A stretch of DNA of 64,000 nt, from contig NZ_JAELVQ010000002.1 of NCBI RefSeq assembly GCF_016428595.1, positions 248,001-312,000 of the forward strand, in the 5' to 3' direction. Shown one piece after another: positions 1 to 64,000 of this stretch. Origin of the DNA: Snuella sedimenti (GTDB lineage: Bacteria > Bacteroidota > Bacteroidia > Flavobacteriales > Flavobacteriaceae). Position numbers and translations under genes: made by a program. The notes beneath the pieces were generated by a model, which made no database searches, was not told the DNA's origin, and saw only the letters and a program-made list of their open reading frames with translations. How positions within the stretch are numbered: the stretch's first letter is position 1; every line of letters begins with the position of its first letter.

Positions 1-250
1 TTTCGGCTACTTCTATTGTAGTAAACATTGCCTTATATATTGAAATGGAGATAGCAATGATGGTTAAAAGAAATGTGAATTGAATAATTTTTTTAACATG
101 ACCACTTTTTTTAGATAAATAGAAGGCTACTAGTCCAAATGCTAGTGCAGCAATAGCAGGGAAAATTGCCAAGTTAGAAACGGGCAATACGGATAGAATA
201 ATGGCCAGAAAGGACGCAATGATAGCCAAAATAGTCGTTATTTTTTTCAC
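1..250 (-). CDS. Partial small membrane protein, N-terminal part
   Basis: The reading frame starts with GTG at 250 and runs off the left edge, giving about 83 visible residues. It begins with a short basic stretch followed by two strongly hydrophobic segments (about residues 5-22 and 25-45), then a KKSGHVKK turn and another hydrophobic segment. It resembles short flavobacterial membrane proteins of unknown function, but I do not recognise a named family. The GTG start is chosen because the first bases and the whole leader are identical to the leader and GTG start of the aquaporin gene at 57810. Confidence 0.6.
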   Translation of the reverse strand, partial: MKKITTILAIIASFLAIILSVLPVSNLAIFPAIAALAFGLVAFYLSKKSGHVKKIIQFTFLLTIIAISISIYKAMFTTIEVAE

Positions 251-295
251 ACGTTTAAATTTTAGTAATTAATTGATTTTATTGTAATTATAAAA
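243..295 (-). repeat. Leader repeat, copy A (matches 57803-57855)
   Basis: These 53 bases are identical to 57803-57855 and include the GTG start codon and the next five bases of the gene at 1-250. Beyond the perfect block, similarity continues for some 30 bases in degraded form (AACGTGTGCAAC here, AACGTATGCAAT in the other copy). It sits in the same place relative to two unrelated membrane-protein genes, so it is a shared 5' leader. The rest of the gap up to 559 shows no other feature. Confidence 0.85.
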
Positions 296-559
296 TTAAG
301 AACGTGTGCAACCACTCCTTACACTCGTTCTCTCATTAAAAATTTTAAACATTTCCTTTTGTGAAGTAATTTTTAAAATTTCTTAATGCTCGTTTCATCT
401 GTTAATATTTATTGTTTTTTAGTGGTCAGATGCGATGCCTAATTATCATATACTCACGTGTTCTTATTTTGAAAATAGGAGTTCGTGAATCTTCGATTTC
501 GGTTGGGTTTATAACTTTATGTTAATGGGCATTTCATACGTTTAAATTATTATATGTTT

Positions 560-1327
560 TTAGTTTAATAGACCTGTTGCCGATTTAATCTTTAATTCGC
601 CATTGCCTACTGGAATTTTGAACTTACCGTAAACAGGGATTTTATTACCATCGGCAGTAAGCCATAAAAAATTATTGTTTTTACCTTGTAAAACGTCAGT
701 TTGATCAGATCCTATAGCTAATTTATAGCATTCTTTTTCTCCAATAGCAGTATCAATAACCTCGTTACCTAGATAGGTGATTTGGCCTTTCATCTCTTTT
801 CTGTCAAAGATGATGGTGAATGTTTTACGTTCGCCTATGTCCATACCGTCATAATCTAAAAGTCTAATGTTATAAAGTGTAGATACAATATCTTTTGTAC
901 CTGTATTTATTGAAACCGTTTTATTTTCATCTACTTTATTTTTTTTGGTTTGAACAGATTTAACGGTGTTGGTCTTATGGCTAAAAGTGTATTTCATTGC
1001 CTTGTAATAACTTCCTTCATTAATATCTCTTTTATACAGGTATGGTGTAAGTGTATTAGGGTTTACATAACTTTCGTAAAGATCCCTTATTTTAAAAAAG
1101 TTATCCCATTTACTATACGTTACAGCAGTACATTTAAGTCGTAATAAAGTTGCTTTCGATGTTTTTAGTTCGCTGGTCTCCATGGTAACTTCTGCTAAAT
1201 TTGTAAGTATTCCAGACATATTGTAGGCAGCTGTATAGATGAGTTTTTCTCCGGGTGCTATGGCATCGTTTTGCGCCTTTAAAGACAAAGAAAAACAAGC
1301 AACTACAAGTAAGAAAATGTATTTCAT
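560..1327 (-). CDS. DUF3108 domain-containing secreted protein
   Basis: A 255-residue protein with a clear signal peptide (KYIFLLVVACFSLSLKAQ) followed by a beta-rich body typical of DUF3108. Family hallmarks are the start PGEKLIYTAAYNMSG, the middle DLYESYVNPNTLTPYLYKRD and the C-terminal block KIPVYGKFKIPVGNGEL. It is probably periplasmic; the biochemical role of the family is not established. It is transcribed divergently from the UspA gene at 1509. The start gives a normal signal peptide, so I accept it. Confidence 0.85.
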   Translation of the reverse strand: MKYIFLLVVACFSLSLKAQNDAIAPGEKLIYTAAYNMSGILTNLAEVTMETSELKTSKATLLRLKCTAVTYSKWDNFFKIRDLYESYVNPNTLTPYLYKRDINEGSYYKAMKYTFSHKTNTVKSVQTKKNKVDENKTVSINTGTKDIVSTLYNIRLLDYDGMDIGERKTFTIIFDRKEMKGQITYLGNEVIDTAIGEKECYKLAIGSDQTDVLQGKNNNFLWLTADGNKIPVYGKFKIPVGNGELKIKSATGLLN

Positions 1328-1508
1328 AAAAGATTTGTTTTAAGCTATAATGCGTATAGATATCATTTTTTGTGCCGAAAATACAATGCTTAATACTATT
1401 ATGCTAATTTTTTTTTACAACATAAAATACATAAGTGCTACTGACATTTATCATAGTTTTGAAAGTGACACCGTGCTATATTTACTGGTAAATCTATTTT
1501 ATAAAGAG

Positions 1509-2354
1509 ATGAAAACGATATTGTTACCTACAGATTTTTCTAAGAATTCATTAAATGCCATTTATTACGCCATGGAGCTGTTTGAAAATGAAGTGTGTAA
1601 TTTTTATGTTCTTAATGTTCAAAAGGCGTCTTCGTTTATAACGGACGATATGTTGGTAGTCTCATCGTCGGCGACTATTTATAATACGATAGTAGATGCA
1701 GCAAAGAAATCTATAGCCAATATTATCTCAAAAGTAAAAAAGCGTTATAATAATAAGAAGCACAGTTTCCATTCTATTGTAGACTACGATAATTTTATAG
1801 ATTCAATTAATCAAATTTCGGATAAATATGATATTGATTTAATTGTTATGGGAACCAAAGGTGCTTCTGGGTTGGAAAAAGTAATTTTTGGGAGCAATAC
1901 CGTTAGGGTAATACAACGGTGTAAAGTACCTGTTTTAGCAATTCCCAATGGTTGTAAGTTTAATGGTTTTGAACGCATTGCTTTTATTGCAGATGCGCCT
2001 ATGAAGTATAGAGTCAAAGATTTTACACCGTTGAGTAACTTTATGTTACGCCATCAATCTACGTTAGACGTGCTACAGGTAATTAATGATAAGAACACCA
2101 ATAGCGATAGGCAGCAATGTACTAACTTTTTTGAAGAACATTTTAGCAATGTAACTTATAGTGAACTGACTATTGGAGAGCGGGATATGTATAATATTAT
2201 CCATGATTTTATGGTCACTAATGCAGTAAGTTTACTAGCCATGGTAGATAAAAAACATTCCTTTTTAGAACGCCTGTTTACCACTCATACCGTTGAAGCC
2301 TTTGCTTTTAAAGTGGATATTCCGTTTTTGGTGATGAAACATTCTACACATTAA
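1509..2354 (+). CDS. Universal stress protein (UspA family), tandem domain
   Basis: A 281-residue cytoplasmic stress protein with two Usp-like halves. Half one starts MKTILLPTDFSKNSLNAI and carries the nucleotide-binding signature GTKGASGLEKVIFGSNT, close to the family G-x2-G-x9-G(S/T) motif. Half two is diverged and lacks a clear copy of that motif. The frame is open from 1350, but the upstream 53 residues are not Usp-like, so I place the start at the ATG at 1509, where the Usp beta-1 strand begins. It may respond to energy stress or low oxygen as other Usp proteins do. Confidence 0.85.
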   Translation: MKTILLPTDFSKNSLNAIYYAMELFENEVCNFYVLNVQKASSFITDDMLVVSSSATIYNTIVDAAKKSIANIISKVKKRYNNKKHSFHSIVDYDNFIDSINQISDKYDIDLIVMGTKGASGLEKVIFGSNTVRVIQRCKVPVLAIPNGCKFNGFERIAFIADAPMKYRVKDFTPLSNFMLRHQSTLDVLQVINDKNTNSDRQQCTNFFEEHFSNVTYSELTIGERDMYNIIHDFMVTNAVSLLAMVDKKHSFLERLFTTHTVEAFAFKVDIPFLVMKHSTH

Positions 2355-2419
2355 ATAATGAAGAAATGTAATAATAGGGTAAGTAGAGCAGGTGTTTTTA
2401 TAAGCACTATGTTATTCTC

Positions 2420-2751
2420 TTAACCCTTTACTTTGCAGACCTTTATTTCCAATTTGAGCCATATGGTTTTCTAGAGCTTTGTTGTAATCCGTTCTTTGTA
2501 GATGTGCAGGTCGAATCCGGGAGTGGGAACGACCTTGAGGTTGAACAAATCTTTCAGACCATAGCGCGCAATGTATTCAATATTATTTTCAGGATTTAAT
2601 CTTACTACAATGGATGCGGCTGTTTCTTGACAAAATAAGTGCCTGCCCAACAATCTTTTAGTTTTATAATTCTAACGGTCTTTAGAATATCGATCATCCA
2701 CACATCCTCTTCAATAGTTTTAATTAATTTGTTTTCTAAGTTTTGGTTCAT
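2420..2751 (-). pseudogene. Degraded nucleotidyltransferase (DUF925-like) gene
   Basis: Reading the minus strand from the ATG at 2751 gives MNQNLENKLIKTIEEDVWMI then DILKTVRIIKLKDCW, which looks like the N-terminus of the DUF925 nucleotidyltransferase family. The frame then breaks, and a second frame (2653 down) gives the family's C-terminal pattern IARYGLKDLFNLKVVPTPGF followed by YKERITTKL. The central part, including most of the nucleotidyltransferase core, is missing. A TAG at 2471-2473 replaces an expected residue; the same frame continues with KTIWLKLEIKV to a TAA at 2420. An internal deletion plus a nonsense change explain this best. Confidence 0.65.
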
Positions 2752-2809
2752 TCAGGGGGAGATAGATTTTAAGGTTTTAATGCTTTTTAGGTGTTAATTC
2801 ATGGTTTTG

Positions 2810-3610
2810 CTAATAGGAAGCGTTTTTTCCTCGAACTTCGTTCAATTTCATTGTCATCGAAATAGCTTTGCTATCTAACCATTCATTATATTCTTCAATG
2901 GCTTTTAACCTTAAATCGTTATTTAAATAACCTTCTTCCACCATTTGAGTTGAACTTGCAACTTTAGACCAAATACCAACTTTCGATTTAAAATCGATTC
3001 TATGTTTTTCATAATGTTCGTCTGCATTTAATTTTTCGATTTCATTTAATCCAATTTCTTTCATAAGATATGGTAAATCTTCTGTTATGTTATTATTCAT
3101 TCCAGCATCATTTCTCCATTTTAAAAATATTTTGTAAAACTCTCTCATACTTTTCGGAGGTATTGGATTCCACTCCAAATTATGATGATTGTAATCAAGT
3201 ATGGAAATTTTTCCGTTGGGTTTTAGTAAAGATTTCATTTTTAATAAAGCTTCTTTTGGATTGCTTAACCATTGGAAAGTCCTCGCAGAGACAATCAAAT
3301 CAAATTTTTCGTCGGTTTCAAAATTAAACAGGTCGGAGTGTATAAGTTTTAAATTTTCTATTTTATTAAATGTTTTTGTTCCTATTTTAATAAAAGTTTC
3401 CGTATTATCTATTCCAACAACTTTCCCAGAAATGCCAATAAAATTTGCTATATCTTTTGAAATCGAGCCGGTCCCACATCCCACATCTAACACTATCATG
3501 TCTTTTTTAAGTAAAGGTTCAAGAGTTCTATAATCTACTTTTAAGCTTCTGTTGTCAAATAGTTTTGCGGTTGTTTTCCCATCTCTTTCGATGTGTTTGT
3601 TTTTTTTCAT
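2810..3610 (-). CDS. Class I SAM-dependent methyltransferase
   Basis: A 266-residue Rossmann-fold methyltransferase. Motif I is VLDVGCGTGSIS; the acidic residue after strand 2 lies in VVGIDNTE, and motif post-I FDLIVSARTFQWL is followed by LKPNGKISILDYN. The tail resembles small-molecule methyltransferases related to trans-aconitate methyltransferase, but the substrate is unknown. The frame is open up to 3715, which would overlap the GNAT gene. I use the ATG at 3610 (MKKNKHIERDGKT) because the extra 35 residues do not resemble the family. The GNAT gene just upstream is on the same strand. Confidence 0.8.
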   Translation of the reverse strand: MKKNKHIERDGKTTAKLFDNRSLKVDYRTLEPLLKKDMIVLDVGCGTGSISKDIANFIGISGKVVGIDNTETFIKIGTKTFNKIENLKLIHSDLFNFETDEKFDLIVSARTFQWLSNPKEALLKMKSLLKPNGKISILDYNHHNLEWNPIPPKSMREFYKIFLKWRNDAGMNNNITEDLPYLMKEIGLNEIEKLNADEHYEKHRIDFKSKVGIWSKVASSTQMVEEGYLNNDLRLKAIEEYNEWLDSKAISMTMKLNEVRGKNASY

Positions 3611-3701
3611 ATTGCTACTTTCTTTATTGCCATAAAGGTTAATCGTTACGTTAAAGAGATTAAAAAATATTGGGTGTAATGTGCTAAAATACGGGGTTAT
3701 A

Positions 3702-4229
3702 TTATAACCATTCAATACGGCTAATCTTGTACCTTCTATCTATGCAATTGTCATTTACGTTAAAAAATTCAATATCACGATTAAAGAACTTGTCTAAAAT
3801 TTTGACAGATTTTCCATTGTTCGTATTAACATTGGCCGTAATAATTTCTAAATTGAGAGTGCCGAATCCGTAATCGATCAAACCCTTTGCTATTTCGGTT
3901 CCGAATCCATTACCCCAAAATTGTTCCCTTAACCTATATCCAATTTCATCTTCATTTTTATCATTTTTTAGATACGCAGCGATACCCAGAAAAGGAATTC
4001 CGTCTTTGGAGTCTACAGCCCAAACCTTTGTTTCTGAATTACCTTCTGATTTTAAATATTTTTGAAAATGAGCATTACAAGTTTTTCTATCCATCGTATC
4101 TCTTGGAATCGGATTCATAACATTTGGATTGCTCATCATGTCGTAAAATGCCTCCTTATCATCTAATTTCAATGGACGAATAAAGAGTCTTTTCGTTTCA
4201 AATATTATTGGGATATGATTATTGATCAT
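3702..4229 (-). CDS. GNAT acetyltransferase, RimJ/RimL type
   Basis: A 175-residue acetyltransferase. The start FETKRLFIRPLKLDDKEAFY is typical of RimJ/RimL-like proteins. The acetyl-CoA-binding region is IGYRLREQFWGNGFGTEIAK, with the family pattern x-GxG-x-E. A final block IITANVNTNNGKSVKILDKF is the usual 'neighbour and N-x-S-x2-L' segment. It probably acetylates an amino group on a protein or small molecule; the target is unknown. It precedes the methyltransferase on the same strand and may be cotranscribed with it. Confidence 0.85.
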   Translation of the reverse strand: MINNHIPIIFETKRLFIRPLKLDDKEAFYDMMSNPNVMNPIPRDTMDRKTCNAHFQKYLKSEGNSETKVWAVDSKDGIPFLGIAAYLKNDKNEDEIGYRLREQFWGNGFGTEIAKGLIDYGFGTLNLEIITANVNTNNGKSVKILDKFFNRDIEFFNVNDNCIDRRYKISRIEWL

Positions 4230-4483
4230 GACTGCTCAAGGAATATGCTTTATTGTATTAAATTTACTTTCAAAGATACTTCTTTATGTAAAATATTTCT
4301 GAGTTTTTTAAGGCTTTATAAGGTGTTGCACCAATAATCGAGGATAGAGGTTTTTTGTTCTACAAAGCTTAAACATTCTTATAAATTAGGTCATATCAGG
4401 GTTTTGAAAGCGAATAATTTTTAAACTTAAGCTTTAACTGTTAACTTTATAACATTATAGTTCCAACCAAACCTTAAATAAAC

Positions 4484-7400
4484 GTGAAATACAGGCTTTG
4501 TATATTGTTTTTAATGTATTTTAGTTTTCCTTTCCTGTATGGACAAACTCCAACGATTGATAGTTTACAGCAAGCATTACGAAAAGCAGATTCTGATTCC
4601 TTAAGGATACGGATCCTAAAAAATATTTCTTGGGAGTACTTAAACAATAGGTCCAATGTTTCTATGGCCGAGATTTATATTGATAGCATTTACAATCTAA
4701 GCCGTCAGGCAAATATTGAATGGGGAGAGCTACTGGCAAGGTACCAATATGGTGTTTTAGAGCGACAAAAAGGTAATTATGAAGAGGCATTAGAGCATTT
4801 TGATGCTTATATGAAGTTTTCGGATGCTCATAACGATCCGATTCAGGTAGCTAATGGAGCGTACCAAAAAGCAATTATTTATGACTACCGAGGCCAGTAC
4901 GAAAAAAGTTTAGAGATTTATTATCGTATCCTTAAAGTCTATGAGGATGCCAATGACGAATACAGTGCAGCAAACATCTTAAACAGTCTGGGTGAGATCC
5001 TTAAAAAGTCCAATCGAATTGAGGAAGCACTGGAAAATTACAATCAAGCTTTAAAGATATTTATCAAATTAGATGCTAAAGCCGATATGGCTAATTGTTA
5101 TTTTAATATTGGTGCAACCTATCGTTTACAGGAACGATATGATGAAGCATTGGACTATTTAAATAAGGCTCTTGAACTGGATACAGATGTTAACAGTATA
5201 TGGGGCATGGCTTACGATTATGAGGCTATTGGTGAAGTTTATAATTTACAGGGCGATTACCAAGATGCTTTAGAGGTACACCTAAAGGCGCTTGAATTAA
5301 GGGAGGGGCTACAGCAAAAGAGAGAGTTATCTGCTATTTATACACAGGTTGGTATTGATTATTTAAAGCTTAAAAATTATGAAGCAGCAAAGAATAATCT
5401 AACCAAGGCATTGGAACTTGCAGAAAATGTGGGATCAGTAGAAGAGTTGCAAAGAACTTACGATGGTTTGTCAAAATTGTATGCTGAAACCGGGAATTAT
5501 AAAGAAGCTTATAATTTCAATCAGAAGCTAACTGTCGTTAAGGACAGCATATTCAATAAAACCAAGTCCAGACAAATTGAAGAACTTCAGGAAAAATTTA
5601 ATTCAGAAAAAAAGGAAGCAGCTATCGTTGCGCTTGAAAAGGATGCCGAAATCAAGGATTTAAAATTAAAAAGACAAACCCTTTTTAGGAATATATTTAT
5701 TGCCATAACCATAGTTGTTTTAGTATTATCCTTTTTATTGTTTAATAGGTATAAATACAAGCAACGTATAAAGATAGAGCTTATGGAGAAAAAGAGGTTG
5801 GTAGAAGAGGCAGAGCAAAAGACTGCATTTGAAAAACAACGGGTAGCTAAGCTTGAAAAAATAGATCAGCTTAAAGACCAGTTTCTAGCCAATACCTCGC
5901 ACGAATTACGAACACCGCTTAATGGCATTATAGGTTTGTCGGAATCTCTCAAGGATGGTGCTGCCGGTAAATTAACGCCAAAAGCTATTGACAATCTAAA
6001 TATGATTATTCATAGCGGTAAGCGCTTGTCTAATTTGGTAAACGATATCCTAGATTTTTCGAAGCTAAAGAATAAAGACTTAGTACTGTCCTTAAAGCCC
6101 GTTGATATCCATTTAATAGCAAATTTGGTTTTAAAAGTTTCAGAAACCTTGGCAAAAGGGAAGGACTTGCGTTTAATTAATGCCATTCCTAAAGATGCTC
6201 CTTTAGTAGAAGGAGATGAAGATAGACTTCAGCAAATTTTGTATAATCTTATCGGGAATGCTATAAAGTTTACAGAAACGGGTGAAATTAAAGTAAGAGC
6301 TAAAGAAAAAGATGGTATGATGGTTATTGCAGTCTCAGATACTGGTATAGGCATTCCTAAAAGTAAATTCAAAACTATTTTTAAATCCTTTGAGCAAGTA
6401 GACAGTTCGACTGTTCGAACTTATGGGGGGACTGGTTTAGGACTATCCGTTTCTAAGCAACTGGTAGAATTACATGGAGGAACCATTGAAGTTGCTTCTG
6501 AGGTAGGGAAGGGAGCTGTATTTACATTTACCTTGCCAATTAGCCCTAAAGCAAGACAAGATGTGGTTGTTTCTGAGGATGGTAGGCCTTATATAAATAT
6601 TCAAAATATAGAAGACGATTCTAGTGAAAAGCAGTTAGAACATAATACAAATGATAAAGCCAAAATAAGAGTTTTAATAGTTGATGATGAACCTATTAAC
6701 AGGCGTGTGTTAGAGAACCATTTAACGTTGGCTGGTTATGGTGTCGTAGAAGCACGTAGTGGAAAAGAGGCTTTGGAGTTATTGGAGCAGGAAGATTTTA
6801 ATTTAATCCTTTTGGATATTATGATGCCCAATATGTCTGGGTACGAAGTGTGTGAACATATTAGAAAAAAGTATTTAACTAGCGAGCTGCCCATTGTTTT
6901 GCTAACAGCAAAAAACAGGGTAAGTGATTTGGTTACAGGGTTTAATGTAGGAGCTAATGATTACCTAACCAAGCCTTTCGCAAAGAATGAGCTGTTAAGC
7001 CGAATCAAAACACATTTAAACTTAAATGGTATTCATAAGGCAACCAGCAAGTTTGTTCCATCAGAGTTTTTGAAATCTGTAGGGAGAGAGGCCATTACCG
7101 ATGTGGTTTTAGGCGATCATATCGAAAAAGAGGTAACTGTTTTGTTTTCAGATGTACGTGATTATACCGCTCTTTCGGAGTCTATGACACCAGAGCAAAA
7201 TTTTAAGTTTGTGAATGCTTACGTGGGACGTATGGGGCCTTTAATACAAGAAAATAAAGGTTTTGTAAATCAGTATTTGGGAGATGGTATTATGGCTTTG
7301 TTCCCAAACGAGGCACATCATGCACTGGACGCCGCTATTGCTATGCAAAAAACGATTATAGTCTATAACAAGAGGCGCATTAAAGAAGGATTTAAGCCTA

Positions 7401-7900
7401 TTTCTGTGGGTGTAGGAATGCATACCGGAGCTTTGGTAATGGGAATAATTGGGGATGTACATAGAAATGATACGGCTATTATTGCCGATACGGTTAATAC
7501 GGCTTCGCGTATGGAAGGTGTTACTAAATATTATGGTGCCAATATTATTATAAGTGAAGCCTGTTTAAATACCATTAAAGAGAGGGATATTTATCATTTT
7601 AGGTATTTAGGTAAGGTGAAAGTAAAAGGTAAGCATAAAGTTGTAGGTATTTATGAGTGTTTTGATGGTGACGATGATCTTACTATTGCTTTAAAAATAA
7701 AAACCTTAAAGGATTTTGATAAGGGGATGAAGCATTTCCTGAACAAAGAGTTTCCCAAGGCATCGGCGGCATTCGATAAGGTACTTACCAAAAATCCCAA
7801 AGATGCTGTTGCTAAATATTTTGTAACCAAATCGGCCGAATATACTATTGCCGGAACACCAGACGATTGGGATATGGTAAACACCATGAGAAGTAAATAA
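4484..7900 (+). CDS. TPR - histidine kinase - receiver - nucleotide cyclase hybrid protein
   Basis: A 1138-residue signalling protein. Order: signal peptide (1-20), TPR array (about 50-370), coiled coil, one membrane segment (about 399-420), HisKA with H near 473 (NTSHELRTPLNGI), HATPase (N box LYNLIGNAIKFTE, G boxes DTGIGIP and GGTGLGLSV), receiver (VLIVDDEP, phosphoacceptor in LILLDIMMPN near 779) and a class III cyclase (about 880-1060). The cyclase keeps both metal aspartates (FSDVRDY, YLGDGIM) and the transition-state N and R (DTVNTASR). A C-terminal TPR-like tail follows. The usual lysine before the second metal site is Q (VNQYLGDG), so nucleotide choice is uncertain. The GTG start gives a complete signal peptide. 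Kinase output probably controls cyclase activity in cis. Confidence 0.9.
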   Translation: MKYRLCILFLMYFSFPFLYGQTPTIDSLQQALRKADSDSLRIRILKNISWEYLNNRSNVSMAEIYIDSIYNLSRQANIEWGELLARYQYGVLERQKGNYEEALEHFDAYMKFSDAHNDPIQVANGAYQKAIIYDYRGQYEKSLEIYYRILKVYEDANDEYSAANILNSLGEILKKSNRIEEALENYNQALKIFIKLDAKADMANCYFNIGATYRLQERYDEALDYLNKALELDTDVNSIWGMAYDYEAIGEVYNLQGDYQDALEVHLKALELREGLQQKRELSAIYTQVGIDYLKLKNYEAAKNNLTKALELAENVGSVEELQRTYDGLSKLYAETGNYKEAYNFNQKLTVVKDSIFNKTKSRQIEELQEKFNSEKKEAAIVALEKDAEIKDLKLKRQTLFRNIFIAITIVVLVLSFLLFNRYKYKQRIKIELMEKKRLVEEAEQKTAFEKQRVAKLEKIDQLKDQFLANTSHELRTPLNGIIGLSESLKDGAAGKLTPKAIDNLNMIIHSGKRLSNLVNDILDFSKLKNKDLVLSLKPVDIHLIANLVLKVSETLAKGKDLRLINAIPKDAPLVEGDEDRLQQILYNLIGNAIKFTETGEIKVRAKEKDGMMVIAVSDTGIGIPKSKFKTIFKSFEQVDSSTVRTYGGTGLGLSVSKQLVELHGGTIEVASEVGKGAVFTFTLPISPKARQDVVVSEDGRPYINIQNIEDDSSEKQLEHNTNDKAKIRVLIVDDEPINRRVLENHLTLAGYGVVEARSGKEALELLEQEDFNLILLDIMMPNMSGYEVCEHIRKKYLTSELPIVLLTAKNRVSDLVTGFNVGANDYLTKPFAKNELLSRIKTHLNLNGIHKATSKFVPSEFLKSVGREAITDVVLGDHIEKEVTVLFSDVRDYTALSESMTPEQNFKFVNAYVGRMGPLIQENKGFVNQYLGDGIMALFPNEAHHALDAAIAMQKTIIVYNKRRIKEGFKPISVGVGMHTGALVMGIIGDVHRNDTAIIADTVNTASRMEGVTKYYGANIIISEACLNTIKERDIYHFRYLGKVKVKGKHKVVGIYECFDGDDDLTIALKIKTLKDFDKGMKHFLNKEFPKASAAFDKVLTKNPKDAVAKYFVTKSAEYTIAGTPDDWDMVNTMRSK

Positions 7901-7991
7901 GCGGGAGACTCCCTTAGTGGTTGCTGTAATTAAAAAGAGACATGGCTACTTACTCAAACTAGTTGCACAAGATTTGTGTTGTTTTAAGATT

Positions 7992-8528
7992 TTAGATGTC
8001 TTCATTACTCAATAAAGTCTGATCATTTTTAAATAGATCCAACACCATTCCTGAAGGTGGTTTTACAGGGCCATTATATCCGCAAGTATCCAAAATGGTT
8101 TTCATATTTTGGATTTCTCTATTTTTTACAAAGGCAAGCTTTGTATAACCGATGGCACATACCTTATTGTTTTGTCTGAAAACCTGACAGTGGTAAGCCC
8201 ACTTGTCATCCCAACCCTCTAGGTATAATGTAATACTGAATTTAGTCCATCTTTTTAAGGGTTTTTTATAAATAACCTTTTGAGATCCCAATACGCCAAA
8301 CATGCCTTTGCTAAACGTGTTGGCGTACAATTTTGTTCTAAAAAGTAATTCGTATCGAATAAAGTCCATGTAATAGCAATATCTGGAATTGGACATATAC
8401 CGGAAGCCTTCACAATCTAAGATGCTTACTCTACGATGTCTGGTGATCTCAGAATCAACATCTACTTTGCTTAGAAATAGTTTGGAGCTTATATAGATGT
8501 AAATAACGTGAATCCAGTAATAAAACAT
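7992..8528 (-). CDS. Thioesterase superfamily (THEM6-like hotdog) protein
   Basis: A 178-residue hotdog-fold protein. The block FRYMSNSRYCYYMDFIRYEL matches the family pattern in which an N-terminal strand and the long hotdog helix carry 'x-H/Y-M-N-N-x-R-Y'. Later segments FSITLYLEGWDDKWAYHCQV and VCAIGYTKLAFVKN fit the remaining strands. The N-terminus is hydrophobic (FYYWIHVIYIYISSKLF), as in membrane-anchored THEM6-like proteins. Substrate is unknown; acyl-CoA hydrolysis is only a family-level guess. It converges on the hybrid kinase gene. Confidence 0.75.
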   Translation of the reverse strand: MFYYWIHVIYIYISSKLFLSKVDVDSEITRHRRVSILDCEGFRYMSNSRYCYYMDFIRYELLFRTKLYANTFSKGMFGVLGSQKVIYKKPLKRWTKFSITLYLEGWDDKWAYHCQVFRQNNKVCAIGYTKLAFVKNREIQNMKTILDTCGYNGPVKPPSGMVLDLFKNDQTLLSNEDI

Positions 8529-9005
8529 GTTGGTCTAAATTATAGTCAGGGTTCGGTGCAATTCCTAAGCATGAAATTTCATAGAAAATCTTCCGAATTA
8601 AGTGTTGTAACATGTTAAAGTTAGTGAAATCATTTTGATTGCTATTGTAATGGGGACTTCCTTTATTTTCCTTGCCCAATTCAGTTTTCTGTACTCTTGA
8701 GGTGTCATGTCAGTTTTGGAATTACTACATTAGACTAGGCATAAAGTTGAGAGAAGATGTTTGCTAGTTGTTAACTTAATATACTATATTTTCTTTAAAT
8801 CAGTTAAACCGCGATTGCTAAAAAAGTAAATGACATTGAACATCCATTCATGAACGCACTTTTTACAACTTCATCTTCTGTTACAATTCCTATAAAAATA
8901 TCTTTATTACCCGATTTTGGACAATTCAAGTTTATCAAACAGCTATTTTATGAGTAAATTCTCTTATGTTCATGAATTAAGCTTGTCGGCTTGCCCCGAG
9001 GCAAT
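8529..9005. other. 477-bp gap with a possible gene remnant
   Basis: No complete gene is visible. On the minus strand a 49-codon stretch ending in TAA at 8805 reads NKDIFIGIVTEDEVV followed by KSAFMNGCSMSF. It has protein-like composition but no start codon, because a stop lies just upstream. It could be the end of a lost response-regulator-like gene; I cannot name it. Confidence 0.25.
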
Positions 9006-9584
9006 TTACGTATCGTTTAATCCTTTTCCTTTAAATATTTTTGGGGCGTATTTCTCAATCCGCGAGGTGCGGGTTTTGGATTGCTTGGCCTGCGAGAAGT
9101 ATAGTAAATAGCCCCGCTGACGACCGGGTGTTAAAGATTGGAAGGCAGTTTCGAAATTCGAATCGGCATTAAATTTTATTTGTAGCTCTTCTGGTATATC
9201 AAATTCGGAGGTGTCTTTCATCTTGACTTCCAAACCGGCTTTTTCTACTTCAATGGCTTCAAAAATATAGGCTTTGATGGTGTTTTCGAGTTCGGCTATT
9301 TCCTGTTTATTGGTAAATCTGAGTTGTCGTGCCGATTGGACGTTTTCGGTTTGTTGTACCAGTAGGTCACGGGTATCGGCTAACAACGCTCCCTTATAAA
9401 ACAGTAATGCACAATAGGCTTTGAAACCGTGAATAAGCACAATGTTCTTACCCTGAAAGGTGTAACAGGGGTGTTTCCATTTAAAGTCTTCGGTGAGTCC
9501 GCAATCCAAACAAAGCTTTCGGAGTAATGTCATTTCTTCTTGCCACTTTTTGGTCTTTGCTAAAAAGGTATCTACTTTTTCCAT
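9006..9584 (-). CDS. YdeI/OmpD-associated family protein with DUF1801 domain
   Basis: A 192-residue protein. The N-terminal two thirds is DUF1801-like: KKWQEEMTLLRKLCLDCGL, then DFKWKHPCYTFQGKNIVLI and the strand YCALLFYKGALL. The C-terminal block FETAFQSLTPGRQRGYLLYF with SKTRTSRIEKYAPKIFKGKG is the YdeI signature. Such proteins are cytosolic and have been linked to peptide resistance in enterobacteria, but the function here is unknown. It stands alone, with gaps on both sides. Confidence 0.85.
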   Translation of the reverse strand: MEKVDTFLAKTKKWQEEMTLLRKLCLDCGLTEDFKWKHPCYTFQGKNIVLIHGFKAYCALLFYKGALLADTRDLLVQQTENVQSARQLRFTNKQEIAELENTIKAYIFEAIEVEKAGLEVKMKDTSEFDIPEELQIKFNADSNFETAFQSLTPGRQRGYLLYFSQAKQSKTRTSRIEKYAPKIFKGKGLNDT

Positions 9585-9904
9585 TTTAAATGTTTTGGGC
9601 TGTTATCGGGTATTTGATCTAAAGTGTCAGAGTACAACAATTAAAATGCACAACTTCATTGAAGGCATTAACAATTTATTAGTTCAAACTTATAATTTTT
9701 TAATTTTATTCCACTATTAAATTTCTGTTCTTAGGGTATTTTATTGAATAATTATTCCATTTGGTTGTTAAACAGCTTCATGGCAACGATTATCTTCTTA
9801 TTACCTTCATAATCGGAGTTTATGACATTTTTTCAAATTTCTTTTTGCTTATTCCTCAATTTAGAAGTGTAAAAACTTAGTATTAATAATTTAAAAAGAA
9901 AACT
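9585..9904. other. 320-bp gap, nothing recognised
   Basis: AT-rich sequence upstream of both the YdeI gene (minus) and the 86-residue gene at 9905 (plus). It must contain their promoters, but I see no clear TAnnTTTG element. No ORF or repeat was found. Confidence 0.5.
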
Positions 9905-10165
9905 ATGCCAGAACATAATTTAAATCGCGGACAAGAGGTACAGGTGCCAGGTAACATTACTCAAGTTATCGTTCAGTTTACAGCGTACCATAATAATCGT
10001 GCTCAGTATACACTAACTACAAATGGAGGAAACCCTACTGGAGGAGGAGCTATCCTTAATGATGGTGATAACCATGTAGTGCAATTAAATGGTTTTAATG
10101 GGGTTAGAAATGTTACTCCTAATGGGATTGGAGGGCAAAATCCAATAATTCAAGTGCGTTGGTAA
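9905..10165 (+). CDS. Small unrecognised beta-rich protein, 86 residues
   Basis: I do not recognise this protein. It begins MPEHNLNRGQEVQVPGNITQ, has no signal peptide or membrane segment, and is rich in N, G, Q, T and V with alternating polar and hydrophobic residues (VIVQFTAYHNNRAQYTL, HVVQLNGFNG, IIQVRW). This suggests a small beta-sandwich or lectin-like fold, which is inference from composition only. It contains no cysteine. The ATG follows an A-rich stretch (AAAAAGAAAACT). A structured inverted repeat lies 80 bases downstream. Confidence 0.7.
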   Translation: MPEHNLNRGQEVQVPGNITQVIVQFTAYHNNRAQYTLTTNGGNPTGGGAILNDGDNHVVQLNGFNGVRNVTPNGIGGQNPIIQVRW

Positions 10166-10242
10166 AAGTAAAGTGTTGTTGTTATTAGCACTAGAAATAG
10201 TTTTTTAATCTCCCCACGGTTAACTCCAGATTATGCATTAAT

Positions 10243-10302
10243 TTAATTAAAATGAATTCCTCGACACTCTGCGTCGGGGTTTCCGTTGAATTCTTTAATT
10301 AA
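10243..10302. terminator. Nested inverted repeat downstream of the small gene
   Basis: The inner stem CCTCGAC/GTCGGGG (10259-10265 and 10273-10279) has a 7-base loop. The outer arms TTAATTAAAATGAATTC (10243-10259) and GAATTCTTTAATTAA (10288-10302) are also complementary apart from a small bulge. It lies between the convergent genes at 9905 and 10452. A transcription terminator is the simplest reading, although there is no long T run. Confidence 0.5.
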
Positions 10303-10451
10303 TGGTTTATATGGTATTGTTTTGTTTTCAAGTGTCGGATGATGGTTTGTGTATGGTTTGTTATGTTGGTTTCGTTCCTGATTTTGCTAATATAAGCTCA
10401 ATAGAAAATCCATTAGGGTTTTTGTAAGTAAGCTGGTGGCAGTAATATATT

Positions 10452-11444
10452 CTATATGCTAGCCACAGAGGGCTTTTCGATATTATTGTATTCAATCCAG
10501 GATTTTAGTCTTTCTAGATAAAACATTTTAAGGTAATTTTCTGATAAAAAGATATTCGACCAATCAAACCTTTGAGCTTGAACACCAAGATAAAAAACAA
10601 AAACGGCTAAGCCTGCTTTAGGAATTAATTTTAATTCACTATTGGACAATGCTCTAATACTTTGATAACCGTCTAAAAAATATTTTATTTTTAATTCGTA
10701 TTCTTTCTTGTCACTTTCAATATGAAATAGTTGTTTGCAAAAATATCCAAGGTCTAAAATTTGTGCTCCATTCCCGCAAAAATCAAAGTCGAAAATTGTA
10801 ATTTCTTTATCATGTGTTATTGCCATATTATCATACCAAATATCCATATGAACTACTCCATTTGGAATAGTTTCAAAATCAGTGTTTTGGAAGAGCTCCC
10901 TAATTTCTTTGATAAATTCCATTTCAGGCAGTTTTTCTGAAAAGAATTGTTTTAAATGCTCATAGGGTAATTCTAAAAGTGATTCTTTGTTATAGGCAAT
11001 TCGGTCAATAGTTTTATTTAAAGTTAGATTATGAATTTTCGCCATTAAAGAACCAATTGCAAAGCAAGTCTCTTTATCCATAAATCTAATTTTCTCTCCT
11101 TGTGCAAAGGAAAAAAGTATTGCGTATCTAATGCCTTCAGGCGCATTTATTTCTTGAATGAATCCACCCGTTTTATCTTGAATAGGAAAGGAGACACTTA
11201 GGTTATTTTCCTTTAGAAGGTTTAAAAGTTTTATCTCTTCAAGGATTTCAGGTTTTGTTCGCCAATTATGACTGTAAATCCTTAAAACATATTTTGTTTC
11301 ATTATCCGAAAGAAAATAAGTGTGATTCATTCCAGTTCTAAATAAATTACAAATGAAATTTTCATTCAACTGATATCTGTCTTTTGCAAATTCACCTAAT
11401 TCTTTTGCTGAAAGTGTAGACCTTGAAACTGGTAGTTCCATCAT
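10452..11444 (-). CDS. Aminoglycoside-phosphotransferase-family (APH) kinase
   Basis: A 330-residue APH-fold protein, probably a small-molecule kinase acting in the cytosol. The N-lobe includes FICNLFRTGMNHTYFLSD and YVLRIYSHNWR (nucleotide-binding lysine region). The catalytic loop is VVHMDIWYDNM, which keeps the catalytic D and the N but has M where HGD is usual. The metal-binding segment is TIFDFDFCGNG. The substrate is unknown; homoserine kinase-like or amino-alcohol kinases share this layout, so antibiotic resistance should not be assumed. It stands alone on its strand. Confidence 0.8.
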   Translation of the reverse strand: MMELPVSRSTLSAKELGEFAKDRYQLNENFICNLFRTGMNHTYFLSDNETKYVLRIYSHNWRTKPEILEEIKLLNLLKENNLSVSFPIQDKTGGFIQEINAPEGIRYAILFSFAQGEKIRFMDKETCFAIGSLMAKIHNLTLNKTIDRIAYNKESLLELPYEHLKQFFSEKLPEMEFIKEIRELFQNTDFETIPNGVVHMDIWYDNMAITHDKEITIFDFDFCGNGAQILDLGYFCKQLFHIESDKKEYELKIKYFLDGYQSIRALSNSELKLIPKAGLAVFVFYLGVQAQRFDWSNIFLSENYLKMFYLERLKSWIEYNNIEKPSVASI

Positions 11445-11536
11445 TTTTTATCTATTAAATTGAGTGTTTGGTTTTTAAAGTTGTTTCTGCCTAAAACATA
11501 GGAGCCTATTATATTTTAAACTCCAAATGTAATGCG

Positions 11537-11695
11537 TTATATAGCTTGTTTTGGTACTTTTTTTACTGTTTTTTTATTCTTAACCGTTATTTCTGAACCT
11601 TTAGCAATAATATAATTTTTGGACAAGCCTTGTTTACAATCTAAGATTCCTGTTAACCGAATTATGAGCTTATTTGGTGATTTCCAGGTACAAGT
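11537..11695 (-). pseudogene. Start-less coding remnant downstream of the MotA/TolQ-like gene
   Basis: An open stretch of 52 codons lies between a TAA at 11696 and a TAA at 11537. It reads protein-like: SPNKLIIRLTGILDCKQGLS then KNYIIAKGSEITVKNKK. It has no ATG, GTG or TTG at its beginning. It is on the same strand as, and 33 bases past, the MotA/TolQ-like gene, so it could be the tail of a truncated operon member. I do not recognise the family. Confidence 0.3.
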
Positions 11696-11728
11696 TTAAA
11701 AGATTATTATCAATTTTGTTTACATAAT

Positions 11729-12130
11729 TTAGTTGTGAAGGCCTTTTAAAACAATAATGCCTATTCTGGGCAAAATAAAGGTAAAACTACCAAAAAGTGT
11801 TGTTAAGAGCGTTACTTTTAGTCCGTCTGCTATTCTAGCTGAACCAATATCCTTCATGGCCGAAATAGCATCAAAAGCTTCAATCAAGCCAAAAATGGAG
11901 CCTAAAAGGCCAAAGACCAAACCTAAAATACTAACGTCGGATGCTAAGCCCATCATTTTCCTGGACTTTTCCGGATGCTTTCTTAAATTAAAAAAGCCAA
12001 AAAACAAGAAGGTTAGAGCCAGTAAAAGACATATTAAAATAAGGGACATAAAAAAAGGGCCGCCTTCGTTAAATCGTTTTGATAATTCGGAAAAAAGACT
12101 TGGGTTTTGTAAAAGTGCTATTGTTGTCAT
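11729..12130 (-). CDS. MotA/TolQ/ExbB proton-channel-like small membrane protein
   Basis: A 133-residue inner-membrane protein with three hydrophobic segments: FFMSLILICLLLALTFLFFG (about 26-45), DVSILGLVFGLLGSIFGLIE (about 65-85) and TLLTTLFGSFTFILPRIGII (about 109-128). The second and third with ARIADGLKVTLLTTLFG match the conserved core of the MotA/TolQ/ExbB family. It is shorter than ExbB or TolQ (usually over 200 residues), and no ExbD-like partner is nearby. It follows the serine hydrolase gene by 11 bases, suggesting cotranscription. Confidence 0.75.
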   Translation of the reverse strand: MTTIALLQNPSLFSELSKRFNEGGPFFMSLILICLLLALTFLFFGFFNLRKHPEKSRKMMGLASDVSILGLVFGLLGSIFGLIEAFDAISAMKDIGSARIADGLKVTLLTTLFGSFTFILPRIGIIVLKGLHN

Positions 12131-12141
12131 AATGTTTAAAT

Positions 12142-13473
12142 TTAGTGTTTTTTAGTTAATGTATGTGACTTACCTGCCTGTGTAAAGATTAAAGTCTGCT
12201 TTTCTAAATCAAATTTTAGGTGGATTCCGAATTCGTTATGTACGAATTCATTATTTTTTACTGCTTCTAAGGGGAAAAGCATGTTGGCATTAGGTCCTCC
12301 TTTTAATACCTTGCCCTCTGCAACAAAATTAAAAGTATAGGGTGTTTTTTCCTTGCCCATATGTCCTTCATAAACCCCAGCATAGGGTGCTATTTTCGCT
12401 GCTGTTAATGCAATAGTTTTTACTGCAGTTTTCACTGGCAATAAGTTTTGATTCTGACTGGCTAAAAATGCGTTTTCAACAATATCGCTTATTGAATAAT
12501 TTAAAGCATTTGTAAGGATTACAATGGTTATTTTCTGTTCTGGTTTATAAGTAGCCTCAGAGATAAAACCATCAATGCCCCCACCGTGTCCATAAGCATC
12601 TTCCCCATTAAATAACCCACTTGCATAAGGGATATGCTTAACTTTAAGCATGGTTTCAAGGCTTTTTTTAGATATTAGTTTCCCCGTAAATAAGGCTTCG
12701 TAAAATGTGACCAGATCATAGGGTGTAGCCACAATACCACCAGCTCCACCAGGTACACTCCTATGGGTTTCTTCAGATTCTATTAGCTTACCATCTTTAT
12801 AATAAAAGGAAGCACATTCGTTATTTTCTGCATTTTTTTTGCCTCCATAGTAGGTGTTCTTTAAGTTTAATGCATTTACAATCCTTTTTTTAAGTGCTTC
12901 AGCATAAGGGATCTTATCTATTTCTTCAATAATATAGCCTAAGAGTAGGAAATTACTATTGGAGTATGCGCTCTTTTCGCCAGGTTTAAATATTCCAGGG
13001 TATTTTTGTATTCTTTCTAACATTTCCTCTCGGGTAGTGCCTTTTATACGCCAGGTGTTAAAGTCTTTGGCTTTGGTAATTTCAAATAAACCACTACTGT
13101 GATTTAGCATATTGGCTATCGTGATGTTATCTGCATTAGGTATCTGGGGAAAAAAGTTGGAGAGTCTATCTGTTAGCTTTAATTTGCCCTCATCAACCAA
13201 TTGGTATACCATGGTTGCTGTATAGGTTTTTGTAATGGAGGCAATTCTAAATTTAGATTCTTTAGTGATGGGGTATTTCTTGTTATCTACCATATTGGCA
13301 TAACCAACATGTTTGTCATAGATAACCTGTCCATTTTTAGAGATCACCAAGGTTCCCATCATTTTATTGTTATCAGATACGTTTTTGAAAAATGAATCTA
13401 AGGCCTTGAATTTTTCTTGTTGGGAAAAGCATAAGGAAGTTGTTAAAAGAAAGAGAATGACTAATTGCTTCAT
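12142..13473 (-). CDS. Serine hydrolase, class C beta-lactamase family
   Basis: A 443-residue secreted protein. It starts with a signal peptide (KQLVILFLLTTSLCFSQQ). The catalytic S-x-x-K is in FRIASITKTYTA, the Y-x-N motif in YSNSNFLLLGY, and the third element is HGGGIDGF in place of KTG. This is the layout of penicillin-binding-protein-like esterases and D-aminopeptidases rather than true resistance enzymes. A short C-terminal domain (about 345-443) resembles the DUF3471-type extension. It is likely periplasmic. It is divergent from the LytS kinase gene. Confidence 0.88.
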   Translation of the reverse strand: MKQLVILFLLTTSLCFSQQEKFKALDSFFKNVSDNNKMMGTLVISKNGQVIYDKHVGYANMVDNKKYPITKESKFRIASITKTYTATMVYQLVDEGKLKLTDRLSNFFPQIPNADNITIANMLNHSSGLFEITKAKDFNTWRIKGTTREEMLERIQKYPGIFKPGEKSAYSNSNFLLLGYIIEEIDKIPYAEALKKRIVNALNLKNTYYGGKKNAENNECASFYYKDGKLIESEETHRSVPGGAGGIVATPYDLVTFYEALFTGKLISKKSLETMLKVKHIPYASGLFNGEDAYGHGGGIDGFISEATYKPEQKITIVILTNALNYSISDIVENAFLASQNQNLLPVKTAVKTIALTAAKIAPYAGVYEGHMGKEKTPYTFNFVAEGKVLKGGPNANMLFPLEAVKNNEFVHNEFGIHLKFDLEKQTLIFTQAGKSHTLTKKH

Positions 13474-13663
13474 TTGTTTATAGTTTTAATTAAACGCACT
13501 ACAAACATAAATGGCATTTCGATCCTAAAATTTAAAATGCGACGAATGACCCTTTTAGTTCCCTTTTTTACCAAATGCTAAAACGCTTGTTAAATTGGTC
13601 ATTCGTCTACAAAACCCACATTACCATAAAAAATATAGTATTATTGTAAGGTGGTATTTTAGC

Positions 13664-14713
13664 ATGCTAAAAAAAATTATTTTAAATAAGGTTGGGCAAT
13701 TGGTTCTTCACGCGCTTTTTTGGTGTGCGGTGCTCTTTTTTTACACGTATTTTTTTGGCTTTAACAGTCACGATTTTAATTATGTGCTCTCTTTTTCTTT
13801 GTTCTTAATGCCCATTACCATTGCCACGACCTACGTATCTATCTATAAGCTTATTCCGGATTATCTTATTAAAAAACGCTATTTCCTTTTTGGTTTGTAC
13901 AGCTTTTATACGCTAGTTATTTCGGCTTATCTAATTGTTGTTTCCGTTTTTTTCGGACTTATTTACCTTTCTAATTTTGAATATGCTAATATGGCGCCCA
14001 TTAGCCGTAGTTTGATATTTGTAGCGGTTGCTGTTTATTTAGTGGTTATTATAGTAAGCGCATTTAAGCTGTTAAAACTTAATTTAAAGCACGCTGAAAA
14101 GACCAAGTTACTGGAAACAAAAATCTTGGAAACACAATTAAAGCTAAAGGAACAGGAATTGAACTATTTAAAAATGCAAATTCATCCGCACTTTCTGTTT
14201 AACACATTAAATACCCTGTATGGATTTGCCTTAAAGAAAGCCGATGAAACGCCTGAAATGATTTTGAAACTTTCCAATTTGTTAGACTATTTACTGTACC
14301 AAATTGATAAGCCTTTTGTATTGTTAAGTGAAGAAATAGAACATATTAATGATTATATCGAACTAGAAAAAATGCGCTTTCATGACACTTTAAATATTTC
14401 TTTTACAACGCATAGCAGCTCTAAAGATTTAAAAATTGCCCCGATGCTTTTATTGCCATTTGTAGAGAATAGTTTCAAGCATGGCAGTATAAAACAAGGT
14501 GAACTAAGGATTAAGATTGATTTAAAATGTGAAAATCAAATCGTTTGGTTTAGTATAGAGAACACAGCGTCAATAACAGAAACCTCACAAAAGGGGATTG
14601 GTTTGGATAACATAGAAAAACGTCTGGATTTATTATATGATAACAATTACACTCTAGATGTCGAGGATAAAAAAGGTATATTTAAAGTAACTTTAAAACT
14701 AAAACTAAAGTAA
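13664..14713 (+). CDS. LytS-type sensor histidine kinase
   Basis: A 349-residue membrane kinase. Four hydrophobic segments occupy roughly residues 10-140 (for example HALFWCAVLFFYTYFFGF). A coiled coil leads to the His_kinase block LKMQIHPHFLFNTLNTLYGF, with the phosphoacceptor H in the IHPHFLFN motif, and an ATPase domain with LLPFVENSFKHG and KGIGLDNIEKRL. I start at the ATG at 13664 because the upstream 23 codons (open from 13595) are not family-like. It ends 3 bases before the LytTR regulator, which is its likely partner. Stimulus unknown. Confidence 0.9.
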   Translation: MLKKIILNKVGQLVLHALFWCAVLFFYTYFFGFNSHDFNYVLSFSLFLMPITIATTYVSIYKLIPDYLIKKRYFLFGLYSFYTLVISAYLIVVSVFFGLIYLSNFEYANMAPISRSLIFVAVAVYLVVIIVSAFKLLKLNLKHAEKTKLLETKILETQLKLKEQELNYLKMQIHPHFLFNTLNTLYGFALKKADETPEMILKLSNLLDYLLYQIDKPFVLLSEEIEHINDYIELEKMRFHDTLNISFTTHSSSKDLKIAPMLLLPFVENSFKHGSIKQGELRIKIDLKCENQIVWFSIENTASITETSQKGIGLDNIEKRLDLLYDNNYTLDVEDKKGIFKVTLKLKLK

Positions 14714-14716
14714 TAC

Positions 14717-15433
14717 TTGCAGCAAGAAAAGAACATATCGTGTATTATTATCGATGACGAAGCTATTGCTAGGGAAGTGATAGAGACCCATGTGTCCAAA
14801 ATTCCGAGTATCACTATTGTAGGGAGTTACGGTAACGCCATTGATGCTTTTAATTGTTTACGGAAACATACTATAGATTTAGTATTTCTCGATATTAACA
14901 TGCCTGAGATATCGGGTATTTCCTTTGCTAAATCCATTAATAAGAACATAAAAATAATCTTTACAACGGCTTACAGGGATTATGCGGTTGAAGGGTTCGA
15001 GCTAAAGGCCGTAGATTATTTATTAAAGCCTGTTGCTTTTGATCGCTTGCTAAAAGCTGTAAACACCTATTTTGAAACGGTGCAATTTTTTGAAAAAAAG
15101 ACACTTATCGGTGCTGAGGTAAACGATTTTATTTTTGTGCGTTCTGATAGAAAAATGATTAAAATAGACTTTGATGCCATAAGATACATTGAAAGCTTTA
15201 GTGATTACTTAAAAATCCATTTGGATACTAAAACGGTTGTAACGCGTGAAACCATTAGTGCTATTGAAGCAAAACTGCCAAAGCGTAAATTTATGCGTAT
15301 TCATAGGTCTTATATAATAGTCGTTGCACATATAAACTCTTTTATAAATGAGCATATTACCATTTTAGAGACGCCCCTACCTATTAGTAGAAGCTATAAA
15401 AATGAGGTGTTAATGGCCTTAGAAAAGTACTAA
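14717..15433 (+). CDS. LytTR-family response regulator
   Basis: A 238-residue regulator. The receiver domain (about 5-120) has the acidic pair in CIIIDDEA, the phosphoacceptor in LVFLDINMP, and K in VDYLLKPV. The LytTR DNA-binding domain (about 135-235) has IRYIESFSDYLKIHL, KRKFMRIHRSYIIV and PISRSYKNEV. The start is TTG, 3 bases after the kinase stop, so the two are translationally linked. It would activate or repress genes when phosphorylated by the LytS partner. Confidence 0.9.
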   Translation: MQQEKNISCIIIDDEAIAREVIETHVSKIPSITIVGSYGNAIDAFNCLRKHTIDLVFLDINMPEISGISFAKSINKNIKIIFTTAYRDYAVEGFELKAVDYLLKPVAFDRLLKAVNTYFETVQFFEKKTLIGAEVNDFIFVRSDRKMIKIDFDAIRYIESFSDYLKIHLDTKTVVTRETISAIEAKLPKRKFMRIHRSYIIVVAHINSFINEHITILETPLPISRSYKNEVLMALEKY

Positions 15434-15443
15434 GTACCGCTTT

Positions 15444-15539
15444 ACTCCATAATCGAGCTTTAAAAGCTCCGAGCCTTACCTCGAAATCAAAAAATAATTT
15501 CCTATAACTGCCTCGTGTGTTTGTACCGAGGTAGTTTAC
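15444..15539. repeat. Dispersed intergenic repeat R1, copy 1
   Basis: These 96 bases match 20503-20598 with nine mismatches by direct comparison (about 91%). Conserved parts include GAGCCTTACCTCGAAATC and GTACCGAGGTAGTTTAC, which contain the complementary pair TACCTCG and CGAGGTA. Here it lies between the convergent LytTR and nitroreductase genes, so it could act as a structured RNA end. Confidence 0.85.
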
Positions 15540-15556
15540 AATGTTAGCTCCCATAT

Positions 15557-16186
15557 TTATAAGGTTTCAAATAAATAATCCAAAGGTTTCCTAACCTTAG
15601 CTAAGTATTGCGTATGGTCTTCTTTATCTCTATATCCAATAGCGGTAACGACCGAAGCATTAAGGCCTTTTTTGTTTAAACCGAGTATCTCGTTGTACTT
15701 GTCAGCTTCAAAACCTTCCATGGGGCAGGTATCTATCTTTAGTTCCGCGCATATGGACAATAAATTGGCCAGCGCGATATAGGTTTGGTTTTTCATCCAA
15801 TTAAATAGTTCATCGGCAGACTTCTCCTTAATTTTCGTTTTCATAAAATCGCCATAGCCACTAAGTGCATCTAACTGAAGGTTCCGTGTTTTTGCTGTTA
15901 AATCAATGTACTGGTCTACTTGTTTGGGATTCACATTGGTATAGTTACAGAAAACAAACAAATGCGAGGCCTCCGTTATTTGCTTTTGGTGCCACGAAGC
16001 GGGCAGGAGTTGCTCCCGTATTTTCTTATCCTCGATTATGAGCACTTTATACAATTGTAATCCATATGAGGAAACAGACAATTGTACAGCGGTTTTTATA
16101 GTTGCTATGTTTTCGGGAGAAACCTTTTTGCTGGGTTCAAATTTCTTGGTGGCATAACGCCAGTTGTGATGCTTAATAAATTCCAT
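15557..16186 (-). CDS. NAD(P)H-dependent nitroreductase family oxidoreductase
   Basis: A 209-residue FMN-dependent protein. The N-terminal WRYATKKFEPSKKVSPENI is the classic nitroreductase FMN phosphate-binding start, followed by VQLSVSSYGLQLYKVLII. The C-terminal PMEGFEADKYNEILGL and ASVVTAIGYRDKEDHTQYLAKVRK (read in two parts) match NfnB-like enzymes. It reduces quinones, nitro groups or similar with NAD(P)H. Its start codon touches the stop of the GNAT gene upstream, so it is the last gene of a three-gene operon. Confidence 0.9.
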   Translation of the reverse strand: MEFIKHHNWRYATKKFEPSKKVSPENIATIKTAVQLSVSSYGLQLYKVLIIEDKKIREQLLPASWHQKQITEASHLFVFCNYTNVNPKQVDQYIDLTAKTRNLQLDALSGYGDFMKTKIKEKSADELFNWMKNQTYIALANLLSICAELKIDTCPMEGFEADKYNEILGLNKKGLNASVVTAIGYRDKEDHTQYLAKVRKPLDYLFETL

Positions 16187-16905
16187 TATTTCTGTGTGTA
16201 ATTTTCCATTAAAAAATCAATTGTAAATCCCATCTTTTCGTACATCCCTTTTGCCATTTCGGAAGCTTGGAGAGTTGCTATAGACACCTTTTGGTCTATC
16301 GCCATGTTTAAAACCTGATGCATGATTTCATTTGCATACCCCTTTTTTCGATGCTTGGGGCGTATTCCCAGACTGTGTATGCCAATTACATGATTGGTAG
16401 TGAACAATAAAACCGTTCCAATTATGGCTTTTTTGTGGTATACCAAAACATATTGGATATCGTTCTTAGTTTTTATAATTGTTTCTGTACTAATGTTATA
16501 GTTAAAGGCTTCGTAAAATGTTTTATGCCATTTCTGTGCACTGCTTTTGTTTGTTACTCGTTTAAATTCAAGGGGTATTTGTGTCATAAATTTACCCTTA
16601 AGTGTTAAGCTCATACCATATTGTACGGATTTAAGGGAAAAACACTTGTAATCTACCAAGGGACTTTTGGTTTTTTTATCATTGAAGTATGAAAAAGTCA
16701 ATGTGGCATTCCCGTCCATTTTTGATTGTATGCTGTGTACGATGTCTTCCGAAATGGAGGCATCGGTCCAAATACGATTGGGCCATTCCGAATTGGTTAT
16801 ATAAATATAGTAAATGGAGGCCTCTTTAAAATAACTTTTAAAGGATTGTCCCGCTACTTGCCATAGTTGGGTTAAGTTGTTAATATTTAATTGGGTATTG
16901 TTCAT
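16186..16905 (-). CDS. GNAT family N-acetyltransferase
   Basis: A 239-residue protein. The acetyltransferase core is in the C-terminal half: YVLVYHKKAIIGTVLLFTT, then IHSLGIRPKHRKKGYANEIM, which holds the acetyl-CoA pattern R-K-K-G-Y-A, and the final LQASEMAKGMYEKMGFTIDF. The N-terminal half is an extension without a recognised motif, possibly a degenerate second GNAT fold. It overlaps the DUF606 gene upstream by 4 bases (ATGA), so they are translationally coupled. Substrate unknown. Confidence 0.85.
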   Translation of the reverse strand: MNNTQLNINNLTQLWQVAGQSFKSYFKEASIYYIYITNSEWPNRIWTDASISEDIVHSIQSKMDGNATLTFSYFNDKKTKSPLVDYKCFSLKSVQYGMSLTLKGKFMTQIPLEFKRVTNKSSAQKWHKTFYEAFNYNISTETIIKTKNDIQYVLVYHKKAIIGTVLLFTTNHVIGIHSLGIRPKHRKKGYANEIMHQVLNMAIDQKVSIATLQASEMAKGMYEKMGFTIDFLMENYTQK

Positions 16906-17351
16906 TTTGAATTGATTAATATGATGCCGGTTATCATTGCAAATGTACCGATGATTTGTTTTGTGCTTATGGGGTTAACCGGAAGGTTTAACCAACCAAA
17001 TTTTCCGGCCACAAGTGAGAAAAGGAGTTGACCGCAAAGCCCTAGGGCTATCATTTTTGAAATCCCCAATTTTGGGATGGTATAAAAATAGAGGGAGATC
17101 CCTATCATACTAAAGAGTCCACCGATAAACCATAAATACCAAGGTACTTGCTGTATGGTGCTTAAATGTACTCCTTCCTTGTTAAAAAATAGGATAAAGA
17201 GTCCGCCAAAAATGGTACTTGCGATCGAGGTTGAAACAACGGCTATAACTGGGTGTTTTACCAAGGTTCCCAGTTGGGTGTTAAAACCGGCTTGCATAGC
17301 TAGAAACACCCCTCCCGTAAATGCCAATGTATAAATTCCGATTGATTTCAT
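16902..17351 (-). CDS. DMT-superfamily membrane protein, DUF606 (YdcZ-like)
   Basis: A 149-residue inner-membrane protein with five hydrophobic segments. It opens with LAFTGGVFLAMQAGFNTQLG, the DUF606 signature; later parts WFIGGLFSMIGISLYFYTIP and KMIALGLCGQLLFSLVAGKF fit the rest of the fold. The frame is open to 17459, but the extra 36 residues are basic and unlike the family, so I place the start at 17351. It is the first gene of the operon with GNAT and nitroreductase. Transport substrate unknown. Confidence 0.85.
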   Translation of the reverse strand: MKSIGIYTLAFTGGVFLAMQAGFNTQLGTLVKHPVIAVVSTSIASTIFGGLFILFFNKEGVHLSTIQQVPWYLWFIGGLFSMIGISLYFYTIPKLGISKMIALGLCGQLLFSLVAGKFGWLNLPVNPISTKQIIGTFAMITGIILINSK

Positions 17352-17580
17352 GTTGCAAAGGTGCAATGCAAATTGAACTTTTGCCTTTACATATGTTGAT
17401 TTGGTAGTTTTTTTGAACATCCGTAGTGTGACATAATGCAAAGAACAGTGTTTTTCCATTCTGATATTTTGACGAGCTCAACACAGGCTTTGGAGGAATC
17501 GCTATGATAATCAGAATATTTCTCTCTACCATTTCGATTTCGTTCAATGTCCGTTTTGAAAGACAGGGGGGTGAATGAGT

Positions 17581-19036
17581 GGGATCCTTCGCTTCACTGC
17601 GTTGCGCTTTGGGTAATAGGGGTTTTGGGTATTAGGTTTTAGGTAAAGGGAGATGTCATCCAGAAGGAGGTCTTTAGCCGACTGAAGCATCTATTGCTTG
17701 GGAGGTTGAATTTGGAATTTTGAAAACTGAGAGGTTATTGCTAGTGTTGTGATTTGCTTGGGATCCTTCGCTTCGCTGTGCTGCGCTCTGGATGATAGTT
17801 CTTTACTTTTTCCCATCGCCGGAAAAAGTAACAAAAAGGTCTAGGCTTACACTAAAAGCCTACAAAATGCTACGCAGTTCGCCGCCACGGATGAAAATAC
17901 CTCCCCCTCATTGCTTCGGGGTCAAACAAGATTTTCATCCCAAGCCCTTCGCTGCCTGCTTGATTTTTAAGGCTTTTGGTGGTAGGCCACTTACTTGAGA
18001 TCCTTCGCTCCACTGCGTTGTGCTTTGGGTGATATGGGTTTTGGGTGTTAGGTTTTAGGTAAAGGGAACTGTCATCCAGAAGGAGGTCTTTAGCCGACTC
18101 AAGCATCTATTGCTTGGGAGGTTGAATTTGGAATTTTGAAAACTGAGAGGTTATTGCTGGTGTTGTGATTTGCTTGGGATCCTTCGCTCCACTGTGTTGC
18201 ACTCTGGATGATAGTTCTTTACTTTTTCCCATCGCCGGAAAAAGTAACAAAAAGGTCTAGGCTTACACTAAAAGCCTACAAACTGCTACGCAGTTCGCCG
18301 CCACGGATGAAAATACCTCCCCCTCATTGCTTCGGGGTCAAACAAGATTTTCATCCCAAGCCCTTCGCTGCCTGCTTGATTTTTAAGGCTTTTGGTGGTA
18401 GGCCGTTTATTTAATATGCTTCGCTTCACTGCGTTGCGCTTTGGGTGATAGGGGTTTTGGGTATTAGGTTTTAGGTAAAGGGAGCTGTCATCCAGAAGGA
18501 GGTCTTTAGCCGACTGAAGAATCTATTGCTTGGGAGGTTGAATTTGGAATTTTAAAACTGAGAGGTTATTGTTGGTGTTGTGATTTGCTTGGGAGCCTTC
18601 GCTTCGCTGTGCTGCGCTCTGGATGATAGTTCTTTACTTTTTCCCATCGCCGGAAAAAGTAACAAAAAGGTCTAGGCTTACACTAAAAGCCTACAAAATG
18701 CTACGCAGTTCGCCGCCACGGATGAAAATACCTCCCCCTCATTGCTTCGGGGTCAAACAAGATTTTCATCCCAAGCCCTTCGCTGCCTGCTTGATTTTTA
18801 AGGCTTTTGGTGGTAGGCCGTTTATTTGATATGCTTCGTTTCACTGCGTTGTGCTTTGGGTGATATGGGTTTTGGTTCTTAGGTAAAGGGTGCTGTCATC
18901 AGAAGGAGGTCTTTAGCCGACTGAAGCATCTATTGCTTGGGAGGTTGAATTTGGAATTTTGAAAACTGAGAGGTTATTGCTAGTGTTGTGATTTGCTTGG
19001 GATCCTTCGCTTCACTGGGTTGTGCATAGGATGACA
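17581..19036. repeat. Tandem array of about 415-bp repeats, three full units and a partial fourth
   Basis: Units start near 17581, 17997, 18412 and 18827; the fourth stops at about 19036. Units are nearly identical and more G+C-rich than flanking DNA. Each full unit carries CATCGCCGGAAAAAGTAACA, an AGGCTTACACTAAAAGCCT hairpin and CCCCCTCATTGCTTCGGGGT. A 68-codon frame occurs in each unit (17792, 18208, 18623), but it looks like a by-product of the repeat rather than a gene. Similar repeats are common in Flavobacteriaceae genomes. It separates the DUF606 operon from the Crp/Fnr gene. Confidence 0.92.
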
Positions 19037-19051
19037 GAGCGCAAATGATTA

Positions 19052-19651
19052 CTAATATTCATTTAGTTTTTTACGAATCCTGCTTAATTGGGTGGGCGTG
19101 ATCCCCAAATGTGAGGCTATATAATGCAATGGAATGCGGTTTTCAATATTGGGATGGGTGTTTATAAAGTCAAGGTACCGCTCTTTGGCTTCTTTTAAAA
19201 CAATCTCTATTTCCCTTTTTTCTTTATCGATCACCCAATTTTTTTCAAGATAGGAAATATAGAAGTTTTTTAAGTCTGTATGTTGTTCTATTAGTTGTCG
19301 GTACTTGCCATAGTTAAAACTGATTAGGATTGATTTCTCGATTATTTCAAGTGCGAAAAGTGAAGGCTTGTTTGTTAAGGCCGATACTGTAGAGCCAACA
19401 ATATCGCCTTTTAAAAAAATATTTTTATGGTATGCATTGCCATCGTCGGAAATGTAATAGGAGACTACAGCACCCTCACAGAGGATGTGGATGTCCTTGG
19501 ATGTTTTTCCAATGGGGAGTAGTTGTTCGCCTTTTTCTAAAATTTTAATCTTTGCGATGTCTAATAGCAAGGTAATACTCCTATCGTTAACGGGGTAGTA
19601 CCTGTTAAAAACACTTTGTATAAACGTTCTGTATGCTTCCGTATCACTCAT
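19052..19651 (-). CDS. Crp/Fnr-family transcriptional regulator
   Basis: About 199 residues. The cyclic-nucleotide-binding-like barrel covers about 20-130 (LEKGEQLLPIGKTSKDIHIL, FLKGDIVGSTVSAL). It lacks the FGE...RxA cNMP pocket of true CRP, so it may not bind cAMP. The helix-turn-helix is at the end: HYIASHLGITPTQLSRIRKK. The frame opens with TTG at 19696 and has an ATG at 19690; I prefer the ATG at 19651 because the first 15 residues are low-complexity. It is followed upstream by the SDR-like gene on the same strand, a common pairing. Confidence 0.85.
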   Translation of the reverse strand: MSDTEAYRTFIQSVFNRYYPVNDRSITLLLDIAKIKILEKGEQLLPIGKTSKDIHILCEGAVVSYYISDDGNAYHKNIFLKGDIVGSTVSALTNKPSLFALEIIEKSILISFNYGKYRQLIEQHTDLKNFYISYLEKNWVIDKEKREIEIVLKEAKERYLDFINTHPNIENRIPLHYIASHLGITPTQLSRIRKKLNEY

Positions 19652-19727
19652 GGATGCTGTATCTGATGTTTGGGATGCTGCATGGGGCATTTGCAAGGTT
19701 TAATGCAGTAAAGATATTGAACAATAA

Positions 19728-20459
19728 TTAAACTAAGGAGGCTGTATTATAGATTATGGGCATTTGTCCTTTCCATTGATGCCACAGTTCGTTGTTGTTA
19801 ATTAAGTTGGACATGAAATGGGCGACGTTAATGCGACTGGTTTTGCCTGCGTTAAAAATAGCACTTCTTATTGGGGAGGGGTATAGTTTGTAATCGGAGA
19901 TCTCTGCTTCGTGTGTTAAATTGTCCGGTCTAACGGCAACCCATTCGATATTTGGATCGTTTTGGCCAATCTTTATCCTAAGATAATCGGCTGCTTTTTC
20001 ATTGTCTACGTGTGGGGGCAACAATAAGCGAAGCAATGCGATAACGCATTTTTGGGCGAAAGAAATGGGTTCGGTTATATCCCTGTTTCTATTGCCGCTT
20101 GTATTCATTAAAATAAACTTTACGGGGTGTTCGGGATTGCTTGTTTTAATGGCATGGCATAGCCTTCTGGTCGCGTCGGTAACAAGTTTTCTTGGGTGTC
20201 CGTAAACGCCTTTCCATGTTAAATTATGACCGAGGCAGGATACTACAGCCTGACAGCCGTTAACGTGTTGGCGCATTTCACTGTCACTAAGTTCCAGTAC
20301 AGAGGCATGGATTGTATGTAATTGCTTGTTGTTTTTCCAGGATTCTGGTAATTTTTCGAGGGATCTAACAATTATCTTAACCTTTTGTCCGCTGCTTAAA
20401 AGTTGTTCAACTACTTGTCTTCCCGTTGCGCCACTAGCGCCCACTACTAAAACTGCCAT
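19728..20459 (-). CDS. NAD(P)-binding atypical SDR / epimerase-like protein
   Basis: A 243-residue Rossmann protein. The N-terminal VLVVGASGATGRQVVEQLL contains the G-x2-G-x2-G NAD(P) motif of atypical SDRs, and VVSCLGHNLTWKG follows strand 4. The middle VKFILMNTSGNRNRD and the segment WVAVRPDNLTHE fit NmrA/SDR-a5 members. It lacks the classical YxxxK pair, so it may be a redox sensor or quinone-related reductase rather than a typical dehydrogenase. It lies 31 bases upstream of the Crp/Fnr gene on the same strand. Confidence 0.85.
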   Translation of the reverse strand: MAVLVVGASGATGRQVVEQLLSSGQKVKIIVRSLEKLPESWKNNKQLHTIHASVLELSDSEMRQHVNGCQAVVSCLGHNLTWKGVYGHPRKLVTDATRRLCHAIKTSNPEHPVKFILMNTSGNRNRDITEPISFAQKCVIALLRLLLPPHVDNEKAADYLRIKIGQNDPNIEWVAVRPDNLTHEAEISDYKLYPSPIRSAIFNAGKTSRINVAHFMSNLINNNELWHQWKGQMPIIYNTASLV

Positions 20460-20502
20460 TTAATTTTTTTAAGATTAGTTGTATATGTAACGTTTTATTT
20501 TG

Positions 20503-20598
20503 ACTCGATAATCGAGATTTAAATGCTTCGAGCCTTACCTCGAAATCAAAAAATAATTTTCTATAAACGCCTCGTGTACTTGTACCGAGGTAGTTTAC
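20503..20598. repeat. Dispersed intergenic repeat R1, copy 2
   Basis: This copy matches 15444-15539 (about 91% over 96 bases) in the same orientation. It lies upstream of the SDR-like gene, outside any gene. The TACCTCG and CGAGGTA complementary blocks are intact, so both copies can form the same fold. Confidence 0.85.
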
Positions 20599-20736
20599 GC
20601 TTTTATGACGACTTTATGGGAAAGTTGTTACATCAAGACATACTGTTTATATAACCTAGAGTAACCTTTAATATGAAGTAAAGGTGAAGGAAATATGGAG
20701 GAAAGGTGAAGGAGTAGCTTTTTTGACCCGTCCTGA

Positions 20737-20905
20737 GAGTCCTAATATCTCTTCGAAATTCTGGAAGAATTTAATACTCCGACTTCGCTCAGTAGAGGTA
20801 TCGAGAAGTACTTTTGGTGGGGAATTTATTTGTTTTCGATACACCAAATCACAGATTTGGTACTCAAACTGACATATATTCTTTATCCATTATTCACGCT
20901 AAATT
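20737..20905 (+). repeat. Dispersed intergenic repeat R2, copy a
   Basis: About 170 bases match the reverse complement of 36541-36713 at close to 90% by eye. It includes TCTCTTCGAAATTCTGGAAG, CGACTTCGCTCAGTAGAG and CACCAAATCACAGATTTGG, the last forming a perfect hairpin. It abuts the end of the EamA-transporter gene, whose stop codon lies in the repeat edge. Confidence 0.85.
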
Positions 20906-21840
20906 ACTTTAGTTGAAGATTGAACCTTTTTTATGTTATTATCTTTTTTCTTTAAAGAGGTCAAAACGATTAGAGAACATGAGAATAAGATTGTAATCAC
21001 CAACTTTATGGTTGAAAACGAATAATAACCCGTAACAAGCTGTAAACAATAAGTTAGGACAGGTATAGTAGTTATTACAATTGACGTGTATAATGGGTTT
21101 AAAGTTTTTAAGGCTTTTTGTAAAAGAAAAAGTGGTAATGCCATTGAAATTAAAGCCAAAGCTAAAAATTCAGCAAGTACGGTTGGTTGAACCAACAGTT
21201 GGGTTGGTTCTGAAATTATAAGTAAAAGAGAAATTACCAGTAAGCCATAAAACCTTAGAGAAACAACTAAAGAGGCAGAAAGATTTTTGGTTGCTAATTC
21301 TTTAGAAATTTTCATAATAAATGCTGCGATCATTCCTCCAATGACGGTTACAATACTACCATATTTTAGTATTTGGATGGAATTGGATTCACTCATCTCC
21401 TGTGCGACTAATGATAACATCAAAACAAACATTATTAATAAAAGCAAGGCAGTGATTAAATTATTTTTGTTACTGACTTTTGACTTTCTTAAATCAAGAA
21501 TAAATAGATTAATAGGAATAGCCCCAAGAAATAAACAGGAAAATACAGCAGGACTTAATACCTTTAAACTGAAAAAAATAACAAACCAAATTACTGCATT
21601 AAGTAAGTTTAACCATAGAATAGATTTTCTATTTTCTTTTATTAGAGCAATATTTTTAGTTAGCTCGCCAAAATTTAAAATTGAAAAAAATACAATTGTA
21701 AATATCGAAGTATAAAATAATAAAACAATTGGCTCTATTGATCTTGTTGTATGATTTATAAAAACATTAGAAATAGCACATGTAATTACGTATACAAATA
21801 TGTAAGTTCCTCCTTTTGAAATAAATGTTTTATGTGGCAT
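20899..21840 (-). CDS. EamA/DMT-family transporter
   Basis: A 313-residue inner-membrane protein with ten hydrophobic segments in two five-helix halves, the layout of EamA permeases. Examples are IFVYVITCAISNVFINHTTR at the start, LLALLLIMFVLML-like stretches in the middle and ALISMALPLFLLQKALKTLN in the second half, where EamA proteins have a conserved 'A-x-P-x2-x2-x-A-x2' turn. It probably exports or imports a metabolite; the substrate cannot be told. It is preceded by a small membrane-protein gene on the same strand. Confidence 0.82.
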   Translation of the reverse strand: MPHKTFISKGGTYIFVYVITCAISNVFINHTTRSIEPIVLLFYTSIFTIVFFSILNFGELTKNIALIKENRKSILWLNLLNAVIWFVIFFSLKVLSPAVFSCLFLGAIPINLFILDLRKSKVSNKNNLITALLLLIMFVLMLSLVAQEMSESNSIQILKYGSIVTVIGGMIAAFIMKISKELATKNLSASLVVSLRFYGLLVISLLLIISEPTQLLVQPTVLAEFLALALISMALPLFLLQKALKTLNPLYTSIVITTIPVLTYCLQLVTGYYSFSTIKLVITILFSCSLIVLTSLKKKDNNIKKVQSSTKVI

Positions 21841-21949
21841 TTGGGGTCTTATTTTAAAATAGGTTTACAATTGTCTTATTATAATTCTATTGATGGTAGT
21901 TAGGTTGTATTTGGGCATTCTAATGTTAGCTTGTCTCAAAGCTACGGGT

Positions 21950-22147
21950 TTATTTATGAATTTTTTGTTTTCTAAGGTTATATCTGGTTATCAGTCCCAT
22001 AGCAATGCCAAAAAAGAATGTATTGAATAAAAACTGATATATGTTGAATTCTTGTCCACCCAAATAGTCATTTCCAGTCATTAGGCAAGAAAAAGCCAAT
22101 CCAGAAATCAGACCTGATTTTATCGATTTTTTAATTGTGTTGTTCAT
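21950..22147 (-). CDS. Small membrane protein, 65 residues, unknown
   Basis: A short protein with two hydrophobic segments: IKSGLISGLAFSCLMTGNDY and YQFLFNTFFFGIAMGLITRY, ending in a basic tail (NLRKQKIHK). I do not recognise the family. The coding potential is supported by the clean helix-turn-helix membrane pattern and by a neighbour of similar kind at 22197-22376 on the same strand. Confidence 0.55.
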   Translation of the reverse strand: MNNTIKKSIKSGLISGLAFSCLMTGNDYLGGQEFNIYQFLFNTFFFGIAMGLITRYNLRKQKIHK

Positions 22148-22196
22148 TGAATATTTTTATAGTTCTTTTTCTTAGGCTTGATCAAATTATGATTGT

Positions 22197-22376
22197 CTAT
22201 CCTTTTTTCTTAATATCTCTAATTGCAGCTAACATTGCTAAAATTATAAGTAAGTTTGATACAATTCCAGAAATTGGCCCCTTGTGAGGATGATTGAAAT
22301 CAAGTTCAATAATATTATAAATTATAAGCACTGTACTTCCAAAGATTATAATATATATAAAGTGAATTGTTTTCAT
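22197..22376 (-). CDS. Small membrane protein, 59 residues, unknown
   Basis: The minus-strand frame from the ATG at 22376 to the TAG at 22197 encodes MKTIHFIYIIIFGSTVLIIY then NIIELDFNHPHKGPISGIVS and a second hydrophobic segment NLLIILAMLAAIRDIKKKG. Two membrane helices with a charged tail are predicted. It sits 49 bases upstream of the 65-residue gene, so the two probably form a small operon. No family recognised. Confidence 0.5.
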   Translation of the reverse strand: MKTIHFIYIIIFGSTVLIIYNIIELDFNHPHKGPISGIVSNLLIILAMLAAIRDIKKKG

Positions 22377-22740
22377 TTTTAGGGAAGACTACAGCCCAAA
22401 ACGCCATGTGTTTATTTTACATGTAACAAAAGTGTTGAATTTGCTTATATTTTTTGAAATCATTTTGTGTAGTTTTAAGATTGCATCAATATTGGTTTCT
22501 GCTGAGTTTTACCACCAGTTAGAAACTGGCGGCAGCGGGGGTTCATGCTCGGCCGTACCAACCACACGAACACTCTTAGTTATTGTAGCACGTATTTTTA
22601 GTAAAGTAACAATAGACTTTTTGTTGGTGAGTTAGTCTTGTTAATCGGTTTAATTTTTAAATGGTCAAATTGTATTGGATAATATCGGGTGAAATTGATA
22701 AGTTGAATGGTTTCAAAATTGCCATTAGCACCTGAATATA
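22377..22740. other. 364-bp gap with a G+C-rich hairpin patch
   Basis: No gene was recognised. At 22512-22532 a CCAGTT-AGA-AACTGG hairpin is followed by CGGCAGCGGGGGTTCATGCT, much more G+C-rich than the surroundings. It could be a scrap of a foreign or repetitive element. The rest is AT-rich. Confidence 0.4.
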
Positions 22741-23445
22741 TTAAAACCACAAATGGTGCATTGTTATCAAAGTTGTTTTTTTTGATTCTCTTTTTAAACT
22801 ATTTAATAATTGAGTTGACTTTGGTCTATTGTTCTCATCAAAAAATGGCTCAAATAAATATGTGCCGATTTCTTTATTGTCATCCATTTTAGCATTCACT
22901 TTGGTAACATTGTTCGCAATGTATTTAAAAGTTCCAGGTTCAGAATCATTTGAGTTTTCTTGTGATGTGATGAAAGTTGAGAAATAATCCGATAATTTTC
23001 TTGTACATTCTTTTATTATTTCTAAATTTTCATTTGTATTCTCCCAATTTCCTAATTTGATAACATTCCGATTTAAGACAGAACTAATTTTATTTTCTTG
23101 AAACCAGTAGCTAATAAAATTGCTTCCTAATGTTGGGCTACTTATTACAATTGAAATTTCATTATCATCTGTAATTTGGATTTCAAACTTTAAGTTTTCA
23201 AGAGGAAGCTCATATAACCATTGATAAAAATGCAACTTACCATCGTTTGATTTTCTGATATCTTGTATGTATATTCTTCGATACAGTGAGTCCACACTTA
23301 TATTGTATTTCGTAACAGTGTTGAATTCAGGAGCTCTTATCTCTTTTGTTTCAGGTAATTCATTGAGAGATCTTAAATCTCTTTGTCCATAAATATTAAT
23401 ACTGAAAAGAGTTAAAAAAAAGAATAATAAAATCTTATTGACCAT
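22741..23445 (-). CDS. Secreted protein of unknown function, 234 residues
   Basis: It begins with a signal peptide (NKILLFFFLTLFSINIYGQ). The mature part has no recognised motif; recognisable features are the acidic, asparagine-rich C-terminal half (SQENSNDSEPGTFKYI, DDNKEIGTYLFEPFFDENN) and a central beta-rich stretch KLHFYQWLYELPLENLKFEI. Probably periplasmic or surface exposed. It stands alone between gaps of over 250 bases. Confidence 0.65.
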   Translation of the reverse strand: MVNKILLFFFLTLFSINIYGQRDLRSLNELPETKEIRAPEFNTVTKYNISVDSLYRRIYIQDIRKSNDGKLHFYQWLYELPLENLKFEIQITDDNEISIVISSPTLGSNFISYWFQENKISSVLNRNVIKLGNWENTNENLEIIKECTRKLSDYFSTFITSQENSNDSEPGTFKYIANNVTKVNAKMDDNKEIGTYLFEPFFDENNRPKSTQLLNSLKRESKKTTLITMHHLWF

Positions 23446-23650
23446 AATTTAAATAGTTTTTCATATGAGCTACAAATTTTAATAAACGTCATACTCCATT
23501 TATCCCTCCAATACAGTTGAATAAACGCAGCCAAATATAAAATAATGCCTACATTAATGAAATCTTTTTCGTTAAAAGTAATAAACAGTAAATTGTTGAA
23601 AAGGATCTAAACCATCATGGCGTTATTTTGACAGTAGTTTATAAACAACA

Positions 23651-23680
23651 AAAAAACCGCAAGACGCGGTTTTTTGTTTT
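23651..23680 (-). terminator. Rho-independent terminator downstream of the DsrE gene
   Basis: The hairpin AAAAAACCGC-AAGA-CGCGGTTTTTT is flanked by A and T runs on both sides. It would end the TsdA/Tat/DsrE transcript (minus strand) 23 bases past the DsrE stop and can work in both directions. Confidence 0.85.
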
Positions 23681-23702
23681 GAAATGTTGAAAAATAAAGC
23701 GA

Positions 23703-24116
23703 TTATTTTCCTTCTTTTATATAGCCCCAGCCTTCTTTTTGCTTGTTAACGATTTCCAGGATGCCATCGGGAACGCTCCTAACGCCTTCAATAAGTTGTG
23801 AGGCATCCGTTTTATGGCGTTTCATGGTGCCTTCGCATATCACAAAATCGATGTTGTCCTTTTTGGCGAGCATGGCCAGATCTTCGGCTACTACCGATTT
23901 GTCCTTAAGTACCATGTCCATGGCACCACTATACATAACGACTTCGAATTTCGAGTCGGGGTAGGCATTGGACATGGCTTTTACATGCCTAATAGTCGAT
24001 TTATGCACTGTATTGTCACTACTGGTAACATCGAATACAATCTTTACTGGGGTGTCTTGTCCGTAAACTGCCAGTGCCATAAAGCAGGACAGTATTAGAT
24101 TTAAAAATGTTTTCAT
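23703..24116 (-). CDS. Periplasmic DsrE-family protein
   Basis: A 137-residue protein with a signal peptide (KTFLNLILSCFMALAVYGQ). The body matches DsrE/DsrF-like proteins: VKIVFDVTSSDNTVHKSTIR, FEVVMYSGAMDMVL, DFVICEGTMKRHK, and the end VPDGILEIVNKQKEGWGYIK. A cysteine at the usual active position is present (VICEG). Such proteins take part in sulfur trafficking. It is the third gene of an operon after a TsdA-like cytochrome and a Tat-exported protein, which supports a role in sulfur compound oxidation. Confidence 0.85.
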   Translation of the reverse strand: MKTFLNLILSCFMALAVYGQDTPVKIVFDVTSSDNTVHKSTIRHVKAMSNAYPDSKFEVVMYSGAMDMVLKDKSVVAEDLAMLAKKDNIDFVICEGTMKRHKTDASQLIEGVRSVPDGILEIVNKQKEGWGYIKEGK

Positions 24117-24139
24117 TTTTTTTTTGATTTAAAGTTCAA

Positions 24140-24817
24140 TTACTCTCCAGCGAAAATATAGCCACAGCCACGTTCCTGTGCTCTTCCCAAAGCCCATACA
24201 CCAGAGGGTACAAGCTGTATGCCCGGTAGTACACCGTTAACCCACTCTTCGTAAACGGCTTTGGGGTCTAGGTTCATTTTTGCAGCAACAGCATTGCTGT
24301 ATACTTTGGTTGCCAAGTCGCAAACGCAGAACATGGCACCGCGTTCCTGCATGCGTTTAACGCCTTCTATTTGGGGTAGCGGGAAATCGCCTTCTTGGGG
24401 TTCGTAATAGGGGTTGCGCTTATACGGTTCGCCCGAAGCTTGCTTGATATTAAATACTTCTCCCAACGGATATTTTTTCCAAAGTTCATCTTTAAAAGCA
24501 ATGGGAATGGCTTCATGTCTTAAGACCGTTACCGCTGTCATCTGTTCATCGGGCGTGCCGGTTTCGTTGTTGGATAAGTAAAAGGCCCAGTTCCAAATAA
24601 CGGGAAATCCTTTGTGCGGTGTCGATCCGTCGTAAACAATGCGGTGCTTGCCTTTAATGTTTTTAAACCAGTTTTCGGCATCTGCCATTTTATTGGAATC
24701 AGCAATAGGTACATCTGCATACATGGGGTTTGTAAGTACTGAGATCGTGCTGGCAGTAGCGCCAAGTGCTAAAGCACCTAGAAACTGCCGTCTTGAATTT
24801 GTGTTCGTTGTTCTCAT
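24140..24817 (-). CDS. Tat-exported protein with DsrE-like C-terminal motif
   Basis: A 225-residue protein with a twin-arginine signal (NSRRQFLGALALGATAST). The mature protein shows the segment HKGFPVIWNWAFYLSNNETG, MFCVCDLATKVYSNA and the end VPSGVWALGRAQERGCGYIF. That end parallels VPDGILEIVNKQKEGWGYIK of the next gene, so a shared DsrE-like fold is likely; this is inference from local similarity. Two cysteines in CVC may be functional. It follows the cytochrome gene by 2 bases. Export in a folded state suggests a bound cofactor or partner. Confidence 0.75.
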   Translation of the reverse strand: MRTTNTNSRRQFLGALALGATASTISVLTNPMYADVPIADSNKMADAENWFKNIKGKHRIVYDGSTPHKGFPVIWNWAFYLSNNETGTPDEQMTAVTVLRHEAIPIAFKDELWKKYPLGEVFNIKQASGEPYKRNPYYEPQEGDFPLPQIEGVKRMQERGAMFCVCDLATKVYSNAVAAKMNLDPKAVYEEWVNGVLPGIQLVPSGVWALGRAQERGCGYIFAGE

Positions 24818-24819
24818 AA

Positions 24820-25857
24820 TTATTTGGTTTTAGTAATGTTAAATGAATCTTTGTAGAACTTTATAATGGGTTGAAAAGGCCCTTTTTTGTGCTGCTCAAC
24901 AGGGAAGGGGTCGGCATAAGGAGGGTAAGGTGTTGAAACGGGTTTCTTTTTAATGTCGGGGAAATCCTTTTCCAGATTCAGCTTTTCGGGGCGCTGTTGC
25001 ATATTGATGTAACCCGCTACATCGTAGGCTTCTTCGTCTGTCAAAACAGGCGCGTCATAGGTCGTTCCAAAAGGCATATTAGCTTTAATGAATTGGGCAG
25101 CTGTGATTACGCGGTTCATCCCGGCACCGTTGTTAAATGAGTTGGGACCCCAAAGAGGTGGGTACTCATAGGAAAAACCATTGGAAGCCATAACGCCTTG
25201 ACCGTCTTTTCCGTGACAAACAATACAGTGCGTTCTAAATAACTGTTGCCCTTTTTCGATGTCTATTGCACGATTGGGAATGTTAATTTTTACAAAGCCC
25301 TTGCCTTTTATATTGCCATCTTTGGGAGCGTAACGACTCAACCAATCCAAAAACGTAACAAGAGCTTGCATTTCCTTACCTGTAACGGGTAATATATGAC
25401 CGTTCATACTGCGTTCCATACAACCATTAATACGTTCTTCGATGGTCCCCATTTTATTTTCCCTGCCTCGAAACTGTGGAAACCTTTGGATGATGCCTAT
25501 TAGTGGTGCGGAATATGGTTTTGTGCCGTTGTTAAGATGACAGTTCTTACAGGCCAATTTGTTGCCAGAATAAGCCATGTTGGGATTGCCGTTTTCCGGA
25601 CCAATATATTTAGGGGTGTTGGTAAACAATTCATAGCCATATTTTATAACATTATTGGCTTCGGAATCGTCCAGTGCCGAAACGTCATAGTTCATATAAT
25701 ATATATCGGGTATATTACTGGAACGTGTCATGAGGTCTTTTGGAAAGGCATCAAAAAATAACAACGTAACAAGTGTGGCTAGTATAAAAATACATCCGAA
25801 ACAGGTTAACAAAACATTTGTTAATTTATGGAATGGGTATGCCCTTTTTTTTGTCAT
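24820..25857 (-). CDS. tsdA: Diheme c-type cytochrome, TsdA-like thiosulfate dehydrogenase
   Basis: A 345-residue protein with an N-terminal membrane anchor or signal (about 12-35). Two heme sites are visible: ACKNCHLNNG near 102-106 and CIVCHGKDGQG near 209-213. Between them, RFPQFRGRENKMGTIEERIN and GCMERSMNG follow the TsdA pattern, in which a cysteine (here in INGC) serves as axial ligand of heme 1. TsdA oxidises thiosulfate to tetrathionate, and some homologs run in reverse. The downstream Tat and DsrE genes fit a sulfur role. The call rests on motifs; related diheme cytochromes of other function are possible. Confidence 0.8.
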   Translation of the reverse strand: MTKKRAYPFHKLTNVLLTCFGCIFILATLVTLLFFDAFPKDLMTRSSNIPDIYYMNYDVSALDDSEANNVIKYGYELFTNTPKYIGPENGNPNMAYSGNKLACKNCHLNNGTKPYSAPLIGIIQRFPQFRGRENKMGTIEERINGCMERSMNGHILPVTGKEMQALVTFLDWLSRYAPKDGNIKGKGFVKINIPNRAIDIEKGQQLFRTHCIVCHGKDGQGVMASNGFSYEYPPLWGPNSFNNGAGMNRVITAAQFIKANMPFGTTYDAPVLTDEEAYDVAGYINMQQRPEKLNLEKDFPDIKKKPVSTPYPPYADPFPVEQHKKGPFQPIIKFYKDSFNITKTK

Positions 25858-26092
25858 TATCTATAATACAATCAAGCAGTAGTAAAAACAATGGAAAATA
25901 AGGGGTGCCGAAACTTAGCAGATTGTACCTTGTAATAGTAGATAGGAGGTAAGGAAAGCGTTATATCTAAATATAATTAATAAGAGCTATCTAATTTACA
26001 AAAAAAGTAGTTTAATTCTTAAAGTTATTGGTATGAAATTATATTATTATTGGTATTGCTGATATTGTTTTTTATTTAAGTTGGTAATACCG

Positions 26093-26911
26093 TCATATGG
26101 GTTTATGTGCTGTGAGTATTAATGAGGTCATGTGGCCTAAGTGTTTGTCATGCTTGCTGATGGTTTTAAGGTGTCTCATAAGGTTGCTTTTAAAAGCGTT
26201 GCTTTTTTCAATCGAAAAGGCCTTTAATTGCGGCCCGATAGGTGTAGCGTAGGCGAGTTCTATGGCTTGGGGTACGCCATTAGGAACGATAAGGTCCTTT
26301 TGCTGTTCGGTAACGTTAACCATGTTAAAGCCTGCTTCGGTAAATGGTTGTTTTAATGCAGAGGCGGACATAAAATCAAAAGGAAGGCGCATTAAGTTGG
26401 AGATGTCATGTTCATTCATTGTTTCAAGGCTGTGGCATATAGCACCAAAGAACTGGCACTCTTCTACAGGTTTCCAAGTACTTATTACGGCTTTGCCTCC
26501 TGGTTTTAAAACATTTTTAATCTTCTTTGCAGCGTTAAGCTTATTAGGGAAAAACTGAAATCCTTGCTGGCAAATCACAATATCGGCTGAATTATCGGGA
26601 ATGTCCATGGATTCAACATCGGATTCGATAAAGGTTATTTTTGCTTTAGCATTGGCACAGTGCTTTTTTGCAATGTTAAGCATTTGTCCGTTCATGTCTA
26701 CGGCATAAATAGTCAGGTTCTTATTTTGTTCTTCTAGCATATTGGTTATTATGCCAGTACCCGCTGCTAAGTCTATAACAGTCTGTTTGTGCCACGGTTC
26801 TAGGTCTTTTATTAGTTGTTGCGCCCAACTTTTAAAAAGAATGGGGACAAGAACGGTATCGTAGGCCTGGGCAATAGTGTTTGTGTCGAATTTAAAGTTT
26901 TGCGTTTTCAC
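26093..26911 (-). CDS. Class I SAM-dependent methyltransferase (UbiE-like)
   Basis: A 272-residue methyltransferase. Motif I is VIDLAAGTGIITNML, followed by IYAVDMNGQML, IESDVESMDIPDNSADIVIC and VLKPGGKAVISTWK. It resembles UbiE/MenG-type enzymes, although the real quinone methyltransferase is usually elsewhere. It lies 27 bases downstream of the pyruvate:ferredoxin oxidoreductase gene on the same strand, so it may be the last gene of that transcript. Substrate unknown. Confidence 0.85.
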   Translation of the reverse strand: MKTQNFKFDTNTIAQAYDTVLVPILFKSWAQQLIKDLEPWHKQTVIDLAAGTGIITNMLEEQNKNLTIYAVDMNGQMLNIAKKHCANAKAKITFIESDVESMDIPDNSADIVICQQGFQFFPNKLNAAKKIKNVLKPGGKAVISTWKPVEECQFFGAICHSLETMNEHDISNLMRLPFDFMSASALKQPFTEAGFNMVNVTEQQKDLIVPNGVPQAIELAYATPIGPQLKAFSIEKSNAFKSNLMRHLKTISKHDKHLGHMTSLILTAHKPI

Positions 26912-26938
26912 AGTTTAAAATTTTAGTTAGTGTTCGGT

Positions 26939-29900
26939 TTACTTCCTAATGGTTAATTGTTTTAAAATACGTTCATTTTGCAGCAGTTTTGAACTGGTAT
27001 AATGGGGTAGGGATGCTAATTTTAAATACGTGTTATACTTTTTGTCGATACTGTTTTGATATTCTGTTATTAAGTTAGGAAATATGTTTTGGTTATTTTT
27101 TAAAAGTTTAAAAAATCGTTGTTCCATTTTAAGATAGTTCTCGAGTTTTATACTAGGTCTTTTTGAATCAAGTTGCAATGCCCTTCGTTTTCGGGGGTCG
27201 TTTCTGTACAGTAACCATTGTCCTGAGTTTACGGCAGCTTGATGGTATTGGCTTGGGAATTTCATATCGATACCATGCGACGTGCTATGGCAATATGCTA
27301 TTATGATGGAAGGCCCTTCGTAACTCTCGGCTTCGTTAAACGCTTTTAAGGTTTGTTCTCTATCGGCTCCAATGGCTACCGATGCCACATACACGTTTTT
27401 GTATTGCATTGCCAGTAGGCCTAAATCTTTTTTCTGCTTTTGTTTGCCATTGTAAGCAAAAGCCGCCTGGGCACCATAGGGGGTTGCTTTTGATGCTTGT
27501 CCGCCAGTGTTGTCGTAAACTTCGTTGTCTAAAACCAGGATGTTTACGTTTTTTTGGGAAGCGAGTACATGGTCTAAGCCTCCAAAGCCAATATCGTAGG
27601 CCCAGCCATCACCACCAACAATCCAAACACTTTTCTTGACCAAGGCATCGGCTATACTTTTTAATTGCTCTGATTCTGATGATAGTATGTTCTTTAATGC
27701 TTGTTTTAAAAGATTGATCCTTGAGCGTTGTTCGTTAATTTCCTGTTCTGTATCCTGTTTTGCATTTAGGATCTTATAAACCAGTTCAAAGTCCAGGTAG
27801 GGGATAAGTGTTTCCAAAAGCTGTCTTGCTTGTTTTTCCTTTTGGTCTAAGGTTAGTCGGTAGCCTAAACCAAATTCGGCATTGTCTTCAAATAGGGAGT
27901 TAGACCAGGCAGGCCCCCGACCGTCTTTATTTTTTGCCCACGGGGTGGTTGGTAATGCGCCTCCAAAAATGGAGCTAGCGCCTGTTGCATTGGCAATTAG
28001 TAAGCGATCTCCAAAGAGTTGCGACATTAATTTTAGGTAAGGCGCTTCGCCACAGCCAACAACTCCTGTTGCGTATTTAAATAAGGGCTCCTGTAATTGT
28101 TGCTGACTTAATTTTGAGCTGTCAATTATGTTTCTATCAAGTTCAGGAATGTGCTCAAAGTGATTCCAGTGTTCCTGCGCTGTTGGGGCTGTGTGGTCTT
28201 TCTTTATAAGTTTTAATGCTTTTACAGGGCACGCATCGACGCAATGGTTACAGCTGTTACATTGTTCGGGGTTAATATGGATACTGTAATTGGGAAGATC
28301 GGATTGCCATTCGGATTCCAGGGTTTGTACGGTCTTAAAACCTGAAGGAGCATTATCCAGATAAACATCTTCAAATACTTTTATTCTTAGACTGCCTTGT
28401 GGACAGGCCATACTACAAGCGCCACATTGTGTACAGGCATCTGGCTCCCATTCTGGTATATAATTTTCTTGCCTAATGGGATTGTGTTTTGATGTATTTG
28501 TAGGGTATGTTCCATCTGGAGGTAATAAACTTACGGGAATAGTATTGCCGTTATCGTTTAGTAACCTACCAAGTAGAGTGTTGGAGAATTCAGAATCGTA
28601 AGCTACTTCTTTGGTGGTTGCTTTATTGCTGTATAGTGGGGTAACTGGCATTATGTGCTTATGTAGCATATTAAGTTCTGGGGTGTGTCCCAAATCTTTG
28701 TTTATAGCAAAAAAGCAGGCGAATAATCTGGCAATATTCGTGTCATTGATTAAAAAACTGGGAGCTAGTTTTTCAAAGTTTACAACGTAAATTGTAATGT
28801 CTTTTTCTAAAAGGAGTTGTTGTTTGTGTTGGGGAATGGTCTCCCAGAATACTTTAGGGCTAAGGCTTGTGTTTATTAAAAGAATACCTTTGTTTTTTAA
28901 TAATTTAAGTGTGTTGTCCTTTAAGACCAATTGTTTGTTTTCACAGGCAATAACATCTGCTTGATCGATTAGGTAGGGTGCTTTTATGGGGGTATCACTA
29001 ATCCGAAGGTGGGATATTTGCTCGGTATTCGATTTTTTATAGTTGCATTCTGTATAGCCTTGAACGAATTTGTTTTCCCCTATTAGTTTTAGTGCTGTTT
29101 CAAATTGTTGGGTTGCGGATTTGTTTTTGTTTTGAATAAAGATGGCTTGGTAATGGTTTTGGGTTAGGGTAAAGTTTTTAGGATAGTCTAGACTTAAATT
29201 GGTAACATCGTCTTGGATGCCGATTGTAAAGTTGTTTTTTGGTTGTTCTTGTTTCAGGTTTTTAAAGATGGCATAAACCATGGCAGGGGTAAATGCTTTG
29301 GATGATAAACCATAACGACCACCTATAATTTTAGGGTATTGCTTTAGTTTTTTATTTTGAAAAGCACTGGAAGTGGCTTGTAGTACATCTAAGTACAGTG
29401 GTTCACCAGTAGAACCGGGCTCTTTGGTACTATCTAGTACGGCAATACTTTTACAGGTTTTTGGCAGCGCGTTAAGCAGGTGTTTTGCGCTAAAGGGTCT
29501 GAACAACCGAACTTTGATTAGTCCTAGTTTTTCTCCTGTTTTATTAAGATGTTTTATGGTTGTTTCAATGGTTTCTGTAGATGATCCCATGGAAATGATA
29601 ATATGTTCGGCATTTGGGGATCCAATATATTCAAAGATGTGGTATTGCCTTCCAGTTAATGTTGCGAAGGTGTCCATATTCTTTTGGACGATATCAGGAC
29701 AGGCATTATAAAAAGAATTTGAAGCTTCTCTACTTTGAAAAAACACATCGGATGCTTGTGAGCTACCTTTCAGTATAGGAGCTTCTGGTGTTAAAGCGCG
29801 ATTTTGATGAAGTTTGATTGCTTTATGGTCTAACATAAAAGCAATTGTGGCATCCGTAATGGTTTCAATTTTGGTCAACTCGTGGGAGGTCCTAAAACCG

Positions 29901-30418
29901 TCAAAGAAATGTACGAATGGTATTTTTGATTGTAAGCTTGCTGCTTGTGCTATTAAAGCTAAGTCTTGTGCTTCCTGAACCGAGGCACTACCAAGTATGG
30001 CGTAACCAGATTGGCGTATTGCCATAACGTCACTGTGATCGCCAAAAATAGAAAGTGCATGTGTGGCAATACTGCGTGTTGCAACATGTATAACATTTGG
30101 TGTGAGCTCTCCTGCAATTTTAAACATATTTGGTAACATTAATAATAAGCCTTGTGAAGCTGTAAAGGTGTTGGATAAAGCGCCAGTTTGTAAAGCACCG
30201 TGCATGGCACCAGCTACACCTACTTCGCTTTGCATTTGAAATACAGAGGGCGTGTGTCCAAAGCTGTTTGTTTTGTTTTTAGCAGCCCATTGTTCAACCA
30301 ACTCAGCCATTTCGGATGCAGGGGTAATGGGGTATATAGGGAATACCTCGTTGGTTTTGTAGGCTATGTGCGCTACAACTTGGTTGGCATTAAGGATGTT
30401 GTATGTTGGCGTTTTCAT
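26939..30418 (-). CDS. nifJ: Pyruvate:ferredoxin (flavodoxin) oxidoreductase
   Basis: A single-chain 1159-residue enzyme, the normal length for PFOR. The N-terminal domain shows FPIYPITPASEMAELVEQWA. Two 4Fe-4S ferredoxin motifs lie near 660-676 (CTQCGACSMACPQGS) and 719-731 (CNSCNHCVDACPVKA). The TPP-binding part is near 930-1000 (VWIVGGDGWAYDIGFGGLDH, VLDNEVYDNTGGQASK). It converts pyruvate and CoA to acetyl-CoA and CO2, reducing ferredoxin or flavodoxin, typical of anaerobic or microaerobic metabolism. It is downstream of osmC on the same strand with an intervening hairpin, so sigma-54 control through osmC is possible. Confidence 0.95.
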   Translation of the reverse strand: MKTPTYNILNANQVVAHIAYKTNEVFPIYPITPASEMAELVEQWAAKNKTNSFGHTPSVFQMQSEVGVAGAMHGALQTGALSNTFTASQGLLLMLPNMFKIAGELTPNVIHVATRSIATHALSIFGDHSDVMAIRQSGYAILGSASVQEAQDLALIAQAASLQSKIPFVHFFDGFRTSHELTKIETITDATIAFMLDHKAIKLHQNRALTPEAPILKGSSQASDVFFQSREASNSFYNACPDIVQKNMDTFATLTGRQYHIFEYIGSPNAEHIIISMGSSTETIETTIKHLNKTGEKLGLIKVRLFRPFSAKHLLNALPKTCKSIAVLDSTKEPGSTGEPLYLDVLQATSSAFQNKKLKQYPKIIGGRYGLSSKAFTPAMVYAIFKNLKQEQPKNNFTIGIQDDVTNLSLDYPKNFTLTQNHYQAIFIQNKNKSATQQFETALKLIGENKFVQGYTECNYKKSNTEQISHLRISDTPIKAPYLIDQADVIACENKQLVLKDNTLKLLKNKGILLINTSLSPKVFWETIPQHKQQLLLEKDITIYVVNFEKLAPSFLINDTNIARLFACFFAINKDLGHTPELNMLHKHIMPVTPLYSNKATTKEVAYDSEFSNTLLGRLLNDNGNTIPVSLLPPDGTYPTNTSKHNPIRQENYIPEWEPDACTQCGACSMACPQGSLRIKVFEDVYLDNAPSGFKTVQTLESEWQSDLPNYSIHINPEQCNSCNHCVDACPVKALKLIKKDHTAPTAQEHWNHFEHIPELDRNIIDSSKLSQQQLQEPLFKYATGVVGCGEAPYLKLMSQLFGDRLLIANATGASSIFGGALPTTPWAKNKDGRGPAWSNSLFEDNAEFGLGYRLTLDQKEKQARQLLETLIPYLDFELVYKILNAKQDTEQEINEQRSRINLLKQALKNILSSESEQLKSIADALVKKSVWIVGGDGWAYDIGFGGLDHVLASQKNVNILVLDNEVYDNTGGQASKATPYGAQAAFAYNGKQKQKKDLGLLAMQYKNVYVASVAIGADREQTLKAFNEAESYEGPSIIIAYCHSTSHGIDMKFPSQYHQAAVNSGQWLLYRNDPRKRRALQLDSKRPSIKLENYLKMEQRFFKLLKNNQNIFPNLITEYQNSIDKKYNTYLKLASLPHYTSSKLLQNERILKQLTIRK

Positions 30419-30456
30419 TTTCTTTGATACTAGGAGGCTATAAGAGGGTAGATAAG

Positions 30457-30494
30457 AAGGGGATGTCTAAAAAAGGTTCTTTGGGCATCCCCTT
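30457..30494 (-). terminator. Hairpin between osmC and the PFOR gene
   Basis: AAGGGGATG (30457-30465) pairs with CATCCCCTT (30486-30494) across a 20-base loop. It lacks a strong T run after it on the minus strand, so it may weaken rather than stop transcription from osmC into the PFOR gene. Confidence 0.5.
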
Positions 30495-30504
30495 TAGGGT
30501 TGGG

Positions 30505-31056
30505 TTACTTTACAATTTCAATGGAAACTGGTGTTGGATTAGAGATCATGTCGAATACAGGTGAAAACTTGGCTAAATTTTCAAGCTGTTCTACAGTGGC
30601 ATCCGATTTTACTTTTAATTTAAATGTGATACCGTTGAAGCCTTTTCGAATTTCAGGATCTAGGCCTAAGAAACCTTGTAGGTCTATGCCGCCCTCTAAG
30701 GTAGACTCAGCGCCTTCTATATCGATACCGTGAGCTGCAGCATGGTATGTCATGGCTGCTGTTAAACAGGAGCCTAAAGCGTGTAATACTACTTCGGGTG
30801 GTGTAGGTGCTTTGTCGTTACCTAACAGTACGTTAGGGTGGTCGCACTCCATAGTAAAAGTTTCTTGTCGTGTTGTGTCTTCTTGTCCAACACCATAAAA
30901 ACTTTTAATGCTGGATACACAATGACCGCCATCTATCCAATTGTTTTTGGAGCGGAATTCAAATTTTGCAAGTTCTGGGTTTTGTTGTACGGTTTCAATA
31001 GTTTCTACTAATTGGTCTACGTTTACGCCGTTTTTTACATTTGTTGCTGTGATCAT
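30505..31056 (-). CDS. OsmC family protein
   Basis: A 183-residue OsmC-like protein. The family core is visible: LGNDKAPTPPEVVLHALGSC with the conserved cysteine, then TAAMTYHAAAHGIDIEGAES. The other redox cysteine lies in the segment FTMECDHPNVL. OsmC proteins are cytosolic thiol peroxidases or hydrolases against organic hydroperoxides. The gene is preceded by a strong sigma-54 promoter (31110-31126) and ends 87 bases before the PFOR gene. Confidence 0.9.
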   Translation of the reverse strand: MITATNVKNGVNVDQLVETIETVQQNPELAKFEFRSKNNWIDGGHCVSSIKSFYGVGQEDTTRQETFTMECDHPNVLLGNDKAPTPPEVVLHALGSCLTAAMTYHAAAHGIDIEGAESTLEGGIDLQGFLGLDPEIRKGFNGITFKLKVKSDATVEQLENLAKFSPVFDMISNPTPVSIEIVK

Positions 31057-31109
31057 GTTTTCTAAAATTTAAATTATTAAATGATTTTGATTTTGTTTGG
31101 TATATGAAA

Positions 31110-31126
31110 TGCATTTGACGTGCCAA
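31110..31126 (-). promoter_or_regulatory. Sigma-54 (-24/-12) promoter of osmC
   Basis: Read on the minus strand: TTGGCACGTCAAATGCA. It matches the consensus YTGGCACGRNNNTTGCW at nearly all fixed positions, with GG and GC at the correct 12-base spacing. It lies about 54 bases before the osmC ATG. The next gene upstream encodes a sigma-54 activator, which makes the site functionally plausible. Confidence 0.85.
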
Positions 31127-31130
31127 ACAA

Positions 31131-31238
31131 TACAATCTATTGTAAATCAATTAGTTGTAGTTTGATTGCTGTTCGTTTGTAATAACGAGTATTCATATAT
31201 TAACGAGATATCGTTATAATAATAACGGTATTTCGTTA
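31131..31238 (-). promoter_or_regulatory. Clustered inverted repeats, likely activator-binding sites
   Basis: Two 16-base inverted repeats with arms TAACG and CGTTA lie at 31201-31216 and 31223-31238, with centres 22 bases apart (about two helical turns). A third, TCGTT-N6-AACGA, is at 31173-31188. A separate TACAAT-CT-ATTGTA repeat lies at 31131-31144. The TAACG sites are about 75-110 bases upstream of the -24 box, the usual place for an enhancer-binding protein. Binding by the adjacent activator is inferred. Confidence 0.65.
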
Positions 31239-31276
31239 ACTTGTGTAACTTAAATGTTTAGAGTGTAATTAAGTAT

Positions 31277-31334
31277 TAAAGAATTTCTTGAAACGAATAA
31301 TTTCCGAGGCAGTACCTTGAATGGTTCTTTTTCG
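31277..31334. repeat. Mini repeat R3, copy 1
   Basis: TAAAGAATTTCTTGAAACGA plus one more base (31277-31297) is identical to 53559-53579, and both copies continue through a CGAGG block to TTCTTT and GATTAAA. The ends AAAGAA and TTCTTT are complementary. It lies just past the stop codon of the sigma-54 activator gene. Confidence 0.6.
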
Positions 31335-31335
31335 A

Positions 31336-33183
31336 TTAAATAGGGCGTTCAATCCCATGTGCTTTTATTTTGGAAGCAAGTGTAGTAGGCGGGATTTGTA
31401 ATAAAGTAGCGGCACCGTTTTTGCCAGATATCCTCCATTTGGTAAGTTTAAGTGCTTTTAGTATGTTTTCTTTTTCTAAAGCAGTTAACTCTTTAACTGT
31501 AAGTATCTTTTCGGTATTTTTTGCGGTTTCTTTTGGAAGATTGTTGTTAGTTGGGACAATGGCTTGCCAATTGGAAGAACCGTTTTGGGATATGATAACG
31601 GCACGCTCTATTAAGTTTTGGAGTTCGCGTACGTTTCCGGGCCATGTATATGTTGTTAGTAATGTTTTATCGGCTTCTGATAGTTTAACAATGGGTTTGT
31701 TCAATTTTTTAGAAAACTGAGAGAGCATTTCTTTCGCTATGATATAAATGTCGTTGCCACGATCTCGAAGTGGTGGAACCTCAATGGGAAAAACATTTAA
31801 GCGGTAATACAGGTCTTCCCTGAATTTTCCCGCCTTAGAAAATTCCAGGAGATTTCGATGGGTTGCTGCTATAATGCGGACGTCTACTTTAATGGTTTCT
31901 GAGCTGCCAACCGGATCGAACTCGCCTTCTTGGATAATGCGTAGGAGCTTGGGTTGTAATGCAATAGGCAATTCACCTATTTCATCTAAAAAGATAGTGC
32001 CTTTATCGGCGAGTAAAAAACGCCCTTTTCTGCTTGTTGTAGCTCCTGTAAAAGCGCCTTTTTCGTGTCCGAAAAGCTCACTCTCTATAAGATTGGCAGG
32101 AATAGCACCGCAGTTAATCCGAATCAAAGGTTTGTCGTTACGATTGCTTTCTTTGTGAATGGCCCTGGCCACAAGTTCTTTTCCGGTACCGGTTTCGCCA
32201 TATACCAATACGGTAGCGTCTGTCTTTGCAACTTGATGGATTTGGTTCAGCACTTGCTTCATGCTCATGTCTTCGGCTATAATGCCATAGCTACTGGTAA
32301 GCTCTTGAATTTCTTCTTCTAAATATTGGGTTTGTTTGGTTAATAAGTTTATTGTATCCTCGGCAATTAACCGTTCTTCAATATTTCTTAGGATGAGTGT
32401 GTAAAAAGCACCTTCATCGGTACTGTATTTACTAATGGTACCTTCGTTTAGGGTTTCGGTAGTGTTAGAACCAATAACCTTAATAATGTTTGGTAAGTAT
32501 TTGTTAAAGGATTTTGAGTTGTCGTTTAAATTAAGCTTTACCAATGATTCTATTAGTTCGGCACCTTTATCATCAAAAAAGAATAGGACATTCCGCTGTA
32601 GGGGATCATCGTTTTCTAATAATGTGTTGGCAGAGGTATTGGTAAGTAAAATTCTAAAGTTACTGTCAAACATAATAATGGCATCCATAGCACCATTAAT
32701 TAGGCCGCTCATTTTACTATTTGCAATTTCTATCGCTTTATTGGACGTAGCTAAGTGCTCCTGGATGTTATCTAGTTCCCTGTGTCTTTTTATCATTACA
32801 GCTAAAATACCTTGTGCAAAACCGCTATCTGTTTTCATTAAATCCAGAAAGTTTTGACGGTCTATTTTTAATACCTCTGTCTTTTTAGCTGCGGTAACGG
32901 AAGCTGATCGGGCTTGGTTATCTATTAAAGCATATTCCCCAAAGCAATCACCCGTTTTTAAATGGCCATAAATATGTTGGTTTTCATGTACTTTCACTTC
33001 ACCGCTTAAGATAACATACATAGCATGTCCAACGTCATCTTTTCTAAAAACCGTTTCGTTCTTTAAAAAGGTTTCGGTGTGTAAAACATTGCATAAGTGC
33101 TCCAAGGAAGCATTAGAAATTTCAGAGAAAAAAGGAATACTGCTGAGGAACTTTAAAATGCTATTTTTATTACTGTTTGGCAT
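31336..33183 (-). CDS. Sigma-54-dependent activator with cyclic-nucleotide-binding and PAS domains
   Basis: A 615-residue enhancer-binding protein. Residues 10-130 form a cNMP-binding domain with the phosphate-binding cassette [20 protein letters not shown], keeping FGE and the RSA arginine. A PAS-like domain follows (about 155-265: [20 protein letters not shown]). The AAA+ domain (about 305-530) has Walker A GETGTGKE near 330, the sigma-54 contact loop GAFTGA, and FLDEIGEL. A Fis-type helix-turn-helix ends the protein ([20 protein letters not shown]). It lies between osmC and a divergent cyclase gene, suggesting it is switched by a cyclic nucleotide and activates osmC. Confidence 0.92.
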
Positions 33184-33329
33184 GGGGTTGATTTAACCGA
33201 AAGTTGTTTGATGTATAAATATAAAGAATTATTATGTAGTTGATTGGTAGTCAAGTAATCATAAAATGGTTGACATTTTTGATTTAATTGTTTTAAATTA
33301 GTGTAAATTACATTTTATCCTAACTTAAA

Positions 33330-35363
33330 ATGGCACGAAACAGACAGCTTGTTGCGATAATGTTTACCGATATTGAAGGGTATACAGCTTTAATGCAAAA
33401 GGATGAATTGCAAGCTTTGTCAATACGCAAAAAGCATCGTGATATATTTAATACTGTTACAGATAAATGCAGGGGCGAACTTATACAGTATTATGGCGAT
33501 GGCACGCTTAGTATCTTTAAAAGTTCCATAGATGCTATTGCTTGTGCTATTGAAATGCAACGTGCTTTTCAAGAGGAACCTTCAATCCCGGTTAGGATCG
33601 GTGTGCATCTTGGAGATATTATTAGGACAGAAACGGATATTATTGGTGATGCGGTTAATATTGCATCTCGAATCGAATCGTTGGCTGTGGCTGGAAGTAT
33701 TTTAATATCCAATAAGGTTAATGATGATTTAAGGAACCAGAATGATATTGAAACGAAATATCTGGATGTTTTTGAATTTAAAAATGTAAACCAGTCCATG
33801 CCCGTGTTTGCTATTGCCAATGAGGGGATAGTGGTGCCCGGATTGTCTGAGATTAATGGAAAAACCAAAGAACGTATAGGGAAGTCCTTTAAAAACTTTA
33901 AAAGAAAGACAGCTGTTGTATTGCTAATTCTCCTGGGATTTATAGTAACCTTACTTATAAATAGAAATGATGATGGAGGCAATGGAACATTAAAAGATTT
34001 GTCTATAGCCGTTTTGCCTTTTGACAATATGAATTATGATGATGACTCCGATGTGTTTACCGATGGTATTACTGAAGACATCATTACACACCTTTCAAAA
34101 ATCCAACACTTACAGGTTATTTCCAGGGCTTCGGCAATGCACTATAAAAACACCGAAAAGACAATTCGGCAAATTGCCAAAGAATTGGATGTTAATTATA
34201 TTTTGGAGGGAAGTGTTCGGGTTAACAATAATCAGGTGCGTATTAATGCGAATTTGGTTGATGCTTCTAATGACAAGAATCTTTGGGCTGATAACTACGA
34301 TAATAATTTGGTGCAAATATTTAAAATACAGAGTGATGTTTCCAGGGATATTGCCAATGCGTTACAAATAACTTTAAGTGATACTGAGGAATCGCGTTTA
34401 AGCAATGAACCTACAAATAACCCTGAAGCTTATACTGTTTTTAAAGAGGCACAAATGTTTTTGCACCGGGGAGGCGGTAAGGTGGAAGAGCTAAAGAAAG
34501 CAGAAGATTTATTTAAAAGGGCTATAGAATTAGATCCTAATTTTTGTAGGGCCTATGTGGGTGTTGCCGAAACGTATCTCGAATATATTTTTTGGGGACG
34601 GGAATCGCCAAAGAAGATGTTGGAGTTGGCGTCCAAACCCGCTTTAAAAGCCTTGGCAATTAATTCGAATGATGGGGGGACTTTTGGAGCCTTGGGTGCG
34701 ATTAGTTATTATAAGTATGATAAAGAAACGGCAATTCTCTATTTAAAGAAGGCTATTGAAATCAATCCCAGTTATGTAGGTGCCTACAATAAGCTTGCTT
34801 GGATTTATACCTTTGAGGGTAATTTGGAGTTAATGGAGGAAAACTTTAATAAAGTATTGAAACTCGATCCGCTTTCTCCCAAATATATTGGAGATATGGG
34901 ACAAGCCTATTATTATTTAAGGGAATTCCAAAAGGCTATTGATAAGATAGATGAAGCTTTAAAGGTGTTTCCCAAAGACAATATGTTGCTCTGGATGAAA
35001 GCTTCCAATCTGTCAGGTCTAGGGAAATACCATGAAGCGATAGACCTTTATACATCACGTAGTGTAGCTTCTAATACCAATTGGATGTTAGGGTATTGCT
35101 ATGGCATGGTTGGCGACCATGAAAAGGCAAATGAGATATTGGAATATCAGCTCAATAAAAGCAAGCTAGTATATGTGCCACCTTATATGATTGCTACTAT
35201 TTATATGGGCTTGGGTGATGTAGAAAATGCCTTGACTTGGCTGGAAAAAGATTATGAGGTTGGGGGGCAGGGACTTTTCTTTTGGGGGCTAAAGCAGGAT
35301 ATTAAATTTGAAGCATTAAAAATCGAACCTAGGTTTCAAGCCTTATTGAATAAGACTCCTTAA
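33330..35363 (+). CDS. Class III adenylate/guanylate cyclase with membrane segment and TPR repeats
   Basis: A 677-residue protein. The cyclase domain is N-terminal (about 5-165): metal aspartates in MFTDIEGYTAL and QYYGDGTLSIF, and the catalytic DAVNIASRIES with N and R. A membrane helix follows (about 192-210, VVLLILLGFIVTLLI). The outer part has a TolB/FlgO-like segment (SIAVLPFDNM, YILEGSVRVNNNQVRINANL) and then TPR repeats to the end (for example FKRAIELDPNFCRAYVGVAE). It makes a cyclic nucleotide at the inner face while the TPR part is probably outside. It is divergent from the cNMP-binding sigma-54 activator, 146 bases apart. Confidence 0.92.
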   Translation: MARNRQLVAIMFTDIEGYTALMQKDELQALSIRKKHRDIFNTVTDKCRGELIQYYGDGTLSIFKSSIDAIACAIEMQRAFQEEPSIPVRIGVHLGDIIRTETDIIGDAVNIASRIESLAVAGSILISNKVNDDLRNQNDIETKYLDVFEFKNVNQSMPVFAIANEGIVVPGLSEINGKTKERIGKSFKNFKRKTAVVLLILLGFIVTLLINRNDDGGNGTLKDLSIAVLPFDNMNYDDDSDVFTDGITEDIITHLSKIQHLQVISRASAMHYKNTEKTIRQIAKELDVNYILEGSVRVNNNQVRINANLVDASNDKNLWADNYDNNLVQIFKIQSDVSRDIANALQITLSDTEESRLSNEPTNNPEAYTVFKEAQMFLHRGGGKVEELKKAEDLFKRAIELDPNFCRAYVGVAETYLEYIFWGRESPKKMLELASKPALKALAINSNDGGTFGALGAISYYKYDKETAILYLKKAIEINPSYVGAYNKLAWIYTFEGNLELMEENFNKVLKLDPLSPKYIGDMGQAYYYLREFQKAIDKIDEALKVFPKDNMLLWMKASNLSGLGKYHEAIDLYTSRSVASNTNWMLGYCYGMVGDHEKANEILEYQLNKSKLVYVPPYMIATIYMGLGDVENALTWLEKDYEVGGQGLFFWGLKQDIKFEALKIEPRFQALLNKTP

Positions 35364-35441
35364 CTTTTTTCCGGAATTGTTGTAACATTTATGATTTGAT
35401 TGCGTCAAACAGATGTCAATCAAAAAAAACAATCTTACACA

Positions 35442-35780
35442 ATGAAAGAAGATAAACAACTTATAGTTGTTACACATTTAAGTCAGCTAGTCACTTTAGT
35501 ACTGGGTTTTGGAAGCTTGCTATTACCTTTAATTTTGTGGCTTACCAACAAGGAAAAAGTATATCAAATGGATATACATGGTAAGCGCATTGTTAATTTT
35601 CAATTAAGCCTTATAGTGTATTGTCTTATATGTATTCCCCTAACACTTTTATGTGGTTTGGGCTTGATTGGCTTCATTGTATTAGGTGTAATTTCTATTG
35701 CACTTCCAGTTATTAATGCTGTTAAGGCTAGTAATGGAGAGGTGCCAACATATCCTTTTTCTCTTAATTTTATTAGTTAG
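35442..35780 (+). CDS. DUF4870 domain-containing membrane protein
   Basis: A 112-residue Tic20-like membrane protein with three or four hydrophobic segments. Typical elements are THLSQLVTLVLGFGSLLLPL with ILWLTNKEK, then MDIHGKRIVNFQLSLIVYCL and LGLIGFIVLGVISIALPVIN followed by AVKASNGE. The start is set at the ATG at 35442; the frame is open from 35400 but those 14 residues are not part of the family. It is followed by a good terminator. Function unknown. Confidence 0.88.
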   Translation: MKEDKQLIVVTHLSQLVTLVLGFGSLLLPLILWLTNKEKVYQMDIHGKRIVNFQLSLIVYCLICIPLTLLCGLGLIGFIVLGVISIALPVINAVKASNGEVPTYPFSLNFIS

Positions 35781-35800
35781 TTTACATAAAGAGAAAAGTA

Positions 35801-35831
35801 AAACGTTCACCAACTGGTGGGCGTTTTTTTT
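35801..35831 (+). terminator. Rho-independent terminator after the DUF4870 gene
   Basis: The stem AAACG-TTCACC / GGTGGGCGTTT with a CAACT-type loop is followed by a run of T. It begins 20 bases past the DUF4870 stop. Confidence 0.85.
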
Positions 35832-35860
35832 ATATAGAAGATGCACGTTATTTAGTTGAA

Positions 35861-35905
35861 TGTTATTGGTTATTGGTTGATGGTTAATGGTTGTTGGTTA
35901 ATGGG
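35861..35905. repeat. Short tandem GGTTATTGGTTA-type repeat
   Basis: About six imperfect copies of a 7-base unit (TTGGTTA, with variants TTGGTTG and TTAATGG). It is not in a gene. Such arrays are prone to slippage. Confidence 0.7.
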
Positions 35906-36065
35906 AGGCTAATTGAAAAATAAACGTTGAATATTAATGGTTTCAAGTTTTGGGTTAGAAGTTAGAGGTTGGAAGTTTTAACAATTAATATCAAAGCTAG
36001 TCCTGGGCGTTCTGGCGGGCAAAGTCATGCGTATTAGAACTTATCAATTTTAATTCTATAGCAGT

Positions 36066-36494
36066 TCAGTTTTTTGGTAATTTTAGGGTAAGCTTTGAAG
36101 CTAAATTAATATTAACCTCATTTAGGTTGTGGTATTTGGTGTTGTTGGTTCCTAAAATTAGCGTATTATAAGGTTGGTCTATAGTTTTACAGAGCTGGTA
36201 CCCAATGCATCCATAAACAGGAACCGTTCCAAGGAGAATGGGTTTATTGAATGTATTATCGCCTTTGTTTTCTATATAGGTTGCTTTAACTTCTTTTAAA
36301 TTGACCGTTAGTTGGACTTTATCAATAAAAGAATCGTTGTTAAAATCGGTGTTAATGGTTATGATGGAATCTTTTTGAGTTGGTTGAATCGATTTTTGAG
36401 CCATTACTTGAAAACTTGTAAAAAAGCAAATAGTTACTACAAAAATGAGTGTTTGGTAGCATTTAATTCCGGTATTTGATCTCTTACTGGTCAA
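36066..36494 (-). CDS. Secreted protein of unknown function, 142 residues
   Basis: A signal peptide covers about residues 13-33 (YQTLIFVVTICFFTSFQVMA). The mature part begins with a repeat-like calcium-binding motif, TDFNNDSFIDKVQLTVNL, which resembles FG-GAP or VCBS loops, and ends in VPVYGCIGYQLCKTIDQPYN with two cysteines that may form a disulfide. Possibly a fragment of a larger VCBS-type surface protein, but it looks complete. No function assigned. Confidence 0.6.
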   Translation of the reverse strand: MTSKRSNTGIKCYQTLIFVVTICFFTSFQVMAQKSIQPTQKDSIITINTDFNNDSFIDKVQLTVNLKEVKATYIENKGDNTFNKPILLGTVPVYGCIGYQLCKTIDQPYNTLILGTNNTKYHNLNEVNINLASKLTLKLPKN

Positions 36495-36540
36495 CTGTTT
36501 GGTCGCATTGGAGTTAATAGCACATTAATGAATAAACTTA

Positions 36541-36713
36541 GTAATTTAACGTGAATAATAGATAAGGAATTTATGTCAGTTTGAGTGCCAAATCTGTGAT
36601 TTGGTGTATCGAAAACAAATAAATTTCCCACTAAAAGTACTTTTCGATAGCTCTACTGAGCGAAGTCGAAATACTAAATTCTTCCAGAATTTCGAAGAGA
36701 CATTTGGGACTCT
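36541..36713 (-). repeat. Dispersed intergenic repeat R2, copy b
   Basis: This is the inverted counterpart of 20737-20905 at close to 90% identity. The hairpin CCAAATCTGTGATTTGG is conserved. It lies upstream of the secreted-protein gene at 36066-36494, in a gap with no gene. Confidence 0.85.
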
Positions 36714-36775
36714 TAAACATTATTCACATCAATTTATATTTCTAATGTCTTCTGGTTTGGGAAGCTAAAATAAAA

Positions 36776-36910
36776 AAGAGGGTGTCTAAAAAGTAAGTTC
36801 GATGTCATATTGATCTTATCAAAATACTTTTAACTTATTGATAATCAATGTCGGTTTCGACAGGCTCAACCTGACAAATCAAATTATAAAGACTTTTTAG
36901 ACATCCTCTT
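36776..36910. terminator. Long-arm palindrome downstream of dnaN
   Basis: Arms AAGAGGGTGTCTAAAAAGT (36776-36794) and ACTTTTTAGACATCCTCTT (36892-36910) match at 18 of 19 positions, enclosing about 97 bases with CAGGCTCAACCTG. Read on the dnaN strand, the second arm runs into CTCTTTTTTATTTTA, so it can end the dnaN transcript 30 bases past the stop. Confidence 0.75.
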
Positions 36911-36939
36911 CTATATCTTGTTTTAAAAAATTAAAAAGC

Positions 36940-38058
36940 TTAGTTGTTTAACATAACAGGCATAACGAGCATGGTGATTTGTTCGCCTTCGTCTAGTCCA
37001 TCAACAGGTGTTAAAATTCCAGCTCTGTTAGGTAAGCTCATTTCCAGTTGTACATCATCAGCGCTAAGGTTATTAAGCATTTCGGTTAAGAAGCGTGAGT
37101 TAAAACCTATTTGCATATCGTCTCCTTGATAGTCACAAGTTAAACGCTCTTCTGCTTTGTTACTGTAATCGATATCCTCGGCAGAAATGTTAAGTTCTGC
37201 GCCTGCAATTTTTAAACGTATCTGGTGGGTTGTTTTGTTGGAAAATATGCTAACACGGCGAACAGAGTTTAAAAATTGTGTTCTGTCAATAACCAACTTG
37301 TTAGGATTTTCTTTTGGGATTACGGCTTCGTAATTAGGATATTTCCCATCAATCAATCTACAAATCAACTCCGAGTTTTCGAAGGTGAATTTGGCATTTG
37401 ACTCATTATATTCGATGGTTACATCTTCTTCACTGGCAGCCAAGATGCCCTTCAATAGATTTAAAGGCTTTTTTGGCATAATAAATTCTGCCACTTGACT
37501 GGCTGTAACATCGGCCCGCGAATACTTTACAAGTTTATGGGCATCAGTAGCAACAAAGGTTAAGCCTTCGGTTGAAAATTGAAAGAATACACCGCTCATT
37601 ACTGGGCGTAAATCGTCATTCCCGGCAGCGAAAATCGTCTTACTGATGGCAGTTGCTAAAATGTCGCCCGTAACAATAGTTTTACTTGGGTCTTCCAGAA
37701 CAACTGCTTTAGGGAACTCTTCACCACTAGCATACGCCAAGGCATATTTACCATGATTGGAACTAATCTCGATGGTGTTGTTGTCTTCAACAACAAAGGT
37801 TAATGGTTGCTCGGGAAATGTTTTTAAAGTGTCTAACAACAGACGTGCGGGAATTGCTACACTACCACTGCTGTCACTTTCTACGTCCAGAGTCGAGGCC
37901 ATTGTTGTTTCCAAATCGCTGGCAGAAACAATTAATTTGGTATGGTCTAGTTCAAATAAGAAATTATCTAAAATAGGTAAGGTGTTCGAGCTATTAATAA
38001 CACCACCTAAAACTTGTAATTGTTTTAATAAATAGGTACTCGATACTATAAATTTCAT
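36940..38058 (-). CDS. dnaN: DNA polymerase III beta subunit (sliding clamp)
   Basis: A 372-residue protein of the usual length. The three-domain clamp is complete; family segments include NSSNTLPILDNFLFELDH, ATDAHKLVKYSRADV, FIMPKKPLNLLKGIL, and the C-terminal segment LEMSLPNRAGILTPVDG followed by ITMLVMPVML. The last block is the part of the clamp that fixes the binding groove. It is the processivity factor for DNA replication. It is a single gene on its strand; the next upstream gene (GldF-GldG) is on the same strand but 171 bases away. Confidence 0.97.
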   Translation of the reverse strand: MKFIVSSTYLLKQLQVLGGVINSSNTLPILDNFLFELDHTKLIVSASDLETTMASTLDVESDSSGSVAIPARLLLDTLKTFPEQPLTFVVEDNNTIEISSNHGKYALAYASGEEFPKAVVLEDPSKTIVTGDILATAISKTIFAAGNDDLRPVMSGVFFQFSTEGLTFVATDAHKLVKYSRADVTASQVAEFIMPKKPLNLLKGILAASEEDVTIEYNESNAKFTFENSELICRLIDGKYPNYEAVIPKENPNKLVIDRTQFLNSVRRVSIFSNKTTHQIRLKIAGAELNISAEDIDYSNKAEERLTCDYQGDDMQIGFNSRFLTEMLNNLSADDVQLEMSLPNRAGILTPVDGLDEGEQITMLVMPVMLNN

Positions 38059-38229
38059 GTGATAATTTTATTGTTTTTATATCTCACAAGTAACTTGCTT
38101 ATAACTATTTCTTTTCAACAAGACGTTTTTTAAGCTAGGTATATATAAGTTAATGCGTTTTAATTTTGAAAATTACTACCTACAAATATATTGGATACAT
38201 ACTAATATTGGAAACAAACTTATTAACAT

Positions 38230-40614
38230 TTAGCCTGCATATTTTTTCTTTCTTATGTAATTAAATACAAAGCCAAACAGCGCGAGAAAACCCAGTGGTA
38301 ATGCAATGTTTAGGAGTTGCCATCTGGTTTTTTGAGTTGCTGTTTTTTGATGGTTTAAGAATGCAACGGCAATTTCTTTGGATCGAATGTTTATAAGTCC
38401 GTCGTCATCCAATAAGTAATTAATCGCATTTAGCAAAAATTCCTTGTTTCCAACTGGTTTGTTACTGGAGCGATCGAACCCTAAATCGAGTGGGGTATTT
38501 TTGTCTACATCATTTTTTATAACATCGCCATCTGCTATAACAATCATTTTGGTGAGCGGACTTTTATCTTTTATTTCTGAAAGATTAATAGGTTTTATTC
38601 GGTTTTGGTATACAGATGAAAATGTACCTTCCAATAATACTGCAAGTGATTGGTTTCCTTTGTTAAAAAGTGAAGGGTCTGGTTCTTGTTGAACCATGTC
38701 AAGACTTATTTCTCTTGGCACTCCTTCTAGTTTGGTGAGTGGAGCACTTTCAAGGAGAATGGTTTTTTTAACCGAATTTTTAAGTGTGTCAATTTGATTG
38801 GCAAAATCAAATTTAACGAGGTTTAGGTTATTAACAATGGGATGGTTGTTACTTGATGATGCTAAGGGGGAGTAAGGCCATTGGAGTCTCATAAACTGGG
38901 TGTTGTTGCCTTCGCCCATAGCTAGCATTATAGGAGCGGAATAGAGCGAACTAACCAGGACTGGGTTGATGCGTACACCGTACTTAAAAAAGAAATCGGT
39001 AAGGTTTAAGTCTCGTGAAACCGCAAAATTTTTACCCGCGTCGTTGTATAAGCTATCTTTTTCCATTGCCACTGCATCTACCAGCCATAGGCTTTTTCCG
39101 CCATGCATGGTATACTGGTCTAAAACCAATTTTTCTTCCTCGCTAAAAGCTTCGGTGGGTTTTGCCGCTATTATTAAATCGAAAGCATTTAAGTCTTTAA
39201 GTGTTTTTTGCGCATTTTTAGCAACACTGTCGAGTGTAAAGGGGGCTATTAAATAGTATTCTCCAAGTTTTTTTAGAAAGTTGGCAAGGTATATGTCTTT
39301 TAATTCCCCGTTGCCCTTTAAAATAGCTATTTTTTTATGTTTGGGTTTTGTTAGCTTGCTAAGGCCATCGGCAAAGGCATATTCTAGGTGTTGCACCGAA
39401 TTTGTAACTAACTCTTGTTGCGTAGCGCCAATTTTATTTTTAATTAAAGGAATGGTCACTGTTAGGTTGTTGTAACTTGCTAAGGCCCATGGGAAGATGA
39501 CGGCTTGTGAGGATTTGCCACTTTCTTGTACGGTTAGTTGCATAGGTGTTAAGCCACGCTGACTTAACTGTTGTATGTTGTGTTCCCGATTGGTATCATC
39601 TTCCAATGGATTGATAAAATTAAAAACAATATGCTTGTTTTTGGCTGCAAATTCTTCAAGTAGTTGTTGTGTTTCTCTTTGTAAACGTCTAAACTCTGAA
39701 GGGAAGTCGTCTCCCTTTAGAAATACATCTATAACTAACGGGGATTCAATAGTTTTAATGATATTAATGGCGGCATCATTTAGGGTATAGCGCTTATCGG
39801 TTGTTAAGTCAAAACGCTTGTAAAACGAACTTGAAATGCTATTTAATACAAGCAAGCCTATTAACAACGCGAGTAATCGTAAGGTGTCCTTTCTTTTTAA
39901 GGGAGAAGTGCTAATCCCCTTAATGGTAAGTATAATAAAGAACAAAGAAACCGATATAAAGTATAGGATGTCTCTTGTATCTAATACGCCACGGCTCATA
40001 CTTTTATAATGGGAACTCATGCCTAATTGTTCAATAAAAGTACTGGAAGCAAAATCGGCAATGCCTTCAATGCCTATATAAAAGAAGAAACAAAAAAAGA
40101 CGGAGGTTATAAATGCTACAATTTGATTGTTTGATAACGTAGAGCTAAAGATGCCGATAGCGGTATAAGAGGCAATTAAAAAAAGAAGGCCAAAGTAGGA
40201 ACCCAAAGTACTACCAACATCCAAGTTACCGATGGGGTTACCTAATTGATAAACGGTATAAACATAAAGTAATGTTGGTAAGAGGGCTATTAAAATTAAA
40301 ACAAAAGCTCCTAAAAACTTACCTAGAACAATGTTAGTATGCGTAATGGGTTTGGTGAGCAAGAGCTCTAATGTTCCTTGTTTTTTTTCTTCCGAAAAAC
40401 TACGCATGGTCACGGCAGGAATGAGGAAGATTAAAATCCATGGTGCTAAAAGGAAAAACGATGAAAGGTCGGCAAATCCGTAATCAAGAATGTTGAACTC
40501 TCCTTTAAATAGCCATAAAAATAGACCGTTTAATAGTAGAAAAATGGCAATCACCAAATAGCCTATGGGTGAAGCAAAGAATGCATTTATTTCTTTTTTT
40601 AAAATGGCGAACAT
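38230..40614 (-). CDS. gldFG: Fused GldF-GldG gliding-motility ABC transporter protein
   Basis: A 794-residue protein joining two components that are separate genes in Flavobacterium johnsoniae (GldF about 240, GldG about 560). Residues 1-240 are an ABC-2 permease: FASPIGYLVIAIFLLLNGLF, MRSFSEEKKQGTLELLLTKP, then membrane segments. From about residue 245 a GldG part begins with a helix (LRLLALLIGLLVLNSISSSF) and KRFDLTTDKRYTLNDAA, continues as a large periplasmic domain and ends with a C-terminal helix (LPLGFLALFGFVFNYIRKKK). The transporter supports type IX secretion and gliding. GldA, the ATPase, is not in the window. The frame is uninterrupted, so a sequencing artefact is unlikely but not excluded. 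Confidence 0.85.
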   Translation of the reverse strand: MFAILKKEINAFFASPIGYLVIAIFLLLNGLFLWLFKGEFNILDYGFADLSSFFLLAPWILIFLIPAVTMRSFSEEKKQGTLELLLTKPITHTNIVLGKFLGAFVLILIALLPTLLYVYTVYQLGNPIGNLDVGSTLGSYFGLLFLIASYTAIGIFSSTLSNNQIVAFITSVFFCFFFYIGIEGIADFASSTFIEQLGMSSHYKSMSRGVLDTRDILYFISVSLFFIILTIKGISTSPLKRKDTLRLLALLIGLLVLNSISSSFYKRFDLTTDKRYTLNDAAINIIKTIESPLVIDVFLKGDDFPSEFRRLQRETQQLLEEFAAKNKHIVFNFINPLEDDTNREHNIQQLSQRGLTPMQLTVQESGKSSQAVIFPWALASYNNLTVTIPLIKNKIGATQQELVTNSVQHLEYAFADGLSKLTKPKHKKIAILKGNGELKDIYLANFLKKLGEYYLIAPFTLDSVAKNAQKTLKDLNAFDLIIAAKPTEAFSEEEKLVLDQYTMHGGKSLWLVDAVAMEKDSLYNDAGKNFAVSRDLNLTDFFFKYGVRINPVLVSSLYSAPIMLAMGEGNNTQFMRLQWPYSPLASSSNNHPIVNNLNLVKFDFANQIDTLKNSVKKTILLESAPLTKLEGVPREISLDMVQQEPDPSLFNKGNQSLAVLLEGTFSSVYQNRIKPINLSEIKDKSPLTKMIVIADGDVIKNDVDKNTPLDLGFDRSSNKPVGNKEFLLNAINYLLDDDGLINIRSKEIAVAFLNHQKTATQKTRWQLLNIALPLGFLALFGFVFNYIRKKKYAG

Positions 40615-40652
40615 GCTTTTCGTTATATTTCTTATCCGTTAACTGTGTTTAA

Positions 40653-40949
40653 TTACTCTAAACTTTCTAGTTTTTCGACACTCCAAGCTTCGGGTTTTAT
40701 GTTAAAAAGCGGCTTGGTTTTAGCCCAAACATCCTTGAATAACTTAGATTGCCTATACCGCTCCAAATCCGCTTCGGTCTCCCAATAGCTATAAGTGAAA
40801 AACGTGGTAGTATTTATTTTATCTCTATATAGTTCCAAAAATAAACATCCTTTAAAATTTCTGATCTTTAATTTGTTGTCGTTAAAGTTGTTTAGAAATG
40901 CTTCTATGTTATTTTCATGGAATCCCATTTTTACGATTCTTACAAACAT
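40653..40949 (-). CDS. Antibiotic biosynthesis monooxygenase (ABM) domain protein
   Basis: A 98-residue dimeric alpha/beta-barrel-type protein. Family features are VRIVKMGFHENNIEAFLNNF at the start, FKGCLFLELYRDKINTTTFF in the second strand pair, and YSYWETEADLERYRQSKLFK with FKDVWAKTKPLF. It resembles quinol or heme-related monooxygenases, although the actual activity is unknown. It ends 38 bases before the gldFG gene and follows the SAM hydrolase gene by 3 bases, suggesting an operon. Confidence 0.85.
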   Translation of the reverse strand: MFVRIVKMGFHENNIEAFLNNFNDNKLKIRNFKGCLFLELYRDKINTTTFFTYSYWETEADLERYRQSKLFKDVWAKTKPLFNIKPEAWSVEKLESLE

Positions 40950-40952
40950 AGT

Positions 40953-41789
40953 CTATTCTTTTAAGAAATTTACGGTAACGGTGTCCATTAAATTGAGACC
41001 CATTAACGATGAAGCACTTCCAACGGTGGCACTATTACTTTTATAAACAGCAATTTCTAAAAAATCCCCAGAATTAAATACAACCAAGCCTCGGCCTTCA
41101 TCATGGCGTTTATCCTCTGGAATATCGAAATTCACAATATCGCTGTATTTTTTGTAGATAGATTTAAACTTATAGTTACGGGCACTAATTATAAAAGGGC
41201 GCCCTTTTTGTATGGTTTCAAAAAAACTGCGTTTAATATTGGTAACTACATTGCCATAGTTGTCCACATAAATAATGCTTCCGATTATTTGAGTCTTATC
41301 ATCGTTTACATATGGAACAACATTTTTAATGGGCTTTGTTTCATGGATGGTTTTCCCAATAACCTCCAAGGTTCCTCCTCTTGCTATATGACAGGCAACT
41401 TTAACAAAAACATCCAATACAGGAAAACTACTTTGAATTCTGTCATGAATATTGATCTCTACAATTTTTTCGGGTGCAATTTCAGAACAGATCATACTCA
41501 TGATACCATTGTTGGCACATATAAAAAAGTGATCGTCTAATTTAATGGCAATATGCTTGTTCTCTGGATTTATTTCAGAATCGATACCAATTACATGAAT
41601 AGTGCCTTTAGGAAAACTACTATAGGCATTTTGTATTATATAAGCTGCTTCAAGAATGTTAAAGGGCGAAACCGAGTGGGAGATATCAACAATTTTAACA
41701 TCTGGTAGTTCACTGTAAATAGCTCCTTTTGTCGCACCAGCAAAGTGATCTTTTTCACCAAAATCTGTTGTTAATGTAATAATCGCCAT
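40953..41789 (-). CDS. SAM hydrolase/halogenase-family protein (DUF62, SAM hydroxide adenosyltransferase)
   Basis: A 278-residue protein. It starts MAIITLTTDFGEKDHFAGAT, the family's N-terminal core. VKIVDISHSVSPFNILEAAY and FFICANNGIMSMICSE follow, then GSIIYVDNYGNVVTNIKRS with the N of the SAM site and FNSGDFLEIAVYKSNSA. Such enzymes split S-adenosylmethionine into adenosine and methionine using water. The frame begins two codons earlier with TTG, but the ATG at 41789 fits the family. It lies 3 bases before the monooxygenase gene, in one operon. Confidence 0.92.
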   Translation of the reverse strand: MAIITLTTDFGEKDHFAGATKGAIYSELPDVKIVDISHSVSPFNILEAAYIIQNAYSSFPKGTIHVIGIDSEINPENKHIAIKLDDHFFICANNGIMSMICSEIAPEKIVEINIHDRIQSSFPVLDVFVKVACHIARGGTLEVIGKTIHETKPIKNVVPYVNDDKTQIIGSIIYVDNYGNVVTNIKRSFFETIQKGRPFIISARNYKFKSIYKKYSDIVNFDIPEDKRHDEGRGLVVFNSGDFLEIAVYKSNSATVGSASSLMGLNLMDTVTVNFLKE

Positions 41790-41926
41790 TGGCAAAATTG
41801 TTGATATGTTTTTAAGGTTTGGTCGCTCAAATTTATGTATTTTTGAGTTTTAACAAACCTACATAATTTTTTCGTTTTCGTTTTTATGTTTTAAGCGAAA
41901 AATATGCAGGAATCAGGGACTAGTTT

Positions 41927-42089
41927 AGAAACTGTTTAAAATTCGTTTTTGAAATTTGTTATAGGTCATTTTTTTGCCAATTAAGGCTTTAAAACCGGAG
42001 TTTAGCAGCGCTAAACGAGGATTTTCATAACGAAAAGTGGTGAAAAAAGGGGCATAACAAAACCAAAAGATGGAATTTAAACAGTCTCT
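41927..42089. repeat. Long imperfect palindrome upstream of phoH
   Basis: Arms AGAAACTGTTTAAAATTC (41927-41944) and GAATTTAAACAGTCTCT (42073-42089) pair almost fully. The inner hairpin GTTTAGCAGCGCTAAAC (about 41999-42015) marks its centre. The sequences between arm and centre on each side also resemble each other when one is inverted, so the whole 163-base element is one long imperfect hairpin. It fills most of the 395-base gap between the SAM hydrolase and phoH genes; the rest is AT-rich. Confidence 0.75.
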
Positions 42090-42190
42090 TAATAAAGAAT
42101 AATTGGTTGGTTAAAAAAAATAGATCATTTTAACATAATGTTTGTTGTTTTATTAGTGTGCTGTAAAATAACATAATAAAAAGATAGCCT

Positions 42191-43144
42191 TTGAACGAAA
42201 TTATTATCGAACTTGAAGAAATTACTCCAAAAGAATTTTTTGGAGCGCAAAATGCGAATATCGAGCTACTAAAGAAATACTTTCCAAAACTTAAAATTGT
42301 AGCGAGAGGAAATAAAATCAAAGCTTTTGGAGAAGAAGATTTACTCGAGGAGTTTGACCGAAGAATAACGATGCTTTTAAAACATTTTGCCAAGTATAAT
42401 AAGCTTGATGAAAATGTAATTGAACGCGTACTTACCAGCCATAGTAGTGATGACTATACGACTTCCCAGCAGAGCGGGGAAGTAATTGTGCATGGTGTAG
42501 GAGGGAAACTCATTAAGGCACAAACAGCCAATCAGCGAAAGTTGGTGGAGAGTATTCGTAAAAATGATATGGTTTTTGCAATTGGTCCGGCAGGAACAGG
42601 TAAGACCTATACAGGTGTTGCTTTGGCCGTACAGGCATTGAAGAACAAAGAAGTTAAGCGTATTATTTTAACAAGACCAGCAGTTGAAGCAGGAGAGAAT
42701 TTAGGTTTTCTTCCGGGCGACTTAAAGGAAAAGTTAGACCCCTATATGCAGCCATTGTACGATGCTTTACGCGATATGATTGCTCCAGAAAAATTGGCGC
42801 ATTATATCGAAAATGGTACCATACAAATAGCACCATTGGCTTTTATGCGTGGTCGTACCTTAGATAATGCTTTTGTTATTTTGGATGAAGGACAAAACAC
42901 TACCCATGCCCAGATGAAAATGTTTTTAACGCGTATGGGGAAAAATGCAAAGTTTTTGTTAACGGGAGACCCTGGACAAATTGATTTGCCGCGTCGTACT
43001 ATTTCAGGATTGAAAGAGGCTTTATTGATTTTGAAAAATGTAGAAGGTGTTGGGATGATCTTTTTAGACGATAAAGATGTAATTCGCCATAAATTAGTTA
43101 AAAAGGTAATAGCGGCTTATAAGAGCATAGAGAATAGAGAGTAA
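42191..43144 (+). CDS. phoH: PhoH family ATPase
   Basis: A 317-residue protein. The N-terminal part is a PhoH-like beta domain. The ATPase core has Walker A FAIGPAGTGKTYTGVALAVQ, then RIILTRPAVEAGENLGFLPG, Walker B-like AFVILDEGQNTTHAQMKMFL and FLLTGDPGQIDLPRRTISG. Start is TTG with the peptide NEIIIELEEITPKEFFGAQN. PhoH proteins are predicted RNA-related ATPases with uncertain in vivo role. It is preceded by a structured palindrome and followed by purC after a gap. Confidence 0.93.
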   Translation: MNEIIIELEEITPKEFFGAQNANIELLKKYFPKLKIVARGNKIKAFGEEDLLEEFDRRITMLLKHFAKYNKLDENVIERVLTSHSSDDYTTSQQSGEVIVHGVGGKLIKAQTANQRKLVESIRKNDMVFAIGPAGTGKTYTGVALAVQALKNKEVKRIILTRPAVEAGENLGFLPGDLKEKLDPYMQPLYDALRDMIAPEKLAHYIENGTIQIAPLAFMRGRTLDNAFVILDEGQNTTHAQMKMFLTRMGKNAKFLLTGDPGQIDLPRRTISGLKEALLILKNVEGVGMIFLDDKDVIRHKLVKKVIAAYKSIENRE

Positions 43145-43194
43145 TTTTTGCATTTAGTAGAACAAATACCATTGTTAGTTATGTAATAATACAT

Positions 43195-43360
43195 TGAACT
43201 CATCTTGATTTTTTTTTTTGATTGAAGTGAAAATTAGTTATTTTGAGTTTGATGGAAGGCATTTTTGAGTTGCATAGCAGGGCTACGGAATGAGAAAATG
43301 ACGAAAAGCAGGCTCAAAAGGGCAATTTTTAACCAATTGGAAAAAGTCAAGAAGAGTTCA
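43195..43360. repeat. Long imperfect palindrome between phoH and purC
   Basis: Arms TGAACTCATCTTGATTTTTT (43195-43214) and AAAAAGTCAAGAAGAGTTCA (43341-43360) match at 18 of 20 positions. The inner parts also pair weakly over their length, with the block GTTATTTTGAG facing CTCAAAAGGGC. Related half-element sequence lies at about 51777-51840. It is the second such element within 1.3 kb. Confidence 0.75.
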
Positions 43361-43408
43361 TTATAAAAAGTTTAATAAATAAACTCATAAAAGAATAAAC
43401 AGTAAGAA

Positions 43409-44356
43409 ATGAGTAATACAATAATTGATACCAATTTCAATTTTCCTAATCAAAAGAGTGTATATAAAGGGAAGGTAAGAGAGGTTTATAATATTAATGA
43501 CGATGTTTTGGTAATGGTTGCTACCGATAGGTTATCGGCCTTCGATGTTGTTATGCCAAAAGGGATACCCTACAAAGGCCAGATTTTAAATCAGATAGCA
43601 ACAAAGATGATGAAAGCTACCGAAGATTTGGTTCCCAATTGGTTATTGGCTACGCCAGATCCAAATGTTGCTGTAGGACATTTATGCGAACCTTTTAAGG
43701 TAGAAATGGTGATTCGAGGTTATATGTCGGGGCATGCAGCCCGTGAATACAAGGCTGGAAAACGTTTGCTTTGTGGTGTGGAAATGCCAGAAGGGATGAA
43801 GGAAAACGATAAGTTTCCAGAACCCATTATAACTCCTGCAACGAAAGCAGAAAAAGGAGATCATGACGAGGACATTTCCCGGGGAGACATTTTAAAACGC
43901 GGTATTGTTTCGGAAGCTGATTATATTGTACTTGAAGATTATACACGTAAACTCTTTAAAAGGGGAAGTGAGATTGCAGCGAGTAGAGGTCTTATTCTAG
44001 TTGATACTAAATACGAATTTGGAAAAACAAAGGATGGTAAAATTGTATTGATTGATGAAATACATACGCCGGATTCTTCTCGATATTTTTATGCAGATGG
44101 TTATCAAGAGCGTCAGGAAAGAGGTGAAGCACAAAAACAACTTTCAAAGGAGTTTGTGCGTCAATGGTTAATTAGTAATAACTTTCAAGGCCTAGAGGGT
44201 CAGGTTGTACCTGAAATGAGTGACGAATATATTGAAAGTGTTTCTGAACGCTATATCGAATTATATGAGAACATTACAGGCGAAACTTTTGAAAAAGCTG
44301 ATGTTTCCAATATTCAATCGCGTATTGAAACCAATGTGCTGGACTATTTGAAATAG
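43409..44356 (+). CDS. purC: Phosphoribosylaminoimidazole-succinocarboxamide synthase
   Basis: A 315-residue purine biosynthesis enzyme. It has the SAICAR synthetase start [39 protein letters not shown], and the central [19 protein letters not shown]. The later [20 protein letters not shown] with PDSSRYFY is the family's substrate-binding section. It ligates aspartate to CAIR using ATP. It converges with the YceI gene, separated by a hairpin element. Confidence 0.96.
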
Positions 44357-44382
44357 CATACTCTAGTATTATAAAATAAAAG

Positions 44383-44512
44383 AGGCTGCCTGAAAAGTGT
44401 CATCCTGAATGAAATGAAGAATCTCTTAAAATATAAAAACACTAGTTTTTTAATGTGTTAAGATTCTTCGCTCCGCTCTGAATGACAAAATAAATCACTT
44501 TTCAGGCAGCCT
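44383..44512. terminator. Long palindrome between convergent purC and yceI genes
   Basis: Arms AGGCTGCCTGAAAAGTG (44383-44399) and CACTTTTCAGGCAGCCT (44496-44512) are perfectly complementary. The inner sequence forms a second stem of the widespread repeat type, GTCATCCTGAATGAAATGAA against the reverse of TTCGCTCCGCTCTGAATGAC. The full hairpin of 130 bases sits at the meeting point of two convergent genes, so it probably ends both transcripts. Confidence 0.8.
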
Positions 44513-44534
44513 TTATTGTTCTATTTTACCTACT

Positions 44535-45170
44535 TTATTTTGTAGCCGTAACGCTAATTTTTAAATCGATATCATCATTAATAAACTTATCGCCTAGGTT
44601 TGTGAAAAATGATTTGGACTTAAACTTAATTTCCCATTTAGATCGGTCAATTTTAAAGGTGTCACTGGTTAATGTTACACTGTTGTTATTGTTTGTTATA
44701 CTAACAGGAAAAGCTACTTTGTTTGTAATGTTTTTTACTGTTAGGTTTCCAGAAATCATAGTTTCCCCTTCATTTTTACTTACCTCTGTAATTTCGAAGG
44801 TCGCGTTTGGGTGGTTTTCAACATCAAAAAAATCGGCGCTTTTTAAATGTTTTTCTAATCGGGCGTTACTTTCAGAGTCTTTAATGGAAGCCATGTCAAT
44901 GCTAAATTTACCGCTTTCTATATGCCCGTTTTTTAATGTTAATGCTCCCTGTTTTAGTTTTACGGTACCTGTATGGGAACCAGTGGGTTTGTATCCGGTC
45001 CAAGTAATAGATGAGGCAGTCACATCGGCAGTGTACTTTTCAGAAGCTTCTGATGCTTTAGCAACGGTTTCCACTTGAGCTATGTTGTCTTCTTTGGTTT
45101 TGCTTTTACATGCAATAACCGATACTGCTATAGCAGAAATAGTAAAGAGTGTTATGATTCTTTTTTTCAT
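44535..45170 (-). CDS. YceI-family lipoprotein
   Basis: A 211-residue protein. The N-terminus has a lipobox (TISAIAVSVIACKSKTKED) so it is probably an outer- or inner-membrane lipoprotein. The YceI lipocalin-like domain covers about 50-205: SSITWTGYKPTGSHTGTVKL, FSIDMASIKDSESNARLEKH, LKSADFFDVENHPNATFEIT, and FKIDRSKWEIKFKSKSFF. The barrel binds isoprenoid-type ligands in homologs. No operon partner. Confidence 0.93.
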   Translation of the reverse strand: MKKRIITLFTISAIAVSVIACKSKTKEDNIAQVETVAKASEASEKYTADVTASSITWTGYKPTGSHTGTVKLKQGALTLKNGHIESGKFSIDMASIKDSESNARLEKHLKSADFFDVENHPNATFEITEVSKNEGETMISGNLTVKNITNKVAFPVSITNNNNSVTLTSDTFKIDRSKWEIKFKSKSFFTNLGDKFINDDIDLKISVTATK

Positions 45171-45294
45171 TTTGGATCGTTTTAATGTTTAATTGTAAAT
45201 CTACAATAAATTGTTTCCATAAAAAATTAAAGAAATGTTAAACAAATTGTATAAAATATTTTGTGACATTATGGCATTTTTATAATAATGGCAG

Positions 45295-45302
45295 TACTTT
45301 TG
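45295..45302 (+). promoter_or_regulatory. Possible -7 element of the grpE-dnaJ promoter
   Basis: TACTTTTG at 45295-45302 matches the Bacteroidota -7 consensus TAnnTTTG, 40 bases upstream of the grpE ATG. No clear -33 TTG lies at the right spacing. The nearby repeats TGGCA (45272 region and 45288-45292) and TGCCA (45301-45305) may be a heat-shock operator, which is uncertain. Confidence 0.4.
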
Positions 45303-45342
45303 CCAACTAATTTTAGTATTTGTGAAAATTTTAGATACGACA

Positions 45343-45891
45343 ATGAGCAAAACAAAAAAAACAAACGACATAGAAAAAGAACAAATGGACAGTATTGAAA
45401 ATGAAACTGTTGAAGTTGAAGAGCAAGAAGTAGAAACGCTTACAAAAGAGGAGAAGCTTGAGATTGAATTAAAGCAGGAGAAGGATAAATTTTTACGCTT
45501 GTTTGCCGAATTCGAAAATTATAAAAAGCGTACTTCCAAAGAGCGTATAGATTTGTTTAAAACTGCTAGTCAGGATGTTATGGTTGCAATGCTGCCTATT
45601 CTTGATGATTTTGATAGGGCTTATTCTGAGATATCCAAGACAGAAGAAAAAGAACTCTTAAAAGGGGTAGAGCTTATCAATAATAAGCTAAAAGCAACTT
45701 TGGAGCAAAAGGGACTTTCTGTGATAGATGTTAAGCAGGGTGATGCTTTTAATGCAGATAACCACGAAGCGATCACGCAAATACCTGCCCCAAGTGAAGA
45801 TTTAAAAGGAAAGATTATTGACGTAGTAGAAAAAGGGTATATTTTAGGAGATAAAGTGATTCGTTTTCCAAAGGTTGTTATCGGACAATAA
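45343..45891 (+). CDS. grpE: Nucleotide exchange factor GrpE
   Basis: A 182-residue protein. It has a charged coiled-coil N-terminus (EKLEIELKQEKDKFLRLFAE) and the GrpE signature region: FENYKKRTSKERIDLFKTAS, LPILDDFDRAYSEI, DAFNADNHEAITQIPAPSED and KGYILGDKVIRFPKVVIGQ. It resets DnaK by driving ADP release. The frame is open from 45322 but I use the ATG at 45343. DnaJ follows after 9 bases in the same operon; dnaK is not in the window. Confidence 0.94.
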   Translation: MSKTKKTNDIEKEQMDSIENETVEVEEQEVETLTKEEKLEIELKQEKDKFLRLFAEFENYKKRTSKERIDLFKTASQDVMVAMLPILDDFDRAYSEISKTEEKELLKGVELINNKLKATLEQKGLSVIDVKQGDAFNADNHEAITQIPAPSEDLKGKIIDVVEKGYILGDKVIRFPKVVIGQ

Positions 45892-45900
45892 ACCAGAGAC

Positions 45901-47016
45901 ATGGCTAAAAGAGATTATTACGAAGTATTAGGAGTTAGTAAAGGTGCTACGGATGCTGAGATAAAAAAGGCATACAGAAAAAAAGCAATTCAGTACCATC
46001 CAGATAAAAATCCGAATGACAAAGAGGCTGAAGCAAATTTTAAAGAAGCAGCCGAAGCTTACGAGGTATTAAGTAATGCCGATAAAAAAGCACGCTACGA
46101 TCAGTTTGGTCACCAAGCCTTTGAAGGCGGCGGTGGTTTTGGCGGCGGCAGCATGAATATGGACGATATATTCAGTCAGTTTGGAGATATCTTCGGAGGT
46201 GCATTTGGTGGCGGATTTTCAGGATTTGGCGGTGGCGGTGGCCAGCGTCGAGTTAAAGGGAGTAATCTACGTATTCGCGTAAAATTAACCTTAGAGGAAA
46301 TTGCTAATGGCGTTGAGAAAAAAATTAAGGTAAAACGTAAAATTCAAGCACCCGGAACTACTTATAAAACATGTACAACCTGTCACGGTACCGGACAAGT
46401 AACGCGTATAACCAATACGATTTTAGGTAGAATGCAAACAGCTACTCCTTGTAATGTTTGTGGTGGAGCGGGACAAATCCTTGATAAAAAGCCTTCGGAT
46501 GCAGATTTACAAGGTTTAAAAGTAATTGAAGAGACCGTATCCATTAAAATTCCAGCAGGCGTAGTTGATGGTATGCAATTAAAGGTTTCTGGTAAAGGAA
46601 ACGAAGCCCCTGGAAATGGTGTTTCAGGAGATCTTTTGGTAGCGATAGAAGAAGTAGAACACGATAAGCTCCAGCGTGAAGGTGATAATTTGCATTACGA
46701 TTTATATATAAGTTATCCAGATGCGGTTTTAGGTACTTCAAAAGAGATTGACACCGTAACAGGGAAAGTGCGTATAAAAATTGAAGCAGGCATGCAGTCT
46801 GGAAAAATTTTGCGCCTACGGGGAAAAGGAATCCCGAGTATTAATGGCTACGGGAGAGGCGATCTTTTAGTTCATGTTAATGTTTGGACACCTAGAACAT
46901 TGAGCAAACAGCAAAAGGACTTTTTTGAAACCATGCAGAACGATGAACATTTTCAACCCAAACCGGAAAGTTCGGATAAGTCGTTTTTTGAAAAAGTAAA
47001 AGATATGTTCTCATAG
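45901..47016 (+). CDS. dnaJ: Chaperone DnaJ
   Basis: A 371-residue Hsp40. The J domain has [20 protein letters not shown] and the HPD triad in [11 protein letters not shown] Gly/Phe-rich region follows ([20 protein letters not shown]). The zinc-finger region has only two CxxCxGxG motifs, CTTCHGTG and CNVCGGAG, instead of four. The C-terminal beta domains ([20 protein letters not shown]) are complete. Loss of half the zinc finger is a lineage trait of flavobacterial DnaJ as far as I know. It delivers substrates to DnaK. Confidence 0.95.
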
Positions 47017-47161
47017 AGCACATAAGAAAAACAGGTCTTTATTTGATTTTTTTTGAGAAAGTTACGGGGCAGTTTATCCTGTTTTTGATAAAAAAAAACT
47101 ATATTTGAAGTATCACTAATTAACATTAGTGGTAATTTTTCTTTTTCATAGCAATTTTTTT

Positions 47162-47202
47162 CCCATCCTTAAAGTTTATTTTAAGGGTGGGTTTTGTTTT
47201 TA
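47162..47202 (+). terminator. Rho-independent terminator downstream of dnaJ
   Basis: CCCATCCTTAAA pairs with TTTAAGGGTGGG across a short loop and is followed by TTTTGTTTTTA. It is 145 bases past the dnaJ stop. Confidence 0.8.
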
Positions 47203-47303
47203 TGCCAATTATAGTTTTTGTGTTTTATTTCTTAAAGCATATTAGTTGTAGCCAAGGATATTAATTTAATATATTTACCAACAACAAGTCAATTATAAAA
47301 CGA

Positions 47304-48230
47304 ATGAGTAACTTATTGGAGGTTAATAAGGTTTCTAAGAAATTTGGTGATTTTAGAGCATTAAATGAAGTGTCCATTACCGTTCCTAAAGGAAGTATAT
47401 TCGGGCTATTAGGACCTAATGGAGCAGGTAAAACCACACTTATAAGGATTATTAACCAAATAACGATGCCTGATACGGGAACGGTGCGATTGGATGGCGA
47501 TCTGTTAAATAGCAATCATATTAAGGACATAGGATATTTGCCAGAAGAGCGCGGACTCTATAAATCGATGAAAGTAGGAGAGCAGGCTTTATATTTGGCA
47601 CAGTTAAAAGGCTTAAGTAAGGCCGAAGCTAAAGCCCGTTTAAAATATTGGTTTGAACGTTTGGATATAGGCGATTGGTGGCATAAGAGAATTCAAGAAC
47701 TGTCGAAAGGGATGGCTCAAAAAATACAGTTTGTTGTTACTGTTTTGCACCAACCCAAACTTTTGATTTTTGATGAACCTTTTTCTGGATTCGACCCTAT
47801 AAATGCCAATTTAATTAAAGATGAAATTTTGCGTTTACGTGATGATGGGGCAACTGTTATTTTTTCGACCCATAGAATGGAATCTGTTGAGGAGTTATGT
47901 GATGACATAGCGCTTATTAATAAATCCAATAAAATTCTTGATGGTAAGCTAATAGATATCAAGCGGCAGTATAAAATAAATACTTTTGAGGTAGGAATCA
48001 AGGCCGCAGATAACAGTGGACTGAAACACGAGTTGTCTCAGAAGTTTAATGTTTCACCAGCGAATTTTAAGACTTTGGATAATGAGTTGAAATTGAACAT
48101 AAAGATTGCAGAAACTGAAACACCAAGTGAATTGCTTTCATTTTTAACCTCTAGGGGGGAGGTGTCCCATTTTGTGGAATTGATCCCCAGTGTAAACGAT
48201 ATTTTTATTCAAACCGTAACGAATAACTAA
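47304..48230 (+). CDS. ABC transporter ATP-binding protein (NatA-like)
   Basis: A 308-residue ATPase. Walker A is FGLLGPNGAGKTTLIRIINQ, the signature motif is QELSKGMAQKIQFVV (SKGMAQK variant of LSGGQ), and Walker B is LLIFDEPFSGFDP. A C-terminal extension (about 230-308) is typical of NatA-type exporters. It powers an export system with the permease 4 bases downstream. A TATATTTA -7-like element at 47269 is possible. Confidence 0.9.
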   Translation: MSNLLEVNKVSKKFGDFRALNEVSITVPKGSIFGLLGPNGAGKTTLIRIINQITMPDTGTVRLDGDLLNSNHIKDIGYLPEERGLYKSMKVGEQALYLAQLKGLSKAEAKARLKYWFERLDIGDWWHKRIQELSKGMAQKIQFVVTVLHQPKLLIFDEPFSGFDPINANLIKDEILRLRDDGATVIFSTHRMESVEELCDDIALINKSNKILDGKLIDIKRQYKINTFEVGIKAADNSGLKHELSQKFNVSPANFKTLDNELKLNIKIAETETPSELLSFLTSRGEVSHFVELIPSVNDIFIQTVTNN

Positions 48231-48234
48231 ATCT

Positions 48235-49548
48235 ATGAATCATTTACCGCTCATTATAAAACGCGAATATCTAACTAAAGTTAAGAACAAATCATTTATA
48301 GTAATGACCATCTTAAGTCCAATCATTATGATTGTGCTTTTTGGGGTTGTTGCATATTTGTCACAATTGAATAATGATAAAGTACGTCGTATTTCCATTC
48401 TTGACGAATCGGGTTTGATTCAGGATGCCTTTAAAGATTCAGAAAAGATTAAGTATCGTATTTTAGATACTATGTCTTTAGGAGCTGCTAAATCCTTAGT
48501 AGAGGAGGCATCGTCATATGGACTATTACATATCGAAAAGGTAAATGATGTAAATGCACTGTCCAACCATATTAAATTTTATTCTGAAGAGGCGCCATCG
48601 TTAACCCTAATTTCGGAAATGGAAAGTACGTTGGAGAAGAAGCTTACAGAAATTAAACTTGAAAATAATGGTGTGGATGTAGCTATGATTAATGCTTCAA
48701 AAACCCCTGTGAATATTGCCCAAGAAAGTTTTAAAGGCGAGAAGACCTCAAAAATAGACAGTGTTGTAAAGTTAATTTTTGGAGGTGCCATTGGCTATTT
48801 ATTGTTTATGTTTATAATCATTTACGGTAATATGATAATGCGCAGTGTTATTGAAGAAAAAACAACGCGGGTTATTGAAGTTATTATTTCGTCTGTAAAG
48901 CCTGTACAATTAATGCTAGGAAAGATTATTGGGACATCTTTAGCAGGGATAACACAATTTGTTGTTTGGATGTGCATTGGTGGCGTGTTAATGACTATTA
49001 TAACCACAACCATGGGAATAGATGTTTCAAGTATGCAAATGCAACAAGAGGAAATGATAAAGCAAGCTTCGGTAAATCCAGAGTTGCATATGCAGGTTCA
49101 GGATTTTATCATGGCTTTTAATCATTTGCCAATTGTTAACTTGGTAATAGCGTTTATTTTGTTTTTTGCAGCAGGATACTTATTATATAGCTCTTTGTAT
49201 GCAGCCATAGGTTCGGCTGTAGATAATGAAACAGATACGCAACAGTTTGTGTTTCCGGTTTTAGTGCCTTTAATATTGGCAGTTTATATAGGACTTTTTA
49301 CGGTTATTGAAGATCCCCATGGTACGGTGTCAGTGGTTTTTTCTTTTATACCATTTACATCGCCTGTTGTAATGCTTATGCGTATACCGTTTGGGGTGCC
49401 GTTGTGGCAACAGTTGGTATCATTATTGTTATTAGTTGCTACGTTTATGTTTACAGTTTGGTTTGCAGCTAAAATTTATCGGGTAGGCATTTTAATGTAT
49501 GGAAAAAAGCCTAGTTATAAAGAATTAATTAAGTGGATAAAATACTAA
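48235..49548 (+). CDS. ABC-2 type permease (NatB-like)
   Basis: A 437-residue inner-membrane protein of the ABC-2 permease kind. One helix is at the N-terminus (FIVMTILSPIIMIVLFGVVA), then a large external loop (about 45-175), then five or six helices in the C-terminal half, including GGAIGYLLFMFIIIYGNMIM, VIISSVKPVQLMLGKIIGTS and VFPVLVPLILAVYIGLFTVI. The long soluble loop is typical of NatB. It may export sodium, a drug or a peptide; unknown. Genes on either side are within 5 bases. Confidence 0.9.
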   Translation: MNHLPLIIKREYLTKVKNKSFIVMTILSPIIMIVLFGVVAYLSQLNNDKVRRISILDESGLIQDAFKDSEKIKYRILDTMSLGAAKSLVEEASSYGLLHIEKVNDVNALSNHIKFYSEEAPSLTLISEMESTLEKKLTEIKLENNGVDVAMINASKTPVNIAQESFKGEKTSKIDSVVKLIFGGAIGYLLFMFIIIYGNMIMRSVIEEKTTRVIEVIISSVKPVQLMLGKIIGTSLAGITQFVVWMCIGGVLMTIITTTMGIDVSSMQMQQEEMIKQASVNPELHMQVQDFIMAFNHLPIVNLVIAFILFFAAGYLLYSSLYAAIGSAVDNETDTQQFVFPVLVPLILAVYIGLFTVIEDPHGTVSVVFSFIPFTSPVVMLMRIPFGVPLWQQLVSLLLLVATFMFTVWFAAKIYRVGILMYGKKPSYKELIKWIKY

Positions 49549-49549
49549 G

Positions 49550-50461
49550 ATGAATCAAGATTTAGAAAAAATAGAAGAAACAATAAAAGAAACCATAAAA
49601 GAAAGTTCAATCTGGGAAAAGATCGTAAATTTTTTAGAGTTCAGGCTTATAGATTTTACTTATGGAACAGGTGAAGATGCCACACATATAGAGCTTAAGA
49701 TAAAATATGTTCTTCTTGTGGCTATTGTGTTGCTTGCTACAACCTATATTCTAAGATGGCTAAAAAAGATGTTTACAAGAAAAATGCCAGATGAAGACAA
49801 AGCAAAGTTTAATACTGTTTTTTCTTTTGGCAGATGGCTAATTTACCTTATTATAATGCTTATTGTTTTTGATTCGGCAGGCATAAACGTAACCGCCATA
49901 TTTGCGGCTTCAGCAGCCTTATTAATAGGTGTTGGTCTGGCTTTGCAAACCTTATTCCAAGATATCATTTCTGGTATTTTTATCCTAGTAGATCAAACAG
50001 TTCATGTTGGTGACATTATTGAGTTGGAAGGAAAAGTAGGAAGGGTAGAAGAAATTAAGCTGCGTACTACCAGAGCGGTTACGATGGACAATAAAGTATT
50101 AATTATTCCTAATCATTTATATTTAACAAATACCTTATACAACTGGACGCAAAATGGATCTACAACTAGGGAAGCAGTTACCGTTGGAGTGGCCTATGGG
50201 AGTGATGTACAGCTAGTAAAAAAGTTATTGATTCAAGCAGCAAGCTCACACCCTAAGGTATTAAAACATCCCGAAGTTATGGTTCAGTTTACCGATTTTG
50301 GTGATAGTGCTCTTAACTTTAAAGTAATATTTTCACTAAGCGATAGTTTTAATGCGCGCATACCGCAAAGTGATATCCGTTTTGAAATAGACAGGTTATT
50401 TAGGGAAAACAATATAACGATACCATTCCCACAGCGCGATATACATATAATAAACAAATAA
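49550..50461 (+). CDS. MscS-family mechanosensitive channel
   Basis: A 303-residue channel-type protein. Hydrophobic helices are at about 50-65, 88-105 and 115-135, with the pore-lining TM3 pattern AASAALLIGVGLALQTLFQD. The cytoplasmic beta domain starts VHVGDIIELEGKVGRVEEIK, then TRAVTMDNKVLIIPNHLYLT. It relieves osmotic pressure. It sits 1 base after the permease and 3 bases before the receiver-AAA gene, so an operon encoding export and envelope stress functions is likely. Confidence 0.93.
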   Translation: MNQDLEKIEETIKETIKESSIWEKIVNFLEFRLIDFTYGTGEDATHIELKIKYVLLVAIVLLATTYILRWLKKMFTRKMPDEDKAKFNTVFSFGRWLIYLIIMLIVFDSAGINVTAIFAASAALLIGVGLALQTLFQDIISGIFILVDQTVHVGDIIELEGKVGRVEEIKLRTTRAVTMDNKVLIIPNHLYLTNTLYNWTQNGSTTREAVTVGVAYGSDVQLVKKLLIQAASSHPKVLKHPEVMVQFTDFGDSALNFKVIFSLSDSFNARIPQSDIRFEIDRLFRENNITIPFPQRDIHIINK

Positions 50462-50464
50462 ATT

Positions 50465-51631
50465 ATGCCTAAAAGAATATTAGTAATTGAGGACGAAGCT
50501 GCCATTAGAAGGGTGCTCATCAAGATACTTTCTGAAGAAAGTGACAGTTATCAGCTTGAAGAGGCCCAAGATGGTTTAGAGGGGGTTGAAAAAATAAAGA
50601 ATGATGATTATGATTTAGTGCTTTGCGATATTAAAATGCCTAAAATGGATGGGGTTGAGGTTTTGGAAGCAGTTAAGAAAATAAAACCTGAAATACCTAT
50701 TGTGATGATTTCGGGTCATGGCGATTTGGACACAGCTGTGAATACAATGCGCTTGGGGGCATTCGATTATATCTCGAAGCCACCAGATTTGAATAGACTC
50801 CTCAATACTGTCCGCAATGCATTGGACAAAAAGGAACTGGTCGTAGAAAATAAACTGCTAAAAAAGAAAGTTAGCAAGAATTTCGAAATGATTGGAGCAA
50901 GTGATGCAATCACCCATATTAAGGATATTATTGAAAAGGTAGCACAAACCGACGCAAGAGTGTTGATTACGGGCCCAAACGGAACCGGTAAGGAGTTGGT
51001 GTCCCATTGGTTGCATCAAAAAAGTGAGCGTTCTAAGGGGCCTATGATAGAAGTTAATTGTGCGGCCATACCAAGCGAACTTATAGAAAGTGAATTGTTT
51101 GGCCATGTTAAAGGGGCTTTTACTAGTGCTAATAAAGATCGTGCAGGTAAGTTTGAGGCTGCTAACGGAGGGACTATTTTTTTAGATGAAATTGGAGACA
51201 TGAGTTTGCCAGCACAGGCTAAAGTACTAAGAGCGCTACAGGAGAATAGAATTCAAAGGGTTGGAAGTGATAAGGATATAAAAGTTGATGTTCGTATTAT
51301 AGCTGCTACCAATAAAGATTTAAAAAAGGAAATTGAAGCTGGACGATTCCGAGAGGATCTGTACCATAGGCTAGCCGTTATTTTAATTCAAGTACCACCC
51401 TTAAATGATAGGCGGGAAGACATTCCATTACTTATCAATTATTTTTCTGAGAAGATTGCAAATGAGCAGGGCACAGCTAAAAAATCGTTTTCAAACGATG
51501 CTATTAAGATGCTTCAGGACTACGATTGGACGGGAAATATTAGAGAACTACGTAATGTTGTAGAACGTTTAATTATACTAGGAGGAAACGAAGTTAGTGA
51601 AACCGATGTAAAACTGTTTGCCTCAAAGTAG
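50465..51631 (+). CDS. Receiver-AAA+ (NtrC-like) regulator lacking a DNA-binding domain
   Basis: A 388-residue protein. Receiver (about 1-120) with LVIEDEAAIRRV and the phosphoacceptor in LVLCDIKMPKMDG. AAA+ domain (about 145-370) with Walker A GPNGTGKELVSHWLHQKS, in which PN replaces the usual ES; the sigma-54 loop reads GAFTSA rather than GAFTGA; Walker B is [13 protein letters not shown] finger FREDLYHRLAV. The protein stops after WTGNIRELRNVVERLIILGG and 14 more residues, with no Fis helix-turn-helix. It would act without binding DNA directly, or has lost activator function. It is the last gene of the ABC-MscS operon. Confidence 0.9.
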   Translation: MPKRILVIEDEAAIRRVLIKILSEESDSYQLEEAQDGLEGVEKIKNDDYDLVLCDIKMPKMDGVEVLEAVKKIKPEIPIVMISGHGDLDTAVNTMRLGAFDYISKPPDLNRLLNTVRNALDKKELVVENKLLKKKVSKNFEMIGASDAITHIKDIIEKVAQTDARVLITGPNGTGKELVSHWLHQKSERSKGPMIEVNCAAIPSELIESELFGHVKGAFTSANKDRAGKFEAANGGTIFLDEIGDMSLPAQAKVLRALQENRIQRVGSDKDIKVDVRIIAATNKDLKKEIEAGRFREDLYHRLAVILIQVPPLNDRREDIPLLINYFSEKIANEQGTAKKSFSNDAIKMLQDYDWTGNIRELRNVVERLIILGGNEVSETDVKLFASK

Positions 51632-51654
51632 ACACGTTATACTATAAAAATAGA

Positions 51655-51776
51655 CTACCTAAAGGTAAAGTTTTTGTCAACCTGAGCGCGCTTTGGGTTT
51701 TCATAATGATTAGCAATAATTATTATGGGCTTTTGAGATTAATTCAGAAAGACAGCTGTTTTAAGCCTTTAGATAG
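51655..51776 (+). terminator. Long imperfect palindrome downstream of the receiver-AAA gene
   Basis: CTACCTAAAGG (51655-51665) pairs with CCTTTAGATAG (51766-51776) with one mismatch, and the blocks inside (CTGAGCGCGC...CATAAT and ATTATGG...CAG) pair over about 120 bases. It begins 23 bases after the stop codon, so it likely ends the operon transcript. Bases 51777-51840 resemble one half of the 43195-43360 element. Confidence 0.55.
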
Positions 51777-51913
51777 CGAACTCATTTTGATTTTTTCCGT
51801 TTCCTTAAAAATGGTTCAAATTTGCTCAAAATTTTTTATGCTCTAAACTAATTATAATTATCGTAAAAGTTTGCCGTAAGTATTTAACAATTTCGCAATT
51901 AGATATCATTTAA

Positions 51914-51937
51914 AATAATACAATCGATTGTATTATT
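51914..51937. promoter_or_regulatory. 24-bp perfect palindrome, candidate LacI-type operator
   Basis: The sequence is self-complementary over 24 bases, with the core ACAATCGATTGT and a central CG, the pattern typical of LacI/GalR operators. It overlaps the -33 region of the promoter at 51928-51957, upstream of the GH88 gene. A LacI-family gene lies 1.7 kb downstream. Repression of this promoter by LacI is inferred. Confidence 0.65.
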
Positions 51938-51957
51938 GTTTTAATTTGCTATATTTG
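51928..51957 (+). promoter_or_regulatory. Bacteroidota-type promoter upstream of the GH88 gene
   Basis: TTG (51928-51930), a 19-base spacer, then TATATTTG (51950-51957), matching TTG-N19-TAnnTTTG exactly. Transcription would start near 51964 and read through a repeat-like leader of about 260 bases into the GH88 gene. Confidence 0.65.
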
Positions 51958-52005
51958 TTACCTATCATAGAGTGAATATTATTAAGATAACATGAGTCTT
52001 GGATA

Positions 52006-52160
52006 AGAAATTTTTGTTAGTAAGTGTACCAGATCTGTGATTTGGCGTACTTTGACTACGCTAAGTAGTGCTATTGAATGCTAGAAGAATTATAGATTCA
52101 AAGTGCTTCTCGACACAAAATTCTGATAGAAATAGAAGAGACATACTAATTCTTAAAGAG
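52006..52160 (+). repeat. Diverged copy of dispersed repeat R2
   Basis: CCAGATCTGTGATTTGG and AGAAGAGACATACTAATTCT correspond to the ends of repeat R2 (36541-36713), and AAGTGCTTCTCGA corresponds to its middle. Similarity is partial, well below the other two copies. It lies in the leader of the GH88 gene. Confidence 0.45.
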
Positions 52161-52224
52161 GACTCATGTTACGATAAGGAAATATTCAACATTTATTAAT
52201 GACGTTATTTAAACTATTAAATCC

Positions 52225-53418
52225 ATGAAAAACATTTGTTTAGCTTCCGTTTTGTTAATCTTAGCTTTCTTAAGTACGGGATGTGCAACGCATACAAAAA
52301 AATTATCTAAAGTAAGGGAGGATATTGTTAGGAAATCAGAAGCTCAGTATTCAGAATTAAACAGTATAGCCTATTCTAGTATAGCCGACAAAAATTACAT
52401 GCCACGGACCGTAGCGGAGGAACAACTTCGATTGGTTTCAAGTTATGATTGGACCAGTGGCTTTTACCCTGGTGCTTTATGGTATTTATATCAACTTACG
52501 CAAGATGAAAATTGGAAAGAGCGCGCTTTACTATACACTCAAAAATTAGATACCATTCAGTATTGGGAAGGTAATCATGATGTTGGGTTTATTATGGAAT
52601 GTAGTTATGGAAATGCCTTAAAAGCAGTGCCTTCAAAGTTATTTGATGCTGTGATTGTACAAACAGCTAAATCACTTTCGGCGCGATTTAGACCCAACGC
52701 AGGTATTATACAATCCTGGAATGCTTCTAAAAAATGGAACTGCCCGGTAATTATTGATAATATGATGAACTTGGAATTATTGTTCCATGCGACACGCATT
52801 TCAGGTGATTCTACTTATTATAACATAGCAGTTTCTCATGCTGATACAACGTTAAGGAATCACTTTAGAGAAGACAATAGCTCATTTCATGTGTTAAATT
52901 ACGACACAACAACTGGTAAGGTTTTAGGAAAATATACCCATCAGGGGTATGCAGACAACTCTGCTTGGGCAAGAGGACAAGCTTGGGGGCTGTATGGATT
53001 TACGCTTTGTTATAGGGAAACAAAGGATACTAAATATTTGGAACAGGCTTTGAGAATTGCAGACTTTATTAAAAACAATCCAGAGTTGCCAGATGATGCT
53101 GTACCGTATTGGGATTACAATGTTCCTAAAACAGGTGAAACACCAAGAGATGCCTCGGCAGCAGCAATAACAGCTTCTGCATTGTATGAATTAAGTACTT
53201 ATGTAACTAAAAGAAAAAGTGATTACCTGGATTTTGCAAATAAGATCATGTTAAGCCTAAGCTCTCCAAAGTATTTTGCAGAAGCAGGAAGCAATAAAGG
53301 TTTCTTGTTAAAGCATTCAGTAGGTAGTTTACCTCATAAAGTAGAGGTTGATGTGCCATTGAATTATGCCGACTATTATTTTTTGGAAGCACTGTATAGG
53401 AGTAAAAATTTGAATTAA
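52225..53418 (+). CDS. Glycoside hydrolase family 88 (unsaturated glucuronyl hydrolase) lipoprotein
   Basis: A 397-residue enzyme. It begins with a lipobox (LILAFLSTGCATHTKK), so it is probably membrane anchored and exported. Family segments are YDWTSGFYPGALWYLYQL, PVIIDNMMNLELLFHATRIS (with the catalytic-type D in the IDNMMNL block), QGYADNSAWARGQAWGLYGF, and VPYWDYNVPKTGETPRDASA. GH88 removes unsaturated uronic acid from lyase products of polysaccharides such as ulvan or glycosaminoglycans. No lyase is in the window. A LacI-family regulator lies 228 bases downstream, which suggests control by a sugar. Confidence 0.9.
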   Translation: MKNICLASVLLILAFLSTGCATHTKKLSKVREDIVRKSEAQYSELNSIAYSSIADKNYMPRTVAEEQLRLVSSYDWTSGFYPGALWYLYQLTQDENWKERALLYTQKLDTIQYWEGNHDVGFIMECSYGNALKAVPSKLFDAVIVQTAKSLSARFRPNAGIIQSWNASKKWNCPVIIDNMMNLELLFHATRISGDSTYYNIAVSHADTTLRNHFREDNSSFHVLNYDTTTGKVLGKYTHQGYADNSAWARGQAWGLYGFTLCYRETKDTKYLEQALRIADFIKNNPELPDDAVPYWDYNVPKTGETPRDASAAAITASALYELSTYVTKRKSDYLDFANKIMLSLSSPKYFAEAGSNKGFLLKHSVGSLPHKVEVDVPLNYADYYFLEALYRSKNLN

Positions 53419-53558
53419 GGTTTGTGAAATATTAACAGCTTACGAAATAGTGATCTTATGCTAACTGCTAATCATATTTTGGAGTTATGATAACGAACTC
53501 TGCTCTTTGCTTATAGCAAGGGAAGGGTGATTTTAAAAAAAGTGAACATTATTTGAAA

Positions 53559-53612
53559 TAAAGAATTTCTTGAAACGAACTATCCTCGAGGAATTCTTTT
53601 GATTAAAACAAA
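53559..53612. repeat. Mini repeat R3, copy 2
   Basis: Identical to 31277-31297 over the first 21 bases, then CGAGG, and AATTCTTT near the end, complementary to AAAGAATT at the start. It lies upstream of the LacI gene. Confidence 0.6.
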
Positions 53613-53646
53613 TGTGTATTTTTGAAACCACGTAGCACGATTTTCA

Positions 53647-54666
53647 ATGAAAGCGAGTAAAACAACCATTCATGATATAGCTAAGGCACTAGAAATTGAC
53701 AGTTCAACAGTTTCCAGAGCCCTTAATGACAGTCCGCGTGTTACCCAGAAAACAAAGGATAAAATTTTAGCTAAGGCAGAAGAATTGGGTTATCAACGTA
53801 ATGTGCTAGCGTCCAATTTACGTAAAAATGTAACATATACGATTGGGGTAATAGTGCCAAGGATATCACGGCATTTCTTTTCTTCAGCTATTCAAGGTAT
53901 AGAAGAGACCGCATATCAAGCAGGTTATAATGTTATTATATGTCAGTCTCTAGAACAGTTAGAAAGAGAAAAAAAAATAGTAGAAACCTTATTAGCTAAT
54001 AGGGTAGATGGTGTATTAATGTCTATTTCCATGGAAACTTTAGACTATGACCATTTACAGACTTTAAAAGGCAGTAATATTCCATTAGTTTTTTTTGATA
54101 GACATTGTGATATACCCGGAAATAGCAATGTGCTAATAGATGATTTTAAAGGCGGTTTTGATGCAACGCAGCACTTAATCGATAAAGGATGTAAAAATAT
54201 CGTACACTTTTCAGGACCTCAAGCATTAGAGATTTATAAAAAGCGATTTGAAGGATATAAGGCGGCTTTAGAAAATAACGGTATTGTTTTTAGAGATGAT
54301 CTAGTATTCACATCGCGGTTAATGGAACACGATGGTTTTGAGTGTGCAAAGGAGATTATTAGCAATAATATGGATGTTGATGGTATCTTTTCGGCAAACG
54401 ATGTGGCGGCTATAGGTGCAATAAAATGTTTAAAACAACATAGTGTACGGATTCCAGAAGATATTGCCATTGTAGGTTTTAGTAATGAGCCCATTTCCAG
54501 AGTAATAGAACCATCTCTTACAACCATTGATCAGCCTGGGTTTGAAATTGGCAAGTTGGCAGTTAATCTGCTATTGGAGCAGATAAAAGATAGGTCGTTG
54601 ATAACTAAAGGGAAATCGGTTGTCCTAGAATCGAACCTAATTACTCGAAATTCATCCAATAAATAG
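53647..54666 (+). CDS. LacI-family transcriptional regulator
   Basis: A 339-residue regulator. The N-terminal HTH is TIHDIAKALEIDSSTVSRAL with the hinge region LGYQRNVLASNLRKN. The periplasmic-binding-protein-like effector domain covers about 60-335 (TIGVIVPRISRHFFSSAIQG, VPLVFFD-like sections, DGIFSANDVAAIGAIKCLKQ, DIAIVGFSNEPISRVIEPSL). It probably binds a sugar and controls the GH88 gene upstream. The stop lies 3 bases before the stop of the convergent photolyase gene. Confidence 0.92.
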   Translation: MKASKTTIHDIAKALEIDSSTVSRALNDSPRVTQKTKDKILAKAEELGYQRNVLASNLRKNVTYTIGVIVPRISRHFFSSAIQGIEETAYQAGYNVIICQSLEQLEREKKIVETLLANRVDGVLMSISMETLDYDHLQTLKGSNIPLVFFDRHCDIPGNSNVLIDDFKGGFDATQHLIDKGCKNIVHFSGPQALEIYKKRFEGYKAALENNGIVFRDDLVFTSRLMEHDGFECAKEIISNNMDVDGIFSANDVAAIGAIKCLKQHSVRIPEDIAIVGFSNEPISRVIEPSLTTIDQPGFEIGKLAVNLLLEQIKDRSLITKGKSVVLESNLITRNSSNK

Positions 54667-54669
54667 ACG

Positions 54670-55977
54670 TTATCGGTTAATAGCTTTTTTATAAACGCTT
54701 AAACAGCGTTCTCTAGCTGTTTTATGATCGACAATAGGTTTAGGATAGGTGTCTTCTTGAAAGTCTGGCACCCATTGTTTAATGTATTCTAGGTTTTTAT
54801 CAAATTTTTCAATTTGGGTTGTAGGGTTAAAAATTCGGAAGTAAGGTGCAGCATCTACACCGCAACCGGCAACCCATTGCCAATTACCTATATTGCTAGC
54901 CATTTCATAATCGTGGAGTTTTTCCGCAAAATATGCCTCACCCCAGCGCCAATCGATAAGCAAATGTTTGCATAAAAAACTACCAACTAACATGCGTACT
55001 CGATTGTGCATAAACCCTGTTTTGTTCAATTGACGCATACCAGCATCTACTAGAGGATATCCTGTTTTGCCTTCACACCACGCTTTAAATTCATTTTCAT
55101 TGTTTCGCCATACAATACGATCGTACTGAGGCTTGAAACTTTTAGTTTGTGTATGTGGAAAATGCCATAGGATTTGTATAAAAAACTCACGCCATATAAG
55201 TTCTTGCAAAAATGTTTCATTTTTTTCAGTAATAGCGTTACGTATAACTTCTCTAATGCTCACTGTTCCAAAGCGAAGATGAGGACCTAGTTTGGATGTA
55301 GCATCTTTGGCCGGGAAGTTACGTGTGCTTTCATAGCTTTTAATTAGACTGGGAGTTAAGATGTAATCTTTTACTTTTTGTGATGACTTCTTAAACCCAA
55401 TGTCTGCTAAACTTAAATGCTGTGGTCGAGGCTCTAGAATAAAGTTTGAAATGATCGCTTTGGATGCGTAGTGTTTTAACTCTTGTAATTTAAATTTAGC
55501 CTTCCAGCTTTTCATGTAAGGCGTGTAAACTAGGTATGGAGTACCATCGTGCTTAACGATTTCATTTTTTTCATAAATTACATGATCCTTAAAGGTTTTA
55601 AAGGCTATTCCTTTGCTTTTCAGGAAGTCTTTTACTTCTGTATCTCGTTCTTGAGCATAAGGCTCGTAATCATGATTAGTAAAAACAGTAGCTATGCTGT
55701 AAGGCGTAGCAAGCTGTTTAAAAATGTTAATTGGTGTATCATGATACATAGCTATTTTACAGCAACCCGCCTTTTGAAGTTTATAATTGATATTTGTTAA
55801 TGTGTTATAAATAAACGTAACACGCGCATTGGTAGTGGGTAAATGCTCTAATATATTGGGGTCAAAAATAAATATGGGTAGTACTGGATTGTTACTATTT
55901 AAGGCATGGAATAAACCCACATTGTCATCCAGGCGTAAGTCACGACGAAACCAAAATATATTAATAGGGTCTTTCAT
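54670..55977 (-). CDS. phr: Deoxyribodipyrimidine photolyase (class I CPD type)
   Basis: A 435-residue flavoprotein. N-terminal antenna domain: INIFWFRRDLRLDDNVGLFH. C-terminal FAD domain: WREFFIQILWHFPHTQTKSF, GYPLVDAGMRQLNKTGFMHN, RVRMLVGSFLCKHLLIDWRW, and WQWVAGCGVDAAPYFRIFNP with the conserved tryptophans of the electron chain. It uses blue light to split cyclobutane dimers. Convergent with LacI; the gene upstream on its strand is glutathione peroxidase. Confidence 0.93.
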   Translation of the reverse strand: MKDPINIFWFRRDLRLDDNVGLFHALNSNNPVLPIFIFDPNILEHLPTTNARVTFIYNTLTNINYKLQKAGCCKIAMYHDTPINIFKQLATPYSIATVFTNHDYEPYAQERDTEVKDFLKSKGIAFKTFKDHVIYEKNEIVKHDGTPYLVYTPYMKSWKAKFKLQELKHYASKAIISNFILEPRPQHLSLADIGFKKSSQKVKDYILTPSLIKSYESTRNFPAKDATSKLGPHLRFGTVSIREVIRNAITEKNETFLQELIWREFFIQILWHFPHTQTKSFKPQYDRIVWRNNENEFKAWCEGKTGYPLVDAGMRQLNKTGFMHNRVRMLVGSFLCKHLLIDWRWGEAYFAEKLHDYEMASNIGNWQWVAGCGVDAAPYFRIFNPTTQIEKFDKNLEYIKQWVPDFQEDTYPKPIVDHKTARERCLSVYKKAINR

Positions 55978-56081
55978 GGCTATTGAAAAGCATTTATTAC
56001 TGGATATAAAATAGAGAAAGTGTCAAACCGCTCCATTCTAAACTATTGCCATAATCTCACTTTAAAGTGTAGTTTTATGGG

Positions 56082-56633
56082 TTATTTCAAGTGTTTGGTA
56101 ATGTTGTCACTTAAAGGTGTGGTAGCTGAGAAAAAGTAATCTACAAGTTGTCCATCACTACTGATCAAATACTTTTGAAAGTTCCATTTTACTGTAGAAC
56201 TAGATTTTCCATTTTTGGCTTTTTGCGTAAGCCATTGATATAGAGGATGCTGATTTTCGCCCTTTACGTCTATTTTTTCGGTCATTAAAAATGTAACGCC
56301 ATAATTTTGTGAGCAGAAGGTTTGTATTTCTTCAGCAGATCCAGGCTCTTGATTACCAAATTGGTTACAGGGAACTCCAATAATCATTAATTTGTCTTGG
56401 TAAGTATCATAAAGCTTCTGTAATTCTTTATACTGACCGGTAAAACCACATTTAGAGGCTACATTTACAAACAGAATATATTTGCCTTTGAAAGCCGATA
56501 AATCAATTAGGTCCCCTGTTAAAGAATTGATTTTAATCTCGTAAATAGGCTCATTGGGTTCAGGAGACGCCTTTTTGGAAATTGGAGATGTAAATATGGA
56601 TAAAACGATACATGGAAGCAAGAATAAATTCAT
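56082..56633 (-). CDS. Glutathione peroxidase family protein, probably secreted
   Basis: A 183-residue thioredoxin-fold peroxidase. It has a hydrophobic N-terminus (NLFLLPCIVLSIFTSPISKK), so export is likely. The peroxidatic Cys is in NVASKCGFTGQYKELQKLY, and other family blocks are IIGVPCNQFGNQEPGSAEEI and TVKWNFQKYLI with the conserved W and N. The enzyme probably uses thioredoxin-like donors rather than glutathione, as in related bacteria. It precedes the photolyase gene by about 105 bases, a possible oxidative/UV stress pair. Confidence 0.9.
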   Translation of the reverse strand: MNLFLLPCIVLSIFTSPISKKASPEPNEPIYEIKINSLTGDLIDLSAFKGKYILFVNVASKCGFTGQYKELQKLYDTYQDKLMIIGVPCNQFGNQEPGSAEEIQTFCSQNYGVTFLMTEKIDVKGENQHPLYQWLTQKAKNGKSSSTVKWNFQKYLISSDGQLVDYFFSATTPLSDNITKHLK

Positions 56634-56681
56634 AATGTTTTATAATCTAAAATTAAGTTCAGTTTTATTTATACCTCATCA

Positions 56682-56897
56682 CTACGGTCTACCTTTTAGA
56701 CGCTTTTCTATCTTTTGTTTAATAACCGTTAAGCGTTTCATTAAATCCATGATTTCAGGATCTTTATCTTTTTTGTAAATTTTGTTTAAACTTAAAATAA
56801 GCTCTTTAACTTCTCTAGAGGATTCAATACGTTCACTAGTGGTTTTAAATGTATGTTTGCGTTGTTCAAATGCTATTGCTTTGTCAATAATTGTCAT
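56682..56897 (-). CDS. Small helical protein of unknown function, 71 residues
   Basis: A charged, helix-rich protein: IDKAIAFEQRKHTFKTTSER, then SSREVKELILSLNKIYKKDK and EIMDLMKRLTVIKQKIEKRL. No membrane segment or cysteine. A coiled-coil or helical hairpin is likely. It is 48 bases upstream of the glutathione peroxidase gene on the same strand, which suggests one operon with the photolyase. No family recognised, but the composition is that of a real protein. Confidence 0.65.
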   Translation of the reverse strand: MTIIDKAIAFEQRKHTFKTTSERIESSREVKELILSLNKIYKKDKDPEIMDLMKRLTVIKQKIEKRLKGRP

Positions 56898-57153
56898 AAA
56901 TACCTTAAATAAGATTAAAAAATGGCTTATGTAAACACTTTAAAAGTGCTATCAAGCCACAATGTAATAAAATATATAAAAATAGACTGTTTTTTCAAGT
57001 TTGTTTTAAGTAAAAATTAATAGTCTGTTAGTTTTATTAACGTTTCTTTAATAGAAAACCAGGTAATTATGAGTTTGTTAAAATGGTTTTCTTTATTTTT
57101 TGTATCATAGAATGTTATAGCTATTAAAAGAGAGTTTTTAGGAACACGTTTTT

Positions 57154-57810
57154 TTAACAACAATTGTTATCCTTAACCAATTTACAGCTAGATACAGCTG
57201 TAAGCGCTCCTAGTATAGGTGCGCAAATATATAACCAAAGGTATTGAAAATTCCCGGTAAACAGGGCAGGCGCTATAGAGCGAATGGGGTTCATAGAGGC
57301 TTTGGTCATAGGCCCAGCAAACATGGCTTCCAAAAGAATAACACCGCCAACAGCAATTGCAGCCATTGTTCCAATTTCCTTACTACCGGTAGACACATTA
57401 ATAATAACTACCATAAGAAAAAAGGTTAACAGAAATTCTAAAACAGCAGCTTTGTATGGGGGAAAGTCGCTAGCAGGGGTGGTTTCTCCTAAAAACTGGC
57501 TTTCAGGAAATAAAAATGATAAGAATAGACAAGCCGTAATGGCTCCAATTGCTTGCGATAGTACATATTTAGGAACCTGTTGCCATGAAAATTTTTTTGC
57601 AAAAGCAAAGCCAATAGATACAGCAGGGTTAAAATGTGCGCCAGAAATTTCTCCAAAGGCGTAGATCATTGACATAACAATAAGTCCCCAAGTAATAGCA
57701 ACCCCAACATGGGAAATGCTGCCGCTGGTTATTTCATTTATGGTCATAGCGCCACAGCCACAAAATACCATTGCAAATGTACCTATCATTTCGGCGTAAT
57801 ACTTTTTCAC
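57154..57810 (-). CDS. Aquaporin (MIP family channel)
   Basis: A 218-residue six-helix channel. It begins KKYYAEMIGTFAMVFCGCGA. The first NPA box is GAHFNPAVSIGFAFAKKF. The second is KASMNPIRSIAPALFTGNFQ, in which NPI replaces the usual NPA while the R remains. Water or glycerol transport cannot be told apart by eye. Start is GTG at 57810, sharing the duplicated leader with the gene at 1-250. The NPI change could alter selectivity or only reflect family variation. Confidence 0.92.
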   Translation of the reverse strand: MKKYYAEMIGTFAMVFCGCGAMTINEITSGSISHVGVAITWGLIVMSMIYAFGEISGAHFNPAVSIGFAFAKKFSWQQVPKYVLSQAIGAITACLFLSFLFPESQFLGETTPASDFPPYKAAVLEFLLTFFLMVVIINVSTGSKEIGTMAAIAVGGVILLEAMFAGPMTKASMNPIRSIAPALFTGNFQYLWLYICAPILGALTAVSSCKLVKDNNCC

Positions 57811-57855
57811 ACGTTTAAATTTTAGTAATTAATTGATTTTATTGTAATTATAAAA
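57803..57855 (-). repeat. Leader repeat, copy B (matches 243-295)
   Basis: Identical over 53 bases to 243-295, including the GTG start and next five bases of the aquaporin gene. Both copies precede membrane-protein genes on the minus strand. The remainder of the gap up to 58119 shows no other gene or clear element. Confidence 0.85.
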
Positions 57856-58119
57856 ATTGAGAACGTATGCAATCGCTACGCTCTCACATTAAAAATTTAA
57901 GAACCATGTAACTCTGTCTACAGGCAGGCACTCGTTACAATTGTTCCTCCCATGGATTTAATTTTATCGCGTTTTAATTGTTTAATCCTATTCAAAACTT
58001 CACGGTTAATAAACACGGCAAATATACAATCTCTTAATTTAAGCTTTTGTTAACAATTTAGAAATTTAGGAATACGTATTTTTATATCAATTAAAAACAT
58101 TAACTAATTCAGATCCAAG

Positions 58120-58965
58120 ATGAAGAAATTATTATTAAGTGTAATGGCATTTGCTTTAATGTATTCGGTAAATGCTCAAATAGACACACCACCGCCTAGC
58201 CCATCAGCTAAAATAGAGCAAAAAGTAGGACTTACGGATGTTGTTCTGGAATACTCAAGACCTTCTATGCGAGGGCGTACTATTTTTGGGGATTTAGTAC
58301 CGTATGATAAACTTTGGCGTACGGGAGCTAACAAAAATACAATGATTACCTTCAGTGATGAAGTGAAAATTGCAGGAAAGACGCTTAAAGCGGGTTCTTA
58401 TGCCATTTTTACAAAACCAGGAAAAACATCATGGGACGTAATATTTTACAGTGATACCAATAACTGGGGAACACCCCAAGAATGGGACGATTCAAAAGTT
58501 GCGGTAAAGGCAACAGCCCAAATTTATGAGATGCCCATGAAAGTTGAGACGTTTACTATGACATTCGATGACTTAAGTAGCGGTTCAGCTGTTTTAGGTA
58601 TGTTATGGGAAAATGTATATGTAGGAGTACCTTTTGAAGTGCCAACAGATAAAACTGTAACGGCCTCTATAAACAAGGTTATGAATGGCCCTTCTGCTAA
58701 TGATTATTATGCTGCAGCGGTATATTATTCGCGAGAAGGTAAAGACATTAATCAAGCTAAAGAGTGGATAGATAAAGCCATGTCTATGATTGAAAAACCA
58801 GCCTTTTGGCACTTTAGGCAACAATCTCTAATTTATGCAAAAGCTGGAGATAAGAAGGCAGCAATAGCTACAGCTAAAAAATCCCTAGCAGGTGCTGAAG
58901 AAGCTGGTAATGCCGATTATATAAAAATGAACAAAGATTCCCTGAAAGAATGGGGCGCTTTGTAA
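58120..58965 (+). CDS. DUF2911 domain-containing secreted protein
   Basis: A 281-residue protein. A signal peptide covers 1-20 (KKLLLSVMAFALMYSVNAQ). The DUF2911 domain has VVLEYSRPSMRGRTIFGDLV, PYDKLWRTGANKNTMITFSD and KAGSYAIFTKPGKTSWDVIF, then a C-terminal helical part with repeat-like EWIDKAMSMIEKPAFWHFRQ and AKAGDKKAAIATAKKSLAGA, resembling a TPR pair. Likely periplasmic; function not established. It is followed by a terminator. Confidence 0.9.
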   Translation: MKKLLLSVMAFALMYSVNAQIDTPPPSPSAKIEQKVGLTDVVLEYSRPSMRGRTIFGDLVPYDKLWRTGANKNTMITFSDEVKIAGKTLKAGSYAIFTKPGKTSWDVIFYSDTNNWGTPQEWDDSKVAVKATAQIYEMPMKVETFTMTFDDLSSGSAVLGMLWENVYVGVPFEVPTDKTVTASINKVMNGPSANDYYAAAVYYSREGKDINQAKEWIDKAMSMIEKPAFWHFRQQSLIYAKAGDKKAAIATAKKSLAGAEEAGNADYIKMNKDSLKEWGAL

Positions 58966-58988
58966 AGATTCAATAGAAACATTATTTC

Positions 58989-59026
58989 AACCCCCGTTAA
59001 ATTAAATATTTGGCGGGGGTTTTTGT
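58989..59026 (+). terminator. Rho-independent terminator between DUF2911 and the XRE gene
   Basis: AACCCCCG pairs with CGGGGGTT across an AT-rich loop, followed by TTTTGTTT. It serves the DUF2911 gene on the plus strand and could also end the minus-strand XRE gene that stops at 59030. Confidence 0.85.
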
Positions 59027-59029
59027 TTA

Positions 59030-59230
59030 TTAGTCTATGTCTTCCAAGAAAAAAATCTCCTCAACAGGCTTTTTAAAAAGCCTAGCTATTTTGAGGGATA
59101 GCACTGTAGAAGGCACATATTTATTCTTTTCCATAGCGTTAATGGTTTGCCTACTTACGCCTATTTTTTCGGCCAGATCGGCTTGGGTCATATCGTGAAT
59201 AGCACGCTGTACTTTTATATTATTCTTCAT
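59030..59230 (-). CDS. XRE-family helix-turn-helix regulator
   Basis: A 66-residue HTH protein: MKNNIKVQRAIHDMTQADLA with EKIGVSRQTINAMEKNKYVP is a standard HTH_3 domain, and the C-terminus RLFKKPVEEIFFLEDID is common in small XRE regulators. It overlaps the membrane-protein gene by 11 bases (59220-59230), so the two are translationally coupled. This pairing of a small XRE regulator with a small membrane protein is frequent in Firmicutes and Bacteroidota. Confidence 0.88.
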   Translation of the reverse strand: MKNNIKVQRAIHDMTQADLAEKIGVSRQTINAMEKNKYVPSTVLSLKIARLFKKPVEEIFFLEDID

Positions 59231-59645
59231 GGCTTCTTAATTTAAGTTTCAAGAAGTTAAAACGTATAATGAAGAAAATTAACGGTGTAAACATATTATA
59301 TATCATTACGCTAAAAAAATTGCCGTCATAAAAAAATACTATTGCAAATAAAAGTATGGTATAATTAAAAATAATTGCCCATACTAAGGAATCTTTCCGC
59401 AATTTATAAATAAATTCATCTTCAATTTTTTCTTTTGAAAATCCTAGAATAAGACCGCCTAAAATTATTAGTATTGAAATTACTTCATCAAGGAAATTGT
59501 ATCCAAAATCTGTAATAAAATCAAAATCAAAGATTTCTTGATCCGAATCAGTGATTTGAAGTATTATACCAAAGATTATTCCTAGTATAAAAAGTATGCC
59601 CCCATACTTTTTATATTTGTATGGTAATAAAAAATTTGTTTTCAT
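59220..59645 (-). CDS. Four-helix membrane protein paired with XRE regulator, unknown
   Basis: A 141-residue inner-membrane protein. Hydrophobic segments are YGGILFILGIIFGIILQI, EVISILIILGGLILGFSKEK, SLVWAIIFNYTILLFAIVFF and FFSVMIYNMFTPLIFFIIRF. It has no recognised motif. Its last codons overlap the XRE gene, so it belongs to that operon. It may be a sensor or transporter subunit that controls the regulator, which is inference. Confidence 0.65.
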   Translation of the reverse strand: MKTNFLLPYKYKKYGGILFILGIIFGIILQITDSDQEIFDFDFITDFGYNFLDEVISILIILGGLILGFSKEKIEDEFIYKLRKDSLVWAIIFNYTILLFAIVFFYDGNFFSVMIYNMFTPLIFFIIRFNFLKLKLRSHEE

Positions 59646-59904
59646 AAAAGTTCGTTTAAAATTGATAAATCAAATGTAAAATAATTTTTACTTATAGACA
59701 AGTAAAATTTACTTTAAGTAATAAGTATGTTACATTTTAGGTTAGTGGTTAATATTGTCAGAGGTTTTGATGAAAGTAAAGTAAGAGTGCTACTATTAGA
59801 TCAATAATTAATTGAATCTTTTATTGCAGTCTTGAAAAGAGTATAGGCTGCTGGTTTGACTCTATTAAAGTTTAAGATTTATTCTTTGTATGCAATCTAA
59901 TGGA

Positions 59905-61665
59905 TCATAAAACAATATAGCCAAAGTAAGCTAGAATAAAAGTAATTAGTATTTGAATGATTTTGTCTCTGTTGCCTAAGGTTTTAAACGAAGCCAATAG
60001 GGATAAAGCAATGACAATGGCACAGCCTACAAAGTTTAACCATAAAAAAGGCAAGTTTATATAGTTGTATTCATTTAAGAAGAACAGGATAATTACGATA
60101 GCCTGTGTTATTAAGGCACTAACGAATACAGCGTTTGCTCGTACCGATTTAAAGAAAAAAGCAATTAAAAAGATGCCTAAAACATTCCCGTAAAAAATGG
60201 AGCCTATAATATTGACCAATTGAATAAGGTTTTCGGCTAAATTTGCAATACAGGCAACACCAATGGCAATGATACCCCAGCCAAATGTAAACCATTTTGA
60301 GGCACGGACCATTTCTGTTTCCGTTTTTTCACTGGTATTACGCTTGTATAAGTCTATGGTTGTGGTCGATCCTAAGGCATTCAATTCACTGGAGGTACTG
60401 GACATGGCTGCACTTAAAATAACGGCTAACAAAAGACCAATAAGACCACGCGGTAGGTTGTTTAATATAAAATGAATAAAGACATAATCTTTATCATTGC
60501 TTTCAACTTTTATTTGTTGTTTTTCAGCTGCTTTATCTATTAACGATCTCGCTTCATTTCTAATCTTATTTTGAGCTTCATTAGCTGCAGAAATTTGAAC
60601 TTGGGTGTTTGCATCTTTCGAATTAGCAAATGACCTTATGAGGATCTGTTTCGTGTCGAAAAGTTTTTCTTGTTCTAACTCAAGGGCTTTGTAGTCCTCG
60701 GCAAATTCAGAATTTAAAATAAGTTCGGAAGCCGTAGGGTTAAAGTTAACAGGCGCCTTGTTAAATTGATAGAAGACAAATACCATGACCCCAACCAATA
60801 AAATGAAGAATTGCATTGGAACTTTTAGAAGTCCGTTAAAGATTAAACCTAATTGCATTTCTTTGACTGATTTACCCGATAAATAGCGTTGCACCTGACT
60901 TTGGTCTGTACCAAAATAGGAAAGCATTAAAAAGGTGCCGCCAATAATACCACTCCAGAATGTATAGCGATTGTTTAGATCGAACGAGAAATCCAAGATA
61001 TTCATTTTGTCACTGGCTCCAGCAATGTGCAGTGCTTTGTTAAACGTTATATCTTGGGGCAACTTGCTAACAATAATAAAGAAAGCCACGAGCATCCCTA
61101 TAAAAATAACAACCATTTGATGTTTTTGGGTTACGTTTACTGCTCTCGTGCCTCCTGATACTGTATATATAATTACCAATACACCTATAATGATGTTTAG
61201 GGTTAGCAAATCCCACCCTAATACTACCGATAAAATTATTGCAGGGGCAAATATGGTAATTCCAGCAGCCAATCCGCGTTGAATCAAGAATAAAATAGCA
61301 GCCAGAGTCCGTGTTTTTAGATCGAATCGATTTTCTAGGAATTCATAGGCGGTATATACTTTAAGCCGATGGTAAAGAGGAATAAATACCAAACAGATAA
61401 TCACCATGGCAAAAGGGAGTCCAAAATAGAATTGAACAAAGCCCATGCCGTCATTAAAAGCTTGTCCTGGCGTTGACAAAAAAGTAATAGCACTGGCCTG
61501 TGTTGCCATAACGGACAGGCCAATAGTCCACCATTTGGACGTATTGCCTCCTTTTAAATAGTCCTGTACATTTTTACTGCCTCTGGTTTGCCATGTACCA
61601 TAAATAACGATCACTAAAAGCGTTATAGTTAAGACGATCCAATCGATCCAATTCAAATTTTGCAT
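59905..61665 (-). CDS. Sodium:solute symporter (SSS family)
   Basis: A 586-residue membrane protein with about 13-14 helices. SSS features are NVQDYLKGGNTSKWWTIGLS near the start, QASAITFLSTPGQAFNDGMG, YVFIHFILNNLPRGLIGLLL and SAAMSSTSSELNALGSTTTI, which holds the Na+-binding region. A soluble insertion of about 60 residues (around 330-400, LELEQEKLFDTKQILIRSFA) lies between helices. It imports a sugar or other solute with sodium. It follows a 36-residue gene by 3 bases and a PIG-L deacetylase gene upstream, so the substrate may be an N-acetylated sugar. Confidence 0.93.
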   Translation of the reverse strand: MQNLNWIDWIVLTITLLVIVIYGTWQTRGSKNVQDYLKGGNTSKWWTIGLSVMATQASAITFLSTPGQAFNDGMGFVQFYFGLPFAMVIICLVFIPLYHRLKVYTAYEFLENRFDLKTRTLAAILFLIQRGLAAGITIFAPAIILSVVLGWDLLTLNIIIGVLVIIYTVSGGTRAVNVTQKHQMVVIFIGMLVAFFIIVSKLPQDITFNKALHIAGASDKMNILDFSFDLNNRYTFWSGIIGGTFLMLSYFGTDQSQVQRYLSGKSVKEMQLGLIFNGLLKVPMQFFILLVGVMVFVFYQFNKAPVNFNPTASELILNSEFAEDYKALELEQEKLFDTKQILIRSFANSKDANTQVQISAANEAQNKIRNEARSLIDKAAEKQQIKVESNDKDYVFIHFILNNLPRGLIGLLLAVILSAAMSSTSSELNALGSTTTIDLYKRNTSEKTETEMVRASKWFTFGWGIIAIGVACIANLAENLIQLVNIIGSIFYGNVLGIFLIAFFFKSVRANAVFVSALITQAIVIILFFLNEYNYINLPFLWLNFVGCAIVIALSLLASFKTLGNRDKIIQILITFILAYFGYIVL

Positions 61666-61668
61666 GGC

Positions 61669-61779
61669 TTAAAAAGATTTCATGATAAGGTAAAAGATGA
61701 TAAAATAAATGGCGTTGGCTATCAAAACGAAGGAATATAGTTTAAGCCATGTCTTTTTAGGAGGTTGTTTTTCGGTCAT
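61669..61779 (-). CDS. Small membrane protein, 36 residues, linked to the symporter
   Basis: MTEKQPPKKTWLKLYSFVLI then ANAIYFIIFYLIMKSF, with one membrane helix. It starts 3 bases after the PIG-L gene ends and stops 3 bases before the symporter start, so it is in the operon. A short subunit or regulator of the symporter is plausible but not proved. No family named. Confidence 0.65.
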   Translation of the reverse strand: MTEKQPPKKTWLKLYSFVLIANAIYFIIFYLIMKSF

Positions 61780-61781
61780 TT

Positions 61782-64000
61782 CTAATCGTTTAGTGTGGCC
61801 TTTAATTTTAAATCCTCTTTTCCAATGGAAAGCATGTTGGCAAATAAGCGATACGCACCAGAAACACCTTCTGGGAACTCCCTAAAAAAGCTTAATCCTG
61901 TATAGATATAGTAGCCACTTCCATATTTTGCAACAAGTAAACTTCCTTCTTTTGGTGACTCATTTTTATCGTTCATAGATAAAATGGGGGTAAAGGCATC
62001 ATCCCATTCATCAGGAAAGTACAGTCCACGTTCTTGTGTCCAACCTTCAAAGTCTTGTTGTGTTATTTTATTTGGATAATTTAATAGTGGATGCTCTGGG
62101 TGTAGAAAGTGTACTTTAGCATGTTCGTTAGTAACACGATCTCTTGATAGTTTTAAATCGAATGGCGCCAGGTTATCTACTTTAAGACCTCGATTGGTAT
62201 TGTATTGCACGATCATATTACCTCCTTGCGAAACATAATCAAATAATAATTCCTGTTTGAATTTAAGGGTTTCAACTGTGTTATAGGCGCGGATACCAAC
62301 AACAATGGCATCGAATTTACGTAGTGCTTCTTGTGAGATGCTTTCAGGCGTAATAATTTCAACTTTATAGCCAATATGTTCTAAACTTTCGGGAACTACA
62401 TCTCCGGCACCTTGGATATAGCCAATGTACTCGCCTTTCTTTTTGATGTTTAAACGCACTACCTTGCTTTCGCTAGGAAGTGAAATTGTTTGAAAAGGTA
62501 TGTGCTGGTATGTAATTTCAATGAGTTCTTTGGAATACGTTTTCCCGTTTATTTTAACCAATGGGCTTATATAGCCTTCTTCTTTATTTTTTGGAGGTAT
62601 TACGGTAAAATCAAAGGTTTGCTCTTCACCTTTAAGGTCCATACTTACAGTTTGAGATTTAGGAGACACACTCCAAGTATTAGGTGTGCAAAGCTCTACG
62701 CTACCCTGTAAATTATCACGACCCGCTTTAACCGTTACCGATATTTTTTTTGGAGTATCGGTTTCGAAGATGATTACTTTTTCCTTGATTTTGGCAGATA
62801 CTTCAGGAATGACCTCAAACGGCCTGTACAGCTCTCCTTTATCGGGTTTTGAATAACGATGTATAACGGCTTTGGTAAAGGTAATGGGGGTATTGTTAAT
62901 TTTTAAATTGAAGTTTACGGCTACATTTCTTGGTGTTTCTGGGAGTCCGATCAAATTCTTGTTTTCCACATTATACATACCCAAAGAGCCTTTTTTACTT
63001 AACCAATATGGCGTGCTATAGTTTTCTTTTGAAGAAATGTGATAGTCTTGTTTAAACTTTTCTGGATCGTTGCTTTGTAATGCAATATTTTTAGAAACAT
63101 GATCACCATTGCCTAATGTTAGGCTTTCTAACGTAATAGATGTATTACTTCTGTTTAGAGCTTCAATATTTAAACTAACTGTTTCGTTACGAGTTGTCCA
63201 ATTAGTGTTCGCCGATGCTTCTAAATACAGACCGGCGCACATCTCTATAATGGACTTAAGCTCTTTGGTTTTTAAATTTTTCCAGTGTTCGTCTTCAATA
63301 TTTTGTAGTAGTTCGTAAGCTTCTAGCAGTTGTGGGATATGTTGTGAAGGATTTTTAAAATTAAATTCGTTTTCAATTTTATATAGAATGGCTCCAATGG
63401 CTTTTCCTCCCTTTATGCGCTTCCAGCTTGTATCAATACCAGAGAAGACATCTTTGTTGTTTTCTAAGGGAATACCTTTTAAATACTCTATGTATTCCTT
63501 TTGGGAACCACGTTGTGATAAGCGGCCAAAGCCTTGGCATAAGTGCTGACTGCTTGCCAGCGCTGCAATTTCGTTGTTGGAAACTCCTTTAAGCGGATAG
63601 AACACACCAACATCAAAACTTAACATGTTCTCTTTATTGGCTTTTTCAAATTCTTCTTGGCTACCATAAAACCACCAGCTAGTATTAAAAAATAGGCGTT
63701 TGGGCTGCCAGGTACTGGTCCTTTCCAATTGTTCCGTAAATTGCGAGTTATCATTAGCAATATCAAAGGCTTCCATACTTAGCATGGCAGATGCGGTATG
63801 GTGACCATGGGTGCTTCCTGGCGATCGGTGATCGAAGCGGTTAATGATAATGTCGGGTTTAAATTTGCGTATTGCTAATACCACATCGCTTAAAACTTCA
63901 TTTTTATTCCAAATGGATAAGGTTTCGTCTGGATGCTTTGAATACCCAAAATCATTGGCTCTTGTAAAAAGCTGCTCTCCTCCATCAATGCGTCTGGCTG
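61782..64000 (-). CDS. PIG-L family deacetylase with C-terminal extension (partial)
   Basis: The frame runs off the right edge; about 739 codons are visible. The upstream residues include GYSKHPDETLSIWNKNEV, LSDVVLAIRKFKPDIIINRF and DHRSPGSTHGHHTASAML, the last carrying the zinc-binding H-x2-H segment of PIG-L deacetylases. The remaining 450 residues are beta-rich, with an alpha/beta segment near the end (DAIVVGIRAYNTVETL, YVSQGGNMIVQYNTNRGL) that is common in the flavobacterial version. The enzyme probably removes acetyl groups from N-acetyl sugars. It begins the operon with the symporter. The N-terminal PIG-L motif lies outside the window. Confidence 0.9.
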   Translation of the reverse strand, partial: ARRIDGGEQLFTRANDFGYSKHPDETLSIWNKNEVLSDVVLAIRKFKPDIIINRFDHRSPGSTHGHHTASAMLSMEAFDIANDNSQFTEQLERTSTWQPKRLFFNTSWWFYGSQEEFEKANKENMLSFDVGVFYPLKGVSNNEIAALASSQHLCQGFGRLSQRGSQKEYIEYLKGIPLENNKDVFSGIDTSWKRIKGGKAIGAILYKIENEFNFKNPSQHIPQLLEAYELLQNIEDEHWKNLKTKELKSIIEMCAGLYLEASANTNWTTRNETVSLNIEALNRSNTSITLESLTLGNGDHVSKNIALQSNDPEKFKQDYHISSKENYSTPYWLSKKGSLGMYNVENKNLIGLPETPRNVAVNFNLKINNTPITFTKAVIHRYSKPDKGELYRPFEVIPEVSAKIKEKVIIFETDTPKKISVTVKAGRDNLQGSVELCTPNTWSVSPKSQTVSMDLKGEEQTFDFTVIPPKNKEEGYISPLVKINGKTYSKELIEITYQHIPFQTISLPSESKVVRLNIKKKGEYIGYIQGAGDVVPESLEHIGYKVEIITPESISQEALRKFDAIVVGIRAYNTVETLKFKQELLFDYVSQGGNMIVQYNTNRGLKVDNLAPFDLKLSRDRVTNEHAKVHFLHPEHPLLNYPNKITQQDFEGWTQERGLYFPDEWDDAFTPILSMNDKNESPKEGSLLVAKYGSGYYIYTGLSFFREFPEGVSGAYRLFANMLSIGKEDLKLKATLND

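What the first reader, a model, noticed from the sequence alone, without database searches (positions are those of the whole stretch)
23703..25857. TsdA-like cytochrome, Tat-exported protein and DsrE protein in one operon
Spacings of 2 and 23 bases and a common terminator indicate one operon. The Tat-exported protein has a C-terminal block parallel to that of the DsrE protein (VPSGVWALGRAQERGCGYIF versus VPDGILEIVNKQKEGWGYIK), so both could be sulfur carriers next to a thiosulfate dehydrogenase-like cytochrome. A three-component periplasmic sulfur relay would be worth testing in Bacteroidota.
Basis: partly seen in the sequence, partly recalled or inferred. Interest (0 to 1): 0.52.

Follow-up and report, generated by a model that had tools for sequence, protein, structure and literature searches.

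The report
Thiosulfate cytochrome with two sulfur-carrier-like partners
A flavobacterium carries a conserved three-gene unit in which a thiosulfate-type cytochrome is paired with two exported proteins predicted to share one sulfur-carrier fold and its active cysteine, which suggests a way of handling oxidised sulfur on carrier proteins that can now be tested.

Summary
In detail: tsdA-like cytochrome, Tat protein and dsrE lie on the minus strand with gaps of 2 and 23 bases and a terminator-like hairpin behind dsrE. It is also a distant relative, not a member, of thiosulfate dehydrogenase family NF052225. All three genes are present in 72 of 80 named loci examined. In 199 genomes of the family, Tat protein and DsrE occur in the same 23, each with TsdA; 11 more have TsdA alone. 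On Pseudomonadota plasmids, NF052225-type genes lie near a TsdA in 9 of 17 loci examined, in 3 of these with a DsrE. The TsdA keeps the catalytic residues and has Campylobacter-type Asn-Met at heme 2. Best reading: a periplasmic thiosulfate/tetrathionate module in which DsrE-fold cysteines take or release the thiosulfonate group. Activity, contacts, order and direction are untested. New variant of a known kind.

The parts
24820..25857 (-). TsdA-like diheme cytochrome c, 345 aa, with an N-terminal hydrophobic segment (read by eye as an anchor)
   Evidence: PF21342 42.4 bits (cut-off 27); phmmer to TsdA 4wqc E 6.3e-48; Arg132, Arg142, Cys146, Ser150 invariant in 27 of 27
24140..24817 (-). Tat-exported protein, 225 aa, predicted DsrE fold, distant relative of NF052225 thiosulfate dehydrogenase
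23703..24116 (-). exported DsrE/DsrF-family protein, 137 aa (N-terminal hydrophobic signal read by eye)
23651..23675 (-). terminator-like hairpin with T tail behind dsrE
24320..24322 (-). codon of Tat-protein Cys166 (proposed active cysteine)
   Evidence: Cys in 30 of 30 and 80 of 80; last residue of predicted strand 162-166
23835..23837 (-). codon of DsrE Cys94 (proposed active cysteine)
   Evidence: invariant in 25 of 25 and 74 of 74; last residue of predicted strand 89-94
25420..25422 (-). codon of TsdA Cys146, at the place of the heme-1 Cys ligand (A. vinosum Cys96)
25075..25080 (-). codons of TsdA Asn260-Met261, heme-2 distal side (C. jejuni Asn254-Met255; A. vinosum Lys208-Met209)
24788..24793 (-). 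twin-arginine codons (Arg9-Arg10) of the Tat signal

Best explanation
A periplasmic thiosulfate/tetrathionate module. Step 1 (inferred from family; catalytic residues present): TsdA binds thiosulfate to its heme-ligating cysteine (Cys146) as a Cys-S-thiosulfonate and takes the electrons. Step 2 (proposed): the cysteine of the Tat-exported DsrE-fold protein (Cys166) receives the thiosulfonate from TsdA, as SoxYZ is thought to do from SoxAX, or from free tetrathionate, as the archaeal DsrE3A does. Step 3 (proposed): the second DsrE-fold protein (Cys94) helps to cleave or pass on the sulfane sulfur, which would then enter through YeeE-type transporters, be oxidised by an MBL-rhodanese protein and leave as sulfite through TauE; this genome encodes proteins of those three families in another cluster. 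Shown by computation: operon layout, predicted fold, conserved cysteines, co-occurrence, link to TsdA in two phyla. Not shown: any activity, any contact between the proteins, or the direction of flow.
For: Tat protein: AlphaFold2 pLDDT 86.1, pTM 0.79; VIA-align: ST0148 Z 13.3/1.6 A/107 residues, MTH1491 12.2/2.1/111, YchN 10.5/2.5/108, DsrH of DsrEFH 10.1/2.0/99, nine entries at Z 8.8 or more, then 4.6. The DsrE model (pLDDT 94.7) has the same four leading structures. Cys166 aligns with DsrE Cys94 and with the invariant Cys of NF052225-type proteins. Co-occurrence: Tat protein in 23 of 199 family genomes, DsrE in the same 23 of 199, TsdA in these 23 and 11 more. Synteny: 72 of 80 named loci hold all three; a TauE-like gene follows directly in 19 of 80 (Pfam checked in one of the 19). 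Order varies among distant Bacteroidota (tat-tsdA, dsrE-tat-tsdA, mixed strands), which argues for a functional tie. Plasmids: TsdA within the fetched stretch of an NF052225-type gene in 9 of 17 loci, while 52 of 72,556 plasmid records have any TsdA match at E 1e-20. Precedents: PMC4423706 (TsdA thiosulfonate, passages), PMC4175335 (DsrE3A, sections 21 and 27). Own genome: CRP-like regulator, two YeeE-type proteins, TauE and MBL-rhodanese in one cluster.
Against: No activity or interaction was tested. The Tat protein is far under NF052225's cut-off (22.7 against 300 bits, residues 102-220 only) and has no Pfam DsrE match at E up to 1. Foldseek's own overlay is loose (rmsd 4.9-6.0, TM 0.35-0.37 by query length). 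Eight of 80 loci lack tsdA, dsrE or both nearby. Three Tat homologues stand without TsdA or DsrE in 13-20 kb (L165-L167), and two with TsdA have no DsrE in 20 kb (L168, L169). Eleven family genomes have a TsdA but neither partner, so TsdA does not need them. The nine plasmid TsdAs lack the first catalytic Arg in the R-x9-R pattern; in the two aligned it is Lys. Five of 17 plasmid loci show none of TsdA, DsrE or DoxD. NF052225 is named as an enzyme, not a carrier.
Confidence: 0.5

Rival explanations
1. The Tat protein is itself a thiosulfate-oxidising enzyme (like the ~25 kDa TSD of Acidithiobacillus ferrooxidans) and the TsdA-like cytochrome is its electron acceptor or a parallel enzyme; DsrE handles side products.
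For: 28 of 30 Tat proteins match NF052225 at E up to 0.01 (best 5.2e-11); hhalign to 11 plasmid relatives 97.8%, E 7.4e-13 over 210 columns. The A. ferrooxidans TSD reduced neither ubiquinone nor horse cytochrome c (PMC6335251, passages), so its acceptor is open; TsdA or DoxD near the gene could fill it.
Against: The window protein is far below NF052225's cut-off; TsdA alone is known to do the whole reaction (PMC4423706, passages).
Confidence: 0.2
2. The module runs as a tetrathionate reductase: TsdA reduces tetrathionate to thiosulfate and the DsrE-fold proteins assist release or protect the cell from polythionates.
For: 48 of 48 TsdAs compared have Asn-Met-Pro, as the Asn-Met pair of C. jejuni TsdA, which serves tetrathionate respiration (PMC5146829, passages). 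TsdC of Wolinella is an accessory protein that enhances tetrathionate reduction (title only, in the reference list of PMC6879331).
Against: C. jejuni TsdA has similar rates in both directions; flavobacteria are said to oxidise thiosulfate (PMC12345210, one introduction passage); TauE-like and MBL-rhodanese neighbours in some loci fit oxidation better.
Confidence: 0.15
3. The substrate is not thiosulfate but sulfane sulfur (polysulfide, persulfide) and the unit is a reactive-sulfur defence.
For: DsrE-family proteins are persulfide carriers elsewhere (recalled knowledge); near the unit, TauE-like genes in 22 of 80 loci and MBL-rhodanese in 4 of 80 at 54% identity or more, L103 being the query itself, plus 2 partial matches at 26-27%.
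Against: The TsdA residues that act on thiosulfate in A. vinosum are invariant in 27 of 27.
Confidence: 0.1
4. The three proteins are only co-regulated and do not act together.
For: Tat homologues without the others exist; TsdA without the others exists.
Against: Identical genome sets for Tat protein and DsrE; presence of the Tat-type gene needs 2 changes on the TsdA tree; the association recurs in another phylum.
Confidence: 0.05

Closest known systems
TsdA thiosulfate dehydrogenase / tetrathionate reductase (A. vinosum, C. jejuni)
   Same: Two c hemes, Cys at the heme-1 ligand place, equivalents of Arg82, Arg92, Ser100, Met at heme 2
   Different: Longer N-terminal (hydrophobic) and C-terminal parts; Asn instead of Lys at heme 2, as in C. 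jejuni; gene partners are DsrE-fold proteins
NF052225 thiosulfate dehydrogenase (which I take to be the A. ferrooxidans AFE_0042 type)
   Same: Tat signal, profile homology over 210 columns, shared W-x-K-Y stretch, one shared invariant Cys, genomic link to TsdA or DoxD
   Different: Window protein scores 22.7 bits against a cut-off of 300; extra conserved Cys164 and Cys218; no solute-binding-protein gene in the operon
DsrE/DsrF/DsrH, TusBCD, YchN family (PF02635)
   Same: Fold, conserved cysteine at the end of strand 3, C-terminal VPxG...Q..G.GYI block
   Different: Both proteins carry export signals; the Tat protein has 62 residues between strands 2 and 3 (27 in DsrE) and no Pfam match
SoxAX-SoxYZ
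   Same: A SoxA-family Cys-ligated cytochrome that would hand a thiosulfonate to a carrier cysteine
   Different: The carrier would be a DsrE fold; no SoxY match in the genome (in which no control genome rang)
Metallosphaera DsrE3A-TusA
   Same: DsrE-family Cys that takes thiosulfonate from tetrathionate (PMC4175335)
   Different: Linked to TusA and hdr-like genes, Cys-x7-Cys motif; here exported and beside TsdA

Membership tests
TsdA | two CxxCH heme sites and SoxA/TsdA domain above Pfam cut-off | tested here: met
TsdA | Cys ligand of heme 1 and the catalytic Arg, Arg, Ser | tested here: met
   27 of 27, window included; 39 of 48 when the second clade and plasmid TsdAs are added, the 9 misses being all plasmid ones
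TsdA | thiosulfate/tetrathionate activity | not testable with these tools
   no assay
NF052225 thiosulfate dehydrogenase | score over the curated cut-off of 300 bits | tested here: not met
   22.7 bits: a relative, not a member
NF052225 thiosulfate dehydrogenase | homology along the protein, Tat signal, invariant Cys at the same place | tested here: met
   hhalign 97.8%, 7.4e-13; Cys in 11 of 11 and 30 of 30
DsrE family, for the Tat protein | Pfam PF02635 match | tested here: not met
   no match at E up to 1
DsrE family, for the Tat protein | DsrE fold | tested here: met
   (on a predicted model)
DsrE family, for the 137-aa protein | Pfam PF02635 over cut-off, fold, conserved Cys | tested here: met
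Sox system | SoxYZ carrier in the genome | tested here: inconclusive
   no SoxY match, but no control genome rang either

The most novel reading that the evidence does not exclude
A Sox-like, carrier-bound thiosulfate oxidation without SoxYZ: a TsdA cytochrome loads thiosulfonate directly onto an exported DsrE-fold protein, and the cofactor-free 'thiosulfate dehydrogenase' of acidophiles (NF052225) is the same kind of DsrE-fold protein, whose true partner is TsdA or DoxDA.
Probability: 0.27. Interest if true: 0.8.

Novelty: new variant of a known kind. Interest (0 to 1): 0.6.

Why it matters
If the module works as proposed it gives Bacteroidota a thiosulfate route without SoxYZ, ties two unrelated 'thiosulfate dehydrogenases' into one system, and gives the TSD of Acidithiobacillus, whose mechanism a 2019 review calls still to be clarified (PMC6335251, passage), a predicted fold and a testable active cysteine.

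Tried and rejected
Rejected: chance similarity of the C-terminal blocks. Rejected: an unrelated fold for the Tat protein. No support for a sigma-54 promoter before tsdA: with up to 2 mismatches in 1 of 71 upstream regions and 5 of 71 shuffled ones; a Bacteroidota-type promoter pattern in 1 of 71 and 0 of 71. Led nowhere: PDB search by sequence with the Tat protein (two chance hits) or its profile (MTH1491 third at E 0.52, behind two viral chance hits); a close SQR in the own genome (two matches at 24% and 33%).

Limits. Of 333 genome contigs relatives only the best 80 were kept and examined. Of the 72 complete loci, L068 has tsdA cut by the contig start, L081 has dsrE cut by the contig end, and L037 has a stop inside tat. 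'Missing' tsdA or dsrE means not in the fetched stretch. Of 24 plasmid records 17 were examined; they are not independent (two P. fungorum, two Bradyrhizobium, two Burkholderia, two Novosphingobium, M. tundrae twice, three acetic acid bacteria with near-identical DoxD); DsrE and DoxD there were sought with one query each. The Acetobacter record has a TsdA farther off, not counted. The TsdA tree is the quick kind (no bootstrap), and one Tat/DsrE row (L022) groups with three rows that lack them.

Inference, not test: equating NF052225 with AFE_0042 (I did not see the AFE_0042 sequence) rests on the family name, on the 'Tat pathway signal sequence' label of AFE_0042 with a solute-binding protein and doxDA beside it (PMC6335251 passages), and on the order Tat protein, solute-binding protein, DoxD on three plasmids. 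That the family f1 is Flavobacteriaceae rests on the names of the nearest relatives.

Papers: PMC4175335 outline, abstract, sections 21 and 27; passages of PMC6335251, PMC2754497, PMC5146829, PMC4423706, PMC6879331, PMC12345210, PMC11582611; all others as search listings. Kikumoto 2013 and Kurth 2017 (TsdC) were not read. That this operon is not in print rests on the listings, open-access papers only. DsrE proteins as persulfide carriers is recalled knowledge.

Full report
Observation. On the minus strand the window holds a TsdA-like cytochrome (25857-24820), a Tat-signal protein (24817-24140) and a DsrE protein (24116-23703), spaced by 2 and 23 bases, with an 11-pair terminator-like hairpin at 23675-23651. 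The genome has 4.37 Mb in 57 contigs and is 99.7% complete. The DsrE is its only PF02635 match, and the Tat protein its only clear match to itself (next E 0.08).

The cytochrome. It scores 42.4 bits for SoxA-TsdA_cyt-c (cut-off 27) and matches solved TsdA at E 6e-48. In 27 TsdA sequences (window plus 26 relatives) Arg132, Arg142, Cys146 and Ser150 are invariant; by my count along the alignment they stand at A. vinosum Arg82, Arg92, Cys96 and Ser100. The heme-2 pair is Asn260-Met261, as Asn254-Met255 of C. jejuni TsdA and unlike Lys208-Met209 of A. vinosum (PMC6879331, PMC5146829, passages). Asn-Met-Pro is in 48 of 48 TsdAs of the tree set. TsdA works through a Cys-S-thiosulfonate, and SoxAX is proposed to pass the same adduct to the SoxYZ carrier (PMC4423706, passages).

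The Tat protein. No Pfam family reaches its cut-off. NF052225 thiosulfate dehydrogenase matches it weakly (22.7 bits, E 5e-5, cut-off 300), and matches 28 of 30 relatives at E up to 0.01, best 5.2e-11. AlphaFold2 on 80 sequences gives pLDDT 86.1. Foldseek's first three hits are MTH1491, ST0148 and a designed cage protein described as DsrE-like (E 1e-4 to 9e-4, overlay rmsd 4.9-6.0). VIA-align 2 gives Z 13.4 to 8.8 for nine entries, five of them titled YchN or Dsr-family, and 4.6 for the next. The DsrE model (pLDDT 94.7) has the same four leading structures, ten entries at Z 19.8 to 13.1, then 7.3. Strands correspond one to one: Tat 58-64, 93-99, 162-166, 200-203, 219-222; DsrE 25-30, 56-61, 89-94, 112-115, 131-135. 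Cys166 and Cys94 are each the last residue of strand 3, and hhalign pairs them. Cys166 is in 30 of 30 (A1) and 80 of 80 (A4) Tat proteins; Cys164 in 28 of 30 and 80 of 80; Cys218 in 29 of 30 and 80 of 80. Of the three only Cys166 has a counterpart that is invariant in the NF052225-type proteins, 11 of 11.

Distribution. In 199 genomes of the same family the Tat protein is in 23 and the DsrE in 23, the same genomes by handle. TsdA is in 34: those 23 and 11 more. On a tree of 48 TsdAs, presence of a Tat-type gene (plasmid rows counted as having it) needs 2 changes. In a phylum-wide draw 8 of 395 genomes have the Tat protein, the own genome included. In named genomes 333 relatives were found and the best 80 kept, Bacteroidota by title except one titled Chlorobiota: 75 have tsdA, 75 dsrE, 72 both, on one strand in the order tsdA-tat-dsrE and within about 210 bases of tat. 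Without tsdA: L097, L099, L105, L106, L111; without dsrE: L099, L102, L107, L108, L111. A TauE-like gene is in 22 of 80 loci, directly downstream of the unit in 19 (behind dsrE in 18, behind tat in L102); Pfam TauE was checked for L062 and L103. In six distant Bacteroidota loci of the phylum draw: L028 and L029 tat-tsdA, L030 dsrE-tat-tsdA, L031 all three on mixed strands, L027 and L032 tat alone. With wider stretches the last two, and the paralogue L026, still show no TsdA or DsrE in 13-20 kb, and L028 and L029 no DsrE in 20 kb (L165-L169).

A second phylum. A Novosphingobium plasmid protein is a full NF052225 member (332.7 bits, cut-off 300). Eleven such plasmid proteins (A5; only the first was scored against NF052225) align with the Bacteroidota Tat proteins over 210 columns, 97.8%, E 7.4e-13, and with DsrE at 76.7%, 2.1e-5. 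Of 24 plasmid records with a relative I examined 17 loci (one with 6 kb, sixteen with up to 9 kb on each side). Nine have a TsdA, three of these nine also a DsrE; three others have DoxD; five have none of these. In Paraburkholderia fungorum the row is DsrE, TlpA, solute-binding protein, Tat protein, solute-binding protein, cytochrome c, TsdA. In Bosea a three-heme-domain cytochrome with the TsdA domain lies directly before the Tat protein, with YeeE/YedE, TauE and Blh genes nearby. A TsdA match at E 1e-20 is on 52 of 72,556 plasmid records. The plasmid loci are partly related, so the counts are not independent events.

The rest of the route in this genome. Contig C29 has a cluster of a CRP-like regulator, two YeeE/YedE-type (PF04143) proteins, TauE and an MBL-rhodanese protein; the last resembles Blh but is far under its cut-off (64.6 against 625 bits). 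No SoxY match was found, with no control genome ringing. The YeeE-type SoxT1A imports sulfur for oxidation in Hyphomicrobium (PMC11582611, passages).

Mechanism. TsdA would form the thiosulfonate on Cys146; the DsrE-fold cysteines would take it directly, or from tetrathionate, for which DsrE3A of Metallosphaera is the precedent (PMC4175335, sections 21 and 27). Family link, fold, cysteines and gene ties rest on computation; every transfer step is inference. The Tat protein could instead be the oxidising enzyme, or the unit could reduce tetrathionate; the Asn-Met pair at heme 2 leaves direction open.

Second TsdA kind. I fetched 12 TsdA loci without Tat genes: 10 of the 11 genomes with TsdA alone, and second copies in two genomes that also have the unit. 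Six have an OprD-like porin gene and three a different exported DsrE-family protein. So TsdA beside an exported DsrE-family protein is seen in more than one form.

Noticed in passing
L121-L132 (unnamed family genomes): A second kind of TsdA without Tat/DsrE genes has an OprD-like porin gene in 6 of 12 loci and a different exported DsrE-family protein in 3 of 12; L128 and L130 also have SQR-like and YeeE-type genes.
   Followed up: partly
L017, L019, L021, L084, L098: Tat proteins here are more divergent from the window's than their TsdA and DsrE neighbours (for example L019: 60% against 69% and 72%), as if the middle gene had been exchanged inside the operon.
   Followed up: no
window 30505-33183: An OsmC-like gene with a one-mismatch sigma-54-type site at 31125-31110 (the window as a whole has no more such sites than shuffles) and a cNMP/sigma-54 activator gene upstream. 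By eye, OsmC (9), the NifJ-type oxidoreductase (9) and the activator (7) recur near the operon in the 80 relatives.
   Followed up: partly
L037 6001-6672: The Tat gene of Marixanthotalea marina holds one in-frame stop, sequencing error or pseudogene.
   Followed up: no
L026 / L167 (G098:C4): A solitary Tat paralogue keeps Cys166 but lacks Cys164 and Cys218 and has no TsdA or DsrE match on its 13-kb contig.
   Followed up: partly
L103 7122-7598: A MAG titled Chlorobiota has a second DsrE-like gene directly behind dsrE (20.2 bits for PF02635, under the cut-off 22.7), plus SQR-like, YeeE-type, MBL-rhodanese and TauE genes within 6 kb.
   Followed up: partly
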